Positions 1 to 64,000 of a stretch of DNA of 64,000 nucleotides are shown piece by piece. The stretch is taken from positions 1,178,001-1,242,000 of the forward strand of contig NZ_AP014569.1 of NCBI RefSeq assembly GCF_000828915.1, read 5' to 3'. A model generated the notes under the pieces. The model was not told the DNA's origin, searched no databases, and saw nothing but the letters and a program-made list of their open reading frames with translations. The stretch is from Serpentinimonas maccroryi (GTDB lineage Bacteria; Pseudomonadota; Gammaproteobacteria; Burkholderiales; Burkholderiaceae_C). A program made the position numbers and the translations under genes. The number at the start of each line of letters is the position of its first letter. The stretch's first letter is position 1.

Positions 1-640
1 CAGAGGCGTAGGCGTGCAGGATGGTCGATTGGTGGCTGTAGAGCACGCCCTTGGGGTTGCCGGTGGTGCCGCTGGTGTAGCACAGGCTGGAGGCGCTGCG
101 CTCATCGAAGCGCGGCCAGTTGTAGCTGCCGCTGTGGCCCTCGATCCAGCTCTCGTAGCTGGTTAACGCGGGCACCTGCTCAACCCCGGGCAAGCTGGCC
201 AGCGCGGCTGGGTCGCACAAGGCCACCCACAGGCGCACGCTCGGGCATTGGGCGGCGATGGCCTGCACGATGGGCCAAAAGGTGAGGTCGAAGCACAGCA
301 CCTGGTCTTGGGCGTGGTTGACGATCCAAGCGATCTGCTGCGGCAGCAGGCGCGGGTTGATGGTGTGCAGCACGCGCCCAGAGCCGCTGACGCCGAAATA
401 CAGCTCAAAATGGCGGTAGCCGTTCCAAGCCAGCGAGGCCACGCGCTCGCCTTGCTCGAGGCCCAGCGCGTCGATGGCTTGCGCCAACTGGCGCGAACGC
501 TGCGCTGCCACGGCGTAGCTGCTGCGGTGGATGTCGCCCTCGACCCGGCGCGAGACGATTTCGACCTCGCCGTGGTGTCGGGCCGCGTGTTCAATCAGGT
601 CTGAAATCAGCAGGGGTTGCTCTTGCATCAGGCCAAGCAT
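1..640 (-). CDS. Acyl-CoA synthetase (AMP-binding), N-terminal part
   Basis: Only the first 213 codons lie in the window; the gene runs off the left edge. The translation begins [20 protein letters not shown] and reaches the AMP-binding P-loop signature [12 protein letters not shown] (about residue 190), which binds ATP during acyl adenylation. The N-terminal pattern resembles medium/long-chain fatty acyl-CoA ligases of the ANL superfamily, which form acyl-CoA from a free fatty acid, CoA and ATP. The ATG at 640 has a GGAG 9 nt upstream; an in-frame ATG at 628 is a weaker alternative. It is divergent from selO. Chain-length preference cannot be judged from this half. Confidence 0.85.
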
Positions 641-734
641 GGTTTGTGTCTCCGGTGGGTTGTCATGGCGCTATCTTAGTCGCGGCTCATCCCCACCGGC
701 AACGGGGCCTAGCCGCGCAGGAGACAATGCCGGC

Positions 735-2213
735 ATGGAATTGCAAAGCAGCCGCTTCGAGTCGCTGGGCGCGGCCTTTTACACCCGGCTCGGGCCGCAG
801 CCCTTGGCCGACCCGTATTGGGTGGGCTGCAGCCCCGCCGCCGTGGCCGACCTCGGCTTGCCCGCCGCTTGGCCGCACAGCGCCGCGCACCTGGCCCAAG
901 CCAGCGGCAATGCGCTCGCGCCCGGCGCCTCGCCGCTGGCCAGCGTGTACAGCGGGCACCAGTTTGGCGTGTGGGCCGGCCAGTTGGGCGACGGCCGGGC
1001 GCTGCTGCTGGGCGAGCGCGCCGGGCCCGAGGCGCTGTGGGAGGTGCAGCTCAAGGGCAGCGGCCTGACGCCCTACTCGCGCATGGGCGATGGCCGCGCC
1101 GTGCTGCGCAGCTCGATCCGGGAGTTTCTGTGCAGCGAGGCCATGCACGCGCTGGGCGTGCCGAGCACGCGCGCCCTGTGCATCACCGGCTCGCCCACGG
1201 CCGTGCGGCGCGAGCGCATCGAAACGGCAGCCGTGGTCACGCGGCTGGCGCCGAGCTTCATCCGCTTCGGGCATTTTGAGCATTTTTCGCGGCGCGGGCT
1301 GCACGCCGAGCTGCGCGCCCTGACCGAGTTCGTGATTGCCCACCACTACCCCGATTGCGCTGCTTGGCCGCAACCGGCGCAGCGCACCGCCGCGCTGCTG
1401 GCAGCCGTGACGCGGCGCACCGCCGAGCTGCTGGCGCAATGGCAGGCGCTGGGCTTTTGCCACGGCGTGATGAACACCGACAACATGAGCATCTTGGGGC
1501 TGACGATCGACTACGGCCCGTTCCAGTTCATGGACGGCTTTGATCCGCAACACATCTGCAACCACTCCGATGACGGCGGCCGCTACGCCTGGGCGCAACA
1601 GCCGCGCATCGCGCTCTGGAACCTGTACTGCTTGGCGCAAGCGCTGTTGCCGCTGCTAGACGATCTGGAGCAGGCGCGCGCGGCCCTGCAGCCCTTCGAG
1701 AGCCACTTTGCCGGCGCGCTGCAGCAGCGCCTGAACGCCAAGCTGGGCCTGAGCGAGCTGCGCCCCGACGACGCCCAGCTGAGCGACGACCTGCTGCGCC
1801 TGCTGGCCGACGAGCGCGCCGATTTCACTTGGTTCTGGCGCTGCCTGAGCGACGGCGTGGCCGACTATGCGCACAGCGCCCGTGTGGCCGACCTAGGGCC
1901 AGCGCGTGCGCAGCTGCAGCAATCCGATGCCTTCGATGCCTGGGCGCGGCGCTGGCGCGAACGCTTGCGCAGCGAAGCCGCACACACGCCCGAACAGGCG
2001 CGCGCCCTGATGCGACGCAGCAACCCGCGCCTGGTGCTGCGCAACCACCTGGCGCAAGCGGCCATCGAGGCCGCCGAGCAGCGCCAGTTCGAGCCCCTGC
2101 AGCGCCTGCAAGCCGCGCTGGCACAGCCCTACGACGATCTGCCCGACTGCGACGATCTGGCCGCTGCGGCCCCCGACTGGGCGGCACAGATCGTGCTGAG
2201 CTGCTCGTCCTGA
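735..2213 (+). CDS. selO: Protein adenylyltransferase SelO (YdiU/UPF0061)
   Basis: A 492-residue pseudokinase-fold protein. The family transfers AMP from ATP to Ser/Thr/Tyr of target proteins, with a role in redox homeostasis. Visible family motifs are SGHQFGVWAGQLGDGRA (residues 73-89), the nucleotide-binding QLKGSG with K107, HGVMNTDNMSILG with D249/N250, and the metal-binding DYGPF with D259. The C-terminus ends S-C-S-S, so Cys490 sits at the antepenultimate position, where eukaryotic SelO carries selenocysteine. The ATG at 735 is chosen because it gives the normal N-terminus; longer in-frame starts add unrelated residues. It is followed 42 bp later by msrB. Confidence 0.95.
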   Translation: MELQSSRFESLGAAFYTRLGPQPLADPYWVGCSPAAVADLGLPAAWPHSAAHLAQASGNALAPGASPLASVYSGHQFGVWAGQLGDGRALLLGERAGPEALWEVQLKGSGLTPYSRMGDGRAVLRSSIREFLCSEAMHALGVPSTRALCITGSPTAVRRERIETAAVVTRLAPSFIRFGHFEHFSRRGLHAELRALTEFVIAHHYPDCAAWPQPAQRTAALLAAVTRRTAELLAQWQALGFCHGVMNTDNMSILGLTIDYGPFQFMDGFDPQHICNHSDDGGRYAWAQQPRIALWNLYCLAQALLPLLDDLEQARAALQPFESHFAGALQQRLNAKLGLSELRPDDAQLSDDLLRLLADERADFTWFWRCLSDGVADYAHSARVADLGPARAQLQQSDAFDAWARRWRERLRSEAAHTPEQARALMRRSNPRLVLRNHLAQAAIEAAEQRQFEPLQRLQAALAQPYDDLPDCDDLAAAAPDWAAQIVLSCSS

Positions 2214-2255
2214 TGTGTGTATTTTTGTAAAACCCTAGCCGTTGCGTTACCGACC

Positions 2256-2693
2256 ATGGAATTTGCCATCCACAAAAGCCCCGAGCAGTGGCGCGAACTG
2301 CTGGCCGCCAAAGCGGCCGAGCCGCTGGCCTACGCCGTGACCCGGCAAGCCGCCACCGAGCGCCCTTTCAGCGGCCGCTACGAAGCGCACTGGGCCCAAG
2401 GCCGCTACCACTGCATCTGCTGCGGCCAGCCTTTGTTTGACAGCGGCACCAAATTTGACGCCGGTTGCGGCTGGCCCAGCTTCAGCCACGCCCTAGCGGG
2501 TGCGGTGAGCGCGCGCCGCGACCACAGCCACGGCATGGTGCGCACCGAAACCCTGTGCAGCCAATGCGGCGCCCACCTCGGCCATGTGTTCGACGATGGC
2601 CCGGCCCCCACGGGCCTGCGCTACTGCATGAACTCGGCTGCGCTCGAGTGGCAAGCGCCCGACGGCCAGCGTAGCGATAATGGCACCCTGTGA
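2256..2693 (+). CDS. msrB: Peptide-methionine (R)-S-oxide reductase MsrB
   Basis: A 145-residue cytoplasmic repair enzyme that reduces methionine-R-sulfoxide in proteins. Zinc-binding pairs C53-x-x-C56 and C101-x-x-C104 are present, as is the catalytic Cys124 in [10 protein letters not shown]71 in GCGWPSF is a possible resolving cysteine. The start at 2256 gives the usual N-terminus ([16 protein letters not shown]); an upstream in-frame ATG at 2217 would add 13 residues unlike the family. The stop overlaps the GTG start of the next gene by 4 nt, so translation is probably coupled. Confidence 0.95.
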
Positions 2694-2974
2694 TACCCAC
2701 CCCACCCCCCCCACCCCCTAGCGCCGAAGCGCTGCGCGCCACCTTACAGCAGAGCCTGGCGCCGCACCTGCTGGAAGTGATCGACGAAAGCGCTGCCCAC
2801 GCTGGCCATGCTGGGGCCAACGCACACGGCTATGGCAGCCACTTTCGGGTGCGCATCGCGGCGGCGCGTTTTGACGGCTTGAGCCGTGTGGCGGCGCACC
2901 GGCTTGTGTATGATGCGCTTCGTCCCTTTATAGACGCAGGCTTGCACGCGCTGGCAATCGAGATTCGACGCTAG
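2690..2974 (+). CDS. BolA family protein
   Basis: A 94-residue protein with the BolA fold signature [20 protein letters not shown] followed by HRLVYDAL. BolA-like proteins pair with monothiol glutaredoxins in Fe-S trafficking or act as small regulators. Translation starts at a GTG that overlaps the msrB stop by 4 nt. The N-terminus is a proline run (residues 3-10) not usual in the family. Placement behind selO and msrB fits an oxidative-stress gene group; the exact partner is not evident. A peptidyl-prolyl isomerase gene follows 49 bp downstream. Confidence 0.88.
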
Positions 2975-3023
2975 TTTGCACGCCACCCTAACGCCTTACT
3001 TCTTCGATCCTTCCCCTCAGCCC

Positions 3024-3797
3024 ATGAAACTCCTGCTCACCGCCGTGGCCTTGGCCGCCACCCTCGCCCTGCCCGCTTATGCGCAAAACTTGGCCATCGT
3101 CAACGGCCAACCCGTGCCCACGGCGCGCCTCAATGCGCTGGTGCAACAAGCCGAACGCGGCGGCCGCACCGTGGACGACGCCATGCGCGCCCAGTTGCGC
3201 GAAGAGGCCATCATGCGCGAAATTTTTGCCCAAGAAGCCGAGCGCCGCGGTCTGCGTGCCAGCCCCGAGTTCCGCACCCAGGTGCAACTGGCCACGCAAA
3301 CCTTGCTCATCCGCGAACTGTTCGCCGACTTCCAGCGCAAAAACCCGGTCACCGACGCCCAGGTGCAGGCCGAATACGCCAAATTCGCCGCCGCCAACCA
3401 GGGCCAAGAGTTCCGCGTGCGCCACATTTTGGTCGAGACCGAGGCCGAGGCCCGCGCCATTCTGGGCGAAATCCGCGCTGGCGCCAACTTCGAAGAACTG
3501 GCACGCACACGCTCGCGCGACCCCGGCTCCGCCCCGCGCGGCGGCGACCTCGACTGGGCCGGCGCCGACGTGTTCGTGCCCGAGTTCTCGCAAGCCATGA
3601 TCAAGCTCGGCAAAGGCCAGCTGAGCGCCGAACCGGTGCGCACCCAGTTTGGCTGGCACCTGATCCGCGTCGACGACGTGCGCGCTGCGCAACTGCCGCC
3701 GCTGGAGGCACTCAGGCCGCAGATCGAGCAAAACCTGATGGAACAGCGCCTGATGGCATTTCAGGAAGATCTGCGCGGCCGGGCGCGGATTCGCTAA
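3024..3797 (+). CDS. Periplasmic peptidyl-prolyl cis-trans isomerase, parvulin/SurA type
   Basis: A 257-residue exported protein. Residues 1-20 form a Sec signal peptide (basic start, hydrophobic core, cleavage after LPAYA). A SurA-like N-terminal helical region follows (about 25-125). The parvulin/PpiC domain (about 130-230) carries the typical strings VRHILVETEAEA, DPGSAPRGGDLDW and TQFGWHLIRVDD. The family isomerises Xaa-Pro bonds and chaperones outer-membrane proteins. It has one parvulin domain, unlike the two of SurA, so PpiC/PrsA-like is the safer label. It is the last gene of the selO-msrB-bolA group and converges on the next gene. Confidence 0.92.
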   Translation: MKLLLTAVALAATLALPAYAQNLAIVNGQPVPTARLNALVQQAERGGRTVDDAMRAQLREEAIMREIFAQEAERRGLRASPEFRTQVQLATQTLLIRELFADFQRKNPVTDAQVQAEYAKFAAANQGQEFRVRHILVETEAEARAILGEIRAGANFEELARTRSRDPGSAPRGGDLDWAGADVFVPEFSQAMIKLGKGQLSAEPVRTQFGWHLIRVDDVRAAQLPPLEALRPQIEQNLMEQRLMAFQEDLRGRARIR

Positions 3798-3856
3798 AGA
3801 TCTGCGTTGGGGCGCCGATTGACGCCCTGAATCAACTCCACGGCTTCAGCCGGACT

Positions 3857-4840
3857 TCAAGCCGCTGGGTGCTTGACCGGAGTCAGCAGTTGGCCCCGCT
3901 GGTGGTAGGCGATCAAATTGTCTGCCGCCAGCAGCGCCATACCCAAACGGGTGCCCCGGGTGGAACTGGCGATGTGGGGCGTGAGCACCACGTTGGGCAG
4001 CTCCAGCAGCTCGGGCCGCACCTGCGGCTCGCCCTCGAACACGTCGAGCCCGGCGGCGGCAAGCTGGCCGCTGCGCAGCGCGTGCGCCAGCGCCCGCTCA
4101 TCGACGATGCCACCGCGCGCCAAGTTGACCAAGGTGGCGCTGGGCTTCATCTGCGCCAGTTCGGCCGCGGCGATGGTGTGGTGGTTGGCGCTCGTGTAGG
4201 GCAGCACCAGCAGCAGGTGGTCGGCTTGGCGCAGCAACTCGGCTTTGCTCACGTAGCGGGCGGCGCAAGCACGTTCGGTGGCGGCATCGAGCGGATTGCG
4301 GTTGTGGTACAGCACCTGCATGGCAAAGCCGTGCGCGGCGCGGCGCGCGATCGCCTGCCCAATGCGCCCCATGCCCAGAATGCCCAGCGTGCTGTGGTGC
4401 ACCTCGGCGCCCAGCAGCAAGTCGGCCGACCACTTGTGCCAGCGTCCGGCGCGCAGGTAGTGCTCGCCCTCGCTGATGCGCCGCGCCGTAGCCAGCAGCA
4501 GCGCCATGCCGAAGTCGGCCGTGCTTTCGGTGAGCACGTCGGGGGTGTTGCTGGCCTGCACGCCGTGGCGCGCTAGGGCCTCGAGGTCGAGGTTGTTGAA
4601 ACCCACCGCCATGTTGGCAACCACGCGCAGCTGCGGGCAGGCGGCCAGCACGGTGGCGTCGATGCGCTCACCTTGGGTGGCCAACACCCCCCACTGCCCT
4701 TGCAAGCGCTCAATCAGCTCGGCCGGGGTCCAGACCGCGTCGTCGGGGTTGTCGCGCACCTCGAAGTGCGCGCTCAGGCGCTGCAGCACCTCGGGGAACA
4801 GACGGCGCGTGAGCAGCACGCCGGGCCGCTGCTGCTTCAT
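3857..4840 (-). CDS. 2-hydroxyacid dehydrogenase (glyoxylate/hydroxypyruvate reductase type)
   Basis: A 327-residue NAD(P)-dependent D-2-hydroxyacid dehydrogenase. The Rossmann motif is LGILGMGRIGQAIARR. The catalytic triad of the family is visible as Arg in NLARGGIVDE, Glu in GLDVFEGEP and His in TPHIASST. Close relatives reduce glyoxylate or hydroxypyruvate, but the substrate cannot be fixed from sequence. The ATG at 4840 overlaps the stop of the upstream nitroreductase gene (ATGA), implying coupling. The 3' end converges on the peptidyl-prolyl isomerase gene across about 60 bp that hold only a weak GC hairpin without a T-tract. Confidence 0.92.
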   Translation of the reverse strand: MKQQRPGVLLTRRLFPEVLQRLSAHFEVRDNPDDAVWTPAELIERLQGQWGVLATQGERIDATVLAACPQLRVVANMAVGFNNLDLEALARHGVQASNTPDVLTESTADFGMALLLATARRISEGEHYLRAGRWHKWSADLLLGAEVHHSTLGILGMGRIGQAIARRAAHGFAMQVLYHNRNPLDAATERACAARYVSKAELLRQADHLLLVLPYTSANHHTIAAAELAQMKPSATLVNLARGGIVDERALAHALRSGQLAAAGLDVFEGEPQVRPELLELPNVVLTPHIASSTRGTRLGMALLAADNLIAYHQRGQLLTPVKHPAA

Positions 4841-5580
4841 TCGAGCCAGGTGGTGAAGGCAGCCACGGGCAGACGCGGGGTGCGAAAGGTGTTGATGGGG
4901 TCGCTGGGGTCGGCGTAGCCGAGCGCAAGCCCGCACACCAGCATCTCGTTGTCGCCCGCCCCCACGTGCGGCAGCACGATGCTGGCGTAGCCGTTCCAAG
5001 CCGCTTGGGCGCAGGCGTCCAGCCCGTGCGCACGAGCGGCCAGCGTCAGGTTTTGCAAAAACATGCCGGTATCGAGCAGCGAGCCGCCACCCATGGCCTT
5101 GTCAATGGTCACAAACAGCCCCACGGGCGCGTCGAAAAAACGGTAGTTGCGCTGCCACTGCGCGTGCATGCGGTCTTTGTCGCCCTTGCCGATGCCCAGC
5201 AGGGTGTACAGGCTCAGGCCGTTTTCGCGCCGCCGTTCGATGTAGGGGCTGATCCACTGCTTGGGGTAGTAGTCGTAGGATTCGCGGTATTGCTCGGCCA
5301 GTGCCGGGTCGGCGCGCACGGCGTCGTGGGCGGCGCAGACTTTTTGCACCAAGGCGTCCCGGCTGGCCCCCTGCAGCACATACACCTTCCAAGGCTGGGT
5401 GTTGGTGCCCGACGGGGCCCGGCTGGCGAGCGCCAGCAGCCGCTCCAGCAGCGGGCGCGGCACCGGTGTGGGCAAATAGGCACGGATCGACTGGCGGCTC
5501 TCGATCGCCGCTTCGACGCTGGCGGGGTCGGCCACCACGGGGCGCAAAAAGGGAGGATTCTGGGGGATGGCTGCGGTCAT
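4837..5580 (-). CDS. Nitroreductase family flavoprotein
   Basis: A 247-residue FMN-dependent oxidoreductase. The signature ESRQSIRAY is followed by SRAPSGTNTQPWKVYVL, which binds FMN phosphate and ribityl groups, and the C-terminal half has GGSLLDTGMFLQNLTLAARAHG. Such enzymes reduce nitro groups, quinones or enones with NAD(P)H; the natural substrate is unknown. The ATG at 5580 is preferred because GGAG lies 9 nt upstream; a TTG at 5616 would add 12 residues. It is co-transcribed with the hydroxyacid dehydrogenase through a 4-nt overlap. Confidence 0.92.
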   Translation of the reverse strand: MTAAIPQNPPFLRPVVADPASVEAAIESRQSIRAYLPTPVPRPLLERLLALASRAPSGTNTQPWKVYVLQGASRDALVQKVCAAHDAVRADPALAEQYRESYDYYPKQWISPYIERRRENGLSLYTLLGIGKGDKDRMHAQWQRNYRFFDAPVGLFVTIDKAMGGGSLLDTGMFLQNLTLAARAHGLDACAQAAWNGYASIVLPHVGAGDNEMLVCGLALGYADPSDPINTFRTPRLPVAAFTTWLE

Positions 5581-5704
5581 GCGGTGGGGCTCCGATGGTC
5601 TGAAGGGCGGGTGCAAGGTCGTGCACCAAGGTGGGGTCGGGATGCATTATGGCGGCTAAAAGCGCGCCCGCCCGGGCCCACAACGCCGCCTAGGCGACAG
5701 CCTC

Positions 5705-6166
5705 TTAAAGCAAACCGGTGAGCACGGCGTGCAAATCCGGCGGCAGCGGCACCGGGCGCCGTGTGGCCCGGTCCACATACACGTGCACGAAGTGCCCCGA
5801 GGCCGCGCACAGCGCCGCGCCTTGGGCATACAACCCGACCTGATAGCGCACGCTGGAGCGCCCCAAGTGCGCCACCCGCAAGCCGGCTTCGACCGGTTCG
5901 GGAAAAGCCAGCGGGGCAAAGTAGTTGCATTGGGTTTCGATCACCAGCCCGATCACCGCGCCGGCGTGGATGTCGAGCACGCCCTGTTCGATCAGGTAGC
6001 GGTTCACGGCCGTGTCGAACCAGCTGTAATAGACAACGTTGTTGACGTGGCCGTAGAGGTCGTTGTCCATCCAGCGCGTCTGGATCGGCATGAAGTGCCG
6101 GAACTCGGTGCGCGCCAGCGGGCTGGGGCGGGCCAGAGCGGGGGCCGGTGCAGCGGCTTCAGCCAT
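5705..6166 (-). CDS. Acyl-CoA thioesterase (hotdog fold, 4HBT)
   Basis: A 153-residue hotdog-fold protein of the YbgC/4-hydroxybenzoyl-CoA thioesterase type. The active-site motif is MDNDLYGHVNNVVYY with the catalytic Asp, followed by the conserved segment FDTAVNRYL. It hydrolyses acyl-CoA thioesters; chain length is not predictable. Its start overlaps the dnaB stop by 8 nt, so it is read on the same transcript as the helicase. This pairing probably reflects operon packing rather than shared function. The N-terminal 20 residues are Ala/Pro-rich and probably disordered. Confidence 0.9.
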   Translation of the reverse strand: MAEAAAPAPALARPSPLARTEFRHFMPIQTRWMDNDLYGHVNNVVYYSWFDTAVNRYLIEQGVLDIHAGAVIGLVIETQCNYFAPLAFPEPVEAGLRVAHLGRSSVRYQVGLYAQGAALCAASGHFVHVYVDRATRRPVPLPPDLHAVLTGLL

Positions 6167-7571
6167 GGTAGCCGCCCTCCTGCGCCAGGCTCTCGAAGCG
6201 CGTGAGCACGTTGAGAAAGGTGAGCTTGACGGTGCCGGTGGGACCGTTGCGCTGCTTGCCGATGATGATTTCGGCCACGCCCGGCTCTTTGCAAGCCTCT
6301 TTGGTGTAGTACTCGTCGCGGTAGATGAACATGATGATGTCGGCGTCTTGTTCGATGGCGCCCGATTCGCGCAGATCGCTCATCATCGGGCGCTTGTCGG
6401 TGCGGGTTTCGACCGAGCGATTGAGCTGCGAGAGCGCAATCACCGGGCATTGCAGCTCTTTGGCCAGCATCTTGAGGCCGCGCGAGATTTCGCCCAGTTC
6501 GGTGGCGCGGTTTTCGTCGCCCGAGGCGCTGCCACTCATCAGCTGCAAATAATCGACCACGATCAGCCCCAGCTTGCCGCACTGGCGCGCCAGCCGGCGC
6601 GCGTTGGCGCGCAGTTCGGCCGAGGTCAGCCCCGCCGTTTCGTCGATGTGCAGCGACACGTGGCGCAGTTTTTCGATCGCCTCGGTCAGGCGCGGCCACT
6701 CGTCTTCGTTGAGCTTGCCGGTGCGCAAGCGCCCTTGGTGGATGCGCCCGATCGAACCCACGATGCGCACCGCCAGCTGCGCCGCGCCCATCTCCATCGA
6801 AAACACCGCCACCGGCAGCCCCTCGTGCAGCGCCACGTGTTCGGCGATGTTGATGGCCAGCGCGGTTTTGCCCATCGAGGGCCGCGCCGCCAGCACCACC
6901 AAGTCGCCCGCCTGCAGGCCCGAGGTCATGCGGTCCAGGTCGATGAAGCCAGTCGGCACCCCGGTGATGTCGTTGGGGTTGTCGGCCATCTCCTGCACCC
7001 GGTCCATCAGATTGACGACGAGCGAATCGAGCGACTGAAAACCCTGCTTGAGGCGCGAGCCTTCTTCACCGATGTGGAAGATTTTTTGTTCGGCCTCGTC
7101 CAAAATGGTGGCCACCGGCCGGCCCTTGGGGTTGTAGGCGCTGCCGGCGATGTCGTCGCTGGCGCCGATGAGTTTGCGCAAAATCGCGCGCTCGCGCACG
7201 ATTTCGGCGTAGCGGCGGATGTTGCCGGCGCTGGGCACAAACTGCGCCAGCGAATTCAGGTAGGCGAGCCCCCCGACCTCGTCGGCGCGCCCTTGGCCGC
7301 TCAGGTGCTCGAAAACGGTGATGACGTCGGCCGGCTTGCCGGCGTTGATCAGCGATGCGATGGCCGCGAAAATGAGCTGGTGTTCGCGCCGGTAGCAGTC
7401 GGATTCGACCATCAGGTCGGCGACCCGGTCCCAGGCGCTGTTGTCGAGCAGCAGCCCACCGAGCACGCTGGATTCGGATTCGATCGAGTGCGGCGGCACG
7501 CGCAGTTGCGCCACTTGGGGGTCCGGATAAGCCTCCGGGGGCAGATCGTCGAGAGCAAACAAAGCAGACAT
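6159..7571 (-). CDS. dnaB: Replicative DNA helicase DnaB
   Basis: A 470-residue hexameric helicase that unwinds DNA 5' to 3' at the fork. The N-terminal helical domain (about 25-130) includes the recognisable LGGLLLDNSAWDRV. The RecA-like C-terminal domain carries Walker A ARPSMGKT (229-236), Walker B region LIVVDYLQLM, the arginine-finger area LSQLNRSVETR and the DLRESGAIEQDADIIMF motif. Length is normal and no intein is present. A thioesterase gene overlaps its 3' end and zapE ends 72 bp upstream on the same strand. Confidence 0.98.
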   Translation of the reverse strand: MSALFALDDLPPEAYPDPQVAQLRVPPHSIESESSVLGGLLLDNSAWDRVADLMVESDCYRREHQLIFAAIASLINAGKPADVITVFEHLSGQGRADEVGGLAYLNSLAQFVPSAGNIRRYAEIVRERAILRKLIGASDDIAGSAYNPKGRPVATILDEAEQKIFHIGEEGSRLKQGFQSLDSLVVNLMDRVQEMADNPNDITGVPTGFIDLDRMTSGLQAGDLVVLAARPSMGKTALAINIAEHVALHEGLPVAVFSMEMGAAQLAVRIVGSIGRIHQGRLRTGKLNEDEWPRLTEAIEKLRHVSLHIDETAGLTSAELRANARRLARQCGKLGLIVVDYLQLMSGSASGDENRATELGEISRGLKMLAKELQCPVIALSQLNRSVETRTDKRPMMSDLRESGAIEQDADIIMFIYRDEYYTKEACKEPGVAEIIIGKQRNGPTGTVKLTFLNVLTRFESLAQEGGYHG

Positions 7572-7643
7572 GGGGCAGAGTACCTTTCAGGGTCTGCGAT
7601 CTTAACCAGCGCGGCGCGGCGTCTGGGTTTTTGCGTCTGGGTT

Positions 7644-8900
7644 TTAAGTCAGCCCGGTATCGACCTCGCGCCGCGCTTGCAGCAGGTACTCGCGCGACTG
7701 CATTTCGTTCAGGCGCGAGACGGTGCGCGGAAACTCGTGCGCCAGCGGGCCCTCGGTGTAGAGCTGCTCGGGCTGCACGGCCGCCGAGACGATGAGCTTG
7801 ACGCGCCGGTCATAGAGCACATCGACCAGCCAGGTGAAGCGCCGCGCCTGCGAGGCCATGTTCACCGGCAGGTGCGGCACGTGACTGAGCAACACGGTGT
7901 GGAACTGGTTGGCGAGTTCGAGGTAGTCGTTTTGTGAGCGCGGGCCGCCGCACAGGGTGCGAAAGTCGAACCACACCACACCACCGGCGCGCCGGATGGC
8001 GCGGATGGTGCGCGCTTCGATCTGCAGCACCGGCTCTTGGTCGTGTGCTTCGGCCAAGCGCTCAAAGGCCGCTTCCATCTGCACCTCGACCTCGGGGCCC
8101 AGCGGCCACAGATACAGCGGCAGCTGCTCGAGCGTGCGCTGGCGGTAGTCGATGCCGTGATCGACGTTGAGCACGTCCATGCTGCGCTTGAGCCCTTCGA
8201 TGGCCGGCAGGATGCGGTCGCGGTGCAGGCCGTCGGGGTACAGGCCGTCGGGGTGGAAGTTGCTGGTGGTGACGATGCCGATGCCGTATTTGTGCATGGC
8301 GTCGAGCACGCGGTGCAAGATCATGGCGTCGGTGACGTCGGCGACGTGGAACTCGTCGAAGCACACCAGCCGGTAGCGCACCGCCATGCGCCGCCCGAGC
8401 TCGTCGAGCGGGTTCACGGTGCCCTGCAGCTCGGCCAGTTGGCGGTGCACCTCGCGCATGAACTCGTGAAAATGCAGCCGGGTCTTGCGCCGCAGCGGCA
8501 CCGCGTTGTAAAAGCAGTCCATCAAAAAGCTTTTGCCGCGCCCGACGCCGCCGTACAGATACACCCCGCGCGGTATGGGCAGGCGGTTGATGAACTTCTT
8601 GAGGGCGTTGGAGCGGCGCTGCTTGAAGTGCGTCCACTCGGCGGCGCAACGCTCCAGCGCCTCCACGGCGCGCAGTTGCGCCGGGTCGCTCTGGTAGCCG
8701 CGCTGGCGCAGCTCGGCTTCGTAGAGGGCGCGCACGGGCCCCCAAGCGGAGGCTGGCGCAGCAGCTGCTTGGGCCGCCGACCGGGCCTGCTGCGCCGCCG
8801 TCCGCTCGGCGGGCGTGGCCACCGGGGCATCGAGCGAGGAGGCGCTGCCCGCTTCGGCGGCTGGATCGGTCAGTCCGCTCATCGCGCTGGGCTCGGGCAT
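7644..8900 (-). CDS. zapE: Cell division protein ZapE (AFG1-like ATPase)
   Basis: A 418-residue AFG1-family P-loop ATPase. Walker A is YGGVGRGKSFLMD, Walker B lies in RLVCFDEFHVADVTDAMIL, and the C-terminal part has WFDFRTLCGGPRSQNDYLELA. ZapE of E. coli associates with the Z-ring under stress. The first 50 residues are Ala/Thr-rich and not part of the family core, so an internal start such as Met7 is possible. The gene lies 24 bp downstream of lpdA, an arrangement I associate with Burkholderiales. Confidence 0.92.
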   Translation of the reverse strand: MPEPSAMSGLTDPAAEAGSASSLDAPVATPAERTAAQQARSAAQAAAAPASAWGPVRALYEAELRQRGYQSDPAQLRAVEALERCAAEWTHFKQRRSNALKKFINRLPIPRGVYLYGGVGRGKSFLMDCFYNAVPLRRKTRLHFHEFMREVHRQLAELQGTVNPLDELGRRMAVRYRLVCFDEFHVADVTDAMILHRVLDAMHKYGIGIVTTSNFHPDGLYPDGLHRDRILPAIEGLKRSMDVLNVDHGIDYRQRTLEQLPLYLWPLGPEVEVQMEAAFERLAEAHDQEPVLQIEARTIRAIRRAGGVVWFDFRTLCGGPRSQNDYLELANQFHTVLLSHVPHLPVNMASQARRFTWLVDVLYDRRVKLIVSAAVQPEQLYTEGPLAHEFPRTVSRLNEMQSREYLLQARREVDTGLT

Positions 8901-8924
8901 TGCAGGGCCAGCTGTGCCTAGAGC

Positions 8925-10364
8925 TTAAAAGTTCAGCGCGCGCTTGTCCACGGCCAGCGCCGCTTCTTTGGTGGCTTCGCTCAGGCTGGGGTGGGCGTGG
9001 CAGATGCGCGCGATGTCTTCGGCGCTGGCCTTGAACTCGAGCGCCAGCACCGCTTCGGCGATCAGCTCGCTGGCCATGGGCCCGACGATGTGCACACCCA
9101 AAATTTGGTCGGTGGTGGCGTCGGCCAGCATTTTGACCATGCCGGTGGTGTCGCCCAGCGCGCGCGCGCGGCCGTTGGCCAAGAACGGGAAGGTGCCGGC
9201 CTTGTAAGCCACGCCGTCGGCCTTGAGCTGCTGCTCGGTGCGGCCCACCCAAGCGATTTCCGGGCTGGTGTAAATCACCCAAGGGATGGTGTCGAAGTTC
9301 ACGTGCCCGTGCTGGCCGGCGATGCGCTCGGCCACCGCCACGCCCTCTTCTTCGGCCTTGTGCGCCAGCATGGGGCCGCGCACCACATCGCCCACCGCCC
9401 AGACGCCGGGCAGGTTGGTGCGGCAGTCGGCATCGACCACAATGGCGCCGCGCTCGTCGAGCTGCAAGCCCACCGCCTGCGCGTTGAGCCCCTGCGTGTT
9501 GGGTGCGCGCCCGATCGAGACGATCAGCTTGTCGGCCTCGAGCGTCTGCGGCTCGCCTTTGGCGTTGGTGTAGGCGATGGATACGCCTTTTTTGAGCGCC
9601 TTGATCTCGCCCACCTGCACCCCGAGCTCGATCTTCAGGCCTTGCTTGTCGAAGGCTTTTTTGGCTTCGCGTGCAATTTGCTCATCGACCGCGCCGAGGA
9701 AGGTCGGCAGCCCTTCGAGCACGGTGACGTCGGCACCGAGGCGGCGCCAGACCGAACCGAGCTCGAGCCCGATCACGCCCGAGCCGATCACCGCCAGCCG
9801 CTTGGGCACCGCGCCCAAGCGCAAGCCGCCGTCGTTGGAGAGCACGTTGACTTCGTCGAAGGGCACCCCGGGCAGCTCGCGCGCGCTCGAGCCGGTGGCC
9901 ACGATCACCTGTTTGGCGCTCAGGGTCTGCGGTTCGGCGCCTGCAGCAGGGGCGGCCACGGCGATCTGGTAACCGGCAGCGTCGGCCTGCACAAAGCTGG
10001 CGCGGCCGTGGAAAAACGCCACCTTGTTTTTCTTGAACAGATACAAAATGCCGTCGTTGTTTTGCTTGACCACGGTGTTTTTGCGGCCCAGCATCTGCGC
10101 CACATCGATCTTCACCGCTCCGGTGCTGATGCCGTGCTCGGCAAAGTGCAGCCGCGCGTGCTCGTAGTGCTCGGACGATTGCAGCAACGCCTTGGACGGG
10201 ATGCAGCCGACGTTGGTGCAGGTGCCGCCCGGGGCGGGGCCACCGTCGGCGTTGCTCCAAGCGTCGATGCACGCCACTTTGAAGCCGAGTTGGGCGGCGC
10301 GGATGGCGGCCACATAGCCACCGGGGCCGGCGCCGATGACGATCACATCAAATGTTTGGCTCAT
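8925..10364 (-). CDS. lpdA: Dihydrolipoyl dehydrogenase (E3) of 2-oxoglutarate dehydrogenase
   Basis: A 479-residue FAD/NAD disulfide oxidoreductase that reoxidises dihydrolipoamide. The FAD Rossmann motif is [21 protein letters not shown]. The redox disulfide is C49/C54 in [13 protein letters not shown]. The NAD-binding motif is [16 protein letters not shown], and the C-terminal His-Glu pair is in [14 protein letters not shown]. It has no N-terminal lipoyl domain, unlike some pyruvate-dehydrogenase E3 proteins. It is the third gene of sucA-sucB-lpdA, 16 bp after sucB. Confidence 0.97.
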
Positions 10365-10380
10365 GGTAGGGCGCTCCAGC

Positions 10381-11655
<1,275 letters not shown>

Positions 11656-11763
11656 GATGGTTCGATCCTTGAATGCGTTTGCTGGGTGCCTAAACGGCTT
11701 AACGTGGCTTGGCTAAATTTCGGTTGCGCGGGGTGTGGGTGCGTGCGCCCGCAGGCGCAGGGC

Positions 11764-14643
11764 TCATTTGCTCAGGATGAAACCCTTGAGCTTGCCGAAG
11801 GCGGCTTCGATCAGGGTCTTTTGCTGGTCTTGGTGCAGGTGCGCATAACCCACCGCTGGCGAGGCCGAAGCGGCGCGGCCGGCATAGCCCAAGCGCTGGC
11901 CGTCGAGCATGTTGTCGTGGATGTTGTGCTGGATGAAGAACCAGGCGCCTTGGTTTTGCGGCTCGTCTTGGCACCAGACGATGTCGGTCGCGTTCGGGTA
12001 GCGCTTGAGCTCGGCGGCAAAAGCCTTGTGCGGGAACGGGTAGAGCTGCTCGACGCGCAGTATGGCCACGTCGTGCGCGCCTTTTTCTTCGCGTTTTTTG
12101 ACCAAGTCGTAATAGACCTTGCCCGAGCAAGCGATCACGCGCTTGACGGCGCTAGCGTTTTTGGCCACCTCGGCGCTGTGCTCCGGGATCACGGTCTGGA
12201 AGCCACCCTTGGTGAATTCGCTCAGGGGTGAGCCCGCGTCTTTGTTGCGCAACAGGCTCTTGGGCGTGAAGATCACCAGCGGCTTGCGCAGGTTGCGCAC
12301 CATTTGCCGGCGCAGCACGTGGAAAATCTGGCTGGCGGTGGTCGGCTGCACCAGTTGCATGTTGGTGTCGGCTGCGAGCTGCAAAAAGCGCTCGACGCGC
12401 GCCGAGCTGTGCTCTGGGCCTTGGCCCTCGTAGCCGTGCGGCAGCATCAGGGTGATGCCGTTGACGCGGCCCCACTTGACTTCGCCCGAGGCGATGAACT
12501 GGTCGATCACCACCTGGGCGCCGTTGACGAAGTCGCCAAACTGCGCTTCCCAGATCACCAGCGTGTTCGGGTCGTTGGAGGCGTAGCCGTACTCAAAGCC
12601 CAGCACCGCTTCTTCGGACAGGATGGAGTCGATGACCACGAACGGGGCCTGGTTCTCGGCCACGTTCTGCAAGGGGATGTAGGTGCCCTCGTTCCATTTT
12701 TCGCGGTTCTGGTCGTGGATCACGGCGTGGCGGTGGGTGAAGGTGCCGCGGCCGCAGTCTTCACCCGACAGGCGCACCGCATAACCGCTGGCCACCAGCG
12801 AGGCAAACGCCATGTGCTCGCCCATGCCCCAGTCAACGTTGAGCTCGCCGCGGCCCATGTCGGCGCGGTCGGCATAGACCTTTTTCACCAGTTGGTGCGG
12901 CGTCACGCTGGCCGGCAGGGTGGTGATGCGCTCGGCCAGGCGCTTCCACTCGGCCAGCGGGATCGCGGTGTCGGCGCTGTCGCTCCATTTTTTGCCCAAG
13001 AACGGGGCCCAGTCAACGGCGAACTTGCTCTTGAAATTGGTCAGCACCGGGTCCACCGTGTGCCGGCCTTCGTCGAGCGCGGCGCGGTAGGCTTTGACCA
13101 TTTCGTCGCCCAAGTGTTCACCCAAGCCTTGCGCCGCCAGCTTGTCGGCGTAGAGCTTGCGCGTGCCCGGGTGCTGGGCGATCTTTTTGTACATCAACGG
13201 CTGCGTCAGCGCCGGGGTGTCTTGCTCGTTGTGGCCGAGCTTGCGAAAGCAGATGATGTCGATCACCACGTCCTTGGAGAAGGTCATGCGGTATTCGATC
13301 GCCAGCTGCGCCGCCAGCGCCACCGCTTCCGGGTCGTCGCCGTTGACATGCAGCACCGGCGCCTCGATCATCTTGACGATGTCGGTGCAGTACAGGGTCG
13401 AGCGCGTGTCGCGGGGGTCCGAGGTGGTAAAGCCGATCTGGTTGTTGATGACGATGTGCACCGTGCCGCCGGTGGAGTAGCCCCGGGTTTGGGCCAGCGC
13501 CAGCGTCTCTTGCACCACGCCTTGGCCAGCGATGGCGGCGTCACCGTGCACCAAAATGGGCAGCACCTGCTCGCCCTTGCGGTCGCCGCGCCGGTCCATG
13601 CGCGCGCGCACCGAGCCCTCCACCACCGGGTTCACGATCTCTAAGTGTGAGGGGTTGAAAGCCAGGCTCAGGTGCACCGGGCCGCCGGGGGTGCTGACGT
13701 CGGAGCTAAAGCCTTGGTGGTATTTCACGTCACCTGCGGGCAGGTCTTCGGGGGCGGTGTGGTCGAACTCGGCAAACAGGTCTTTGGGCATTTTGCCCAA
13801 GGTGTTGACCAGCACATTGAGGCGCCCACGGTGCGCCATGCCGATCACGATCTCTTGCACGCCCTTGGCGCCGGCTTGCTGGATGACCCGGTCCATGGCC
13901 ACGATGAAGCTCTCACCGCCTTCAAGCGAGAAGCGCTTTTGGCCCACGTATTTGGTGTGCAAAAAGCGCTCAAGGCCTTCGGCAGCTGTGAGGCGGTCGA
14001 GGATGTGTTTTTTCTCGTCGGTGCTGAAGTTGGGCTTGCTGCGCACGCCTTCGAGCCGCTCTTGCCACCAGCGCTTTTGCGTCTGGTCGCTGAGGTACAT
14101 GAACTCGGCCCCTATGGAGCCGCAGTAGGTCTCGCGCAGCGCGTTGAGCAGCTCGCGCAGCGGCATGGTCTCGCGCCGGAAGAAGGTGTTGTTGGTGCTG
14201 AACACCGTCTCGAAGTCGGCGTCGCCAAAGCCATAAAAAGCCGGGTCGAGGTCGGGGATCTGCTCGCGCTCGGTGCGCTTGAGCGGATCAAGGTCGGCCC
14301 AACGCTGCCCCACGTTGCGGTAGGCGGCGATGAGCTGCTGCGCATAAACCTGTTTGCGCGCCAGCTCAGGGTTGGCGTTCGAGGCCACCACCACCTGCGT
14401 CACGCCCTGCTTGGCGCGCTCGGCAAAGGCATTGATGACCGGCAAATGGGGCACGTCGCGAGCTGCGCTGCCATCGAGCGCCGGCACGTTTTGCAACGCA
14501 TCGAAGTAGTCGCGCCAAGAATCGGGCACCGAGGTCGGGTCGGCGAGGTAGTTTTCGTACATCTCCTCGACATAGGGCGCGTTGCCGCCGAACAGGTACG
14601 AATTGCCTTGATAGGCTTGATAGACGCCAGAGGTCTGATTCAT
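11764..14643 (-). CDS. sucA: 2-oxoglutarate dehydrogenase E1 component
   Basis: A 959-residue thiamine-diphosphate decarboxylase of the TCA cycle. The N-terminus MNQTSGVYQAYQGNSYLFGG matches the family, as do VEEMYENYLADP, the substrate-site HRGRLNVLVN and the GDAAIAGQGVVQETL region of the ThDP domain. The C-terminal transketolase-like part ends with QDEPQNQGAWFF. The ATG at 14643 has GAAGG about 11 nt upstream; an extra in-frame start at 14679 would add 12 residues. It is the first gene of the sucA-sucB-lpdA-zapE operon, with a 240-bp leader holding repeats. Confidence 0.97.
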   Translation of the reverse strand: MNQTSGVYQAYQGNSYLFGGNAPYVEEMYENYLADPTSVPDSWRDYFDALQNVPALDGSAARDVPHLPVINAFAERAKQGVTQVVVASNANPELARKQVYAQQLIAAYRNVGQRWADLDPLKRTEREQIPDLDPAFYGFGDADFETVFSTNNTFFRRETMPLRELLNALRETYCGSIGAEFMYLSDQTQKRWWQERLEGVRSKPNFSTDEKKHILDRLTAAEGLERFLHTKYVGQKRFSLEGGESFIVAMDRVIQQAGAKGVQEIVIGMAHRGRLNVLVNTLGKMPKDLFAEFDHTAPEDLPAGDVKYHQGFSSDVSTPGGPVHLSLAFNPSHLEIVNPVVEGSVRARMDRRGDRKGEQVLPILVHGDAAIAGQGVVQETLALAQTRGYSTGGTVHIVINNQIGFTTSDPRDTRSTLYCTDIVKMIEAPVLHVNGDDPEAVALAAQLAIEYRMTFSKDVVIDIICFRKLGHNEQDTPALTQPLMYKKIAQHPGTRKLYADKLAAQGLGEHLGDEMVKAYRAALDEGRHTVDPVLTNFKSKFAVDWAPFLGKKWSDSADTAIPLAEWKRLAERITTLPASVTPHQLVKKVYADRADMGRGELNVDWGMGEHMAFASLVASGYAVRLSGEDCGRGTFTHRHAVIHDQNREKWNEGTYIPLQNVAENQAPFVVIDSILSEEAVLGFEYGYASNDPNTLVIWEAQFGDFVNGAQVVIDQFIASGEVKWGRVNGITLMLPHGYEGQGPEHSSARVERFLQLAADTNMQLVQPTTASQIFHVLRRQMVRNLRKPLVIFTPKSLLRNKDAGSPLSEFTKGGFQTVIPEHSAEVAKNASAVKRVIACSGKVYYDLVKKREEKGAHDVAILRVEQLYPFPHKAFAAELKRYPNATDIVWCQDEPQNQGAWFFIQHNIHDNMLDGQRLGYAGRAASASPAVGYAHLHQDQQKTLIEAAFGKLKGFILSK

Positions 14644-14884
14644 GAAATCGCTCGCCTTCAGTTTCCCTGCAGGAAACACAAGTGGGTTGAGAAAACCTTC
14701 CGCGACACGGCTGCACCGATTGGCGGATGCGACACGGGCCTAAAATAGGCCCACGCAATCCCGCGATTGTGCCACCGATTGCGGCTCGATTGGAAAAAAT
14801 TTGTGCTTGTCTCCTGAGCCTTATAGGCCACCGATTGGGGCTCGCGGGGGGCTGTGGGCCGCCACCGCCAAGCGCTGGGCCGGG
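14644..14884 (-). promoter_or_regulatory. sucA upstream region with repeated CACCGATTG and a palindrome
   Basis: This non-coding 241 bp holds the likely sucA promoter. Three copies of CACCGATTG occur on the plus strand at 14714, 14773 and 14829 (spacings 59 and 56 bp). A perfect inverted repeat, GGGCCTA-AAA-TAGGCCC, lies at 14736-14752; its centre reads TATTTT on the minus strand and could double as a -10. No regulator is recognised. The function is inferred only from position and repetition. Confidence 0.4.
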
Positions 14885-15142
14885 CTAATTTTGCGGCGCA
14901 GTTTGAGCCTCGTTGTTGACAGGAAGCTGACCGCTGGTGCCCACGTTGACGCTGCCCGCGCCCACCGACACCCCCACGCCCACGCGGCCATCGCTGCCCA
15001 CGCCCACACCCACCGAGGTGCCTCGGCCCAAAGGCACCGAAACCCCGAGGTTGACGGTGGCGCAGCCGGTGAGCGCCAGCGCCAGCGCCAGCAGCGCCAA
15101 GCCGCGCAGTGCAGCGGGGCAACGCAATCCAAGCATGGCCAT
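14885..15142 (-). CDS. Small lipoprotein, Gly/Val-repeat
   Basis: An 85-residue predicted lipoprotein of unknown function. Residues 8-26 form the signal peptide and the lipobox is L24-T-G-C27. The mature part is a repeat of G/V pairs (VGVGVGSDGRVGVGVSVGAG) ending in a polar tail. The ATG at 15142 is supported by a GGAGG 8 nt upstream (15151-15155). Position +2 after Cys is Ala, which in E. coli would favour the outer membrane. It lies 91 bp downstream of the VOC gene on the same strand. I know no named family. Confidence 0.8.
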   Translation of the reverse strand: MAMLGLRCPAALRGLALLALALALTGCATVNLGVSVPLGRGTSVGVGVGSDGRVGVGVSVGAGSVNVGTSGQLPVNNEAQTAPQN

Positions 15143-15233
15143 GGTGTGCACCTCCAAAAATGGGAATGGGGCTATTCTGACAGCTGTGGCGCCTTGGTGC
15201 CAGGATGCGCTCGCAGTTCTGCGTCTCAGCGTC

Positions 15234-15694
<461 letters not shown>

Positions 15695-15698
<4 letters not shown>

Positions 15699-17785
15699 TG
15701 TGCAAACTCCACGATCGGCTGATCCACCACCAGGCTTTCGCCCTTGGCCGCCAACACCTTGGCCACCACGCCGTCGGCGGCGGCAAAGAGCACGTTCTCC
15801 ATCTTCATGGCCTCGATCACCGCCACGCGCTCGCCGGCTTGCACCTTTTGGCCCGGCTGCACCGCCACGTCCACCAGCAGCCCAGGCATGGGCGAGAGCA
15901 CGAAGCGGCTCAGATCGGGCGGCCGCTTGAAGGGCATAAGGCGGTGCAGCTCGGCCATGCGCGGCGAAACCACCATGGCTTGCAGGCGCGCACCGTTGTG
16001 TTGCAGCACCAGCGCCAACGGGTTGCCGGGCGCGCCGCGCTCGATCTGCGCCGTGAAGGGCTGCTGATTGCACTGACCGCTGATGACGATGTCGTTGAGG
16101 CGCGACGGTGAGCGCATCTGGTAGTGCCGCGCCCCCACGCGCACCGAGGCACAGCCGCTTTCGCCCACAAACTCGTCCACGTGCACCGGGGTGTAGCGGT
16201 GTGCGCCATCGGCCGCCAGGCTGATGACCACGTAATCTTGCCCCACCTTCACGCCATAACCCGGCAACTGGCCCGAGATGCCGGTGGCGCGCTCGCGGCT
16301 CTTGCGGCGCACGAAGGCGGCCAGCGCCAGCAGAAAATCGGGGTCGGTGTGCGGCACGTCCTCGGCCTTGAAGCCGTGCGCGTAGTGCTGGGCGATAAAG
16401 CCGGTGTTGAAGTGGCCCGAGACGAAGTCTGGGTGCGCGAGCAAGGCCGACTGGAACGGGATGTTGCTGCCGATGCCGCGGATCACAAAGCCGTTGAGCG
16501 CCTCGCGCATGCGCGCAATCGCGTCGGCGCGGTCGCGACCGTGCACGATCAGCTTGGCGATCATCGAGTCGTAGTGCATCGGGATCTCGCCGCCCTCAAA
16601 CACGCCGGTATCGACGCGCACACCGCCAAAGGCGGCGCTGGCATCGCCCGTGGCGGCCTCAAGCGCCGTTCCCGCTGCAAAAAGCGTAGGTTGCGGCGGG
16701 TTGAAGCGCACCAGCCGCCCGGTGCTGGGCAGGAAGTTGCGAAACGGGTCTTCGGCGTTGATGCGGCACTCGATCGCCCAGCCTTGGCGCTTGACTTCGG
16801 CTTGGGTCAGCGGCAGCGGCTCGCCGGCGGCGACGCGAATCATCAGCTCCACCAGATCGAGCCCGGTGATGCACTCGGTCACCGGGTGCTCCACCTGCAG
16901 GCGGGTGTTCATCTCGAGGAAGTAAAAATCTTGGTCTTTGCCCACCACGAACTCGACCGTGCCCGCGCTCTGGTACTGCACGGCTTGCGCCAGCGCCACC
17001 GCCTGCGCGCCCATGGCGTGGCGCGTGGCCTCGCTGATGAAGGGCGACGGCGCCTCTTCGATCACCTTTTGGTGCCGGCGCTGGATCGAGCACTCGCGCT
17101 CGCCGAGGTAGATCACGTTGCCGTGCGCGTCGCCCAGCACCTGGATTTCGATGTGGCGCGGCTCTTGCACGAATTTTTCGATGAAGATGCGGTCGTCGCC
17201 AAAGCTGTTGCGCGCCTCGTTGCGGCAACTGCTGAAGCCCTCGAAGGCCTCTTTGTCGTTGTAGGCCACGCGCAGCCCCTTGCCGCCACCGCCCGCGCTG
17301 GCCTTGATCATCACCGGGTAGCCGATGCCCTGCGCGATCTGCACCGCCTGCTCGGGCGTGTCGATGGCCTCGTTCCAGCCCGGAATGGTGCTCACGCCGG
17401 CGGCTTGTGCCAGCTTTTTGGAGGCGATTTTGTCGCCCATGGCGGCGATGCTGTGCGCCTTGGGGCCGATGAAGACGATGCCCTCGGCCTCGCAGCGGCG
17501 CGCAAAGTCTTCGTTCTCGCTCAAAAAGCCATAGCCGGGATGCAGCGCCTGCGCGCCGGTGGCGTGGCAGGCGGCGAGGAGCTTGTCGGCCACCAGATAG
17601 CTCTCGCGGCTGGGCGCCGGGCCCAGCAGCACGGCCTCGTCGGCCAGCTTGACGTGGCGCGCCTCGCGATCGGCCTCGGAATACACCGCCACCGCGGCGA
17701 TGCCCATTTTTTTCGCCGTGGCGATCACGCGGCAGGCGATTTCACCGCGGTTGGCGATTAGGATTTTCTTAAACACGTCGGACAC
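15695..17785 (-). CDS. pccA: Propionyl/acetyl-CoA carboxylase, biotin-containing alpha subunit
   Basis: A 696-residue protein with biotin carboxylase (residues about 1-450: [15 protein letters not shown], the ATP-grasp glycine loop [26 protein letters not shown]), a middle BT domain and a C-terminal biotinyl domain with K661 in EAMKMEN. It carboxylates biotin for transfer to acyl-CoA by PccB. Translation starts at GTG (17785) with only a weak SD. The cluster context (pccB, mcm, meaB) favours propionyl-CoA over acetyl- or methylcrotonyl-CoA. A toxin-antitoxin pair on the other strand separates it from pccB. Confidence 0.93.
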
Positions 17786-17797
17786 CTCTTGCGTTTG

Positions 17798-17823
17798 CGT
17801 TGATATCTTGATAGCATGAGTTC
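17798..17823 (+). promoter_or_regulatory. Candidate toxin-antitoxin operator (8-bp tandem repeat)
   Basis: TTGATATC (17800-17807) is followed directly by TTGATAGC (17808-17815), an 8-bp tandem repeat matching at 7 of 8 positions, 8 nt before the antitoxin ATG. This AT-rich patch in a GC-rich region is a plausible ribbon-helix-helix antitoxin operator. It may also influence the divergent pccA gene, whose start is only 38 bp away. No experimental motif is matched. Confidence 0.4.
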
Positions 17824-18183
17824 ATGTTGCGCACTCCTGCCCACCGCCCCAAACAGGTGCTGCTGCGCCTGCCCGACGAGCTCGCCACCCGCCTGGCCAG
17901 AGCGGTGGCGCCGCGCCAGCGCAACCAGTTTCTGGTCGATCTGGTGCGCCAAGCGCTGGACCTAGAAGACGCGCAACTGCAGGCAGCCTGCACATACATG
18001 AACCGCATCGAAGCCGCCAGCCCCGCGTTGGCGCGCGAGGGCGCTGAATGGGTGGGCAGCGCCCTGACGCCAGCGGTCGAACACTCAGACCCCGATTTCG
18101 ATTTGGTCACCTTTGAGCGCGAGTTTGGCGCTGCCCAAGCCGCACTCGAAGCACCCACGGCCCGCGCCGAAAGCCGCCGATGA
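17824..18183 (+). CDS. Antitoxin, ribbon-helix-helix type (MazE-like role)
   Basis: A 119-residue protein. Residues 10-45 (KQVLLRLPDELATRL, then QFLVDLVRQAL) look like a ribbon-helix-helix DNA-binding domain. The remainder is an Ala/Glu-rich tail with the string GAEWVGSALTP, likely to wrap the toxin. Its stop overlaps the toxin ATG by 4 nt (ATGA), the usual coupling in such pairs. The pair lies between pccA and pccB but on the opposite strand. The antitoxin identity rests on fold and the toxin partner. Confidence 0.8.
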   Translation: MLRTPAHRPKQVLLRLPDELATRLARAVAPRQRNQFLVDLVRQALDLEDAQLQAACTYMNRIEAASPALAREGAEWVGSALTPAVEHSDPDFDLVTFEREFGAAQAALEAPTARAESRR

Positions 18184-18524
18184 CGCAAGCCACTGCGCTC
18201 GAACGCGGCGCGGTGTGCTGGGTCGAGCTCGATCCGGTGCGCGGCAGCGAAATCGCCAAAACCCGCCCTTGCGTGGTGCTCTCGGCCAGCGTGATCAACC
18301 GCAGCCGGCGCACCGTGGTCGTCGTGCCCCTGAGCTCCACCCCAGAGGCTGCCCGTTTTCCCCTGCTGGTCGCCGTGCCCTCGGCGGGCAGCAGCTCCAA
18401 GGCACGCATCGAACACATACGCTGCGTGGATCAGAGTCGTTTGCAACGCTGCATCGGGCGGCTCAGCCCCGCCGATCTGGATGCCATCGGGCGCGCGCTG
18501 CTGCGCGTGCTCGGGCTGGCTTAG
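18180..18524 (+). CDS. PemK/MazF-family endoribonuclease toxin
   Basis: A 114-residue protein matching the MazF/PemK fold: the opening ERGAVCWVELDPVRGSEIAKTRPCVVLSASVIN holds the conserved RG-x-V, D-P-x-x-G-x-E and K-T-R-P strings, and VVVVPLSSTP follows. MazF toxins are sequence-specific mRNA interferases. The conserved Arg of KTRP and the Ser/Thr-rich SSTP region are intact, so it looks functional. It starts inside the antitoxin stop and ends 21 bp before the convergent 3' end of pccB. It is an independent transcription unit inserted in the propionate cluster. Confidence 0.9.
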   Translation: MTQATALERGAVCWVELDPVRGSEIAKTRPCVVLSASVINRSRRTVVVVPLSSTPEAARFPLLVAVPSAGSSSKARIEHIRCVDQSRLQRCIGRLSPADLDAIGRALLRVLGLA

Positions 18525-18545
18525 CTCAAACATGGCGGCAGCGCC

Positions 18546-20078
<1,533 letters not shown>

Positions 20079-20113
20079 AGAACTGTGGGCTCCGAAAAGG
20101 GTTGGCAGAGATG

Positions 20114-21271
20114 TTAAGGGGTGCACACGGCGGCTGGCGGCGCGGGCGCTTGCGGGGGTGGTGCAGGCTCGAGCAGCGCCAGCATCTGGTGCGCAGCGCT
20201 CGAGGGCGACAGCGCGTCGGCAAGCACCTGCTGCACCACCTCGGGCAGGCGCGCGCGCACCTGCGGGTGGGCGGCAAAACGCTGTTTGAGCCCGGCATCG
20301 ATCAGCGCCCACATCCAGGCGCTGGCCTGGCGCTGGCGCCGTGCCTGCCACTGGCCGTTGGCCTGCTGCACGCGCTGGAATTCGCTCACCGCCGCCCAGA
20401 AGGCGTCGAAGCGGTGCGCGCTGTTGCGCATGGGTTGCGCCTGCGCGGCGGCGCGTGTGGGTTGCGCCTGCGCGGCGCTCAGGGCGCTGAACTCGAGCAC
20501 ACGCGGCTGCCACGTGGGGGGGCGCGGCGCGATCGCCTCGGTTGCACCCGCCTGGGGCGCGATCGCCTCATTAGCACCCGCATGCGGCGCGTGCTCGCCG
20601 TGCCAGCCAAACAGGCGCAGCGCGGCAGTAATCTGGGCCCGGGCGCGGGTGGCGGCGGCCGGGTCGAGGTCGGCCTTGTTGATCAGCACCAAGTCGGCCA
20701 GCTCCATCACGCCTTTTTTGATGGCTTGCAGCTCGTCGCCAGCGTTGGGCAGTTGCAGCAGGCAAAACAGGTCGGTCATGCCGTGCACGGCGGTTTCGCT
20801 CTGGCCCACGCCCACGGTCTCGACGATCACCACGCCGTAGCCGGCGGCTTCGCAGAGCAAAATGGTTTCGCGCGTTTTTTCGGCCACGCCGCCCAGCTGG
20901 CCGCGGCTCGGGCTGGGGCGGATGTAGGCGCGCTCGTCGCTGCTCAGGCGCTCCATGCGCGTTTTGTCGCCCAATATCGAGCCGCCCGAAACGCTGCTCG
21001 ACGGATCGACTGCCAGCACCGCCACGCGCTGCCCTTGGCCGATCAGGTACAAACCCAAAGCCTCGATGAAGGTGCTCTTGCCCACCCCGGGCACGCCGCT
21101 GATGCCCAGCCGCAAGCTGCGCCCGGTGTGCGGCAGCAACGCGTCGAGCAGCGCGTGGGCCTGCACGCGGTGGTCGGCGCGGCTCGATTCGATCAGCGTG
21201 ATCGCCTTGGACAGGGCGCGGCGCTGCGCCGCATTGTGCGGCCCCAGCAGATCGGGCAGGAGGGCGTGCAT
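20114..21271 (-). CDS. meaB: Methylmalonyl-CoA mutase-associated G-protein chaperone MeaB
   Basis: A 385-residue SIMIBI GTPase that protects and reloads the B12 mutase. Walker A is GVPGVGKST (59-67); [19 protein letters not shown] and the switch region [12 protein letters not shown] follow, with NKAD as the base-recognition motif. The family is usually about 330 residues. The excess lies in two in-frame duplications after the GTPase core, residues about 231-250 and 264-280. The ATG at 21271 shares a base with the stop of the upstream PIN gene (TGATG), so translation is coupled to the toxin. Confidence 0.95.
20432..20477. repeat. Short tandem duplication inside meaB (27-bp period)
   Basis: An identical 19-bp string (GGGTTGCGCCTGCGCGGCG) occurs at 20432-20450 and again at 20459-20477, a period of 27 bp or nine codons. 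It encodes duplicated AAQAQP-type segments of MeaB. The frame is preserved, so the protein is lengthened and not broken. Confidence 0.85.
20526..20585. repeat. 30-bp tandem duplication inside meaB with GCGATCGC cores
   Basis: GGCGCGATCGCCTC occurs at 20526 and 20556, a 30-bp period equal to ten codons, giving the protein duplication [10 protein letters not shown] / [10 protein letters not shown]. Each unit contains the octamer palindrome GCGATCGC. The two units differ at a few positions, so the duplication is not brand new. Confidence 0.85.
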
Positions 21272-21687
21272 CACCAAAGCTCGAAGCCACGCCCGTCGGG
21301 CAGGCGGTAGCGGGAAAAATCGCGCACGTCCAGCGTCAGGATGGTGTGCACATTGCCATCCACCGCCACCCAGTAGAGCGAGGCGTCGGCCAAATCCATC
21401 TCGGTTTTGCCGGGCTCGGTGTAGCGCTGCATGAGCAAGGCCATGTCGGGCAGGTGCTGGCAATCGAGCGGATAAACCTGCGCGCCGCCATGCCCCACCC
21501 ACGCCAGCATCAGGCTGCGGTCGCGCCCGTGCAGCAAATAGGCGGCCTCGGTCAGGCACGGCCAAGTGGTGTAGAGCTGCAAGCTGCGCCCCTGCTCGTG
21601 CAGCAGGCGGCGGTAGTGGGCATGCGCGCGCTCGTTCTGGTTGAACAGCGCCACCATGGCGCTCGAGTCCAAAAGCGCCGGCCTCAA
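21271..21687 (-). CDS. PIN-domain toxin (VapC-like)
   Basis: A 138-residue PIN-domain ribonuclease. Acidic active-site residues are visible at D7 (LLDSSAMV), E47 (LTEAAYLL), D98/D101 (EMDLADASLYW) and D120 (ILTLDVRDF). The best start is TTG at 21687, because it follows GGAGG by 7 nt and overlaps the antitoxin stop in the TTGA arrangement; the first ATG (21657) would remove the first catalytic Asp. Its stop overlaps the meaB ATG (TGATG). VapC-type toxins cleave tRNA or rRNA; the target here is unknown. Confidence 0.85.
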   Translation of the reverse strand: MRPALLDSSAMVALFNQNERAHAHYRRLLHEQGRSLQLYTTWPCLTEAAYLLHGRDRSLMLAWVGHGGAQVYPLDCQHLPDMALLMQRYTEPGKTEMDLADASLYWVAVDGNVHTILTLDVRDFSRYRLPDGRGFELW

Positions 21688-22025
21688 GCTGCGCCCTCCT
21701 CGGCACCGCCTGCGCCTTTGCGCAGCAACCAATCTTGGCTTTCGGCTTGGTGGCGCTGTTGCAGCATCTGCCGGATGGTGTCCGAGGTGCTGCCCGTGCC
21801 CGCAGCGCCGGCGGCGGCCAAGCGTGCGGCCTGCGCGGTATCGGTGCCCAAGGCATAGCCGGGCGTGGCTTCCTGCACGCTCAAATAAAGCTCGTAGGGG
21901 TTCTTGCGCCCCAGCGCCTGCTCCAGCGCGGTGACGATGAACTGCGACTTGCTCACCCCGAGCCGCTTGGCAGCGAGTTCGAGTTCTTTTTCGAGCAAGG
22001 GATCGAGTCGGACTGAGACGGCCAT
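21684..22025 (-). CDS. Ribbon-helix-helix antitoxin (VapB-like role)
   Basis: A 113-residue protein starting MAVSVRLDPLLEKELELAAK and continuing RLGVSKSQFIVTALEQAL, a clear ribbon-helix-helix DNA-binding domain (residues 1-45). The C-terminal part (RQMLQQRHQAESQDWLLRKG) probably binds the toxin. It is encoded directly before the PIN gene with overlapping stop/start, and after mcm on the same strand with a 57-bp gap containing a candidate operator. The long Ala/Gly middle (about 65-80) is unusual for a small antitoxin. Confidence 0.82.
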   Translation of the reverse strand: MAVSVRLDPLLEKELELAAKRLGVSKSQFIVTALEQALGRKNPYELYLSVQEATPGYALGTDTAQAARLAAAGAAGTGSTSDTIRQMLQQRHQAESQDWLLRKGAGGAEEGAA

Positions 22026-22043
22026 GGTAGTTACCCCGCAGTT

Positions 22044-22066
22044 GCAATACGGTATTACTGTATCAC
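22044..22066 (-). promoter_or_regulatory. Candidate operator/promoter of the PIN toxin-antitoxin pair
   Basis: The gap after mcm holds TACGGTAT (22048-22055) followed immediately by TACTGTAT (22056-22063), an 8-bp tandem repeat matching at 7 of 8 positions. The whole also reads as an ATAC...GTAT inverted repeat. It is the only AT-rich patch between mcm and the antitoxin, so the pair probably has its own autoregulated promoter although it sits inside the mcm-meaB gene string. Confidence 0.45.
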
Positions 22067-22082
22067 AAACCTTGGCCCGCGT

Positions 22083-24233
22083 TCAAGCCAGCGCCTGCTT
22101 GATCTGCTCGAGCACGTCTTTGGCGCTGGCCGGGATCGGGGTGCCGGGGCCGTAGATGCCCTTGACGCCGGCTTGGTACAAAAACTCGTAGTCTTGGCGC
22201 GGGATCACGCCGCCCACAAAGACGATGATGTCGTCGCCGCCTTGGCGCTTGAGGGCTTCGATGATCGCGGGCACCAGCGTCTTGTGGCCCGCCGCCAGCG
22301 TGCTGATGCCCACCGCGTGCACGTCGTTTTCGATCGCTTGGCGCGCGCATTCTTCGGGCGTTTGGAACAGCGGCCCGATATCGACGTCAAAACCGAGGTC
22401 GGCAAAGGCCGTGGCCACCACCTTGGCGCCGCGGTCGTGTCCGTCTTGGCCGAGTTTGGCGATCAGCACCCGCGGCTGGCGGCCTTGGGCTTGGGCAAAC
22501 TCGGCGATCTCGGCTTGCAGCCGCGCCCAGCCTTCGGTGTTGTCGTAAGCGGCGGCATACACCCCAGTCACCTTTTGCGTGTCGGCGCGGTGGCGCCCAA
22601 AAACCTGTTCGAGCGCGTCCGAGACCTCGCCCACGGTGGCGCGCAGCCGCATGGCACGGATCGAGAGCTCGAGCAAATTGCCCTGCCCCGATGCGGCCGC
22701 CGCCGTCAGCTCGGCCAGCGCCGCCTGCACCGCCGCGTTGTCGCGGCTGGCTTTGATGGCTTGCAGGCGCGCGATCTGCTGCTCGCGCACCTTGTGGTTG
22801 TCCACTTCCAGAATATCGACCGGCGCTTCTTGCTCGAGCCGGTATTTGTTCACGCCCACGATCACGTCGCGCCCCGAGTCGATGCGGGCTTGTTTTTCGG
22901 CCGCGCTGGCCTCGATGCGCAGCTTGGCCCAGCCGCTGTCCACGGCCTTGGTCATGCCGCCGATGGCATCAACTTCTTCGATGATTGCCCAGGCCGCGTC
23001 GGCCATGTCTTGCGTCAGCTTTTCCATCAGGTAGCTGCCGGCCCAGGGGTCCACCACGCGCGTGATCTGGCTTTCTTCTTGGATGATGAGCTGGGTGTTG
23101 CGTGCGATGCGCGACGAAAACTCGGTTGGCAGCGCGATCGCTTCGTCAAAGCTGTTGGTGTGCAGGCTCTGCGTGCCGCCAAACACCGCCGCCATGGCCT
23201 CGATGGTGGTGCGCACGATGTTGTTGTACGGGTCTTGCTCGGTCAGGCTCCAGCCGCTGGTCTGGCTGTGGGTGCGCAGCATCAGGCTCTTGTCTTTTTT
23301 GGCGCCAAAACCTTGCATGATGCGGCACCAGAGCAGGCGCGCGGCGCGCATTTTGGCGATCTCGAGGTAAAAATTCATCCCCACCGCCCAGAAAAAGCTC
23401 AGGCGGGGGGCAAAGTCGTCCACGTCCAGCCCCTTGGCCATGGCGGTGCGCACGTACTCCTGACCATCAGCGAGCGTAAACGCCAGCTCCAGCGCCTGGT
23501 TGGCGCCGGCCTCTTGCAGGTGGTAGCCGCTGATGCTGATCGAGTTGAACTTGGGCATCTGCTGGGCGGTGTACTCGATGATGTCGCCGATGATGCGCAT
23601 CGAGGGCTCGGGCGGGTAGATGTAGGTGTTGCGAACCATGAACTCCTTGAGGATGTCGTTCTGGATCGTGCCGCTCAAGGCCGCCTGCGCCACACCCTGC
23701 TCCTCAGCCGCCACCACGTAGCCGGCCAGCACCGGCAGCACGGCGCCGTTCATGGTCATGCTCACGCTCACCTGCCCGAGGTCGATGCCGTCAAACAGGA
23801 TTTTCATGTCCTCGACGCTGTCGATCGCCACACCGGCCTTGCCCACGTCGCCATAGACGCGCGGGTGGTCGCTGTCGTAGCCGCGGTGCGTGGCCAGGTC
23901 GAAGGCCACGCTCACGCCCTGGCCACCAGCGGCCAGCGCCTGGCGGTAAAAGGCGTTGCTTTCTTCGGCGGTAGAAAAACCGGCGTACTGGCGGATGGTC
24001 CAGGGGCGCACCGCGTACATGGTGGCTTGCGGGCCGCGGATGTAGGGCGCAAAACCGGGCAAGGTGTCGGTGTGCGGCAGGCCTTGCAGGTCGGCGGCGG
24101 TGTAGAGCGGCTTGACGCGCAGCCCTTCGGGCGTGATCCAGTCGAGCGCATCCACCGAGCGCCCCTTGAGCGACTGGGCTGCAGCGGCTTGCCAGTCTTG
24201 GAGCGTAGCCGCTTTGAACTCGGAACCCGACAT
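22083..24233 (-). CDS. mcm: Methylmalonyl-CoA mutase (adenosylcobalamin-dependent)
   Basis: A 716-residue single-chain B12 mutase that converts (R)-methylmalonyl-CoA to succinyl-CoA. The N-terminal TIM-barrel domain has [21 protein letters not shown], the active-site Tyr/Arg/His region [13 protein letters not shown] and [16 protein letters not shown]. The C-terminal cobalamin domain carries the cofactor-ligating DGHDRG in [20 protein letters not shown] 24233 is chosen because AGGAGA stands 7 nt upstream; a longer start at 24317 lacks family similarity. It is the first gene of the minus-strand propionate string and divergent from a GntR-type regulator. Confidence 0.97.
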
Positions 24234-24522
24234 AAACCACTCTCCTTGCGCCGGACCCACAGCCGGCTGACTCACACGCACGCACCGCGCCGACCCCGTG
24301 CCGGCGAGCTTGCCCATTCTACATCATGATTCATAATTATTGATGCAAAATCCAACCGAGCGTACAATCCCCCGGTCAGCTCGGCGCAAGCTTCGCCCAC
24401 GGCTTGCGCACTTGCCCATCCATTAAAGCTCAAGCGCCAGCAAACGCCCATCACGACCCATCACGATCCGCCTTTGCCAGCCTCTGCCTGCCGTTAAATC
24501 CCCGCCCATCCTAGCTGCTCTC
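24234..24522. promoter_or_regulatory. Divergent mcm / gntR control region
   Basis: This 289-bp gap lies between the divergent mcm and GntR-type genes. An AT-rich island at 24319-24352 contains the inverted repeat CATCA (24322-24326) ... TGATG (24341-24345) with 14 bp between, a size suited to a dimeric GntR/FCD repressor. It lies about 90 bp before the mcm start. I see no B12 riboswitch. The remaining sequence is GC-rich without recognisable sites. Confidence 0.45.
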
Positions 24523-25176
24523 ATGCCCGCCGCCACCGCACTCGCCCCACGCGCCGCCCTGTATCAGGAAGTGGCCGAGCGGCTGCGCCAGCGCATTTTT
24601 AGCCGCGAACTGGCCCCCGGCAGCTGGATCGACGAGCTGCGCATCGCCCAAGAATTGGGCATCAGCCGCACGCCGCTGCGCGAGGCGCTCAAGGTGCTGG
24701 CTGCCGAGGGGCTGGTGACCATGAAGCTGCGCCGCGGCGCCTACGTAACCGAAGTCTCGGAGCAAGACCTGCGCGAAGTCTATGAGCTGCTGGCGTTGCT
24801 CGAAGCCGACGCCGCCGCCGCCGCTTGCAGCCGCGCCAGTGCGGAGCAACTGCAGCAGTTGCAAGACCTGCACCAGCAGCTCGAGGTCGCCGCTGATGCG
24901 CAGACCGGCTCGCGTGAGCGCTTTTTTGCCCTCAACGAAGCCTTTCACCGGCAACTGCTCGACATATCCGGCAACCGCTGGCGCGCCCAAGTGGTGTCCG
25001 ACCTGCGCCAAGTCATGAAGCTCAAGCGCCACGGCTCGCTCTTGCGCGAGGGCCGCTTGCACGAGTCGCTGCTCGAACACCGCGCACTCATGGCCGCGCT
25101 CGAACAGCGCGACGCCGACGCCGCCCGCAGCCTTATGGCGCAGCATTTTGAGCACGGGATGCAAGCAGCCATCTGA
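24523..25176 (+). CDS. GntR-family transcriptional regulator, FadR/FCD subfamily
   Basis: A 217-residue regulator. Residues 12-80 form the winged helix (LYQEVAERLRQRIFSRELAPGSWIDE, ELGISRTPLREALKVLAAEGLV). The C-terminal helical FCD ligand-binding domain has the usual histidine-bearing helices (FFALNEAFHRQLLDISGN, ...LMAQHFEHGM). FCD domains bind small carboxylates through a metal. It is divergent from mcm, so it is the likely repressor of the propionate/methylmalonyl genes, with an intermediate of that route as a plausible effector; this is inference from position. Confidence 0.9.
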   Translation: MPAATALAPRAALYQEVAERLRQRIFSRELAPGSWIDELRIAQELGISRTPLREALKVLAAEGLVTMKLRRGAYVTEVSEQDLREVYELLALLEADAAAAACSRASAEQLQQLQDLHQQLEVAADAQTGSRERFFALNEAFHRQLLDISGNRWRAQVVSDLRQVMKLKRHGSLLREGRLHESLLEHRALMAALEQRDADAARSLMAQHFEHGMQAAI

Positions 25177-25240
25177 TTTTCCTGTTATATTTGCAGAAAT
25201 CTGGTGCCGCTTTCATGGCCCGTGATCCAAAGCCTGAAGT

Positions 25241-27427
25241 GTGACCCACCCCCCTCCCAGCCAGCTCGAACTCGAATACCAGGCGATTTTGCAAAACGCC
25301 GGGGTTGGCATTTTGTTCACGCGCAACCGGCGCTTTGAACATTGCAACCCGCGCGCGGCCGAAATTTTTGGCTGGACGCCCGACGCGCTCGTTGGCCAGC
25401 CGGGTTCGGTGCTGTATTTCTCCGAGGCCGATTACACCGACATTGGCCGGCGTGCGTCCCCGCTATTGGCCGCAGGTCAACTGTTCGAACAAGAACGACT
25501 GATGCGCCGGCGCGACGGCAGCGCTGTCTTTTGCCAGTTGCGCGCCAAATCGATCAACCCGCACGATAGCGCCGACGGCACGATCTGGATTGTTGAAGAC
25601 ATCAGCGAGCGCAAACGCGCTGAGCAAGAGCTGCGCTTGTTGCTGCTGCACCAGCAAGCGATTTTGGACAACGCCAGCGTGGGCATCCTTTTTACCTGCA
25701 ACGGCCTAATCCAGCATTGCAACCCGCGTTTCGAAGAATTATTGGGCTACGAACGGGGCCAACTGCTGGGTCAAAGCGCCCAAGTTTTTTTCAAATCGGC
25801 CGACGACTACCAGCGCTTCGGCGCAGCCATTGGTGACGACTTGGCCGCCGGCCAGCGCATCGAAATCGAGTGGCGCAATCGGCGCATCGATGACAGTCTG
25901 GTTTGGATGCGCATCATGGCGCGCGCATTGCCCCAAGCGGGCGATGAGAAGATCACCATCTGGATCACCGAAGACATCGAACAGCGCAAAGCCACCGAGG
26001 CTCAACTGGCGGCAGCGCACGCCGAGCTGCAGCAGCGAGCCGCTTACCTCACTTTCCATGACGCCTTGACCGGACTGCCCAACCGCCAGCTGCTGCAAGA
26101 GCGCTTCAGCCTCGCTATAGCGCATGCCGATCGAGAGTGTCAGCGCGTGGCTCTGCTGTACCTAGACCTAGACAACTTTAAGCACATCAACGACACCCTG
26201 GGCCACGCTTGCGGCGATGCGCTGTTGCAACAGGTTGCGCAGCAGCTGCAGCAGTGCCTGCGCCAAACCGACACCCTGAGCCGCCAGGGCGGCGACGAAT
26301 TCATCGCCCTGCTCACCGACCTCAAAGACAACCAAGCAGCGGCTCCGGTGTTGGCCAAACTCATGGCCAACCTCGAACAACCCTTCGTGCTCGACGGTCA
26401 TGAGCTCGCGCTCACCTGCTCCATCGGGGTCGCCCTCTACCCCGACGACGGGCGCGATTTCGACACCTTGCTGCGCAAGGCCGACATGGCCCTCTACCGC
26501 GCCAAAGACTTGGGCCGCAACAGCCACCACTACTTTAACGAGGACATGGGCCAGCAAGCCGGCGAGCACCTGCGCCTGCGCGCGGGCCTGCGGCGCGCGC
26601 TCGAGCACGGCGAGCTGCTTCTGCACTACCAGCCCCAATTCGATTTGCGCAGCGGCGCCCTGGTCGGGGCTGAGGCGCTGCTGCGCTGGCAGCACCCCGA
26701 ACAGGGGCTGATTGCGCCCGCCCGCTTCATCCCGGTGGCCGAAGAAAGTGGATTAATTGCACCAATTGGCGCCTGGGTGCTTGAGGAAGTCTGCCGCCAA
26801 GGCCGCGCTTGGCTCGACGCCGGACTCCCGCCGCTGCAACTGGCCGTCAACCTGTCTGCGGTGCAGTTCAAGCGCGGCGACCTCGAAGCCACCGTGCAGC
26901 AGGCGCTGGCGCGCAGCGGCCTGCCGGCGCACCTGCTCGAGCTCGAACTCACCGAATCGCTGTTGCTGCACAACACCGACGCCATGCTGGCGCTGGTGCG
27001 GCGGCTCAAGCTAATGGGCGTTAAGCTGTCGATCGACGACTTTGGCACCGGCTACTCGAGCCTGTCGTACCTCAAGCGCTTCGAGGTGGACAAACTCAAG
27101 ATCGACCAATCCTTCGTCCGCGACCTGCTCACCGACCCGGACGACGCCGCGATCGTGCGCGCCATCGTGCAAATGGCTGCTGGGCTCGGCTTGCGCACCC
27201 TCGCTGAAGGGGTGGAATCGGCGGCGGTGGCCGAACGCATTGCGCAGTTTGGCTGCGACGAAGCCCAGGGCTACCACTACGCGCGCCCCATGACAGCCCC
27301 CGCGTTCAAAGAATTCTTGCAGCGCTATGCCGCCACTGCGGGCTTAAAAGGCAATGGCTTTGCACGCCACCCCTTTTCGGTCACGGCTACCGACAGCCCC
27401 AAAAAACCCTTAGATCATGGCCATTGA
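25241..27427 (+). CDS. PAS-PAS-GGDEF-EAL cyclic-di-GMP turnover protein
   Basis: A 728-residue cytoplasmic protein (no membrane segments) starting at GTG. Two PAS domains (about 10-125 and 135-255) are near-duplicates, each opening with ILQNAGVGILF or ILDNASVGILF and ending in a WI(V/T)EDI(S/E)-(E/Q)RK string. The GGDEF domain (about 275-435) has an intact RQGGDEF and an RxxD I-site (RQTD) five residues before it. The EAL domain (about 455-700) has intact GAEALLRW and DDFGTGYSSL. Both synthesis and hydrolysis of c-di-GMP are thus possible. The last 11 nt overlap a di-iron MBL-fold gene. Confidence 0.95.
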   Translation: MTHPPPSQLELEYQAILQNAGVGILFTRNRRFEHCNPRAAEIFGWTPDALVGQPGSVLYFSEADYTDIGRRASPLLAAGQLFEQERLMRRRDGSAVFCQLRAKSINPHDSADGTIWIVEDISERKRAEQELRLLLLHQQAILDNASVGILFTCNGLIQHCNPRFEELLGYERGQLLGQSAQVFFKSADDYQRFGAAIGDDLAAGQRIEIEWRNRRIDDSLVWMRIMARALPQAGDEKITIWITEDIEQRKATEAQLAAAHAELQQRAAYLTFHDALTGLPNRQLLQERFSLAIAHADRECQRVALLYLDLDNFKHINDTLGHACGDALLQQVAQQLQQCLRQTDTLSRQGGDEFIALLTDLKDNQAAAPVLAKLMANLEQPFVLDGHELALTCSIGVALYPDDGRDFDTLLRKADMALYRAKDLGRNSHHYFNEDMGQQAGEHLRLRAGLRRALEHGELLLHYQPQFDLRSGALVGAEALLRWQHPEQGLIAPARFIPVAEESGLIAPIGAWVLEEVCRQGRAWLDAGLPPLQLAVNLSAVQFKRGDLEATVQQALARSGLPAHLLELELTESLLLHNTDAMLALVRRLKLMGVKLSIDDFGTGYSSLSYLKRFEVDKLKIDQSFVRDLLTDPDDAAIVRAIVQMAAGLGLRTLAEGVESAAVAERIAQFGCDEAQGYHYARPMTAPAFKEFLQRYAATAGLKGNGFARHPFSVTATDSPKKPLDHGH

Positions 27428-28187
27428 ACTCTACAACCACAACAATCACGTCTGCTTAATGTTCGCGCACCTGAGCGACGAAGGCGGCGAAGCGGTGCAG
27501 GCCAACCAGTTTCTAATCGTCGACGAGCAGCAAGGCGCCATCATCGACCCCGGCGGCAACGTGGCCTACAACGAGCTGCTCCTCAGCATCAACCGTTTTT
27601 TCCCGCCCAGCAAACTGACCGAAATCTTGGCCTCGCACGCCGACCCAGACATCATCGCGTCGCTGGACCGCTGGATGACCAGCACCCAAGCCACGCTGTA
27701 CATTTCGCGCCTGTGGGAGCGGTTCGCGCCGCATTTCTGCAAGCCGGGCAAAACCGCCGGGCGCATCGTCGGCATCCCCGATCCGGGCATGCGCATTCCG
27801 CTGGGCCGCAGCGAGATCGTGGCGCTGCCGGCGCATTTCATGCACGCCGAGGGCAACTTCCAGTTCTGGGACCCCGTCAGCCGCATCCTGTTCTCGGGCG
27901 ATCTGGGTGTGTCGTTGGGCACCTCGGCCGAAGCCGCCAAAACCATCACCTCGTTGGCGCCAAACCTCCACCGCATGGAGGGCTTTCACCGCCGCTACAT
28001 GGTCTCGCAAAAAGTATTAAAGCTGTGGGCCAATATGGCACGCCAACTGCTGCCCATCCGCATGATCGTGCCGCAGCACGGCGCGCCGCTGGCTGGTCCG
28101 GCCGTGCAAGAGTTCATCGACTGGATCGAAACCCTAAGCTGCGGCATCGACCACCTGACCCAAGCGGACTACGCCATACCCAAGTGA
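27417..28187 (+). CDS. MBL-fold di-iron protein resembling ODP/flavodiiron oxygen sensors
   Basis: A 256-residue metallo-beta-lactamase-fold protein. Likely metal ligands are H74, D76 and D78 (SHADPD), H143 (HFMHAEGNF), D162 (SGDLG) and H221 (PQHGAP). The HxDxD form and the HAEGNF string resemble flavodiiron proteins and the oxygen-binding di-iron protein ODP, more than hydrolases with HxHxDH. No flavodoxin domain is present, so it is unlikely to be a complete O2/NO reductase. Its start lies inside the PAS-GGDEF-EAL gene (11-nt overlap), so the two are probably made together and may act together. The specific function is inferred. Confidence 0.85.
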   Translation: MAIELYNHNNHVCLMFAHLSDEGGEAVQANQFLIVDEQQGAIIDPGGNVAYNELLLSINRFFPPSKLTEILASHADPDIIASLDRWMTSTQATLYISRLWERFAPHFCKPGKTAGRIVGIPDPGMRIPLGRSEIVALPAHFMHAEGNFQFWDPVSRILFSGDLGVSLGTSAEAAKTITSLAPNLHRMEGFHRRYMVSQKVLKLWANMARQLLPIRMIVPQHGAPLAGPAVQEFIDWIETLSCGIDHLTQADYAIPK

Positions 28188-28249
28188 GTGCGGCATCAAG
28201 CCTGTGTCTGCCAGTCCTTTGCGTATCGACCTTGGGCGTTTCAGGCTGT

Positions 28250-28255
28250 TAAAAT
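28250..28255 (+). promoter_or_regulatory. Candidate -10 box for the tRNA-Arg gene
   Basis: TAAAAT lies about 70 bp before the mature tRNA, in a short AT-rich patch between the MBL-fold gene and the tRNA. No good -35 at 16-18 bp is visible, so this is a weak assignment. Confidence 0.35.
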
Positions 28256-28323
28256 CGGCCACGTTTCATCCCAAGCCCCAGCGCCCGCTGGCTGCCGGGG
28301 TTTTGCAGGCATCGCGGCATTTG

Positions 28324-28400
28324 CTGCCCGTAGCTCAGCTGGATAGAGCAACGGCCTTCTAAGCCGTAGGTCACAGGTTCGACCCCTGTCGGGCAGGCCA
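28324..28400 (+). tRNA. tRNA-Arg (anticodon UCU)
   Basis: A 77-nt cloverleaf. The acceptor stem CTGCCCG pairs perfectly with CGGGCAG at the 3' end, followed by discriminator G and encoded CCA. The D-arm is GCTC...GAGC. The anticodon stem ACGGC/GCCGT encloses loop CTTCTAA with anticodon TCT. The T-arm is ACAGG-TTCGACC-CCTGT. It reads AGA codons, rare in this GC-rich genome. The methionine aminopeptidase gene begins 22 bp downstream. Confidence 0.97.
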
Positions 28401-28422
28401 ATATCTGCAAAAATACACCCCC

Positions 28423-29238
28423 ATGACTGTAACCCTAAAGGATGCCGCTGGCATCGAAGGCATGCGCCGCGCTGGCCGGCTCGCCGCCGAAGTGCTCGAC
28501 TACCTCGGCCCGCTGGTGCAGCCCGGCATCAGCACCAACGAGCTCGACCGGCTGGCGCACGACTACATCGTCGGCGTGCAGCAGGCCATCCCGGCGCCGC
28601 TCAACTACGCACCCGGCGGCTATGCGCCCTACCCCAAAAGCATCTGCACCTCGGTCAACCAGGTGATCTGCCACGGCATCCCCAACGACAAGCCGCTCAA
28701 GCGCGGCGACATCGTCAACATCGACGTCACCGTGATCAAAGACGGCTGGCATGGCGACACCAGCCGCATGTATGCGGTGGGCGCCGCAGCCCCAGCAGCG
28801 CTGCGCCTGTGCGCCATCACCTACGAGGCGATGTGGAAAGGCATCGAGCGCGTGCGCCCGGGGGCGCGGCTGGGCGACATCGGCTACGCGATCCAGCACC
28901 ACGCCGAAGCGGCCGGTTACTCGGTGGTGCGCGAGTTCTGCGGCCACGGCATCGGGCAGCAGTTTCACGAAGAGCCGCAGGTGCTGCACTACGGCAAGCC
29001 CGGCACTGGGCTGGCGCTGCAAGCCGGCATGACCTTCACCATCGAACCCATGATCAACCAAGGCCGGCGCGAGATCCGCGAAATGGGCGACGGCTGGACC
29101 ATCGTCACCAAAGACCGCTCGCTCTCGGCGCAATGGGAGCACACGGTGCTGTGCACCGAGACCGGCTTCGAGATTCTCACCCTCTCGGCCGGCTCACCCC
29201 CGCCCCCGGCCAGCGCCCAAGCGGGCCGACCGGCCTGA
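28423..29238 (+). CDS. map: Methionine aminopeptidase, type I
   Basis: A 271-residue metalloprotease that removes the initiator Met. Metal ligands of the pita-bread fold are visible: Asp in NIDVTVIKDGWHGDTSRMY (two Asp), His in FCGHGIGQQFHEEP, Glu in TIEPMINQG and Glu in WEHTVL. No N-terminal zinc-finger extension is present, so it is type Ia. A proline-rich tail of about 20 residues follows the last conserved strand. It lies between a tRNA gene and glnD. Confidence 0.97.
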   Translation: MTVTLKDAAGIEGMRRAGRLAAEVLDYLGPLVQPGISTNELDRLAHDYIVGVQQAIPAPLNYAPGGYAPYPKSICTSVNQVICHGIPNDKPLKRGDIVNIDVTVIKDGWHGDTSRMYAVGAAAPAALRLCAITYEAMWKGIERVRPGARLGDIGYAIQHHAEAAGYSVVREFCGHGIGQQFHEEPQVLHYGKPGTGLALQAGMTFTIEPMINQGRREIREMGDGWTIVTKDRSLSAQWEHTVLCTETGFEILTLSAGSPPPPASAQAGRPA

Positions 29239-29308
29239 GAGGCTGAGAGCCCTCCCCCTGCTGGCGCGGGACACACACTCGGCAACCCCCTTGATCCACA
29301 CCCCTGCC

Positions 29309-32035
29309 ATGCCACCCGTTAGCACCCCGATCGCCACGGTCGCCACGGTCGCGCTGCGCCAGCGCTACCACGAGGGTCGGGCGGCGCTGTGGGCGCAGAT
29401 CGGCGGTTGGCAAGGGCCGGCGCGCGGCATCCACGCGCCCCTGCGGCGGCTGGCGCGACTGGCCGACGACACCCTGCGCCAGCTCTGGCGCCAAGCGGCG
29501 CTGCCGCCGGGCTGCACGCTGGTGGCCGTGGGCGGCTACGGACGGGGCGAGCTGTTTCCGCATTCCGACATCGACGTGCTGCTGCTGCTGCCCGAGGCGC
29601 TCGAGCTCGAAGCCCAACCGGCCGTCAAGGCGGCGCTGGAAGCCTTCATCGGCGCCTGCTGGGATGTGGGCTTGAGCATCGGCTCGAGCGTGCGCACGCA
29701 AGCGCAGTGCCTGCACGAAGCGGCGGCCGACGTCACGGTGCAGACCGCCTTGCTCGAGAGCCGCTGGCTGGCCGGGGCGCGCAAGCCCTTTGAGCTGCTG
29801 GTCTGCGCCTTGATCGACGCCCTCGATGCGCGCGCCTTCATGCAGGCCAAGCTGCTGGAGCAACGCCAGCGCCATCAAAAATACGAAAACACCCCCTACG
29901 CGCTCGAGCCCAACTGCAAAGAGTCCCCCGGCGGCCTGCGCGATCTGCACACCATCCTCTGGCTGGCCAAGGCGGCGGGCTTGGGCCATTCGTGGGACCA
30001 ACTGGTGCAGCGCGGTCTGGCCACGGCGCTCGAGGGCCGCCAGCTCAAGGCCAACGAGGCGCTGCTGAGCCTGATCCGGGCCCGCCTGCACGTGCTGGCC
30101 GGACGCTGCGAAGACCGGCTGGTGTTCGACTTGCAATCGGCGCTGGCGCACAGCTTTGGCTACCGCGCCGAACTCGAGGCCGACGACGCCCCCAGCCCCA
30201 AGGCCCTGCACGCCCGGCGCGCACGCCGCGCCAGCGAGGCCCTGATGCGGCGCTACTACTGGGCGGCCAAAGCCGTGACGCAGCTCAACGAGGTGCTGCT
30301 GCTCAACATCCAAGAGCGCATCGACGCCGGCGAGCGCGGCACGGTGCAGCCCCCGACCCCGATCAACGAGCGCTTTCTGGACAAAGGCGGCATGCTCGAA
30401 GTGGTGCACGACGACCTGTACTGGCAGCAGCCCGAAGCGATACTGGAAACCTTCTTACTGCACCAGACCGCACCCGGCATCACCGGGCTGTCGGCGCGCA
30501 CCCTGCGCGCGCTCTACAACGCGCGTGGGCTGATGAACGCCGCCTTCCGGCGCGACGTGCGCAACCGCGCCACCTTCATGCGCATCTTGCAGCAGCCCAG
30601 CGGCATCACACACGCCTTCAGGCTCATGAACCAGACCTCGGTGCTGGGGCGCTACCTGTGGGCTTTTCGCCGCACCGTGGGGCAGATGCAGCACGATTTG
30701 TTCCACGTCTATACCGTCGATCAGCACATTCTGATGGTGCTGCGCAACGTGCGCCGCTTCTTCATCCCCGAGCATGCGCACGAATACCCTTTTTGCGCGC
30801 GCTTGGCCGCCGGCTGGGACAAGCCGTGGCTGCTCTACGTGGCGGCGCTGTTTCACGACATCGGCAAGGGCCGCGGCGGCGACCACTCCGAGGTCGGCGC
30901 GCGCGAGGTCGCCAGCTTTGCGCGCCTGCATGGCCTCGAGCGCGCCGACGCCGAGCTGATCCGCTTCCTCGTGGCCGAACACCTGAGCATGAGCCAGGTG
31001 GCACAAAAAGAAGATTTGTCCGACCCGGACGTGATCGCCGCCTTTGCCCGCCGCGTGGGCAGCGAACGGCGCCTGTGCGCTCTGTACCTGCTCACCGTGG
31101 CCGACATCCGTGGCACCAGCCCCAAGGTCTGGAACGCCTGGAAAGCCAAGCTGCTCGAAGACCTGTACCACGCCACCTTGCGCGTGCTCGGCGGCGGCGC
31201 CCCCGACCCAGCGGCCGAAATCGAAGCCCGCAAACGCGAGGCGCTGGCCCGGCTGGCGCTGCACGCCTTGCCGCAGCAGGCGCACCAGCGGCTGTGGCAG
31301 CGGCTCGACGTGGGCTACTTCATGCGCCACTCGGCCGACGAAATCGCCTGGCACACGCGCCAGATCAGCAAGGCCCTGCACGAACGCGCCACGGCCCACG
31401 GCAGCGAGCGCAACGAGGTGGGCCAGAGCGAGGAGGTGGGGATGGGCCCGGCCCCCTTGGTGCGCGTGCGCCAATCGCCCGTGGGCGAGGGTTTGCAGGT
31501 GCTGGTGCACACCGCCGACCACGCTGAACTGTTCGTGCGCGTGTGCGCGTATTTCGACCGCGGTGGCTTTAGCATCCAAGACGCCAAAATCCACACCACC
31601 CTCGACGGCTACGCGCTCGACACCTTTCAAGTCTTGCCCGCCAGCATGCCCGAGCAACACCGGGAATGGATTGCGCAAGTGGAAAACGACCTGCCGCTGG
31701 CGCTGCAACAAGGCGGCCCCTTGCCCGCGCCCGGCAAAGGGCGGCTGTCTCGCCGCGTGAAAAGCTTTCCGATCGTGCCGCGCGTGGGCCTGCAACCCGA
31801 CGAAAAAGGCCAGCGCTGGCTGCTCACGGTGTCGGCCAGCGACCGCATCGGGCTGCTGTACGCCATCGCGCGCGTGCTGGCGCAGCACCAGATCGATGTG
31901 CAGTTGGCCAAGGTGAGCACGCTGGGTGAGCGCGTCGAAGACACCTTTTTGATTCGCGGTCCGCACCTGCACCTGGTGCGGGCGCAGGCGCAACTCAACC
32001 ACGACCTGCTGGCCGCGCTTGAGGCGGAAGACTAG
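29309..32035 (+). CDS. glnD: [Protein-PII] uridylyltransferase / uridylyl-removing enzyme GlnD
   Basis: A 908-residue nitrogen sensor that uridylylates PII when glutamine is low and deuridylylates it when glutamine is high. Domains in order: nucleotidyltransferase (about 60-250; GGYGRGELFPHSDIDVLLLL with catalytic GxGxxEL-SDID), HD phosphohydrolase (about 480-600; HDIGKGRGGDHSEVG), then two C-terminal ACT domains (about 720-800 and 830-905). The ATG at 29309 is taken; an in-frame TTG at 29291 would add six residues, and neither has a clear SD. It converges on ligA. Confidence 0.96.
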   Translation: MPPVSTPIATVATVALRQRYHEGRAALWAQIGGWQGPARGIHAPLRRLARLADDTLRQLWRQAALPPGCTLVAVGGYGRGELFPHSDIDVLLLLPEALELEAQPAVKAALEAFIGACWDVGLSIGSSVRTQAQCLHEAAADVTVQTALLESRWLAGARKPFELLVCALIDALDARAFMQAKLLEQRQRHQKYENTPYALEPNCKESPGGLRDLHTILWLAKAAGLGHSWDQLVQRGLATALEGRQLKANEALLSLIRARLHVLAGRCEDRLVFDLQSALAHSFGYRAELEADDAPSPKALHARRARRASEALMRRYYWAAKAVTQLNEVLLLNIQERIDAGERGTVQPPTPINERFLDKGGMLEVVHDDLYWQQPEAILETFLLHQTAPGITGLSARTLRALYNARGLMNAAFRRDVRNRATFMRILQQPSGITHAFRLMNQTSVLGRYLWAFRRTVGQMQHDLFHVYTVDQHILMVLRNVRRFFIPEHAHEYPFCARLAAGWDKPWLLYVAALFHDIGKGRGGDHSEVGAREVASFARLHGLERADAELIRFLVAEHLSMSQVAQKEDLSDPDVIAAFARRVGSERRLCALYLLTVADIRGTSPKVWNAWKAKLLEDLYHATLRVLGGGAPDPAAEIEARKREALARLALHALPQQAHQRLWQRLDVGYFMRHSADEIAWHTRQISKALHERATAHGSERNEVGQSEEVGMGPAPLVRVRQSPVGEGLQVLVHTADHAELFVRVCAYFDRGGFSIQDAKIHTTLDGYALDTFQVLPASMPEQHREWIAQVENDLPLALQQGGPLPAPGKGRLSRRVKSFPIVPRVGLQPDEKGQRWLLTVSASDRIGLLYAIARVLAQHQIDVQLAKVSTLGERVEDTFLIRGPHLHLVRAQAQLNHDLLAALEAED

Positions 32036-32100
32036 CCGGCGCAAACTGCCCGCATACCGCCAGAAACCCGCCCGAACCGGCCCACTGGCTCGCCAACTCG

Positions 32101-34257
<2,157 letters not shown>

Positions 34258-34297
34258 TCAGACCAAGCCTTGCCGTAGCTCAGCTGGCTTCTTGCAA

Positions 34298-34315
34298 AAG
34301 TCACAGAAGTTTCAC
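34298..34315 (+). promoter_or_regulatory. Candidate Pho box of the first pst operon
   Basis: AAGTCAC-AGAA-GTTTCAC is a 7-4-7 direct repeat with TCAC recurring at 11 bp, the layout bound by PhoB. A -10-like CATCAT (34326-34331) follows exactly 10 nt later, the distance expected when PhoB replaces the -35 contact. It lies about 95 bp before pstS. The half-sites match the E. coli consensus CTGTCAT only partly. Confidence 0.55.
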
Positions 34316-34409
34316 ACTCGATCAGCATCATCCGCATTGCGCTGTGCGATCGCTTCGGTGTGCGCGCAGCAGTTTTGGTTTTTTGTTCCATCCTTACGGA
34401 GTTCGCCCC

Positions 34410-35423
34410 ATGCAAAGCAAACGTGCCTTCCTATCGCTCACCACTGCTGCCGCCTTGGCGGGTGTGGTGGGTTTTTCGACCGCCTGGGCCCAAACGCCCA
34501 CCACCGTGCGGGTGGATGGTTCCAGCACCGTGTTCCCGATCTCGGAAGCCGTCGCCGAAGAGTTCCAGCGTGCCCAACGCGGCGCGGTGCGGGTCACGGT
34601 CGGCACCTCGGGCACCGGCGGCGGCTTCGCCCGCTTCTGCCGCGGCGAGATCGACATCACCGGCGCCTCGCGCCCAGCGCGCGCCGCCGAACTCGAAGCC
34701 TGCCGCGCCGCTGGCATCCGCTTCATCGAGCTGCCGGTGGCCTTCGACGCCCTCACGGTGGCGGTGCACCGCGACAACACTTGGGCGCGTCAACTCACGG
34801 TGGCGCAACTGCGCACCATCTGGGAGCCGGCCGCCACCGGTCGCATCACCAACTGGCGCCAAGTGGACCCGAGCTTTCCCGACCAAGCCCTGACGCTGTT
34901 TGGCCCTGGCACCGCATCGGGCACCTTCGACTACTTCACCGAAGCGATCATGGGCCGCAGCGGCCAGAGCCGCACCGATTTCATGGCCAGCGAAGACGAC
35001 AACGTGATCGTCATGGGCGTGGCGCGGGATCGCGGCGCGCTGGGCTACTTTGGCATGGCGTACTACCTGGCCAACCAAGACCGGCTGCGTTCGGTGAGCG
35101 TGGTACCAGCAGCAGGTGGTGCCGCCGTGGCCCCGACCATGGATAACGTGATCGCCGGCACCTACCAGCCGCTGGCGCGCCCGTTGTTCTTCTACGTGTC
35201 TGAGCGCGCGCTGCAGCGCCCCGAGGTGCGCCAGTTCTCCGAGTTCTTCCTGAACAACGGCGCCCGCCTGTCGCGTGAAGTCGGCTTCGTGCCGCTGCCC
35301 GCCGAGGCCTACACCATCGCCGCCGGCCACCTGCGCGACAACCGCTTCGGTACCCGCTTTGCTGCCGGCACCCCCACCATTGGTGTGCGCATTCAAGAAG
35401 TGATGCAGCGCGAACCGCGCTGA
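34410..35423 (+). CDS. pstS: Phosphate ABC transporter substrate-binding protein, first copy
   Basis: A 337-residue periplasmic binding protein. Residues 1-27 are a Sec signal peptide (cleavage near AWA-QTP). The phosphate-binding strings VDGSSTVFPISEAVAE, TSGTGGGFARFCRGEIDITGASRP and GTASGTFDYFTEAI are clear. This version resembles the SphX/PstS type common outside enterobacteria and is unlike the second PstS in this window. GGAG lies 8 nt before the ATG. It is the first gene of pstS-pstC-pstA-pstB; no phoU follows in this operon. Confidence 0.94.
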   Translation: MQSKRAFLSLTTAAALAGVVGFSTAWAQTPTTVRVDGSSTVFPISEAVAEEFQRAQRGAVRVTVGTSGTGGGFARFCRGEIDITGASRPARAAELEACRAAGIRFIELPVAFDALTVAVHRDNTWARQLTVAQLRTIWEPAATGRITNWRQVDPSFPDQALTLFGPGTASGTFDYFTEAIMGRSGQSRTDFMASEDDNVIVMGVARDRGALGYFGMAYYLANQDRLRSVSVVPAAGGAAVAPTMDNVIAGTYQPLARPLFFYVSERALQRPEVRQFSEFFLNNGARLSREVGFVPLPAEAYTIAAGHLRDNRFGTRFAAGTPTIGVRIQEVMQREPR

Positions 35424-35463
35424 TCGTGCATCGATCTGTGTTTAAGCCTAGGTTTTTAGCTTG

Positions 35464-36375
35464 ATGAGTACCACGCGCTCCCGCTTCCATCCGCAGCATT
35501 CGCGCCACGTCAAGGAGCGCGTGGTCCAATTTATATTGTTTCTATCGGCCCTGTCGGCCATTGCCATCACGGTGGCGGTGGTCACCATTCTGGTGGTCGA
35601 GTCGATGGGCTTTTTCCGCCACGTCTCGATCTGGGACTTTCTTACCGACACCCAGTGGACGCCGCTCTTTGCCGAGCCACGCTACGGCATCCTGCCGCTG
35701 GTCACCGCCACTTTGGTCGTCACCTCCATCGGTTTGCTGGTCGCCGTGCCGCTGGGCACCTTGGCCGCGCTTTATTTGGGCGAATTTGCCCCGCACAAGG
35801 TGCGCGAGGTCTGCAAACCAGCGCTCGAGATGCTCAGCGGTGTGCCCTCGGTGGTTTATGGTTATTTTGCGCTGCTGTTGGTCACGCCCGTGCTGACGCT
35901 GATCATCCCCGGTCTGTCGGGCTTCAACATGCTTTCGGCCGGTTTGGTCATCGGCGTCAGCATCGTGCCTTTTGTCAGCTCGATGAGCGAAGACGCCATG
36001 CGCGCCGTGCCCATGGACATCCGCGAGGGCTCCTACGCCATGGGTGCTACGCGCCTACAAACCGCTTGGTACGTGGTGTTCCCGGCGGCGCTGTCGGGCA
36101 TCGTGGCGGCCTACATTTTGGCCATGTCGGTGGCGCTGGGCCAGACCATGATCGTCGCCATCGCCGCCGGCCAGCAAGCCAACTTCACGCTGGACCCGAC
36201 CCAACCCGCTGCCACCCTGACCGCCTACATCGCCCAGGTGGCGCTAGGCGACGTGGCGCACGGAACCATCGAATACCAAAGCATTTTCGCCGTCGGTCTG
36301 GTGCTGCTGCTGATGACGCTGGTGCTCAACATTCTGGGGCACTACCTGCGCCGCCGTTACCGCGAGGTCTATTGA
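35464..36375 (+). CDS. pstC: Phosphate ABC transporter permease PstC, first copy
   Basis: A 303-residue inner-membrane permease with six predicted helices. The first is at about 22-45 and is followed by a periplasmic loop (SIWDFLTDTQWTPLFAEPRYG). The ABC-permease EAA-like loop is EGSYAMGATRLQTAWYVVFP. ATG 35464 is chosen over the adjacent TTG 35461. It forms the channel with PstA, 40 bp after pstS and 6 bp before pstA. Confidence 0.94.
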   Translation: MSTTRSRFHPQHSRHVKERVVQFILFLSALSAIAITVAVVTILVVESMGFFRHVSIWDFLTDTQWTPLFAEPRYGILPLVTATLVVTSIGLLVAVPLGTLAALYLGEFAPHKVREVCKPALEMLSGVPSVVYGYFALLLVTPVLTLIIPGLSGFNMLSAGLVIGVSIVPFVSSMSEDAMRAVPMDIREGSYAMGATRLQTAWYVVFPAALSGIVAAYILAMSVALGQTMIVAIAAGQQANFTLDPTQPAATLTAYIAQVALGDVAHGTIEYQSIFAVGLVLLLMTLVLNILGHYLRRRYREVY

Positions 36376-36381
36376 TCTGCC

Positions 36382-37311
36382 ATGAGCATCGCCCCCCAAG
36401 AACTCCAAGCCGTGCGCAGCATGATCGCCGCGCACAAGCGCTGGGACCACATCTTCGCCCTGTCGGCGCTGTTGGCCATGCTGTTTTGCGTGCTGGTGCT
36501 GCTGGCGCTGATCGTCTCGATGGTCGCCGACGGCTACCACCGCATCACGCTCGACTTTTTCACCTCGTTTCCGTCGCGCCACCCCGACCGCTCTGGCATC
36601 TTGTCGGCTTGGGTCGGCAGCATTCTGGTGATCTCGGTCACGGTGCTGTCGGCGGTGCCCATCGGTGTCGCGGCCGGCATTTACCTCGAGGTCTACGCCA
36701 AACGCAACTGGCTCATGGACCTGATCGAGATCAACATCACCAATCTGGCCGGGGTTCCGCCCATCATCTACGGCCTGCTGGCGCTGGGGCTGTTCGTGCA
36801 CATGTGGGGCCTGGGGCAGAGCATCCTGACCGCGGGTCTGACGCTGGCGCTGATGATCCTGCCGGTGGTGATCATGAACACGCGCGAAGCCATCCGCTCG
36901 ATCCCGCAATCCATCCACGAAGCCGCCTACGCGCTTGGCGCCACCAAGGGGCAGGCCACGCTCCACCACCTGCTGCCCTACTCCAAAGGCGGCATCCTCA
37001 CCGGCGTGATCATCGGCACCGCCACGGCCGTGGGCGAAACCGCGCCCCTGATCACCATCGGCGCGCTCACCTTCATCGCCTTCTTGCCGCCGGCACCGGT
37101 CACCGAGGTGTTCCCCTTCATCTCATTCGCTTGGATCATGGACCCCTTCACCGTGATGCCGATCCAGATGTTCAACTGGGTCTCGCGGCCACAGCCGGCG
37201 TTTCACGAGCTCGCCGCCGCTGCCGGCGTGGTGCTGATGCTGATCACGCTGGCCATGAACGCGCTCGCCATCTGGCTGCGCTACCGCTACCGCAAGCGCA
37301 TCCGCTGGTGA
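36382..37311 (+). CDS. pstA: Phosphate ABC transporter permease PstA, first copy
   Basis: A 309-residue inner-membrane permease. The first helix is about residues 25-52 (IFALSALLAMLFCVLVLLAL), and the coupling loop is EAAYALGATKGQATLHHLLPYSKGG, followed by the family string GTATAVGETAPLITIGA. It pairs with PstC and contacts PstB. It is followed by an 89-bp gap with a TTGGCGCGCCAA palindrome (37319-37330) before pstB. Confidence 0.94.
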   Translation: MSIAPQELQAVRSMIAAHKRWDHIFALSALLAMLFCVLVLLALIVSMVADGYHRITLDFFTSFPSRHPDRSGILSAWVGSILVISVTVLSAVPIGVAAGIYLEVYAKRNWLMDLIEINITNLAGVPPIIYGLLALGLFVHMWGLGQSILTAGLTLALMILPVVIMNTREAIRSIPQSIHEAAYALGATKGQATLHHLLPYSKGGILTGVIIGTATAVGETAPLITIGALTFIAFLPPAPVTEVFPFISFAWIMDPFTVMPIQMFNWVSRPQPAFHELAAAAGVVLMLITLAMNALAIWLRYRYRKRIRW

Positions 37312-37400
37312 GCCGCGTTTGGCGCGCCAAGCCCCAGTCCTTTACTTAAGCGCCTAGCCCGTTAGGCCGCTGCCCTGCCCCACCACGAAAGCCCTTAGCC

Positions 37401-38183
37401 TTGAAACCCACTGCACCGACCGAAGCCAAAGCCGTGGCCCAAAACCTCAGTTTTTATTACGGCAACGGAGCCCAGGCGCTCAAGTCGATCAACCTGACGC
37501 TGGCCATGAACTGCGTGACCGCGCTCATCGGCCCTTCGGGCTGCGGCAAAAGCACTTTTTTGCGCTGCTTCAACCGCATGCACGACCTGTACCCGGGCAA
37601 CCGCTACGAGGGCCAGATCGTCATCAACCCCGACAGCATCAACATCCTCAGCCCCGAAATCGACCCGATCGAGGTGCGCATGCGCATCTCGATGGTGTTT
37701 CAAAAACCGAATCCGTTCCCCAAATCCATCTACGAAAACGTGGCCTACGGCCTGCGCGTGCGCGGGGTGCGCCAGCGCGCGCTGATCGACGACAAGGTCG
37801 AAGAAGCGCTGCGCGGCGCGGCGCTCTGGGACGAGGTAAAAGACCGGCTGCACGCCTTGGCCTTCAACCTCTCGGGCGGGCAACAGCAGCGCCTGTGCAT
37901 TGCGCGCGCGCTGGCCACCGACCCCGAAATCCTGCTCTTCGACGAACCCACGTCGGCGCTGGACCCGATCGCCACCGATTCGATCGAAAACCTCATCGGC
38001 CAGCTAAAAAACAAGGTCACGATCCTGATCGTGACCCACAACATGCACCAGGCGGCGCGGGTGTCCGACTTCACCGCCTTCATGCACATGGGCGAACTGG
38101 TCGAGTTCGGCGCCACCGACGTGATTTTCACCACGCCCAAGCAAAAGCGCACTGAAGACTACATCACCGGGCGCTACGGCTGA
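37401..38183 (+). CDS. pstB: Phosphate ABC transporter ATP-binding protein PstB, first copy
   Basis: A 260-residue ATPase. Walker A is GPSGCGKST, the Q-loop is [10 protein letters not shown], the ABC signature is LSGGQQQR and Walker B is [13 protein letters not shown]. It starts at TTG, since no ATG is available before the Walker A region. It shares the PstB-specific ending [10 protein letters not shown] with the second copy. It is last in the operon, and unlike the second pst set no phoU follows. Confidence 0.95.
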
Positions 38184-38337
38184 TGGGTGTCGCAAATTAC
38201 CCATAGGGTATAGGGTATACACCGACAAAAAAGTGAGAACCTAGGCTCTTTGTTTCCGGTCTGAGCCATTACACTGCTCCGCATAACTATACGCAGCAGG
38301 GTATGTGGTTCGTCAGCCTAAACCGGAGACAATGTTC
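38184..38337 (+). promoter_or_regulatory. Intergenic control region ahead of the SQR-like gene
   Basis: This 154-bp AT-richer gap holds a tandem AGGGTAT-AGGGTAT at 38205-38218, a further GGGTAT near 38299, and an imperfect inverted repeat GAGAACCTAGGCTC (38235-38248) followed by a T-rich stretch that could weakly terminate the pst transcript. I cannot place a convincing -35/-10 pair. The repeats are candidate regulator sites for the downstream flavoprotein gene. Confidence 0.35.
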
Positions 38338-39672
38338 ATGGAATTTTCACAAATCGGCCGGCGCCGCCTCTTGGCCGGTTTTGCCGCCACCCCGCTGGCT
38401 GCTGCCTTGGCAGGTGCGAGCGCCAGCGCCCAAGCCCGGGTGCGCACCCAGGCCCACATCGTGATTGCCGGCAGCGGTGCCGGCGGCATCGCCATTGCCA
38501 ACCGGCTCGCGCGCGGGCTCGAGGGCGCGCGCATCACCATCATCGACGGCCGCGAGCAACACCTCTACCAGCCCGGCTGGACTTTGGTGGCCGGGGGCAT
38601 CTGGCCCATGGAGCGCGCGGTCTTGCATAACAACAGCCGCTACCACCCGCGCGGCATCGAATGGGTGAAGGACTACGTAGCCGAGTTCGACCCCACGGCC
38701 AACACCGTTGTCACCCGCGGCGGGCAGCGCATCCGCTACGATTTTCTGGTCGTGGCCACGGGCTTGCAGCTCAACTACAAGGCCATCGCCGGCATGGACG
38801 AAGCGGCGCTGGGGCAAAACGGCCTGACTTCGGTCTATGCCAGCCCGCAGTCCGCCGCCAGCACCTGGAAGCTCATGGACGCGTTTCGCCGTACAGGTGG
38901 GCGCGCCGTCATGACCGCTGCCCATACCCCCATGAAGTGCGCCGGTGCACCCGTCAAAGTCACTTTTTTGCTCGATGACCGAATGCGCGAAGTGGGGACG
39001 CGCGAGCGCGCCGAGATCAGCTACCACACCGGCGGCGCGGCGTTGTTCGGTGTCGATGTCTATCACCAAGACATCGGTCGCCGTTTTGAGCGCCTTGGCA
39101 TTGCGCACCACCTGCAACAGCGCCTGACCGGCATCGACATCGGTGCCCGGCGCGCTACCTTCACCACCTTCAATGCCGGCCAGCCCACTGGCCAAGTCAA
39201 CACGATCGATTACGACTTCATCCACGTGGTGCCGCCTATGAGCGCCCCGGACGCGGTGCGCAACAGCGACTTGGCGTGGAAAGAAGGCCCCTTTGCCGGC
39301 GGCGGCTGGCTGGAGGTGAACCGGGAGACCTTGCAACACCGGCGCTTCCCCAACGTATTCGGCATCGGTGACATCAACGGCACGCCGCGCGGCAAAACCG
39401 CCGCCACCGTCAAGGGCGGGGCGCCGATTGTGGCCGGCCACCTGATTCGGGCCATCCAGAACCAGGCCCCCGATCAGAAGTTCAACGGCTACACCTCCTG
39501 CCCGCTGATCACCCGCGTGGGTTCGGCGCTGTTGGTCGAGTTCGACCACGACGGCAACCTAGTGCCCACGCTGCCCCTGATAGATCCGCTGCAAGACAGC
39601 TTCTTTGCTTGGGTGATGAAGGTGCGCCTGCTCAAACCCGCCTACATCGCCGTTTTGCGCGGCCGCGCCTGA
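38338..39672 (+). CDS. Sulfide:quinone oxidoreductase-like flavoprotein (type II features), Tat-type leader
   Basis: A 444-residue FAD protein. The N-terminus has twin arginines (RRRLLAGF, residues 8-15) and an Ala-rich stretch ending ASASAQA, a Tat-type signal. The FAD motif is VIAGSGAGGIAIAN. The two conserved SQR redox cysteines are C201 in TPMKCAGAP and C388 in GYTSCPLIT, both patterns also seen in mitochondrial SQOR. The C-terminal region is hydrophobic/amphipathic, suiting membrane association. It would oxidise sulfide and pass electrons to quinone. ATG 38338 is preferred with GGAG 9 nt upstream; ATG 38332 is only 3 nt from it. Confidence 0.88.
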   Translation: MEFSQIGRRRLLAGFAATPLAAALAGASASAQARVRTQAHIVIAGSGAGGIAIANRLARGLEGARITIIDGREQHLYQPGWTLVAGGIWPMERAVLHNNSRYHPRGIEWVKDYVAEFDPTANTVVTRGGQRIRYDFLVVATGLQLNYKAIAGMDEAALGQNGLTSVYASPQSAASTWKLMDAFRRTGGRAVMTAAHTPMKCAGAPVKVTFLLDDRMREVGTRERAEISYHTGGAALFGVDVYHQDIGRRFERLGIAHHLQQRLTGIDIGARRATFTTFNAGQPTGQVNTIDYDFIHVVPPMSAPDAVRNSDLAWKEGPFAGGGWLEVNRETLQHRRFPNVFGIGDINGTPRGKTAATVKGGAPIVAGHLIRAIQNQAPDQKFNGYTSCPLITRVGSALLVEFDHDGNLVPTLPLIDPLQDSFFAWVMKVRLLKPAYIAVLRGRA

Positions 39673-39708
39673 CCCCCATCAAATCAACCCAAAAGAAAGA
39701 ACACTACC

Positions 39709-40053
39709 ATGCTGTACAACCTCTGGCTTGGCCTGAACATCGCTTACGAAATCCTGCTCCCCATGCTGTGGCTGCTTGTCTTGTTGGCTGTGGTTTGGAG
39801 CGCCACACTGGTGCTGGCGCTGGTGCGCGCCCCCAAGGGCCAGTGGCGCAAAACCTTGCCCACCAGCGCCGCCATCGGCGCCATCGCCATGGCGCTGGCC
39901 TTCGTTTTGTTCCCAGGCGTGGCCGGTTCGAGCTTTGCCGACATCAATCAATTTGCCGACTGGCTGTTCGCCATCGGTACGGCGGTGGGCATCGGTGTGG
40001 CGCTCTGGGTGCTCACTTGGCCTATGCTGACTTGGTTGAAAAAGTCGGCATAA
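39709..40053 (+). CDS. Small membrane protein downstream of the SQR-like gene
   Basis: A 114-residue protein with three likely membrane helices (about 8-40, 52-72 and 82-108) and short polar loops (RAPKGQWRKTLP between helices 1 and 2). I do not recognise a family. It begins 36 bp after the SQR-like gene on the same strand, so it is probably co-transcribed and may be a membrane partner or anchor. No cysteines or haem-binding histidines are present, so an electron-carrying role is unlikely. Confidence 0.75.
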   Translation: MLYNLWLGLNIAYEILLPMLWLLVLLAVVWSATLVLALVRAPKGQWRKTLPTSAAIGAIAMALAFVLFPGVAGSSFADINQFADWLFAIGTAVGIGVALWVLTWPMLTWLKKSA

Positions 40054-40082
40054 AACTGCGCCGGGCAAGGCCACGGCTGGCA

Positions 40083-40118
40083 GGCGCTGAACGGCAATCA
40101 ACGGCACCGTTCAGCGCC
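40083..40118. terminator. Perfect 12-bp stem-loop between convergent genes
   Basis: GGCGCTGAACGG (40083-40094) and CCGTTCAGCGCC (40107-40118) form a perfect stem with a 12-nt loop. It lies between the small membrane protein gene and the 3' end of recR, whose stop codon falls in one arm. There is no T-tract on either side, so if it ends transcription it is not a classic intrinsic terminator; RNA 3'-end protection is an alternative. Confidence 0.45.
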
Positions 40119-40704
40119 GATCGGCCAGCGCGTGGGCGATGGTGCCCAAGTCCACGTACTCGAGCTCGCTGCCCAGCGGCACGCCGCGCGCCAGCCGGGT
40201 CACTTTGATGTCGCGCCCCTTGAGCGCTTGGGAGATCAGGTGCGCGGTGGCTTCGCCTTCGGCGGTGAAACTGGTGGCCAGCACCAGTTCGCGCACCGCA
40301 TCCCCTTGGGCGCCTTGCAGGCGCTCGAGCAGGCGCAACACACCGTTTTCTTGCGGCCCCAGCGCCGCCAGCGGGCCGAGTTTGCCCATGAGCACAAAGT
40401 AGCGCCCTTTGTACACGCCGGTGCGCTCCAGCGCCGCCTGGTCGGCGGGGGTTTCGACCACGCACAGCAGGGTGTCGTCGCGCGCTGGGTCGGTGCAGGT
40501 GGGGCACAGGTCGGCGTCGGTGAAGGTGTAACAGCGCGTGCAATGGCGCAGCTCGGCCACCCCGCGCGTGAGCGCCCGCGCCAGCTCCAGCGCGCCATCG
40601 CGGTCGTGTTGCAGCAGGTGAAAAGCCATGCGCGAGGCTGTCTTGGCCCCCACCCCGGGCAGGCCTTGCAGCGCGCGCAACAGCGACTCGAGCGCTTTGG
40701 CCAT
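40111..40704 (-). CDS. recR: Recombination mediator protein RecR
   Basis: A 197-residue protein that with RecO loads RecA on gapped DNA. An N-terminal helix-hairpin-helix ([20 protein letters not shown]), a four-Cys zinc finger (C55, C58, C67, C70 in [16 protein letters not shown]), and a Toprim domain ([16 protein letters not shown], then [15 protein letters not shown]) are all in place. The length is normal. It is the last gene of the dnaX-ybaB-recR string, a conserved order. Confidence 0.96.
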
Positions 40705-40730
40705 GGGTGTGCCGATCGCGCTTGGCCGAC

Positions 40731-41063
40731 TCAGAAAGGCAGCTTGATGCCGCCGGGCAAGCTGGGCATGCCGGCGCTGAGTTTGCCCAGTTTTTCCTGT
40801 GAATTTTCCTCAACCCGGCGCACAGCGGCGTTGAAGGCAGCAGCGACCAAGTCTTCGAGCATGTCTTTGTCCTCGGCCAGCAGGCTGGGGTCGATGCTGA
40901 CGCGCTTGACGGCGTGCTTGCCGTTCATCACCACCTTGACCAGACCAGCCCCGGATTCGCCCGTGACCTCGAGCGTGGCCAGCTCGTCTTGGGCCTTTTT
41001 CATGTTTTCCTGCATGGCTTGCGCCTGCTTCATCAGGCCGGCCAGTTGTCCTTTGTTGAACAT
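40731..41063 (-). CDS. ybaB: Nucleoid-associated protein YbaB/EbfC
   Basis: A 110-residue dimeric DNA-binding protein. The N-terminal helix ([21 protein letters not shown]) and the central [24 protein letters not shown] strand region are typical. The ATG at 41063 gives the standard N-terminus; a longer in-frame start at 41171 has no family similarity. It lies between dnaX (67 bp upstream) and recR (26 bp downstream), as in many proteobacteria. Confidence 0.95.
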
Positions 41064-41130
41064 GGGTTTCCTTTGTTTGGAGGGGGGATTTGGAAGGGTT
41101 TTGAGGGGATTGTCGCAAACCGCTCGTGGC

Positions 41131-42870
41131 TCAGAGCGCTTGCAAGCTGCCGGGCACGATTTTGCCGCCAAAGTCGCGCAGCATAGACTGCACGAAGGGG
41201 TCTTGCAGCAAGCTGTCGTGCGCGGCTTGCAAACGCGCCTGCGCAGCCGCAGCCGCGCGCTGGGCGGGGGTGTCGTGCGCTGGGGCGATTTCCAGCTCCA
41301 GCCTCACCGCATGCCCAGCCTGCGCCAGCGCCGACTGCAGCCGCTCGCGCGCGCTGCCATTGGCCAGCGCCGCCTGCGCCACGCGCAGCGTCCAGCAGCC
41401 GGGTTCGCGCCGCACCAACTCGGCCTGCAAGGCCAGCTCGCGCGTAAGCGCCGTCACCGCTTCACGCTGCACCAAGTCGCTGACCACACTCTGCCAGAAA
41501 TCGGGCAAAGGGGCTGTGTCGGCGGGGGTTGGGGAGACAGAAGCGCCCGTCGGCTCGGGAGAGGCTGGGCTGGGCACCGGCAGGGGTTGCGCGGCAGGCT
41601 GCAACGTTTCAGGCTCCGCAACTGCAGGGTCGGCAACAAGGCTGAGAGCGGGGCTGGCAGTTGGGATAACAGTTGTGCTGGGGGCAGATGCAGGCAAAGG
41701 TGTCGCAGCCGCCCGCCCCTGCCCCGCCGCATCAAACGGCTCAGCGCTTTTCAGGCTTTTTTTTTCCACCCCTTCGGGCCTGAAGGCCAGCAGCCGCAGC
41801 AGCACCATGTTCAGCGCCGCGTATTCGTCCGGGGCCAGCCCGAGTTCGGCGCGCCCGTGCAGGCACAGGCTATAGAGCAGTTGCGTCTGGTCGGGGGGCA
41901 GCAAAGCCGCCAGGCGGGCGCAGTCGGCGTCTTCGGGGTCGTGGGGCTGCAACTGCGCCGGCACCGCCTGCAGCACCGCCATGCGCTGCAGCAGGCCCAC
42001 CATCTCTTCGAGCGCCGACGCGGCGGCGTAGCCTTGCAGACGCAAGGCCTGCACCGTCTGCACCACGCTGGCGCCGTCTCCGGCGGCCAAGGCTTCAACC
42101 AAGCGCAGCGCATGGCCGCGCTCCACCGCGCCCAGCATCTGGCGCACCGCCGCCTCTTGCAGCTGCCCAGCGCCAAAGGCGATGGCTTGGTCGGTCAGGC
42201 TCAGGGCATCGCGCATCGAGCCGCGCGCGCCGCGTGCCAGCAAGCGCAGCGCACCGGCCTCAAACGGCACCTGCTCGGCCTGCAGCACCTGCTCGAGGTG
42301 CTGCTGCACGGTTGGCGGGGGCATGGGACGCAGGTTGAACTGCAGGCAGCGGCTGAGCACCGTCACCGGCACCTTTTGCGGGTCGGTGGTGGCGAGCACG
42401 AACTTGAGGTAGGCTGGCGGCTCTTCCAGCGTTTTGAGCATGGCGTTGAAGGCGTGCCCGGTGAGCATGTGCACTTCGTCGATCATGAACACCTTGAAAC
42501 GCCCCTGCACCGGCTTATAGACCGCCTGCTCGAGCAGCGCCTGCACCTCATCGACACCGCGATTGGAGGCGGCGTCGAGCTCGGTGTAATCGACGAAGCG
42601 CCCGGCGTCGATCTCGCGGCAGGCCGGGCACTGGCCACAGGGTTCGGCCGTGATACCCCCGGCGCCATCGGGCCCGGTGCAGTTGAGCGATTTGGCCAAG
42701 ATGCGCGACACCGTGGTCTTGCCCACCCCGCGCGTGCCGGTAAACAGGTAGGCGTGGTGCAGGCGCTGGCTGCGCAAGGCGTTGCTCAGCGCTTGCACCA
42801 CGTGCTCTTGGCCCACCATCTGGGCAAAGTTCTGCGGCCGGTATTTGCGGGCCAAAACGAGGTACGACAT
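41131..42870 (-). CDS. dnaX: DNA polymerase III subunits tau and (by slippage) gamma
   Basis: A 579-residue clamp-loader ATPase. Domain I has Walker A GTRGVGKT (45-52), zinc cysteines C64, C78, C81 and C84, the DEVH box MIDEVHML and the SRC motif VLSRCLQF. Domains II-III run to about residue 368. Codons 369-372 read GAA AAA AAA AGC, an A9 run; a slip of one base either way meets a stop within a few codons, giving 376- or 372-residue gamma-like products. The tau-specific part is a Pro/Ala/Thr linker (about 380-450) and a C-terminal domain that would bind DnaB and the polymerase. Confidence 0.97.
41757..41765 (-). other. A9 slippery run in dnaX (candidate programmed slippage)
   Basis: Nine consecutive A residues on the coding strand span codons 369-372. 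One extra A (or -1 frameshift) gives E-K-K-K-P-E-K-R then TGA. One A fewer (or +1) gives E-K-K-A then TGA. A purine-rich AAGGGG stands just upstream. Thermus thermophilus dnaX uses an A9 run for transcriptional slippage, and E. coli dnaX uses A-AAA-AAG for ribosomal frameshifting. Confidence 0.75.
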
Positions 42871-42892
42871 GCGCCCATTCTATTCTCTGGCT

Positions 42893-42898
42893 TACAAT
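42893..42898 (+). promoter_or_regulatory. -10 box of the SRP RNA gene
   Basis: TACAAT ends 7 nt before the point where the long terminal stem of the SRP RNA begins, which is the expected distance to a transcription start. The -35 is poor, with TA-rich sequence around 42876-42885. It is divergent from dnaX. Confidence 0.5.
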
Positions 42899-42904
42899 CA
42901 GACC

Positions 42905-43000
42905 CGACGGGCCTTCCCGCATGGTGAAGCGGCCAACCGGGTCAGGTGGGGAACCAAGCAGCCCTAACTGTGAATCCAGTGCCGGGGTCGAGGCTCGTCA
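42905..43000 (+). ncRNA. ffs: Signal recognition particle RNA (4.5S type)
   Basis: The hallmark apical region GTCAGGTGGGGAACC followed by AAGCAGCC (42941-42963) matches the Ffh-binding hairpin of bacterial SRP RNA. The ends pair: GACGGGCCT (42906-42914) with AGGCTCGTC (42991-42999), nine pairs with one G-U. Inner segments TCCCG/CGGGG and GTGAAG/CTGTGA-like regions extend the rod. Size (about 96 nt) is right for the small bacterial form. Ends are approximate. Confidence 0.85.
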
Positions 43001-43066
43001 CCCCTCATTCTTTCCCGATCCCGCCCCACTTTTTACTGCAGCGACGCAACGACGAGGCAAACCCAC

Positions 43067-43399
43067 ATGGCCAACCCCCTGATCAAGCAAGTCACCGACG
43101 CCAGCTTCGATGCCGACGTAATCAAGTCCTCCTTGCCGGTATTGGTCGATTTTTGGGCCGAGTGGTGTGGCCCCTGCCGCACCGTCGCCCCCATCCTAGA
43201 CGAGCTGGCCACCCACTACAACGGCAAGCTGCAGATCACCAAAATGAACGTCGATGAAAGCCGCCAGGTGCCGGCGCAGTTTGGCATTCGCGGCATCCCG
43301 ACGCTGATGGTATTCAAAGACGGCAAGGTCGCCGCCACCAAGGTGGGTGCCCTCAACAAAGCGCAACTGAGCGCCTTTATCGACTCCAACTTGGCCTGA
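43067..43399 (+). CDS. trxA: Thioredoxin 1
   Basis: A 110-residue thioredoxin. The active site W33-C34-G35-P36-C37 lies in [21 protein letters not shown], the cis-Pro loop is RGIPTLMVF, and the fold is complete. It reduces protein disulfides and is recycled by thioredoxin reductase. The order SRP RNA, trxA, rho matches the frequent trxA-rho neighbourhood of proteobacteria. Confidence 0.97.
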
Positions 43400-43779
43400 T
43401 TGGGCGCTCGCACCGCCCCCCACACAGTTCGGGCGCTGCGCGCGCAGCGTGCGGGTTGGGTTCCGTTGGCGGCTGGCGAGTTGCTTGTTTTTGTTCGCCC
43501 ACTGGTTGCAAAAGGCATAGCTGCCCAGCCAGCATTCCCCCTTGTGCCCTATCGTGTCTCCTTGTGCCCCCTTGTGTATTGGGCACCCGCGCCAAGGGGA
43601 TTTTCCTGTCATAATCCGGCTGGCTTCCCGAGCATGGCGCCCCTGCAGGCCCGCTCCGAACTGCCCGCCCCCTTAACTGCCCTAGGCTGCCGCTTCCCGG
43701 CTGGCCCTGTCTTGCAGAACAGTCCCTGATTCTCCCGTATCCCCCTTTTTTTCCCCGACTCCTCGCAGGAGCGCACCCC
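43400..43779 (+). promoter_or_regulatory. rho promoter and long leader
   Basis: This 380-bp gap has no convincing gene. A -10-like CATAAT is at 43610-43615, which would give a leader of about 155 nt before rho. Upstream are three short copies of CCTTGTG (about 43540, 43560, 43571). A GC hairpin CGCTGC-GCGC-GCAGCG (43434-43449) lies near the trxA end without a T-tract. Long leaders that allow Rho-dependent autoregulation are known for rho genes; here it is inference. Confidence 0.4.
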
Positions 43780-45042
43780 ATGCATCTCAACGAACTCAAG
43801 GCCTTGCACGTCTCGGAAGTGCTCAAGCAGGCCGATGCGCTGGAAATCGAAAACACCGGCCGCATGCGCAAACAGGAGCTGATGTTTGCGATCATCAAAA
43901 AGCGCGCCAAAACCGGCGAGCAGGTGTTTGCCGACGGCGTGCTCGAGGTGCTGCCCGATGGCTTTGGTTTCCTGCGCAACATGGACACCAGCTTCACCGC
44001 CTCCACCGACGACATCTACATCTCGCCCAGCCAGATCCGGCGCTTCAACCTGCACACCGGCGACATGATCGAAGGCGAGGTGCGCACGCCCAAAGACGGC
44101 GAGCGCTACTTCGCCCTCAACAAGCTCGACAAAATCAACGGCCTATCGCCCGAGCACAACAAGCACAAGGTGATGTTCGAGAACCTCACGCCGCTGTTTC
44201 CGCAGCAGCAAATGCGGCTCGAGCGCGAGATCAAGACCGAAGAAAACATCACCGGCCGCGTGATCGACCTGATCGCGCCCATCGGCAAGGGCCAGCGCGG
44301 CCTGATCGTGGCCCCGCCCAAGAGCGGCAAAACGGTGATGATGCAGACCATCGCCCACGCCTTGGCCGCCAACTACCCCGAAGTCACGCTGATGGTGCTG
44401 CTGGTCGATGAGCGCCCCGAAGAAGTCACCGAGATGCAGCGCACCGTCAAGGGCGAAGTGATCTCCTCCACCTTTGACGAACCGGCCACACGCCACGTGC
44501 ACGTGGCCGAAATGGTGATCGAGCGCGCCAAGCGCTTGGTCGAGCTGAAAAAAGACGTGGTGATTTTGCTCGACTCGATCACCCGGCTGGCGCGCGCCTA
44601 CAACAACGTGCTGCCGAGCTCGGGCAAGGTGCTCTCGGGCGGCGTCGATGCCAACGCCCTGCAGCGCCCGAAGCGTTTTTTTGGTGCCGCGCGCAACGTC
44701 GAAGAAGGCGGCTCGCTGACCATCATCGCCACCGCCCTGATCGACACCGGCAGCCGCATGGACGAGGTGATCTTCGAGGAATTCAAGGGCACCGGCAACT
44801 CCGAGCTGCACCTGGACCGGCGCCTGTACGAGAAACGCGTCTTTCCCGCCGTGCAGCTCAACCGCAGCGGCACGCGGCGCGAAGAGCTGCTGCTGGCACC
44901 CGAAATTTTGCAAAAAACCCGCATCCTGCGCCAGTTCATGTACAACATGGACGAGATCGAGTCCATGGAAATGGTGCTCAAAAACATGAAGCAGACCAAG
45001 AACAACCACGAGTTCTTCGACCTCATGCGCCGCGGCGGCTGA
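43780..45042 (+). CDS. rho: Transcription termination factor Rho
   Basis: A 420-residue hexameric RNA helicase. The N-terminal RNA-binding domain has [20 protein letters not shown] and the cold-shock-like fold with [13 protein letters not shown]. The ATPase domain has Walker [14 protein letters not shown], Walker [17 protein letters not shown], and the Q/R loops [13 protein letters not shown]. Length equals the E. coli protein, with no insertion domain. SD AGGAG lies 8-9 nt before the ATG. Confidence 0.98.
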
Positions 45043-45081
45043 GGTTCGGGCGGTTGATCAGGTCTGTGCTCAACACCATGT

Positions 45082-45113
45082 TTGTGCCCAACACCACAGC
45101 CAGCGGTTATAAT
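45082..45113 (+). promoter_or_regulatory. rpmE2 promoter
   Basis: A consensus TATAAT occurs at 45108-45113 in an otherwise GC-rich gap, about 83 bp before rpmE2. The -35 (TTGTGC, 45082-45087) is 20 bp away and weak, so the -10 carries the assignment. Confidence 0.55.
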
Positions 45114-45195
45114 TCGAGTTTTGCGGAAAGTGCTGCCGGATGGGCCGGTAGTGGCTGCTGCGTTGTCCTTTGCGCCCCATTTGATAGGTAAAGCC

Positions 45196-45450
45196 ATGAA
45201 ATCCGGCATCCACCCCAACTACCGCGAAGTCTGCTTCGTCGATTTGTCGAACAACCAGCAGTTCGTGATCCGCTCCTGCGTCAACGCCCGCGAGACCATC
45301 AAGCTCGACGACGGGCGCGAGCTACCGCTCTACAAGCTCGACACCTCGAGCGAATCGCACCCTTTTTACACCGGCACGCAAAAGAGCGTGGACAACATGG
45401 GCGGTCGCGTGGAAAAATTCCGCAACCGCTTCGCCCGCACGGCCAAGTAA
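45196..45450 (+). CDS. rpmE2: 50S ribosomal protein L31, type B
   Basis: An 84-residue ribosomal protein. The sequence MKSGIHPNYREVCFVDLSNN and HPFYTGTQKSVDNMGGRVEKF match L31. The paired CxxC zinc ribbon of type A is absent, so this is the zinc-independent type B form. The ATG at 45196 is preceded by GGTAAAG (weak SD). A strong intrinsic terminator follows 30 bp after the stop. Confidence 0.96.
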   Translation: MKSGIHPNYREVCFVDLSNNQQFVIRSCVNARETIKLDDGRELPLYKLDTSSESHPFYTGTQKSVDNMGGRVEKFRNRFARTAK

Positions 45451-45479
45451 ACTGGTCGGCCGCCTGCGTACCACCGATG

Positions 45480-45502
45480 AGCAGCCGCAAGGCTGCTTTT
45501 TT
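45480..45502 (+). terminator. Intrinsic terminator of rpmE2
   Basis: GCAGCC (45481-45486), loop GCAA, GGCTGC (45491-45496), then six T (45497-45502); A45480 can pair with the first T. This is a classic GC stem, stable tetraloop and T-tract. Confidence 0.92.
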
Positions 45503-45544
45503 CTTGGCTTCGGCAACCGCCACCTAAGCCAGTTTTAGCCACCC

Positions 45545-47269
45545 GTGAACCACCCCAGCCCCGCCCTCGTGAGCCAGCACGCCGCCCGGCGCTTGCCGCG
45601 CTGGGTGTTGTGGACGCTGGGGCTGCTCTACGTTTTGCCTGGCTTCATCGGCCGCGACCCGTGGCGCAACGCCGACCTGGCCTCGTTGGGTGTGATGCGC
45701 GAGCTCGCCGCCCACCCCGGCCAATGGCTGCACCCGCAGCTGCTGGGCGAAACGGCGCTGGGCATCGGCTGGCTGCCCTACTGGCTCGGCGCGTTGGCCA
45801 TCTACGCCTTGCCGTGGCTGCCCGCCCACCAAGCGGCCCAGCTGCCCTTCATGGCCTTGCTGGCCCTGACCCTGATCTCGACTTGGTACGCCGCCTACCA
45901 CTTTGCGCGCCAGCCCGGTGCCCAGCCGGTGGTTTTTGCCTTTGGCGGCCAAGCGCACCCCACCCACTACGCCCGCGCCTTGGCCGACGCCGCCTTGTTG
46001 GCTTTGATGGCCTGCCTCGGCTTGGCCCTGCTGGCGCACCAATCCAGCGTGGATGCGGCGCGACTGGCCTTTGTGGCGCTGGGTCTGTGGGCCTACGCGC
46101 GCAGCTTTCATTCGGAACTGCGCTTAAGCACCACCCTAGCGCTCTGGGGGCTGGCCATGGCTGGCTTGGCTTTGAGCGGCGCGCCGGGCATCGCCCTGTT
46201 GCTGCTGCTCGGCGGCGAGTGCGCGCGGTGGTGCGGCACTTTCAACCCAGCCATACCCTCGCAAGCGCTGCGCGGCTCTATGGCCGGCTTGGCGCTGGTG
46301 CCCGCCGCTCTGGTGTACGCGATCGGCTGGCCCGCTGGCTGGCTGGACTGGCCCGGCATCCTGCCGCACTGGCAGCTTGGGGCTTCGTGGGAGAGCTTGG
46401 CCCGGCTGTTGCTCTGGTTCACTTGGCCCTGCGCCCTGCTGGCCGCTTGGACGCTGTGGAAGTGGCGCCGGCAATGGCGCAGCCCACACTTGCTGCTGCC
46501 TCTGTTGTGGCTGCTTGGGCTGCTGCTGGCAACCTTTGTCCACCGCGGCAGCGACCGCATCTTGCTGCTGGCGCTGCCGGCCTTGGCGCTGCTGGCGGCC
46601 TTTGCCTTGCCCACCCTGTCGCGCAGCGCCGCCGCTTTGATCGACTGGCTGGCGATGCTGCTCTTTAGCGCCTCGGCGATCATCATCTGGATCATCTGGG
46701 TGGCCATGATGACGGGCGTGCCCGCCGAACCGGCTGAAAACGTGGCCAAGCTGCTGCCTAATTTTGTGCCGCAATTCGAAGCCCATCTGTTTGCACCAGC
46801 GGCCATCCTCACCTTGGCGTGGCTGGGTGTGATCGCCTGGCGCACCGGCCGCCACCAACCCGCGCTCTGGAAAAGCCTGGTGTTGTCGGCCAGCGGGATC
46901 ACGCTGTGCTGGTCGTTGCTGCTCACGCTCTGGTTGCCAGTGCTCAACCACGGCATGGGGCTGGCGCCCACCAGCCAGCGCGTCGCCGCCCTGACACCGG
47001 CGCAGCAGTGCGTGCTGGTGCACGGGCTGGCGCACGAACAAATCGCCGCCTTGCAGTACCACGGTGGCCTGCGCGTGCAGCGCATCAGCGGCGGTGCGGC
47101 CGATGCTCACTGCCCGCGCTTGGTGGTCAGTTCCGAAGCCTTTGTGACCCTGCACCCACAGATCAACCTGCGCCAGTGGCAGCTGCTGCGCGAGGAGCCG
47201 CGCCTGCGCCCAGGCCGCGACGTCTGGCTGGTGTTCGAGCGCCGCCCAGGTGACCCAACCCAGCAGTAA
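45545..47269 (+). CDS. Polytopic membrane protein resembling GT39/ArnT glycosyltransferases
   Basis: A 574-residue protein with about 11-13 membrane helices and a C-terminal soluble tail (about 480-574). The start MNHPSPALVSQHAARRLPRW leads into a helix followed by PGFIGRDPWRNADLASLGVMREL, placed like the first periplasmic loop of GT39 enzymes where acidic residues hold the lipid-linked sugar. Only D-P-W-R-N-A-D resembles that motif, so activity is uncertain. The start is GTG at 45545. It converges on phoR. It probably acts in envelope glycan or lipid modification. Confidence 0.7.
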   Translation: MNHPSPALVSQHAARRLPRWVLWTLGLLYVLPGFIGRDPWRNADLASLGVMRELAAHPGQWLHPQLLGETALGIGWLPYWLGALAIYALPWLPAHQAAQLPFMALLALTLISTWYAAYHFARQPGAQPVVFAFGGQAHPTHYARALADAALLALMACLGLALLAHQSSVDAARLAFVALGLWAYARSFHSELRLSTTLALWGLAMAGLALSGAPGIALLLLLGGECARWCGTFNPAIPSQALRGSMAGLALVPAALVYAIGWPAGWLDWPGILPHWQLGASWESLARLLLWFTWPCALLAAWTLWKWRRQWRSPHLLLPLLWLLGLLLATFVHRGSDRILLLALPALALLAAFALPTLSRSAAALIDWLAMLLFSASAIIIWIIWVAMMTGVPAEPAENVAKLLPNFVPQFEAHLFAPAAILTLAWLGVIAWRTGRHQPALWKSLVLSASGITLCWSLLLTLWLPVLNHGMGLAPTSQRVAALTPAQQCVLVHGLAHEQIAALQYHGGLRVQRISGGAADAHCPRLVVSSEAFVTLHPQINLRQWQLLREEPRLRPGRDVWLVFERRPGDPTQQ

Positions 47270-47304
47270 GCCCGGCCACACCACGCCGCGGGCGCAGCCA
47301 CAAG

Positions 47305-48624
47305 CTAATCGCTGTGGTTTAGCACCCGGCTGGGCGGCAAGATGATACGAAAGGTCGAACCTTGGCCTAGGGCGCTCTCGATCTGCACCAAGCCCCCATG
47401 GCGCTGCGCCACGTGCTTGACGATCGCCAAGCCCAGTCCGGTGCCACCGGTTTCGCGCGAGCGGCTGCGGTCCACGCGGTAAAAGCGCTCGGTCAGGCGC
47501 GGCAGATGCTCGGCCTCGATGCCCGGTCCGTCGTCGCTGACATAAAAACCGGCGCCGCCATCGTTGTTCAACGTCCAGCCGGCTCTCACCTGCGCACCCG
47601 CCGGGGTATGGCGCACCGCGTTGTTGAGGAGGTTTGACATGGCGCTGTGCAACTCGGCGCGCGCGCCCGCAATCAGAAAAGACGGGCCGCTTTGGGCCAG
47701 CACCTGATGCGGACCCCTGCCCAACACCTCCGACAGCGCCTGCGCCTCGTTGACCACCTGCTGCAGCATGGCTTGGGCGTCGATCCACTCGCCCACACCG
47801 GGCACCGGGCTGCCTTCGAGCCTTGAAAAGGTGAGCAGATCGCTGACCAGGCTTTGCATGCGCTGAGCTTGGGTGCTCATCAATTCGAGGTACTCGCGCC
47901 GCTCGCTGGCCGACAATTCCAGCGTTTGCAAGGTCTCGATAAAACCGCTGACCACGGTCAGAGGGGTGCGAATTTCGTGCGACACATTGGCCACGAAATC
48001 GCGCCGCATGGCTTCGGCCAATTCCACCGCCGTGATTTCGCGCGTCAGCATCAGACGCCGCCCCTTGCCGTAGAGGTAGAGGTTGATGGAAATGCGCTGC
48101 GGGTGGCCCGGGGTGGCGTCGCGGCCATCGATCTCGACCGCCTGGGCGTAATCGCCCTGCACCAAATAATCGATGAATTCGGGCGCGCGCACCAAGTGGC
48201 GTATGGGTTGTTTGAGATCGCGCTTGGGGTCAAAACCCAGGTGCTGGGCCGCTGTGAAATTGCTCCACTCGATAGCAGAGGATTTATCGAGCAACACCAC
48301 GCCGATGGGTGAGGCCTGAATGGCGGCCAAAAATTCTTGCAAACGCGCCTCGCTCTTGCGCGCCTTGCGATTCAGAATTTTGAACGATTTCCGCGCACGC
48401 TCGACCACCTCGGCCCACACACCCACGGCGAGCGGAGGCGCGGCTGCGCTGCCATGGCGCAACCAATCAAGCACGCGCCGCGCCCGCAGCGCATCGAATG
48501 CGAACCACAACAACGCACCAACAGCACTGCCCAGCACCGGCAGCCAACTGGCAACCCCAAACGCCGCGGCCAACGCGCCAGCAGCCAGCGTAAACGCCAG
48601 CAGCTCCAGCAGGCGTCGCATCAT
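47305..48624 (-). CDS. phoR: Phosphate regulon sensor histidine kinase PhoR
   Basis: A 439-residue kinase. Two N-terminal membrane helices (about 5-24 and 27-45) with hardly any periplasmic loop fit PhoR, which senses Pst activity through PhoU. A PAS domain (about 95-190) precedes the HisKA domain with H216 in VANVSHEIRTPLT. The ATPase domain has the N box (SNLLNNAVRHT), G1 DDGPGI, F box ERFYRVD and G2 GGTGLGLAIVKH. The start overlaps the phoB stop (ATGA). Confidence 0.96.
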   Translation of the reverse strand: MMRRLLELLAFTLAAGALAAAFGVASWLPVLGSAVGALLWFAFDALRARRVLDWLRHGSAAAPPLAVGVWAEVVERARKSFKILNRKARKSEARLQEFLAAIQASPIGVVLLDKSSAIEWSNFTAAQHLGFDPKRDLKQPIRHLVRAPEFIDYLVQGDYAQAVEIDGRDATPGHPQRISINLYLYGKGRRLMLTREITAVELAEAMRRDFVANVSHEIRTPLTVVSGFIETLQTLELSASERREYLELMSTQAQRMQSLVSDLLTFSRLEGSPVPGVGEWIDAQAMLQQVVNEAQALSEVLGRGPHQVLAQSGPSFLIAGARAELHSAMSNLLNNAVRHTPAGAQVRAGWTLNNDGGAGFYVSDDGPGIEAEHLPRLTERFYRVDRSRSRETGGTGLGLAIVKHVAQRHGGLVQIESALGQGSTFRIILPPSRVLNHSD

Positions 48625-49346
48625 GCCTCGGCAATGTCGGGTTTGGGCTTGACCTTGATGGGGTTGGCCGTGATGCGGTACCCGGCGCCACGCACCGTCT
48701 CGATCATGATTCCGGCAACGCCGAGCGACTCGCGCAGGCGTTTCACATGCACATCGACGGTGCGCTCTTCGATGAACACATGGTCGCCCCAAATGCGATC
48801 GAGCAAAAAGCCGCGTGTGTGCACCCGCTCGGGGTGTTTCATCAGGTAGTGCAGCAGCTTGAATTCGGTCGGGCCGATCTTGAGCTCGCTGCCGCTCAGC
48901 ATCACGCGGTAGGTCGAAGCATCCAGCGTCAAATCGCCCAATTGCACTGCGTCGTTGACGATCTCGGGCGCACGGCGCCGCAGCACCGCGCGTATGCGCG
49001 CCAACAGCTCCTGTGTGGAAAATGGTTTGGTGACGTAATCGTCGGCCCCGGCGTCGAGCCCCTGCACCTTGTCGGACTCTTCGGTGCGGGCGGTGAGCAA
49101 AATGATCGGCACCGTTTTGATGCGCTCTTGCAAGCGCCAGCGTTTGGCCAACGCCACCCCGCTCTCGCCAGGCAGCATCCAGTCGAGCAGGATCACGTCG
49201 GGCAGCACCGAATCGACTTCGCGCTGCGCCGACTCGCCATCAAAGGCCACCGTGGGTGCAAAGCCGTTGTGGCGCAGGTTGACGGCGATCAGTTCGGCGA
49301 TGGCCGGCTCGTCTTCGACCACCAGCACCCGGGGGAGTTTTCTCAT
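48621..49346 (-). CDS. phoB: Phosphate regulon response regulator PhoB
   Basis: A 241-residue OmpR-type regulator. The receiver has phosphoacceptor D55 in VILLDWMLPG and the conserved T/K residues (LLTART, YVTKPF). The C-terminal winged helix (about 135-235) has IGPTEFKLLHYLMKHPERVHTR and RTVDVHVKRLRESL. It binds Pho boxes, two candidates for which are seen in this window. Its start overlaps the phoU stop and its stop overlaps phoR, so phoU-phoB-phoR are translationally coupled. Confidence 0.97.
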   Translation of the reverse strand: MRKLPRVLVVEDEPAIAELIAVNLRHNGFAPTVAFDGESAQREVDSVLPDVILLDWMLPGESGVALAKRWRLQERIKTVPIILLTARTEESDKVQGLDAGADDYVTKPFSTQELLARIRAVLRRRAPEIVNDAVQLGDLTLDASTYRVMLSGSELKIGPTEFKLLHYLMKHPERVHTRGFLLDRIWGDHVFIEERTVDVHVKRLRESLGVAGIMIETVRGAGYRITANPIKVKPKPDIAEA

Positions 49347-50044
49347 TGCAGGGCCGATTTCCTTTCCTCTTCGCTGGCGTGGCGCACGTCGGCACCTTTG
49401 ACGACGTAAATCGTGGCTTCGGCGATGTTTTTGGCGTGATCGCCGACGCGCTCGATGGCCTTGGCCAAAAACAACAGATTGAGGCTGCTGCCGATGGTGC
49501 GCGGGTCTTCCATCATGTAGGTGATGAGCTTGCGCGTGTAACCGGCGTAATCTTCATCGAGCCGGTCGTCCGAATTGATGACCGTGTTGGCCGCATGGGC
49601 ATCAAGGCGAGCAAAAGCGTCCAGGGTTTGGTGCAGCTGCTCGATGGCATACGACAAACTGGATTCCAGATCCCCACTGGGCAAGGCGCGCGGCGCCCCG
49701 GCCTGAATGTGCGCCCGAATGAGCTTGGCAATGCGCGCCGCTTTGTCGCCCACCCGCTCGAGGTTCATGACCACACGCGACAAGGCCACCAGCAAGCGCA
49801 AGTCGCGCGCCGTGGGCTGGCGCCGGCTCATGGTGCTGGTGATTTCGTAATCGATTTCGACTTCAAAATTATTCACCAGCGCCTCTTGCTGGAGCACCTG
49901 CTGCACGGTCTCGAGGCTGAGGTGATGCAAGGCGTATATGCACTGGCGCAGCTGGGATTCGACCAAGCCGCCCATTTCGAGCATGCGGGCGGTGGCGTGG
50001 GCCAGTTCGGCTTCGAACTGGCTGGAGAGCAGTTTTTCACTCAT
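49343..50044 (-). CDS. phoU: Phosphate signalling protein PhoU
   Basis: A 233-residue helical protein with two PhoU three-helix repeats. The metal-binding signature (E/D)xxxD is visible as NLERVGDKAARIAKL in the first repeat and AIERVGDHAKNIAEA in the second. PhoU connects PstB to PhoR and keeps the regulon off when phosphate is ample. It lies 2 bp after pstB of the second operon. No second phoU is present in the window for the first pst operon. Confidence 0.96.
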   Translation of the reverse strand: MSEKLLSSQFEAELAHATARMLEMGGLVESQLRQCIYALHHLSLETVQQVLQQEALVNNFEVEIDYEITSTMSRRQPTARDLRLLVALSRVVMNLERVGDKAARIAKLIRAHIQAGAPRALPSGDLESSLSYAIEQLHQTLDAFARLDAHAANTVINSDDRLDEDYAGYTRKLITYMMEDPRTIGSSLNLLFLAKAIERVGDHAKNIAEATIYVVKGADVRHASEEERKSALQ

Positions 50045-50046
50045 GA

Positions 50047-50823
50047 TCAACCAAACCTTCCTGTGATGTAGTCTTCGGTCTCGGTGCGCTTGGGCTTGAA
50101 GAAAATCTGTTCGGTGGCGCCGTACTCCATCAGCTCGCCCAAGTACATGTAGGCGGTGTAGTCGCTGCAACGCGCCGCCTGCTGCATGTTGTGGGTGACG
50201 ATGGCGATGGTGTAGTCTTTTTTGAGTTCGTGCACCAGTTCCTCGACCTTGCCGGTCGAGATCGGGTCCAGCGACGCCGTGGGCTCGTCGAGCAGCAGCA
50301 CCGAGGGCTTGACCGCCACGCTGCGCGCGATGCACAGGCGCTGCTGCTGCCCGCCCGACAGGCTCAGGCCGCTTTGCTTGAGCTTGTCTTTGACTTCGTT
50401 CCAGAGTGCGGCTTTGCTCAGGGCCCACTGCACGCGCTCGTCCATGTCGGCGCGGCTGAGTTTTTCGTAGAGCTTGACGCCAAATGCGATGTTGTCGTAG
50501 ATCGACATCGGAAACGGCGTCGGTTTTTGGAACAACATGCCGATGCGCGCGCGCAGCAGGTTCAAGTCCTGCTTTTCGTCGAGGATGTTTTGGCCATAAA
50601 AGCTGATCAAGCCCTCGGCGCGCTGGCCCGGGTACAGGCTGTACATGCGATTCAGGGTGCGCAGCAGCGTCGATTTGCCGCAACCCGAGGGGCCGATAAA
50701 GGCCGTGACCTTGCGCTCGATGATGTCGAGGTTGACGGTTTTCAGGGCATGAAAGCCGCCGTAGTAAAAGTTGAGGTTGCGCACCTCGATGGCGTTGCGT
50801 GGCTCGATAGAGGCTTCAGACAT
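50047..50823 (-). CDS. pstB: Phosphate ABC transporter ATP-binding protein PstB, second copy
   Basis: A 258-residue ATPase with Walker [11 protein letters not shown]-loop [10 protein letters not shown], signature LSGGQQQR and Walker [14 protein letters not shown]. It ends with [10 protein letters not shown]. The sequence differs clearly from the first PstB (for example [17 protein letters not shown] here against [18 protein letters not shown] there), so the two are old paralogues or separately acquired. It is 32 bp after pstA and 2 bp before phoU. Confidence 0.96.
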
Positions 50824-50855
50824 ATACGAATTTCCAGTTTGCAGAAGGACTTAAT

Positions 50856-51710
50856 TTAGACTTTGACGCGCTCACGGAACAAAATGCGTGCCGTGATGTT
50901 GATCGCCAGCACCGTCAAGGTGATGAGCAAAGCGCCCGCCCAAGCGAGCTCGTTCCAGTTGTCGAATGGGCTCATGGCCATGTGGTAGATCCAGACCGGC
51001 AGGTTGGCCATGGGGCCGTCCATGTCGAGGGTGAAGAACTGGTTGTTGAGCGCGGTAAAGAGCAGCGGCGCGGTCTCGCCACTGATGCGCGCCAGCGCCA
51101 GCAGCACGCCGGTGATGACGCCGGCGCGGGCGCCGCGCAGCACCACCATGGTCGCCACCTTCCAGTGCGGCGCGCCGAGCGCGAACGCGGCCTCGCGCAA
51201 GCTGCCGGGGATCATGCGCATCATGTTTTCGGTGGTTTTGATCACCACCGGAATGGCGATCAGCGACAGCGCGATCATGCCGGCATAGCCCGAAAAATTG
51301 CCCATGGTCATGACCACGACCGCAAACACGAACAAGCCCAGCACCACCGACGGCGCCGAGAGCATGACCTCGTTGACGAAGCGCGTGACGCTGGCGGTCT
51401 TGTTGGCGTCGCCAAACTCGGCCAAGTAAATGCCGGCCAAGACACCGATCGGGGTCGAGATCAGCACCGCGCAGCCGACCATGATCAAACTGCCGACGAT
51501 GGCGTTGCGCAAGCCGCCGCCGGGCGTGCCGGGCGCGGGTGTGTCTTGGGTGAAGATTTCCCAATCGAGGGCGTAAAAGCCATTGGAAAACAGCACGAAC
51601 AAAATCCAGACCAGCACCGCCAGCCCGATCAACGAGGCGACGCCAGAAAAGGCCATGATGGCAGCGTTTTTGCGCCGGCGCTGGTTGTAGAGCGATTGGT
51701 TGATTTGCAT
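50856..51710 (-). CDS. pstA: Phosphate ABC transporter permease PstA, second copy
   Basis: A 284-residue permease with six helices, the first at about 18-45. A periplasmic loop (WEIFTQDTPAPGTPGGGLRNA) follows; the coupling loop is EAAFALGAPHWKVATMVVLRGARAG, then ARISGETAPLLFTA. This is the canonical E. coli-like PstA. It begins 1 bp after the pstC stop. Confidence 0.95.
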   Translation of the reverse strand: MQINQSLYNQRRRKNAAIMAFSGVASLIGLAVLVWILFVLFSNGFYALDWEIFTQDTPAPGTPGGGLRNAIVGSLIMVGCAVLISTPIGVLAGIYLAEFGDANKTASVTRFVNEVMLSAPSVVLGLFVFAVVVMTMGNFSGYAGMIALSLIAIPVVIKTTENMMRMIPGSLREAAFALGAPHWKVATMVVLRGARAGVITGVLLALARISGETAPLLFTALNNQFFTLDMDGPMANLPVWIYHMAMSPFDNWNELAWAGALLITLTVLAINITARILFRERVKV

Positions 51711-51711
51711 A

Positions 51712-52701
51712 TCAGTATCCTTTGCTGCCCTTGCCTTCTTCGACCCGCAAAATCAGCAGCCGCGCCAGCGCCAGCACCACAAAGGTCAGGATAAAGAGCA
51801 GGAAACCGAGCGCAAACAGGGTGTGCATGTGCATGCCAAAGGACTCGGCAAACTCGTTGGCCAGCGCCGAGGTGATCGACACGCCCGGCGCGTTGATGGT
51901 CTCGGGGATGCGGTGTGCGTTGCCGATGACGAAGGTCACGGCCATGGTCTCGCCCAGCGCGCGCCCCAAGCCCAACATCACGGCCCCGACCACGCCCTTG
52001 AAGGCGTAGGGCATGACCACATGGCGCACCACTTCGGTGGTGGTGGCACCCAAGCCATAGGCCGATTCGCGCAGGATTTGCGGCACCACTTCAAACACGT
52101 CGCGCGTGACGGCGGCCATGTAGGGCAGCACCATAAACGACAGGATGATGCCGGCGGCCAAAATGCCCAGTCCGTTGGGCACGCCGCCAAAGATGGCGCC
52201 GATGATGGGCATCCCGGCCATCAGCTCTTGCACCGGAATTTGAAAGTAGTCGGCAAACAGCGGCGCAAACACGAACAGGCCGAACATGCCGTAGATGATG
52301 GACGGGATGGCGGCCAGCAGCTCGACCGCCGTACCCAGCGGCCGGCGCAGCCAGACCGGGCAGGTTTCGCTGAGGAACAACGCGATGCCAAAGGCCAGCG
52401 GCACGCCGATGATCATGGCAATGGCCGAAGTGGCCAAGGTGCCGATGATGGCCATGAGGGCGCCGAACTGCTCGTTGACCACGTCCCACTCGGCGGTCCA
52501 GATGAAGGCAAAGCCGAACTCGCGAAACGCCGGCCAGGCGTTGATGAACAGGGTGACGATGATGCCGATGAGCGCCATCAGCACCAACACGGCAAAGGCT
52601 TGCGAGACGCGGTAAAAAAGGGCGTCGTGCAAGCGCTGGCGCTTGGCGATAGCGAGCACGTGGGGGTGGCCCAAGTCGTGCGCTTGGATAGGGGTGGACA
52701 T
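51712..52701 (-). CDS. pstC: Phosphate ABC transporter permease PstC, second copy
   Basis: A 329-residue permease. The cytoplasmic N-terminus is about 30 residues; the first helix (AFAVLVLMALIGIIVTLFI) and the family string FGFAFIWTAEWDVVNEQFGALMAI follow. The coupling loop is ESAYGLGATTTEVVRHVVMPYAFKG, then GLGRALGETMAVTFVIGNAH. ATG 52701 gives a usual N-terminus; ATG 52740 would add 13 residues, and neither has a clear SD. A 158-bp gap with a stem-loop separates it from pstS. Confidence 0.94.
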   Translation of the reverse strand: MSTPIQAHDLGHPHVLAIAKRQRLHDALFYRVSQAFAVLVLMALIGIIVTLFINAWPAFREFGFAFIWTAEWDVVNEQFGALMAIIGTLATSAIAMIIGVPLAFGIALFLSETCPVWLRRPLGTAVELLAAIPSIIYGMFGLFVFAPLFADYFQIPVQELMAGMPIIGAIFGGVPNGLGILAAGIILSFMVLPYMAAVTRDVFEVVPQILRESAYGLGATTTEVVRHVVMPYAFKGVVGAVMLGLGRALGETMAVTFVIGNAHRIPETINAPGVSITSALANEFAESFGMHMHTLFALGFLLFILTFVVLALARLLILRVEEGKGSKGY

Positions 52702-52817
52702 AGGGAGGTCGAGCGTCGTAGTGGAACTGGCGCTTATCATAATCAGCCCAGACTAGGTAGAGGTAGATAAATTGCAATCCGCCGACCGCCCAGAGACGGC
52801 ACGGCGGATGCACCGCT

Positions 52818-52844
52818 GTTGCCGCACTACGGGCGCACGGCAAC
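52818..52844 (-). other. Stem-loop between pstS and pstC of the second operon
   Basis: GTTGCCG (52818-52824) and CGGCAAC (52838-52844) form a perfect 7-bp stem around a 13-nt loop, 16 nt downstream of the pstS stop. There is no T-tract. Its place after the gene for the abundant binding protein suggests mRNA stabilisation or partial termination that keeps pstS expression above pstCAB; this is inference. Confidence 0.5.
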
Positions 52845-52859
52845 GTCATCGGCAGCGGC

Positions 52860-53900
52860 TTAAGCGCGGCGAATCTGGTTCCAGACCCGGGTCCGAATGG
52901 CTTCGGCCAAGGTGTCTGGGATCGGCACGAAGTCCATCTCCAGCGCCAAGGCGTCGCCATTGCGGAAGGCCCAGTCGAAGTAGGCCAGCACGGCGTTGCT
53001 TTCGGCCACGTTGGCCGGTTGCTTGTACATCAGGATGAACGAAGCCGTGGCCATGGGCCACGAGTTGGCACCGGCGGCGTTGACCATCGACACGCCCATG
53101 CCCGGCACGCTGAACCAGTCGATGGCGGCGGCGGCGGCCGAGAAGGTGCGGTCATCGGGCTGGACGAAGTTACCGGCGGCGTTTTGCATCGCCATGTGCG
53201 GGATGTTGTTGCGCCGCGCGTACGAGAACTCGACGTAGCCAATCGCCCCGCGGGTGCGCGCCACGATGGCCGACAGGCCTTCGCTGCCGCGACCACCGAT
53301 GGACGAAGCCGCCGGCCAGCGCACGGTGGCACCGCGGCCAATGCTGCTGGCCCACTCCGGGCTCACGGCCGAGAGGTAGTCGGTAAAGACAAAGGTGGTG
53401 CCCGAGCCGTCGGCGCGGTGCACCACGGTGATGCCTTGGTTCGGGAAGGTGCGGCCCGGGTTGACGGCGGCAATGCGCGGGTCGTTCCAGTTGACGATGC
53501 GGCCGCTGAACATATCGGCCAACAGCTGGCCGGTCAGGCGCAGCTCGCCGGGGCGAAAGCCTTCGAGGTTGTACATGGGCACGACGCCGGCGATGATGGC
53601 CGGGAACTGCACCATGCCATCGCGCTCGAGATCGGCGCCGGACACTGGGGCGTCGGTGGCACCAAAGGTGACGGTGCGGGCGCGAATCTGGCGGATGCCG
53701 GCCGAAGAGCCGATCGATTGGTAGTTCAGTTGCACGCCGGTCGCGGCGCGGTAGGCTTCAGCCCAGCGGGAGTAAATCGGGAACGGCAGCGATGCGCCGG
53801 CGCCGGTGATGATGGTCGAAGCGGTGGCCAGCTTGGTAAAGCCGCCGGTCATAGCCAGCGCAGCGGTGGCGGCCACGGTTTTCAGGAAAGTGCGTTTCAT
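52860..53900 (-). CDS. pstS: Phosphate ABC transporter substrate-binding protein PstS, second copy
   Basis: A 346-residue binding protein of the classic E. coli type. Residues 1-28 are a signal peptide (cleavage near LATA-STI). The phosphate-binding strings are GAGASLPFPIYSRWAEAY, YQSIGSSAGIRQI, TFGATDAPVS and HRADGSGTTFVFTDYL. AAGGA precedes the ATG by a suitable distance. It heads pstS-pstC-pstA-pstB-phoU-phoB-phoR and has a Pho-box-like site upstream. Confidence 0.96.
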   Translation of the reverse strand: MKRTFLKTVAATAALAMTGGFTKLATASTIITGAGASLPFPIYSRWAEAYRAATGVQLNYQSIGSSAGIRQIRARTVTFGATDAPVSGADLERDGMVQFPAIIAGVVPMYNLEGFRPGELRLTGQLLADMFSGRIVNWNDPRIAAVNPGRTFPNQGITVVHRADGSGTTFVFTDYLSAVSPEWASSIGRGATVRWPAASSIGGRGSEGLSAIVARTRGAIGYVEFSYARRNNIPHMAMQNAAGNFVQPDDRTFSAAAAAIDWFSVPGMGVSMVNAAGANSWPMATASFILMYKQPANVAESNAVLAYFDWAFRNGDALALEMDFVPIPDTLAEAIRTRVWNQIRRA

Positions 53901-53937
53901 CGGGTTCCTTTGGAGGAAGGTTTATGGGACATCCTTG

Positions 53938-53971
53938 ATCCTATGCATGAATTGCGGCAGTTTTGTGACAG
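53938..53971 (-). promoter_or_regulatory. Pho box and -10 of the second pst operon
   Basis: Reading the minus strand, CTGTCAC-AAAA-CTGCCGC (53971 to 53954) matches the PhoB 7-4-7 consensus well in the first half and partly in the second. TAGGAT (53943 to 53938) lies exactly 10 nt downstream as a -10, the standard PhoB-promoter geometry. The pstS ATG is 37 nt further on. Confidence 0.7.
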
Positions 53972-54149
53972 ACTTTTGAATTTTTAACCACGAAGTGTCA
54001 CAAATCGCCCCTTGCTAGCGGTTTCCCCTGATCTTTCTCAGATGACAAGCGCGTGAAATCCCCGCTCGACTGGGTTACAGTAGCGCCATTGCCCCCCAGC
54101 CGCCATTCTTCGGCTTGGTTTTTACCCTCGATTACCCCTAGGAGCACCA

Positions 54150-54812
54150 GTGCCGACCAATCACAAGGACCGCAGTGCCGAGCCCCGCAGCATCGCTGCC
54201 AACCACCCGTTCGAGCACCAGACCCCAAATCGCACAAAGCAAGACTCGCGTTTGGCCGACGCAATGGCTTTTCTGCGCGGCTTCATGGCGCAGCCGATGT
54301 CGGTGGCCTCGGTGGTGCCCAGTTCGCCCTATCTGGAACAAGGTGTGGTGCGCGCCTGCGACTTGGCGCGCGCGCGCTGCGTGATCGAACTCGGGCCCGG
54401 CACCGGCGGCAGCACGCGCGCGCTGCTGCGCGCCATGTCGCCGCAGGCGCGGTTGTTGGCGATCGAGCTCAACCCCGAATTCTCCAACCGACTGCGCCAG
54501 CGCAACCAAGACCAGCGGCTGCTGGTACAAGAAGGCAGCGCCGCCGACCTAGGGCTGCACCTAGAGCGCTGGGGCCTGCCAGCGCCCGATGTGGTGGTCT
54601 CGGGGATTCCGTTTTCCACCCTGCCGGTGCCGGTGGCCCAGAGCATCGTCGCCGCCATCAAGGACCATTTGGCCCCCGGTGGCCGTTTTGTCGCCTACCA
54701 GTTCCGCGCTCATGTGGCCAGTTACACCACGCCGGAGATGGGCGAACCCAGCTTCGAGTGGGAATGGCGCAACGTGCCGCCGATGCGGGTGTTTCGCTGG
54801 CAACAACCCTGA
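54150..54812 (+). CDS. Class I SAM methyltransferase, PmtA-like phospholipid methyltransferase
   Basis: A 220-residue methyltransferase. Motif I is VIELGPGTGGSTRALL, followed by AIELNPEF (motif II acidic residue), and the motif IV region reads DVVVSGIPFSTLP, where SGIPF is typical of PmtA-type phosphatidylethanolamine N-methyltransferases and related rRNA dimethylases. The start is GTG at 54150 with AGGAG 5 nt upstream. It is divergent from the second pst operon across 249 bp. The substrate is inferred; another small lipid is possible. Confidence 0.8.
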   Translation: MPTNHKDRSAEPRSIAANHPFEHQTPNRTKQDSRLADAMAFLRGFMAQPMSVASVVPSSPYLEQGVVRACDLARARCVIELGPGTGGSTRALLRAMSPQARLLAIELNPEFSNRLRQRNQDQRLLVQEGSAADLGLHLERWGLPAPDVVVSGIPFSTLPVPVAQSIVAAIKDHLAPGGRFVAYQFRAHVASYTTPEMGEPSFEWEWRNVPPMRVFRWQQP

Positions 54813-54908
54813 AGCTTCGCTGGGCACCGTGGGCTGCTGGGGCGCTGGCGGCCTGTTTACTCCCGTGCGCCCATGCACACTGATTGATGCACGGCACCAT
54901 CGCGCCCC

Positions 54909-56900
54909 ATGACGCTGCCACCGCTGTTTGAACTCTTGGTGCTGCTGGCCGCTGCGGTGGCGGCGGTGGCGCTGTTTCAGCGCACCGGCATCCCGGCCAG
55001 CTTGGGCTACCTGGCCGTGGGCGCCCTGCTGGGGCCCTACGTGGCCGGCCTCATCAGCCACACCGAGACCATCCGCTTGGTGGCCGAGTTCGGCATCGTG
55101 TTCTTGCTGTTCACGATCGGGCTCAATTTTTCGCTGCCGCAAATCTACGCCCTGCGCCACACCGTGCTCTGGCTGGGCACCGGGCAGGTGGTGCTGACCA
55201 CGGCCGTGGTGGGGCTGGGGGCCTGGGGCTTGGGGCTGGACCCGGTGGCGGCCTTCATCGTCGGGGCGGTGTTTGCCCAGTCATCGACCGTGATCATCGC
55301 GCGCCAGCTCGCCGACCAAGGCGAGGAGCACAGCCGCCACGGCCGCTTGGGGCTGGCGATGTCGGTGTTCCAGGACGTGACCGCGGTGCCGTTCGTGGTC
55401 ATCATCCCGGTGCTGGGCTTGGCGGCGGCGGGCTCACTGGCCGAGCCGCTGGGTTGGGCGCTGCTCAAGGCGCTGCTGGCTTTTGTCTTGGTCTTTTTGG
55501 CTGGGCGCTGGTTGCTGCGGCCGCTGTTTCATGCGATTGCGGTGCGCCGTTCGGCCGAATTGTTCACGCTCACGGTGCTGCTGGTGTCGCTGGCCTCCGC
55601 GGCCATCACCGAAAGCCTCGGGTTGTCGCTGGCCTTTGGCGCCTTTCTGGCCGGCATGATGCTGGGCGAGACCGAGTTCAGGCACCAGATCGAGTCCACC
55701 ATTCGGCCCTTTCGCGACGTGCTGCTGGGGCTGTTTTTCGTCTCGATCGGCATGCTCATCAACCCGGCTGCGTTGCTGGCGATCTGGCCTTGGGCGCTGC
55801 TGGGCGCACTGGCGTTGCTGGCGATCAAGCTGGTGCTGGTGGCGGCGCTGGTGCTGGCCGCGGGCATCGAGCGCCGCACCGCGCTGCGCACCGCGCTCAT
55901 TCTGGCGCTCGGGGGCGAGTTTGGTTTTGCGCTGCTGGCGCTGGGCTTGGCCGGCGGCGGCATCGACGGCCAAGCGGCGCAGATTGCACTCGCTGCGGTG
56001 CTGCTGAGCCTGATCGCTGGGCCGTTCCTGATCCGCTACAGCCAGTTTTTGAGCGACGCGCTGCTGGGCCCAGCCAGCAGCCCGAGCGTGGCCGCCAGCG
56101 CCGCCGCGCAACAGCCACACGCCCACACCAGCCCCAAGCTGAGCCAGCACGTGATTTTGTGTGGCTATGGCCGCATCGGCCAGAGCGTGGCCAATTTTCT
56201 CGAGCGCGAAGGCATTGCGCACGTGGCCCTCGACCTCGATCCGGCACTGGTGCGCGACGCCCACGCCGCTGGCGAGCCGGTGTACTATGGCAACGCCGCC
56301 GAAGCCGGCGTGCTCGATGCCGTCGGGCTGGCCAGCGCGCGGTTGCTCATCATCAGCTACGACGACCCGGCGGCGGCGCTCAAGCTGGTGCAGCAGGTGC
56401 GCGCGCAGCACCCCGAGTTGCCGGTGATGGTGCGCACGCGCGACGAAAGCCAGGTCGAGGCCCTGCGCGCCGCCGGCGCCACCGAGGTGGTGCCCGAAAC
56501 GCTCGAAGCCGGCATGATGATGGTCGCGCACGCGCTCACGCTGCTCGAGGTGCCGATGGCGCGCGTGCTGCGGCGCCTGCGCGAGGCGCGCAGCGACCGC
56601 TACCGGTTGCTGCGCGAGCTGTTCCAAGGCGACCCGACGCTGGCCGGGGACGACGCCACGCAAGCGCGCCTGCACTCGGTGGCGCTGCCGCCGGGCAGCA
56701 GCGCCGTGGGCCAGCGCATCGAAGCGCTTGGACTCGAGGCCGACGCGGTCGAAATCACCGCCGTGTTGCGCGCCGGCCAGCGCCTGCTCAACCCCGCCCC
56801 CGATCTGCTGCTGCACAGCGAGGACGTGGTGGTGCTGTTTGGCGCGCCCGAAGCGCTGGCGCGGGTCGAGGCCCGTTTGTCCCCATTCAACCTGAGCTAA
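54909..56900 (+). CDS. CPA2 family cation:proton antiporter with RCK domains (KefB/YbaL type)
   Basis: A 663-residue protein. About 12 membrane helices occupy residues 1-385, with FGIVFLLFTIGLNFSLPQI and the helix-5/6 region AVFAQSSTVIIARQLADQGEE typical of the Na/H exchanger fold. The cytoplasmic TrkA-N domain (about 415-530) has the NAD motif VILCGYGRIGQSVANFLE, followed by a TrkA-C domain (about 580-663). It would exchange K+ or Na+ for H+ under nucleotide control. The gene starts 96 bp after the methyltransferase and ends 7 bp before the Na/Pi gene. Confidence 0.93.
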   Translation: MTLPPLFELLVLLAAAVAAVALFQRTGIPASLGYLAVGALLGPYVAGLISHTETIRLVAEFGIVFLLFTIGLNFSLPQIYALRHTVLWLGTGQVVLTTAVVGLGAWGLGLDPVAAFIVGAVFAQSSTVIIARQLADQGEEHSRHGRLGLAMSVFQDVTAVPFVVIIPVLGLAAAGSLAEPLGWALLKALLAFVLVFLAGRWLLRPLFHAIAVRRSAELFTLTVLLVSLASAAITESLGLSLAFGAFLAGMMLGETEFRHQIESTIRPFRDVLLGLFFVSIGMLINPAALLAIWPWALLGALALLAIKLVLVAALVLAAGIERRTALRTALILALGGEFGFALLALGLAGGGIDGQAAQIALAAVLLSLIAGPFLIRYSQFLSDALLGPASSPSVAASAAAQQPHAHTSPKLSQHVILCGYGRIGQSVANFLEREGIAHVALDLDPALVRDAHAAGEPVYYGNAAEAGVLDAVGLASARLLIISYDDPAAALKLVQQVRAQHPELPVMVRTRDESQVEALRAAGATEVVPETLEAGMMMVAHALTLLEVPMARVLRRLREARSDRYRLLRELFQGDPTLAGDDATQARLHSVALPPGSSAVGQRIEALGLEADAVEITAVLRAGQRLLNPAPDLLLHSEDVVVLFGAPEALARVEARLSPFNLS

Positions 56901-56907
56901 GCGCATC

Positions 56908-58494
56908 ATGACCCTGCAACAACTCACTTGGGCCCTCGGCGGCTTGGCGCTGTTTTTGTTTGCCATGCTGATGATGACCGAGGGCCTCAAGGCCTTTGGC
57001 GGCAGCGGCCTCAAGCGCTTGCTCGGGCGCTGGACTTCGACCCCGCTGCGCGGCGTGTTCGCCGGCATCGCCGTCACGGCGCTGGTGCAGTCGTCGAGCG
57101 CAGTCACGGTGGCGGCCATCGGCTTCGTCAACGCCGGGCTGATGAACCTGCGCCAGGCCTTGGGGGTGATTTTTGGCACCAACGTCGGCACCACCATGAC
57201 CGCTTGGCTGGTGAGCCTGATCGGCTTTGGCTTTGACATCGACGCCTTTGCGCTGCCGATCATCGTCGCTGGGGTGGCCTTGCGCTTGCTGCTGTCAGAC
57301 CAGCGCTACCAGGGCCTGGGCGACGCGCTGATCGGCTTTGGCCTGTTTTTTATGGGGCTGGATCTGCTGCAACAAGCCTTTGGCGGCATGGCTGCCGCCT
57401 ATGGTGCCGATGCGCTTGCCGGTGGCGTGGGCGTGCACTGGGCGGCGGCGCTGGCGCTGGGCTTTGTGGTCACGCTTTTAACGCAGTCGTCCAGCGCCGC
57501 CGTGGCCATCATTCTGACTGCCGCCACCGGCGGCCTGATCGACCTGCCCACCGCTGCGGCGGCGGTGATCGGGGCCAATGTGGGCACCACCGCCACCGCC
57601 GCCTTGGCCGCGCTCAAGGCCACGGCAGCGGCGCGGCGGCTGGCGCTGGGGCACATCGGTTTCAACGTCATCACCGGGGTCGTGGCGCTGCTGCTTTTGC
57701 CCTTGATGCTGTGGCTGATCGACTGGCTGGCCTCTGCCTTGCACCTGCAAGACAACCCGGCGGTGTTTCTGGCGCTGTTTCACACCGTATTCAACGTCAT
57801 GGGGGTGTTGCTGCTGCTGCCCTTTACGCAGCGGCTGGCAGACTGGCTGGAAGGCTTTTTTCGCAGCCACGATGACCAACTGGCGCGCCCGCAGCACCTG
57901 GACCACACCCTAGCCAGCTCACCCGAGCTGGCGCTGGGCGCGGTGCGCGCCGAACTGCCGCGACTGCGCGCCGCCATCGGCAGCGTGGCCACGGCGGCGC
58001 TGGACAACCAGCGCCAAGCCAGCAGCCAGGCCGAGGCCGCGCGCCAGCTGGCCGCCGCCATCACCGAATACATCGCCAGCCTGCGCGCCGCGCGCATGCC
58101 GCGCCAAGTCTCGGACGACCTGACGCTGTGCCTGCGTGCCACGCGCTACTTCGACGAGGCCGGGCGCATGGTCGCCAGCGCCCAGCGCTTGGCCGCTGCA
58201 GCTGCAGCGGCCAACCCGCCCGAAGCCCTGCCCCAACTGCTGGCCGCGGCGCGCACCTGCCTGAGCGCGCCGTGCAGCAGCAACGCGGCCGAACTGGCCG
58301 AATTCGAGCGCCTGTATCAGCACGGCAAAGCCAGCCTGTTGTCGGCGGTGGTGGCGCAGCAGATCGAGGCCGAACGCGCCGACGGCCTGCTCGACGACCT
58401 CAGCCACCTGCGCCGCCTGCTGCAGCAGTGGGTCAAGGCCGACACCATGCTGGCCTGCAGCGACAGCGGCCGACCGGCACCCGAGGGCGCTTGA
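56908..58494 (+). CDS. Na+/phosphate cotransporter with C-terminal PhoU-like domain
   Basis: A 528-residue carrier of the NptA/PF02690 family. Two inverted repeats carry the substrate-site QSSSA motifs, VQSSSAVTVAAIGFVNAG (first) and LTQSSSAAVAIILTAATGG (second), with matching GTNVGTT and GANVGTT strings. Residues about 330-528 are a helical PhoU-like domain, cytoplasmic and probably regulatory. It imports or exports phosphate with Na+. It lies 7 bp after the antiporter gene, suggesting a joint role in ion balance, and converges on parE. Confidence 0.93.
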   Translation: MTLQQLTWALGGLALFLFAMLMMTEGLKAFGGSGLKRLLGRWTSTPLRGVFAGIAVTALVQSSSAVTVAAIGFVNAGLMNLRQALGVIFGTNVGTTMTAWLVSLIGFGFDIDAFALPIIVAGVALRLLLSDQRYQGLGDALIGFGLFFMGLDLLQQAFGGMAAAYGADALAGGVGVHWAAALALGFVVTLLTQSSSAAVAIILTAATGGLIDLPTAAAAVIGANVGTTATAALAALKATAAARRLALGHIGFNVITGVVALLLLPLMLWLIDWLASALHLQDNPAVFLALFHTVFNVMGVLLLLPFTQRLADWLEGFFRSHDDQLARPQHLDHTLASSPELALGAVRAELPRLRAAIGSVATAALDNQRQASSQAEAARQLAAAITEYIASLRAARMPRQVSDDLTLCLRATRYFDEAGRMVASAQRLAAAAAAANPPEALPQLLAAARTCLSAPCSSNAAELAEFERLYQHGKASLLSAVVAQQIEAERADGLLDDLSHLRRLLQQWVKADTMLACSDSGRPAPEGA

Positions 58495-58520
58495 GACTCA
58501 GGCGTCAATCAGACCATCTA

Positions 58521-60614
58521 TCAAACGTCGATCGCCACCGCGTCGCCCCAGCGCTCGAGCAGGGCGCGCCGCGCCGCCGCCTCGCCCTTGCCCATGAGCT
58601 GCGTCATGCGCTCGGCGGTGGCGGCGGCGTCAAAGGCGCCCAGACGCACCGGCAGCAGCCGGCGCGTGTCGGGGTTGAGGGTGGTGTCCCACAGTTGCTC
58701 GGCGTTCATCTCGCCTAGGCCCTTGAAGCGGCTGATGCTGCAGCGCGCGCGCGCCACGCCGTCTTTGGCGCACTTGTCCAGAATCGCCTCGAGCTCGCCC
58801 TCGTCGAGCGCGTAGGCCTTGGTGGCCGGTTTTTTGCCGCGCGCCGGCACATCGACGCGGTACAGCGGCGGGCGCGCCACATAGACGTGGCCGGCCTCGA
58901 TCAGGGCCGGGAAGTGACGCAAAAACAGCGTCAGCAGCAGCACCTGGATGTGCGAGCCATCGACGTCGGCATCGGCCAAAATGCACACCTTGCCGTAGCG
59001 CAGCCCACTGAGTACGTCTGAACCCCCACGCTCGCCCGCTGTGCGGGCTGCGCTGCCCCCCGAGGGGGCGCTCGCGGCTTGGGACGGCCCGGCACCGCTA
59101 AGCACCTTGTCCCCAGGCGACCCGTCCTGCACCCCGTGCGGATCGACGCCGATGGCGACGGCGATGTCGTGGATTTCGTTGTTGGCAAACAGGCGCTCGC
59201 GCTCGACCTCCCAAGTGTTGAGCACCTTGCCGCGCAGTGGCAACACCGCCTGGCATTCTTTGTCGCGCCCCATCTTGGCGCTGCCGCCGGCGCTGTCGCC
59301 CTCGACCAGAAAGAGCTCGTTGCGCGCCAGGTCGCGGCTTTCGCAGTCGGTGAGCTTGCCCGGCAGCACGGCCACACCCGAGCCCTTGCGCTTTTCCACC
59401 TTCAGACTGGCGCGCTGGCGCGTTTGGGCGGCGCGGATCACCAGTTCGGCCAGCTTGCGCCCGTGTTCGACGTGCTGGTTCAGCCACAGCTCGAGCGCCG
59501 GGCGCACGAAGGCGCTCACCAGCCGCAGCGCGTCGCGCGAGTTCAGGCGCTCCTTGATCTGGCCCTGAAACTGCGGATCGAGCACGCGCGCCGACAACAC
59601 GTAGCTGGCGCGCGCAAACACGTCTTCGGGCAGCAGGCGCACGCCCTTGGGCAGCAGCGCGTGCAGCTCGATGAAGCCGCGCACCGCCTGGTAGAGCCCG
59701 TCGCGCAAGCCGCTGTCGTGGGTGCCGCCGGCGCTGGTCGGGATCAGGTTGACGTAGCTCTCGCGCAGCAGCGCCCCGTCTTCGCTGAAGGCCACCGCCC
59801 AGTCCGCGCCCTCGCCCTCGGCAAAGCTCTCGTGGCTGGCGTCGGCGCTGCCGCTGCCCTCGAACAGCGGGATCAGCGGCTCGCTGCCCAGGCTTTGCAG
59901 CAGGTAGTCGCGCAGGCCGCCTTGGTACTGCCAGTGCTGGCTCTGGCCGGTGGCTTCGTCGTGCAGGGTCACGCTCAGGCCCGGCAGCAGCACCGCCTTG
60001 CTGCGCAGCAGGTGCAGCAGCTCGGGCCGCGGCAGCACCGGGCTGTCGAAGTAGCGGCCATCGGGCCAGACGCGCACCGTGGTGCCGCTGCGCCGCTCGC
60101 CGCTGGCCAGCGGCCGCAGTTGCAGCGGCTCGAGCACCGCGCCGTCGGCAAACACCATGCGCGCTTGCTGCCCGTCGCGCTGGCTGCAAACCTCGAGCCG
60201 CCGCGCCAGCGCATTGGTCACGCTCACGCCCACCCCGTGCAGCCCGCCCGAAAAGCGGTAGGCCCCGCCCTGCCCTTTGTCAAACTTGCCGCCCGCGTGC
60301 AAGCGCGTGAACACCAGCTCCAGCACCGGCGCGTTTTCTTCCGGGTGCAGCCCATGCGGGATGCCGCGCCCGTCGTCCTCGACGCTGACCGAGCCGTCGG
60401 CGTGCAGGGTCAGGCGCAGGCTGCGGCCAAAACCGGCCAGCGCCTCGTCGGCGGCGTTGTCGATCACCTCTTGCACGATGTGCAGCGGGTGGTCGGTGCG
60501 GGTGTACATGCCAGGGCGCTGGCGCACCGGCTCCAGACCCTTGAGGACACGAATCGAGCTTTCGGCATAGGCGCCAGCCGTGGCCGGCGCGCGTGGGGCA
60601 GTGGGGGCAGGCAT
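58521..60614 (-). CDS. parE: DNA topoisomerase IV subunit B (ParE) with a repeat-derived insertion
   Basis: A 697-residue GHKL ATPase that decatenates chromosomes together with ParC. The ATP site has VIDNAADEALAG, DDGRGIPHG and GGLHGVGVSVTNAL; the TOPRIM domain has LVEGDSAGGSAKMGRD and DADVDGSHI. Between these two motifs about 30 residues are extra (GAGPSQAASAPSGGSAARTA and flanks) relative to the usual form, encoded by a GC-palindromic repeat. The frame and catalytic residues are intact. ATG 60614 lacks an SD, but TACAAT (60628 to 60623) is 8 nt upstream, so a nearly leaderless mRNA is possible. Confidence 0.95.
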   Translation of the reverse strand: MPAPTAPRAPATAGAYAESSIRVLKGLEPVRQRPGMYTRTDHPLHIVQEVIDNAADEALAGFGRSLRLTLHADGSVSVEDDGRGIPHGLHPEENAPVLELVFTRLHAGGKFDKGQGGAYRFSGGLHGVGVSVTNALARRLEVCSQRDGQQARMVFADGAVLEPLQLRPLASGERRSGTTVRVWPDGRYFDSPVLPRPELLHLLRSKAVLLPGLSVTLHDEATGQSQHWQYQGGLRDYLLQSLGSEPLIPLFEGSGSADASHESFAEGEGADWAVAFSEDGALLRESYVNLIPTSAGGTHDSGLRDGLYQAVRGFIELHALLPKGVRLLPEDVFARASYVLSARVLDPQFQGQIKERLNSRDALRLVSAFVRPALELWLNQHVEHGRKLAELVIRAAQTRQRASLKVEKRKGSGVAVLPGKLTDCESRDLARNELFLVEGDSAGGSAKMGRDKECQAVLPLRGKVLNTWEVERERLFANNEIHDIAVAIGVDPHGVQDGSPGDKVLSGAGPSQAASAPSGGSAARTAGERGGSDVLSGLRYGKVCILADADVDGSHIQVLLLTLFLRHFPALIEAGHVYVARPPLYRVDVPARGKKPATKAYALDEGELEAILDKCAKDGVARARCSISRFKGLGEMNAEQLWDTTLNPDTRRLLPVRLGAFDAAATAERMTQLMGKGEAAARRALLERWGDAVAIDV
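59016..59105. repeat. 90-bp GC-palindromic repeat inserted in parE
   Basis: The segment contains the palindrome GCCCCC-CGA-GGGGGC (59055-59069) and strings such as GGCTTGGGACGGCCCGGC that I recall from dispersed intergenic repeats of Comamonadaceae. Imperfect 11-bp direct repeats (59005-59015 and 59095-59105, 8 of 11 matches) flank it like a target-site duplication. Its length is 90 bp, exactly 30 codons, with no stop in the parE frame. Confidence 0.75.
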
Positions 60615-60701
60615 GGGGGCGGATTGTAGAGAGGCTGGCGCAAAACACCTTGCGGTCCTTGCCCCCTGCAAGCCGCGCAATAATTGGTTACATTTGCCCA
60701 T

Positions 60702-61946
60702 ATGACTGAACCCGCCCCCGCCATGGCCCCGCGTTTGTCGATGCTGCAAGTGCTGCTCTGTGGCGCGGCGATCGTCATGCTGTCGATGGGCATTCGGCAC
60801 GGCTTTGGGCTCTGGCTGCTGCCGATCACCGCCGAGCAGGGCTGGACGCGCGAGACCTTTGCCTTTGCCATCGCCATTCAAAACCTGGCTTGGGGCGTGT
60901 TCGGCATTTTTGCCGGCATGCTGGCCGACCGCTTCGGCGCCTTCAAGGTGCTGGTGGCCGGGGCCGTGCTCTACGCGCTCGGGCTGGTGGGCATGGCGCT
61001 GGCGCAGACCTCATTCTTGTTTGTGCTCACCACCGGGCTGCTGATCGGAGCCGCGCAGGCCGGCACCACCTTTGCCGTGATCTACGGCGTGATCGGCCGC
61101 CAGGTGCCGGCCGAGCGCCGCTCGTGGGCCATGGGCGTGGCGGCGGCGGCGGGCTCGTTTGGCCAGTTTTTGCTGGTGCCGGTCGAGGGCTGGCTGATTC
61201 TGAGCTTTGGCTGGCAAGAGGCGCTGCTGATTTTGGCCGCCGTGGTGCTGTTGATCGCGCCGCTGGCTTGGGGCTTGCGCGAGCCGGTGCTGGGCGCTGG
61301 CGGTGCGCCGGTGGTGCGCGAACAAAGCATCATGCAGGCGCTGCGCGAAGCGGCGCGCTACCGCAGTTTTCAGCTGCTGATGGCGGGCTACTTCGTGTGC
61401 GGCTTTCAGGTCGTGTTCATCGGCGTGCACCTGCCCAGCTACCTCAAAGACTTTGGCCTCGCGCCCCACGTGGCCAGCTACGCGCTGGCGCTGATCGGGC
61501 TCTTCAACGTCTTTGGCACCTACATCGCCGGCGCGCTTGGGCAGCGGTTGGCCAAGCGCAAAATTCTGGCCTTCATCTATTTGGCGCGCTCAGTGGCCAT
61601 CACGCTGTTTTTGCTGGCGCCGCTCACGCCCGCCAGCGTTTATCTGTTTGCCGCCGTCATGGGCCTGCTGTGGCTCTCGACCGTGCCGCCCACCAACGCG
61701 CTGGTGGCGCAGATTTTTGGCGTCGCGCACCTGTCGATGCTGGGCGGCTTCGTGTTTTTCAGCCACCAGATCGGCAGCTTTTTGGGCGTCTGGCTCGGCG
61801 GCCTGCTCTACGACCAGACCGGCAACTACGACGTGGTCTGGCTGCTGGCCATCGGTCTGGGCGTGCTGGCGGCGATGGTCAATTTGCCGATCAACGAGCA
61901 GCCGATCCGGCGCGGCCCGCAGCGCCTGCAAGGAGCGCCCACATGA
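60702..61946 (+). CDS. MFS transporter (monocarboxylate/oxalate-like)
   Basis: A 414-residue carrier with 12 predicted helices. Early strings GIRHGFGLWLLPITAEQGWTRE and FGIFAGMLADRFGAFKVLVAG (the MFS motif A region) resemble the oxalate:formate and monocarboxylate porter branch. The mid loop (VLGAGGAPVVREQSIMQALRE) separates the two halves. The substrate is unknown. ATG 60702 is preferred over 60684. Its stop overlaps the start of a 42-residue membrane peptide, and it is divergent from parE across an 87-bp AT-richer gap. Confidence 0.9.
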   Translation: MTEPAPAMAPRLSMLQVLLCGAAIVMLSMGIRHGFGLWLLPITAEQGWTRETFAFAIAIQNLAWGVFGIFAGMLADRFGAFKVLVAGAVLYALGLVGMALAQTSFLFVLTTGLLIGAAQAGTTFAVIYGVIGRQVPAERRSWAMGVAAAAGSFGQFLLVPVEGWLILSFGWQEALLILAAVVLLIAPLAWGLREPVLGAGGAPVVREQSIMQALREAARYRSFQLLMAGYFVCGFQVVFIGVHLPSYLKDFGLAPHVASYALALIGLFNVFGTYIAGALGQRLAKRKILAFIYLARSVAITLFLLAPLTPASVYLFAAVMGLLWLSTVPPTNALVAQIFGVAHLSMLGGFVFFSHQIGSFLGVWLGGLLYDQTGNYDVVWLLAIGLGVLAAMVNLPINEQPIRRGPQRLQGAPT

Positions 61947-62071
61947 AAACGCTGCTGCTGCGCGCGCTCATCGGATTGGCGGCCTGCGCGCTGCTGCTGT
62001 TCACCTTCAGCCTCTACACCCACCCCGACTTCATGCTCAAGCTGGCCAATCAGTTTTGGCTGTGCTTCTGA
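61943..62071 (+). CDS. 42-residue single-helix membrane peptide coupled to the MFS gene
   Basis: A short reading frame (MKTLLLRALIGLAACALLLF then a short polar tail ending NQFWLCF). One N-terminal hydrophobic helix (about 8-22) is predicted. The ATG overlaps the MFS stop (ATGA) and an AAGGAG stands 8 nt upstream, so it is very likely translated. I know no family; a small accessory subunit of the transporter is a reasonable guess. Confidence 0.65.
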   Translation: MKTLLLRALIGLAACALLLFTFSLYTHPDFMLKLANQFWLCF

Positions 62072-62273
62072 TGCAGCTGTTGCTGCTGTTGCTGCTGTTG
62101 CCGTCGCTGCCGCCGCTTCCTGCACGCCCCCAGTGGGCTTGGCGCCCCCGCCTCGCCTTTGTCATACCTGCGTCACCCGCTTCGGTTTAGTATCCGGCCA
62201 CTGCGCGGTTTCGACCCGAGCGCGCTGGCCTGTTGCCGCACCCTCAGTTGCCCCCCTTTAGTGAAACCTGCCG

Positions 62274-63719
62274 ATGTTTGATATTTTGGTCATCCTCATC
62301 ACCCTAGGTCTGCTGATTTACTTGGCCTACCGGGGCATCAGCCTGCTGATCTTGGCGCCGGCGCTGGCCACCTTTGCCGTCGTCGCCACGCTCGACGGCC
62401 CGGTGCTGGCCAGCTACAGCCAGGTTTTCATGGGTTCGGCGGCGGGCTTTATCGCGCTCTACTTTCCGGTGTTTCTGCTCGGCGCCATTTTTGGCAAGTT
62501 GATGGAAGACTCGGGCAGCGCCAAGGTCATGGCCAACGCCATCATCGGCTTGCTTGGCAGCCAGCGCGCCATCTTGGCCGTGGTGCTTTCGTGCGCGGTC
62601 ATGACCTATGGCGGCGTGTCGCTGTTCGTGGTGGCTTTTGCGGTCTATCCGATTGCGGCGGCGCTGTTTCGCCAAGCCAACATCCCCAAGCGCCTGATGC
62701 CGGCCACGATTGCGCTGGGTGCCTTCACCTTCACCATGACGGCGCTGCCGGGCACGCCCGCGATCCAAAACGCGATTCCGATGCCGTTTTTCGGTACCAC
62801 ACCCTTCGCTGCGCCGGGGCTGGGCCTGATCACCGCGCTGGTGATGTTTGTCCTCGGCATGCTGTGGCTCGAGTACCGCGCGCGCCAGCTCGCCGCCGAG
62901 GGCTACGGCGTGCACTCCGACGACCCGGCCACGCCCGACAAAGCCATGCGCGAACGCGCCGCCGGCGAGGGTTTCGATGTCATGGAGCTCACCCCCGAAC
63001 GCCCCTCTGTCGGCTTGCCACCGGCTTGGGTGGCGGTGTTGCCGCTGGTGTTGGTGATCGCCATCAACCTGCTGTTCACTTTTGTTTTGATCCCGCGCAT
63101 GGACACCGGTTTTCTGGCGCTGCCGCTCTACGGCGAGACCGACATCGACCAAGTGCGCGGCATCTGGTCGATCATCGCCGCCCTGACGCTGTCGATCATC
63201 GTGCTCATCGCCATCAACTGGCGCCGCCTGCCCAAGCTCACGCTCAGCATGGACTGTGGCGCCAACGCTGCGCTGCTGCCGATCTTCAACACCGCCAGCT
63301 TGGTCGGCTTTGGCGCCGTGATCGCCTCGCTCGCCGCCTTTGTCCTGATCCGTGACTCGGTGGTGATGCTTGGCGGCGACAACCCCTTGATTTCGCTGGC
63401 TATTGCCGTCAACATTTTGGCCGGCATGACCGGTTCGGCCTCGGGCGGCATGAGCATTGCGCTGTCCACCTTGGGCGACACCTACCTGGCCATGGCGCAG
63501 GCGCACGGCATCAGCCCCGAGCTGCTGCACCGCGTCACCGCCGTGGCCACCGGCGGGCTCGATTCCTTGCCGCACAACGGCGCCGTGATCACCTTGCTGG
63601 CCATCTGCGGCCTCACGCACCGGCAGGCCTACCCCGACCTAGCCATGACTGCCATGGCCGTGCCCTTGGTGGCGCTGGTGGTGCTGATCACGCTGGGCAC
63701 GGTGTTTGGCAGTTTTTGA
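62274..63719 (+). CDS. GntP/CitM-type permease
   Basis: A 481-residue carrier with about 12 helices of the ion-transporter superfamily. The opening MFDILVILITLGLLIYLAYRG is followed by GAIFGKLMEDSGSAKVMANAI, and the hairpin region TALPGTPAIQNAIPMPFFG and the second-half GMTGSASGGMSIALSTLGD match GntP family transporters of gluconate, hydroxybutyrate or other short hydroxyacids. The substrate is unknown. It stands alone, 94 bp before dapA. Confidence 0.9.
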   Translation: MFDILVILITLGLLIYLAYRGISLLILAPALATFAVVATLDGPVLASYSQVFMGSAAGFIALYFPVFLLGAIFGKLMEDSGSAKVMANAIIGLLGSQRAILAVVLSCAVMTYGGVSLFVVAFAVYPIAAALFRQANIPKRLMPATIALGAFTFTMTALPGTPAIQNAIPMPFFGTTPFAAPGLGLITALVMFVLGMLWLEYRARQLAAEGYGVHSDDPATPDKAMRERAAGEGFDVMELTPERPSVGLPPAWVAVLPLVLVIAINLLFTFVLIPRMDTGFLALPLYGETDIDQVRGIWSIIAALTLSIIVLIAINWRRLPKLTLSMDCGANAALLPIFNTASLVGFGAVIASLAAFVLIRDSVVMLGGDNPLISLAIAVNILAGMTGSASGGMSIALSTLGDTYLAMAQAHGISPELLHRVTAVATGGLDSLPHNGAVITLLAICGLTHRQAYPDLAMTAMAVPLVALVVLITLGTVFGSF

Positions 63720-63812
63720 GTTTGGGGCGCACCGCCGCGGGTTTGCACCGGCAATGCGCGCGGCTGGGTAGAATGCGCGCTTGACCCACCGCTTTTGCAC
63801 CCCACACCGCAT

Positions 63813-64000
63813 ATGACGACACCGATCACTGGCAGCATCGTGGCCTTGGTCACCCCCATGCACCCCGATGGCAGCGTGGACTATCCGGCTTTGCGCCGCC
63901 TGATCGACTGGCACATCGCTGAGGGCACCGACTGCATCGGCGTGGTCGGCACCACCGGCGAATCGCCCACCGTGAGCGTGCAAGAGCACTGCGAGATCAT
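63813..64000 (+). CDS. dapA: 4-hydroxy-tetrahydrodipicolinate synthase, N-terminal part
   Basis: The first 62 codons are inside the window; the gene continues past the right edge. The translation [20 protein letters not shown] leads to [24 protein letters not shown], the DapA signature with the substrate-binding TT pair of the pyruvate aldolase barrel. It condenses pyruvate with aspartate semialdehyde in lysine/diaminopimelate synthesis. A -10-like TAGAAT (63769-63774) is upstream. Confidence 0.93.

Follow-up and report, generated by a model that had tools for sequence, protein, structure and literature searches.

In Thermus thermophilus, dnaX is expressed through programmed transcriptional slippage (Larsen et al. 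2000, as described in PMC1088944 and PMC5009743), and in Caulobacter the gamma subunit of the clamp loader is produced by proteolysis of tau (PMC5009743). Escherichia coli dnaX carries the −1 ribosomal frameshifting site A_AAA_AAG. A further set of dnaX genes, divided over two open reading frames, forms a GeneTack cluster of 17 genes; a poly-A slippage site is proposed in 12 of them, with a length of ten A's in nine (PMC3711429). Opinion is unsettled on whether bacterial replisomes generally include gamma. According to a 2012 review, most bacteria keep no dnaX frameshift signature and may not make gamma (PMC3290774), and a 2026 review describes gamma as dispensable, yet its loss as affecting UV survival and Pol IV mutagenesis (PMC13220808).

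Here, we analyze the dnaX gene within a stretch of 64,000 nucleotides of Serpentinimonas maccroryi DNA (the window). Its sense strand contains a run of nine A's (A9) that is, in our judgment, very probably a selected slippage site giving two clamp-loader subunits from one gene. Slippage of this kind is known for dnaX in Thermus; the new part would be a family-wide selected site, present in most of the window's family. A search of the open-licence literature, a scope outside which most subscription papers fall, returned no report of dnaX slippage in this family or in the Comamonadaceae.

The dnaX gene and its predicted products

The gene, the run and the features that define the predicted products are as follows.

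41131..42870, minus strand: dnaX, tau subunit of the DNA polymerase III clamp loader (single open reading frame, 579 aa, with Pfam clamp-loader domains)
41785..42159, minus strand: domain III (PF12169, residues 238-362; Pfam), predicted to be retained in the short product
41757..41765, minus strand: A9 run in the sense strand, proposed slippage site (from sequence and conservation)
41751..41753, minus strand: TGA reached after an A8 or A11 slip, predicted gamma-like products of 372 or 373 aa
41741..41743, minus strand: TGA reached after an A10 or A7 slip, predicted gamma-like products of 376 or 375 aa
41158..41481, minus strand: domain V (PF12170, residues 464-571; Pfam), the polymerase alpha-interacting part, predicted to be missing from the short product

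The protein matches E. coli DnaX structures with E = 2.9e-115. A T9 on the plus strand at 41757-41765 is the A9 of the dnaX sense strand, where it spans the last two bases of codon 369 (E369, GAA), the whole of codons 370 and 371 (K370 and K371, both AAA) and the first base of codon 372 (S372, AGC). Pfam places the end of domain III at residue 362; alignment with the best E. coli gamma/tau chains extends to residue 366, and the run begins three residues beyond it. The unslipped frame codes for the full tau subunit including domain V. In silico, an mRNA with nine A's yields 579 aa (61.6 kDa), one with eight yields 372 aa (40.3 kDa) and one with ten yields 376 aa (40.9 kDa). The initial annotation of this DNA had placed nine A's at codons 369-372 at the end of domain III, and had predicted a stop after 376 residues for an extra A and after 372 for a missing one; its coordinates and codons proved exact, and both product sizes were reproduced. 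The short forms would end in EKKA (A8) and in EKKKPEKR (A10).

According to the proposed mechanism, RNA polymerase would slip on the T9 template and release mRNAs with 8, 10 or 11 A's beside the faithful one with nine. The A9 or A12 mRNA would be translated into tau (579 or 580 aa), and the other mRNAs would soon meet a stop, giving a gamma-like protein of 372-376 aa. Such a protein would retain domains I-III, with the ATPase and lid regions, but not domain V, through which polymerase is bound. If it acts like gamma of E. coli (PMC3290774, PMC13220808), this short form could build clamp loaders without polymerase tethering. Speaking against the mechanism, E. coli RNA polymerase is reported to slip less on A runs than on T runs (PMC6260861).

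Downstream of dnaX are open frames resembling ybaB and recR, the same order as in E. coli. A bacterial small SRP RNA (RF00169, 59.6 bits) lies divergently at 42906-43002 on the plus strand. A 931-codon open frame at 40132-42927 on the plus strand runs antisense to recR, ybaB and dnaX; most likely it only reflects the G+C richness of the sequence. No consensus match to a promoter or terminator was found across 41400-43100.

Runs of nine in the genomic background

The A9 of dnaX is the sole run of nine in the window, where 0.20 are expected, and at least one such run appeared in 12 of 100 dinucleotide shuffles of the window. Taken alone, the window is thus not decisive, and the run could have arisen there by chance; it is the comparison among relatives that rejects a chance run. 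The 2.62-Mb genome contains five A/T runs of at least nine (seven overlapping 9-mers), and by our reading of the loci only the dnaX run sits well within a gene. Two of the others are terminator-like and a third sits beside a tRNA gene, crossed by open frames of 177 and 361 codons that we take as putatively spurious. The fifth (L266, at G000:C1:586598-586606, outside the window) is an A9 a few codons after the ATG of a 345-codon open frame that, by eye, resembles a nucleotide-sugar enzyme; slippage at this point would change the frame close to its start, which makes the locus a possible second site of slippage or phase variation. Within the 154 distinct dnaX genes with an A9 described below, there are no other A/T runs of eight or more.

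Gene sample and tree

We read 256 dnaX genes from the order, comprising those of the window's family (code f1), the 80 closest named records (most bear the labels of Comamonadaceae genera), and those of other families. The family sample consists of 110 genes, from 109 of the 194 matching genomes, chosen non-randomly with the nearest preferred, plus G330. A further 88 dnaX genes came from other orders of the class, and E. coli K-12 served as a control. The FastTree tree was built on domains I-III of 255 genes; its tips are partly non-independent, as named records overlap coded genomes (for example L011 and L099). Left out were L002 and L005-L007 (other ATPases), L149, L150 and L251 (no usable dnaX) and L160, which has N's in and near the run and an in-frame TGA that we do not trust. 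Six of the 165 genes with eight or more A's were removed as repeats of the same 120-base context.

The run is retained base for base

The initial annotation had named absence of the run from close relatives as a refutation, and had held a run this long unlikely to persist in a GC-rich gene unless selected; the close relatives do carry it. The run is present in both congeners examined, in all 80 of the nearest named records (some of which are also coded genomes) and in 79 of the 110 family genes read; the other 31 are without it. Among the relatives with A9 are Hydrogenophaga pseudoflava (L051) and Ramlibacter ginsenosidimutans (L036). Among genes from other families of the order, it occurs at the same position and phase in 3 of 65. 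On the tree, a family clade with support 100 carries the run in the same codon phase in 160 of its 190 genes (158 with A9, 2 with A10), and within it one clade of 155 genes has the run in every member (153 with A9, 2 with A10). One gene of family f1, L222, falls outside the family clade and is without the run. Among distinct genes, the run's length in this phase is nine (154 genes) or ten (2), and never eight. In a large share of genomes, selection against runs of this kind becomes visible at a length of nine (PMC1088944).

The retention of these A's can be compared with ordinary lysine codons. Elsewhere in the A9 genes, AAA makes up 814 of 2327 lysine codons (35%). The presence of the run changes state five times over the whole tree, two of them within the 190-gene family clade, and eight conserved lysine columns in the same 190 genes undergo 5-48 changes between AAA and AAG; within the 155-gene clade, the counts are zero run losses vs 4-37 AAA/AAG changes. 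The residues beside the two lysines also vary on the tree, with E/Q exchanged 7 times before them and T/S 21 times after them, while the A's of the run stay unchanged. Because these last counts come from 154 rows selected by their A9, they say nothing independent about the run; the zero-change counts were repeated on the clades with all of their tips.

Both shifted frames are closed

The stops that follow the run are conserved along with it. In the frame entered by A8 or A11, a stop occurs within 10 codons in 151 of the 154 distinct A9 genes, and after a single codon in 127. In the frame entered by A10 or A7, a stop occurs within 10 codons in 145 of the 154, mostly after 3-6 codons. At control positions in the same genes, stops within 10 codons are found in 19-25% (A8/A11 frame) and 14-23% (A10/A7 frame) of cases. 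Both frames are closed within 10 codons in 142 of the 154 A9 genes, as in the window, vs none of the 31 family genes that have no A9, read at codon 378. In the remaining 12 A9 genes, one or both shifted frames run on past 10 codons; three of these genes have an A8 frame open for more than 50.

The codons behind the run are consistent with selection on the stop. When CTG lies just downstream of the run, an A follows and creates a TGA in 115 of 117 cases; a CTG elsewhere is followed by A in 15.3%. The rare codon CTA appears after the run 9 times, each time followed by A or G (creating TAA or TAG). In genes with the one-codon stop, the zero frame continues with one of K, N, T, I, S, A or R. The amino acid after CTG varies freely, and therefore the stop, not the residue, seems to be what is kept.

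The run, its conservation and the conserved stops in both shifted frames can be read directly from the genes. From these observations we infer slippage at the run, at whatever rate, its mainly transcriptional nature, and the production and use of gamma. Slippage that yields a truncated product has been called difficult to judge by comparison (PMC1088944), and we suggest the closure of both frames as a sequence signature for transcriptional slippage of this kind.

Alternative explanations for the run and its stops

A short DnaX could also arise by programmed −1 ribosomal frameshifting on A_AAA_AAA, as happens at A_AAA_AAG in E. coli, a reading that we hold to be unlikely. An in-frame A_AAA_AAA does lie inside the A9 run, 145 of 154 genes have a stop within 10 codons in the −1 frame, and only one tRNA-Lys, with anticodon UUU, was seen among the 30 of 40 tRNA loci scanned. 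Moreover, two relatives with A10 (L025 and L032) hold A_AAA_AAG in frame, and L154 and L345 have A_AAA_AAG with a −1 stop after one codon. However, −1 frameshifting leaves unaccounted for both the ninth A and the stops in the other frame (151 of 154, 127 of them after one codon). Read in the same way, E. coli has its −1 stop after one codon and its A-minus-one frame open for 12; in L345, the other frame is open for 13. Because −1 frameshifting needs a stop in one frame only and the A9 genes close both, two-sided closure would fit slippage by RNA polymerase better.

The elements that accompany the E. coli site were also sought. The heptamer A_AAA_AAG is absent from the window and from the 154 A9 genes, which have A_AAA_AAA followed by AC or AG, and the E. 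coli control was positive. Cores resembling a Shine-Dalgarno sequence lie upstream of the run in 11 of the 154, with no excess over the control value of 11.3%; the window has none, and E. coli has GGAG. No E. coli-like hairpin was found in the window, whose folding z-scores at offsets of +0, +5 and +10 are −0.17, −0.30 and −0.53, compared with −2.13, −1.47 and 0.43 for E. coli. Averaged over the 154 A9 genes, the z-score from dinucleotide shuffles is −0.4 to −0.6 near the run vs −0.1 to −0.2 in the gene body (−0.44 at +0, with family means of −0.44 to −0.56), and the raw folding energy at +10 is about 1.1 SD below controls (77 of the 154 genes; G+C is 0.75 there). A folding window starting 30 bases upstream gave z = −1.08 and is not counted, because the A run lies inside it and makes the shuffle biased. 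A conserved stimulatory hairpin was thus not found as such, and the slight excess of folding downstream of the run leans the other way, in favor of frameshifting.

Ribosomes might instead slide in both directions on the A run of a faithful mRNA and end in either shifted frame. Sliding would likewise select stops in both frames, and it has been shown for E. coli ribosomes on poly(A); in the same study, however, truncation was robust at A11 and gave little product at A9 or A10 (PMC4363877), and the dnaX run offers just two successive AAA codons. We regard sliding as the source of the short product as quite improbable, and a ribosomal contribution to slippage at the run as possible.

The run might involve no programming whatsoever, the EKKT or EKKS motif being kept for the protein and its A's reflecting codon bias. 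Adjacent lysines are encoded in all 154 A9 genes, which in part follows from choosing genes by their A9. Against codon bias stand the low share of AAA among lysines elsewhere, the absence of run losses from a clade in which conserved lysines switch repeatedly between AAA and AAG, and the codon after CTG, which swaps its amino acid freely yet keeps the A that makes TGA. Under codon bias, AAG at its ordinary frequency would be expected for the two lysines in the 155-gene clade, and no such members were seen. Codon bias is, on this evidence, extremely improbable. A contingency locus, at which slippage at the DNA level turns tau off in a subpopulation, would draw on the proneness of nine-base runs to replication slippage, but it too has next to no likelihood, as no run-bearing family gene read has the run out of frame (L160, with its N's, being excluded) and tau is essential in E. 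coli, so that off variants should be lost.

Apparent losses of the run and its occurrence beyond the family

Transcriptional slippage at the A9 remains the preferred reading for the genes that carry the run. The two changes of run state within the family clade are read most simply as losses because the early-branching L120 and L218 carry the run, with support of only 75-86 for some of the branches behind this reading. The gene of L120 is an A9 dnaX on a contig of 3,046 bases (G323:C354) that is binned with another family, and on the tree it falls at the base of the clade of the window's family; it is probably family DNA in a foreign bin, through a binning error or contamination. The smaller loss comprises three genes, including L154, which carries A_AAA_AAG instead. 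In a scan of gene bases 1040-1900 of the family genes with no A9, L154 was the only one with a replacement slippery heptamer and a close −1 stop. Its site (G156, codon 379) has the E. coli arrangement with a −1 stop after one codon, and its tree neighbors L146 and L159 have no such site, which would make a switch of mechanism possible in L154.

The initial annotation had also proposed that slippage at the run, of the design known from Thermus, produces gamma. The conserved run and stops speak for this proposal and the 31 of 110 family genes without the run speak against its generality; the choice of a Thermus-like transcriptional mechanism is one that we infer. Since the run is absent from these 31 genes and a replacement heptamer was found in L154 only, a route to gamma by way of the run would be one that can be lost.

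Among 153 genes read from other families of the same class, 15 have 9-10 A's after base 1000 of dnaX, between codons 363 and 519; one of the 15 is L120. Stops within 10 codons end both shifted frames in 13 of them, and in L126 and in L255 one frame runs on for longer. Four of the 15 (L249, L322, L339 and L340) have a G+C content of 0.39-0.48, at which such runs are cheaper. Two genes of family f8, L122 and L126, have their A9 at codons 491 and 519, at another distance from domain III, which suggests an independent origin of the run.

A wider hypothesis can be drawn from these patterns, and we give it an even chance: polymerase slippage at a dnaX A9 would be the ancestral route to gamma in the family, lost twice by parsimony, arisen repeatedly elsewhere and used despite a seemingly single tRNA-Lys(UUU). 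If it is true, then the tRNA-based reason given for Thermus does not apply everywhere, and the view that dnaX in most bacteria has retained no frameshift signature needs revising. Retention of the run base for base in most of the family, together with stops in both frames, would mean that selection maintains a short DnaX, and the apparent losses would provide a natural experiment on gamma, with paired lineages that have and do not have the site.

Comparison with known systems

The end products in Caulobacter are of the same kind as those predicted here and arise with no recoding site; by analogy, proteolysis of the Caulobacter type could act in the family members that have no run. The two-ORF dnaX genes share with the window's dnaX a proposed poly-A slippage site, and differ in that they require recoding to make tau, whereas the window's dnaX gives tau from its unslipped frame.

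In E. coli, the gene, its products and the outcome are the same, tau together with a gamma that lacks domain V, as predicted for the window. The E. coli site, A_AAA_AAG, occupies codons 428-430 and is accompanied by an upstream GGAG and a hairpin, whereas the window has A9 at codons 369-372; unlike E. coli, the A9 genes close both frames and conserve no such stimulators. In its seemingly single tRNA-Lys(UUU), the window's organism resembles E. coli and not Thermus, for which two lysine tRNAs are described (PMC5009743); with only the UUU species seen in the 30 of 40 tRNA loci scanned, the reason for slippage that this pair suggested for Thermus seems not to apply here.

The position of the run also differs from Thermus, being about 64% of the way into the gene here (codon 369 of 579) and seven-eighths of the way in Thermus (PMC1088944). 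A mixed population of mRNAs has been shown for Thermus alone; the Thermus type also has tau and gamma at a ratio of about 1:1. The two genes are nevertheless alike in design: each has a sense-strand run of nine A's, an uninterrupted frame for tau, near stops in both of the other frames, and a shorter second product, which is here predicted from the sequence.
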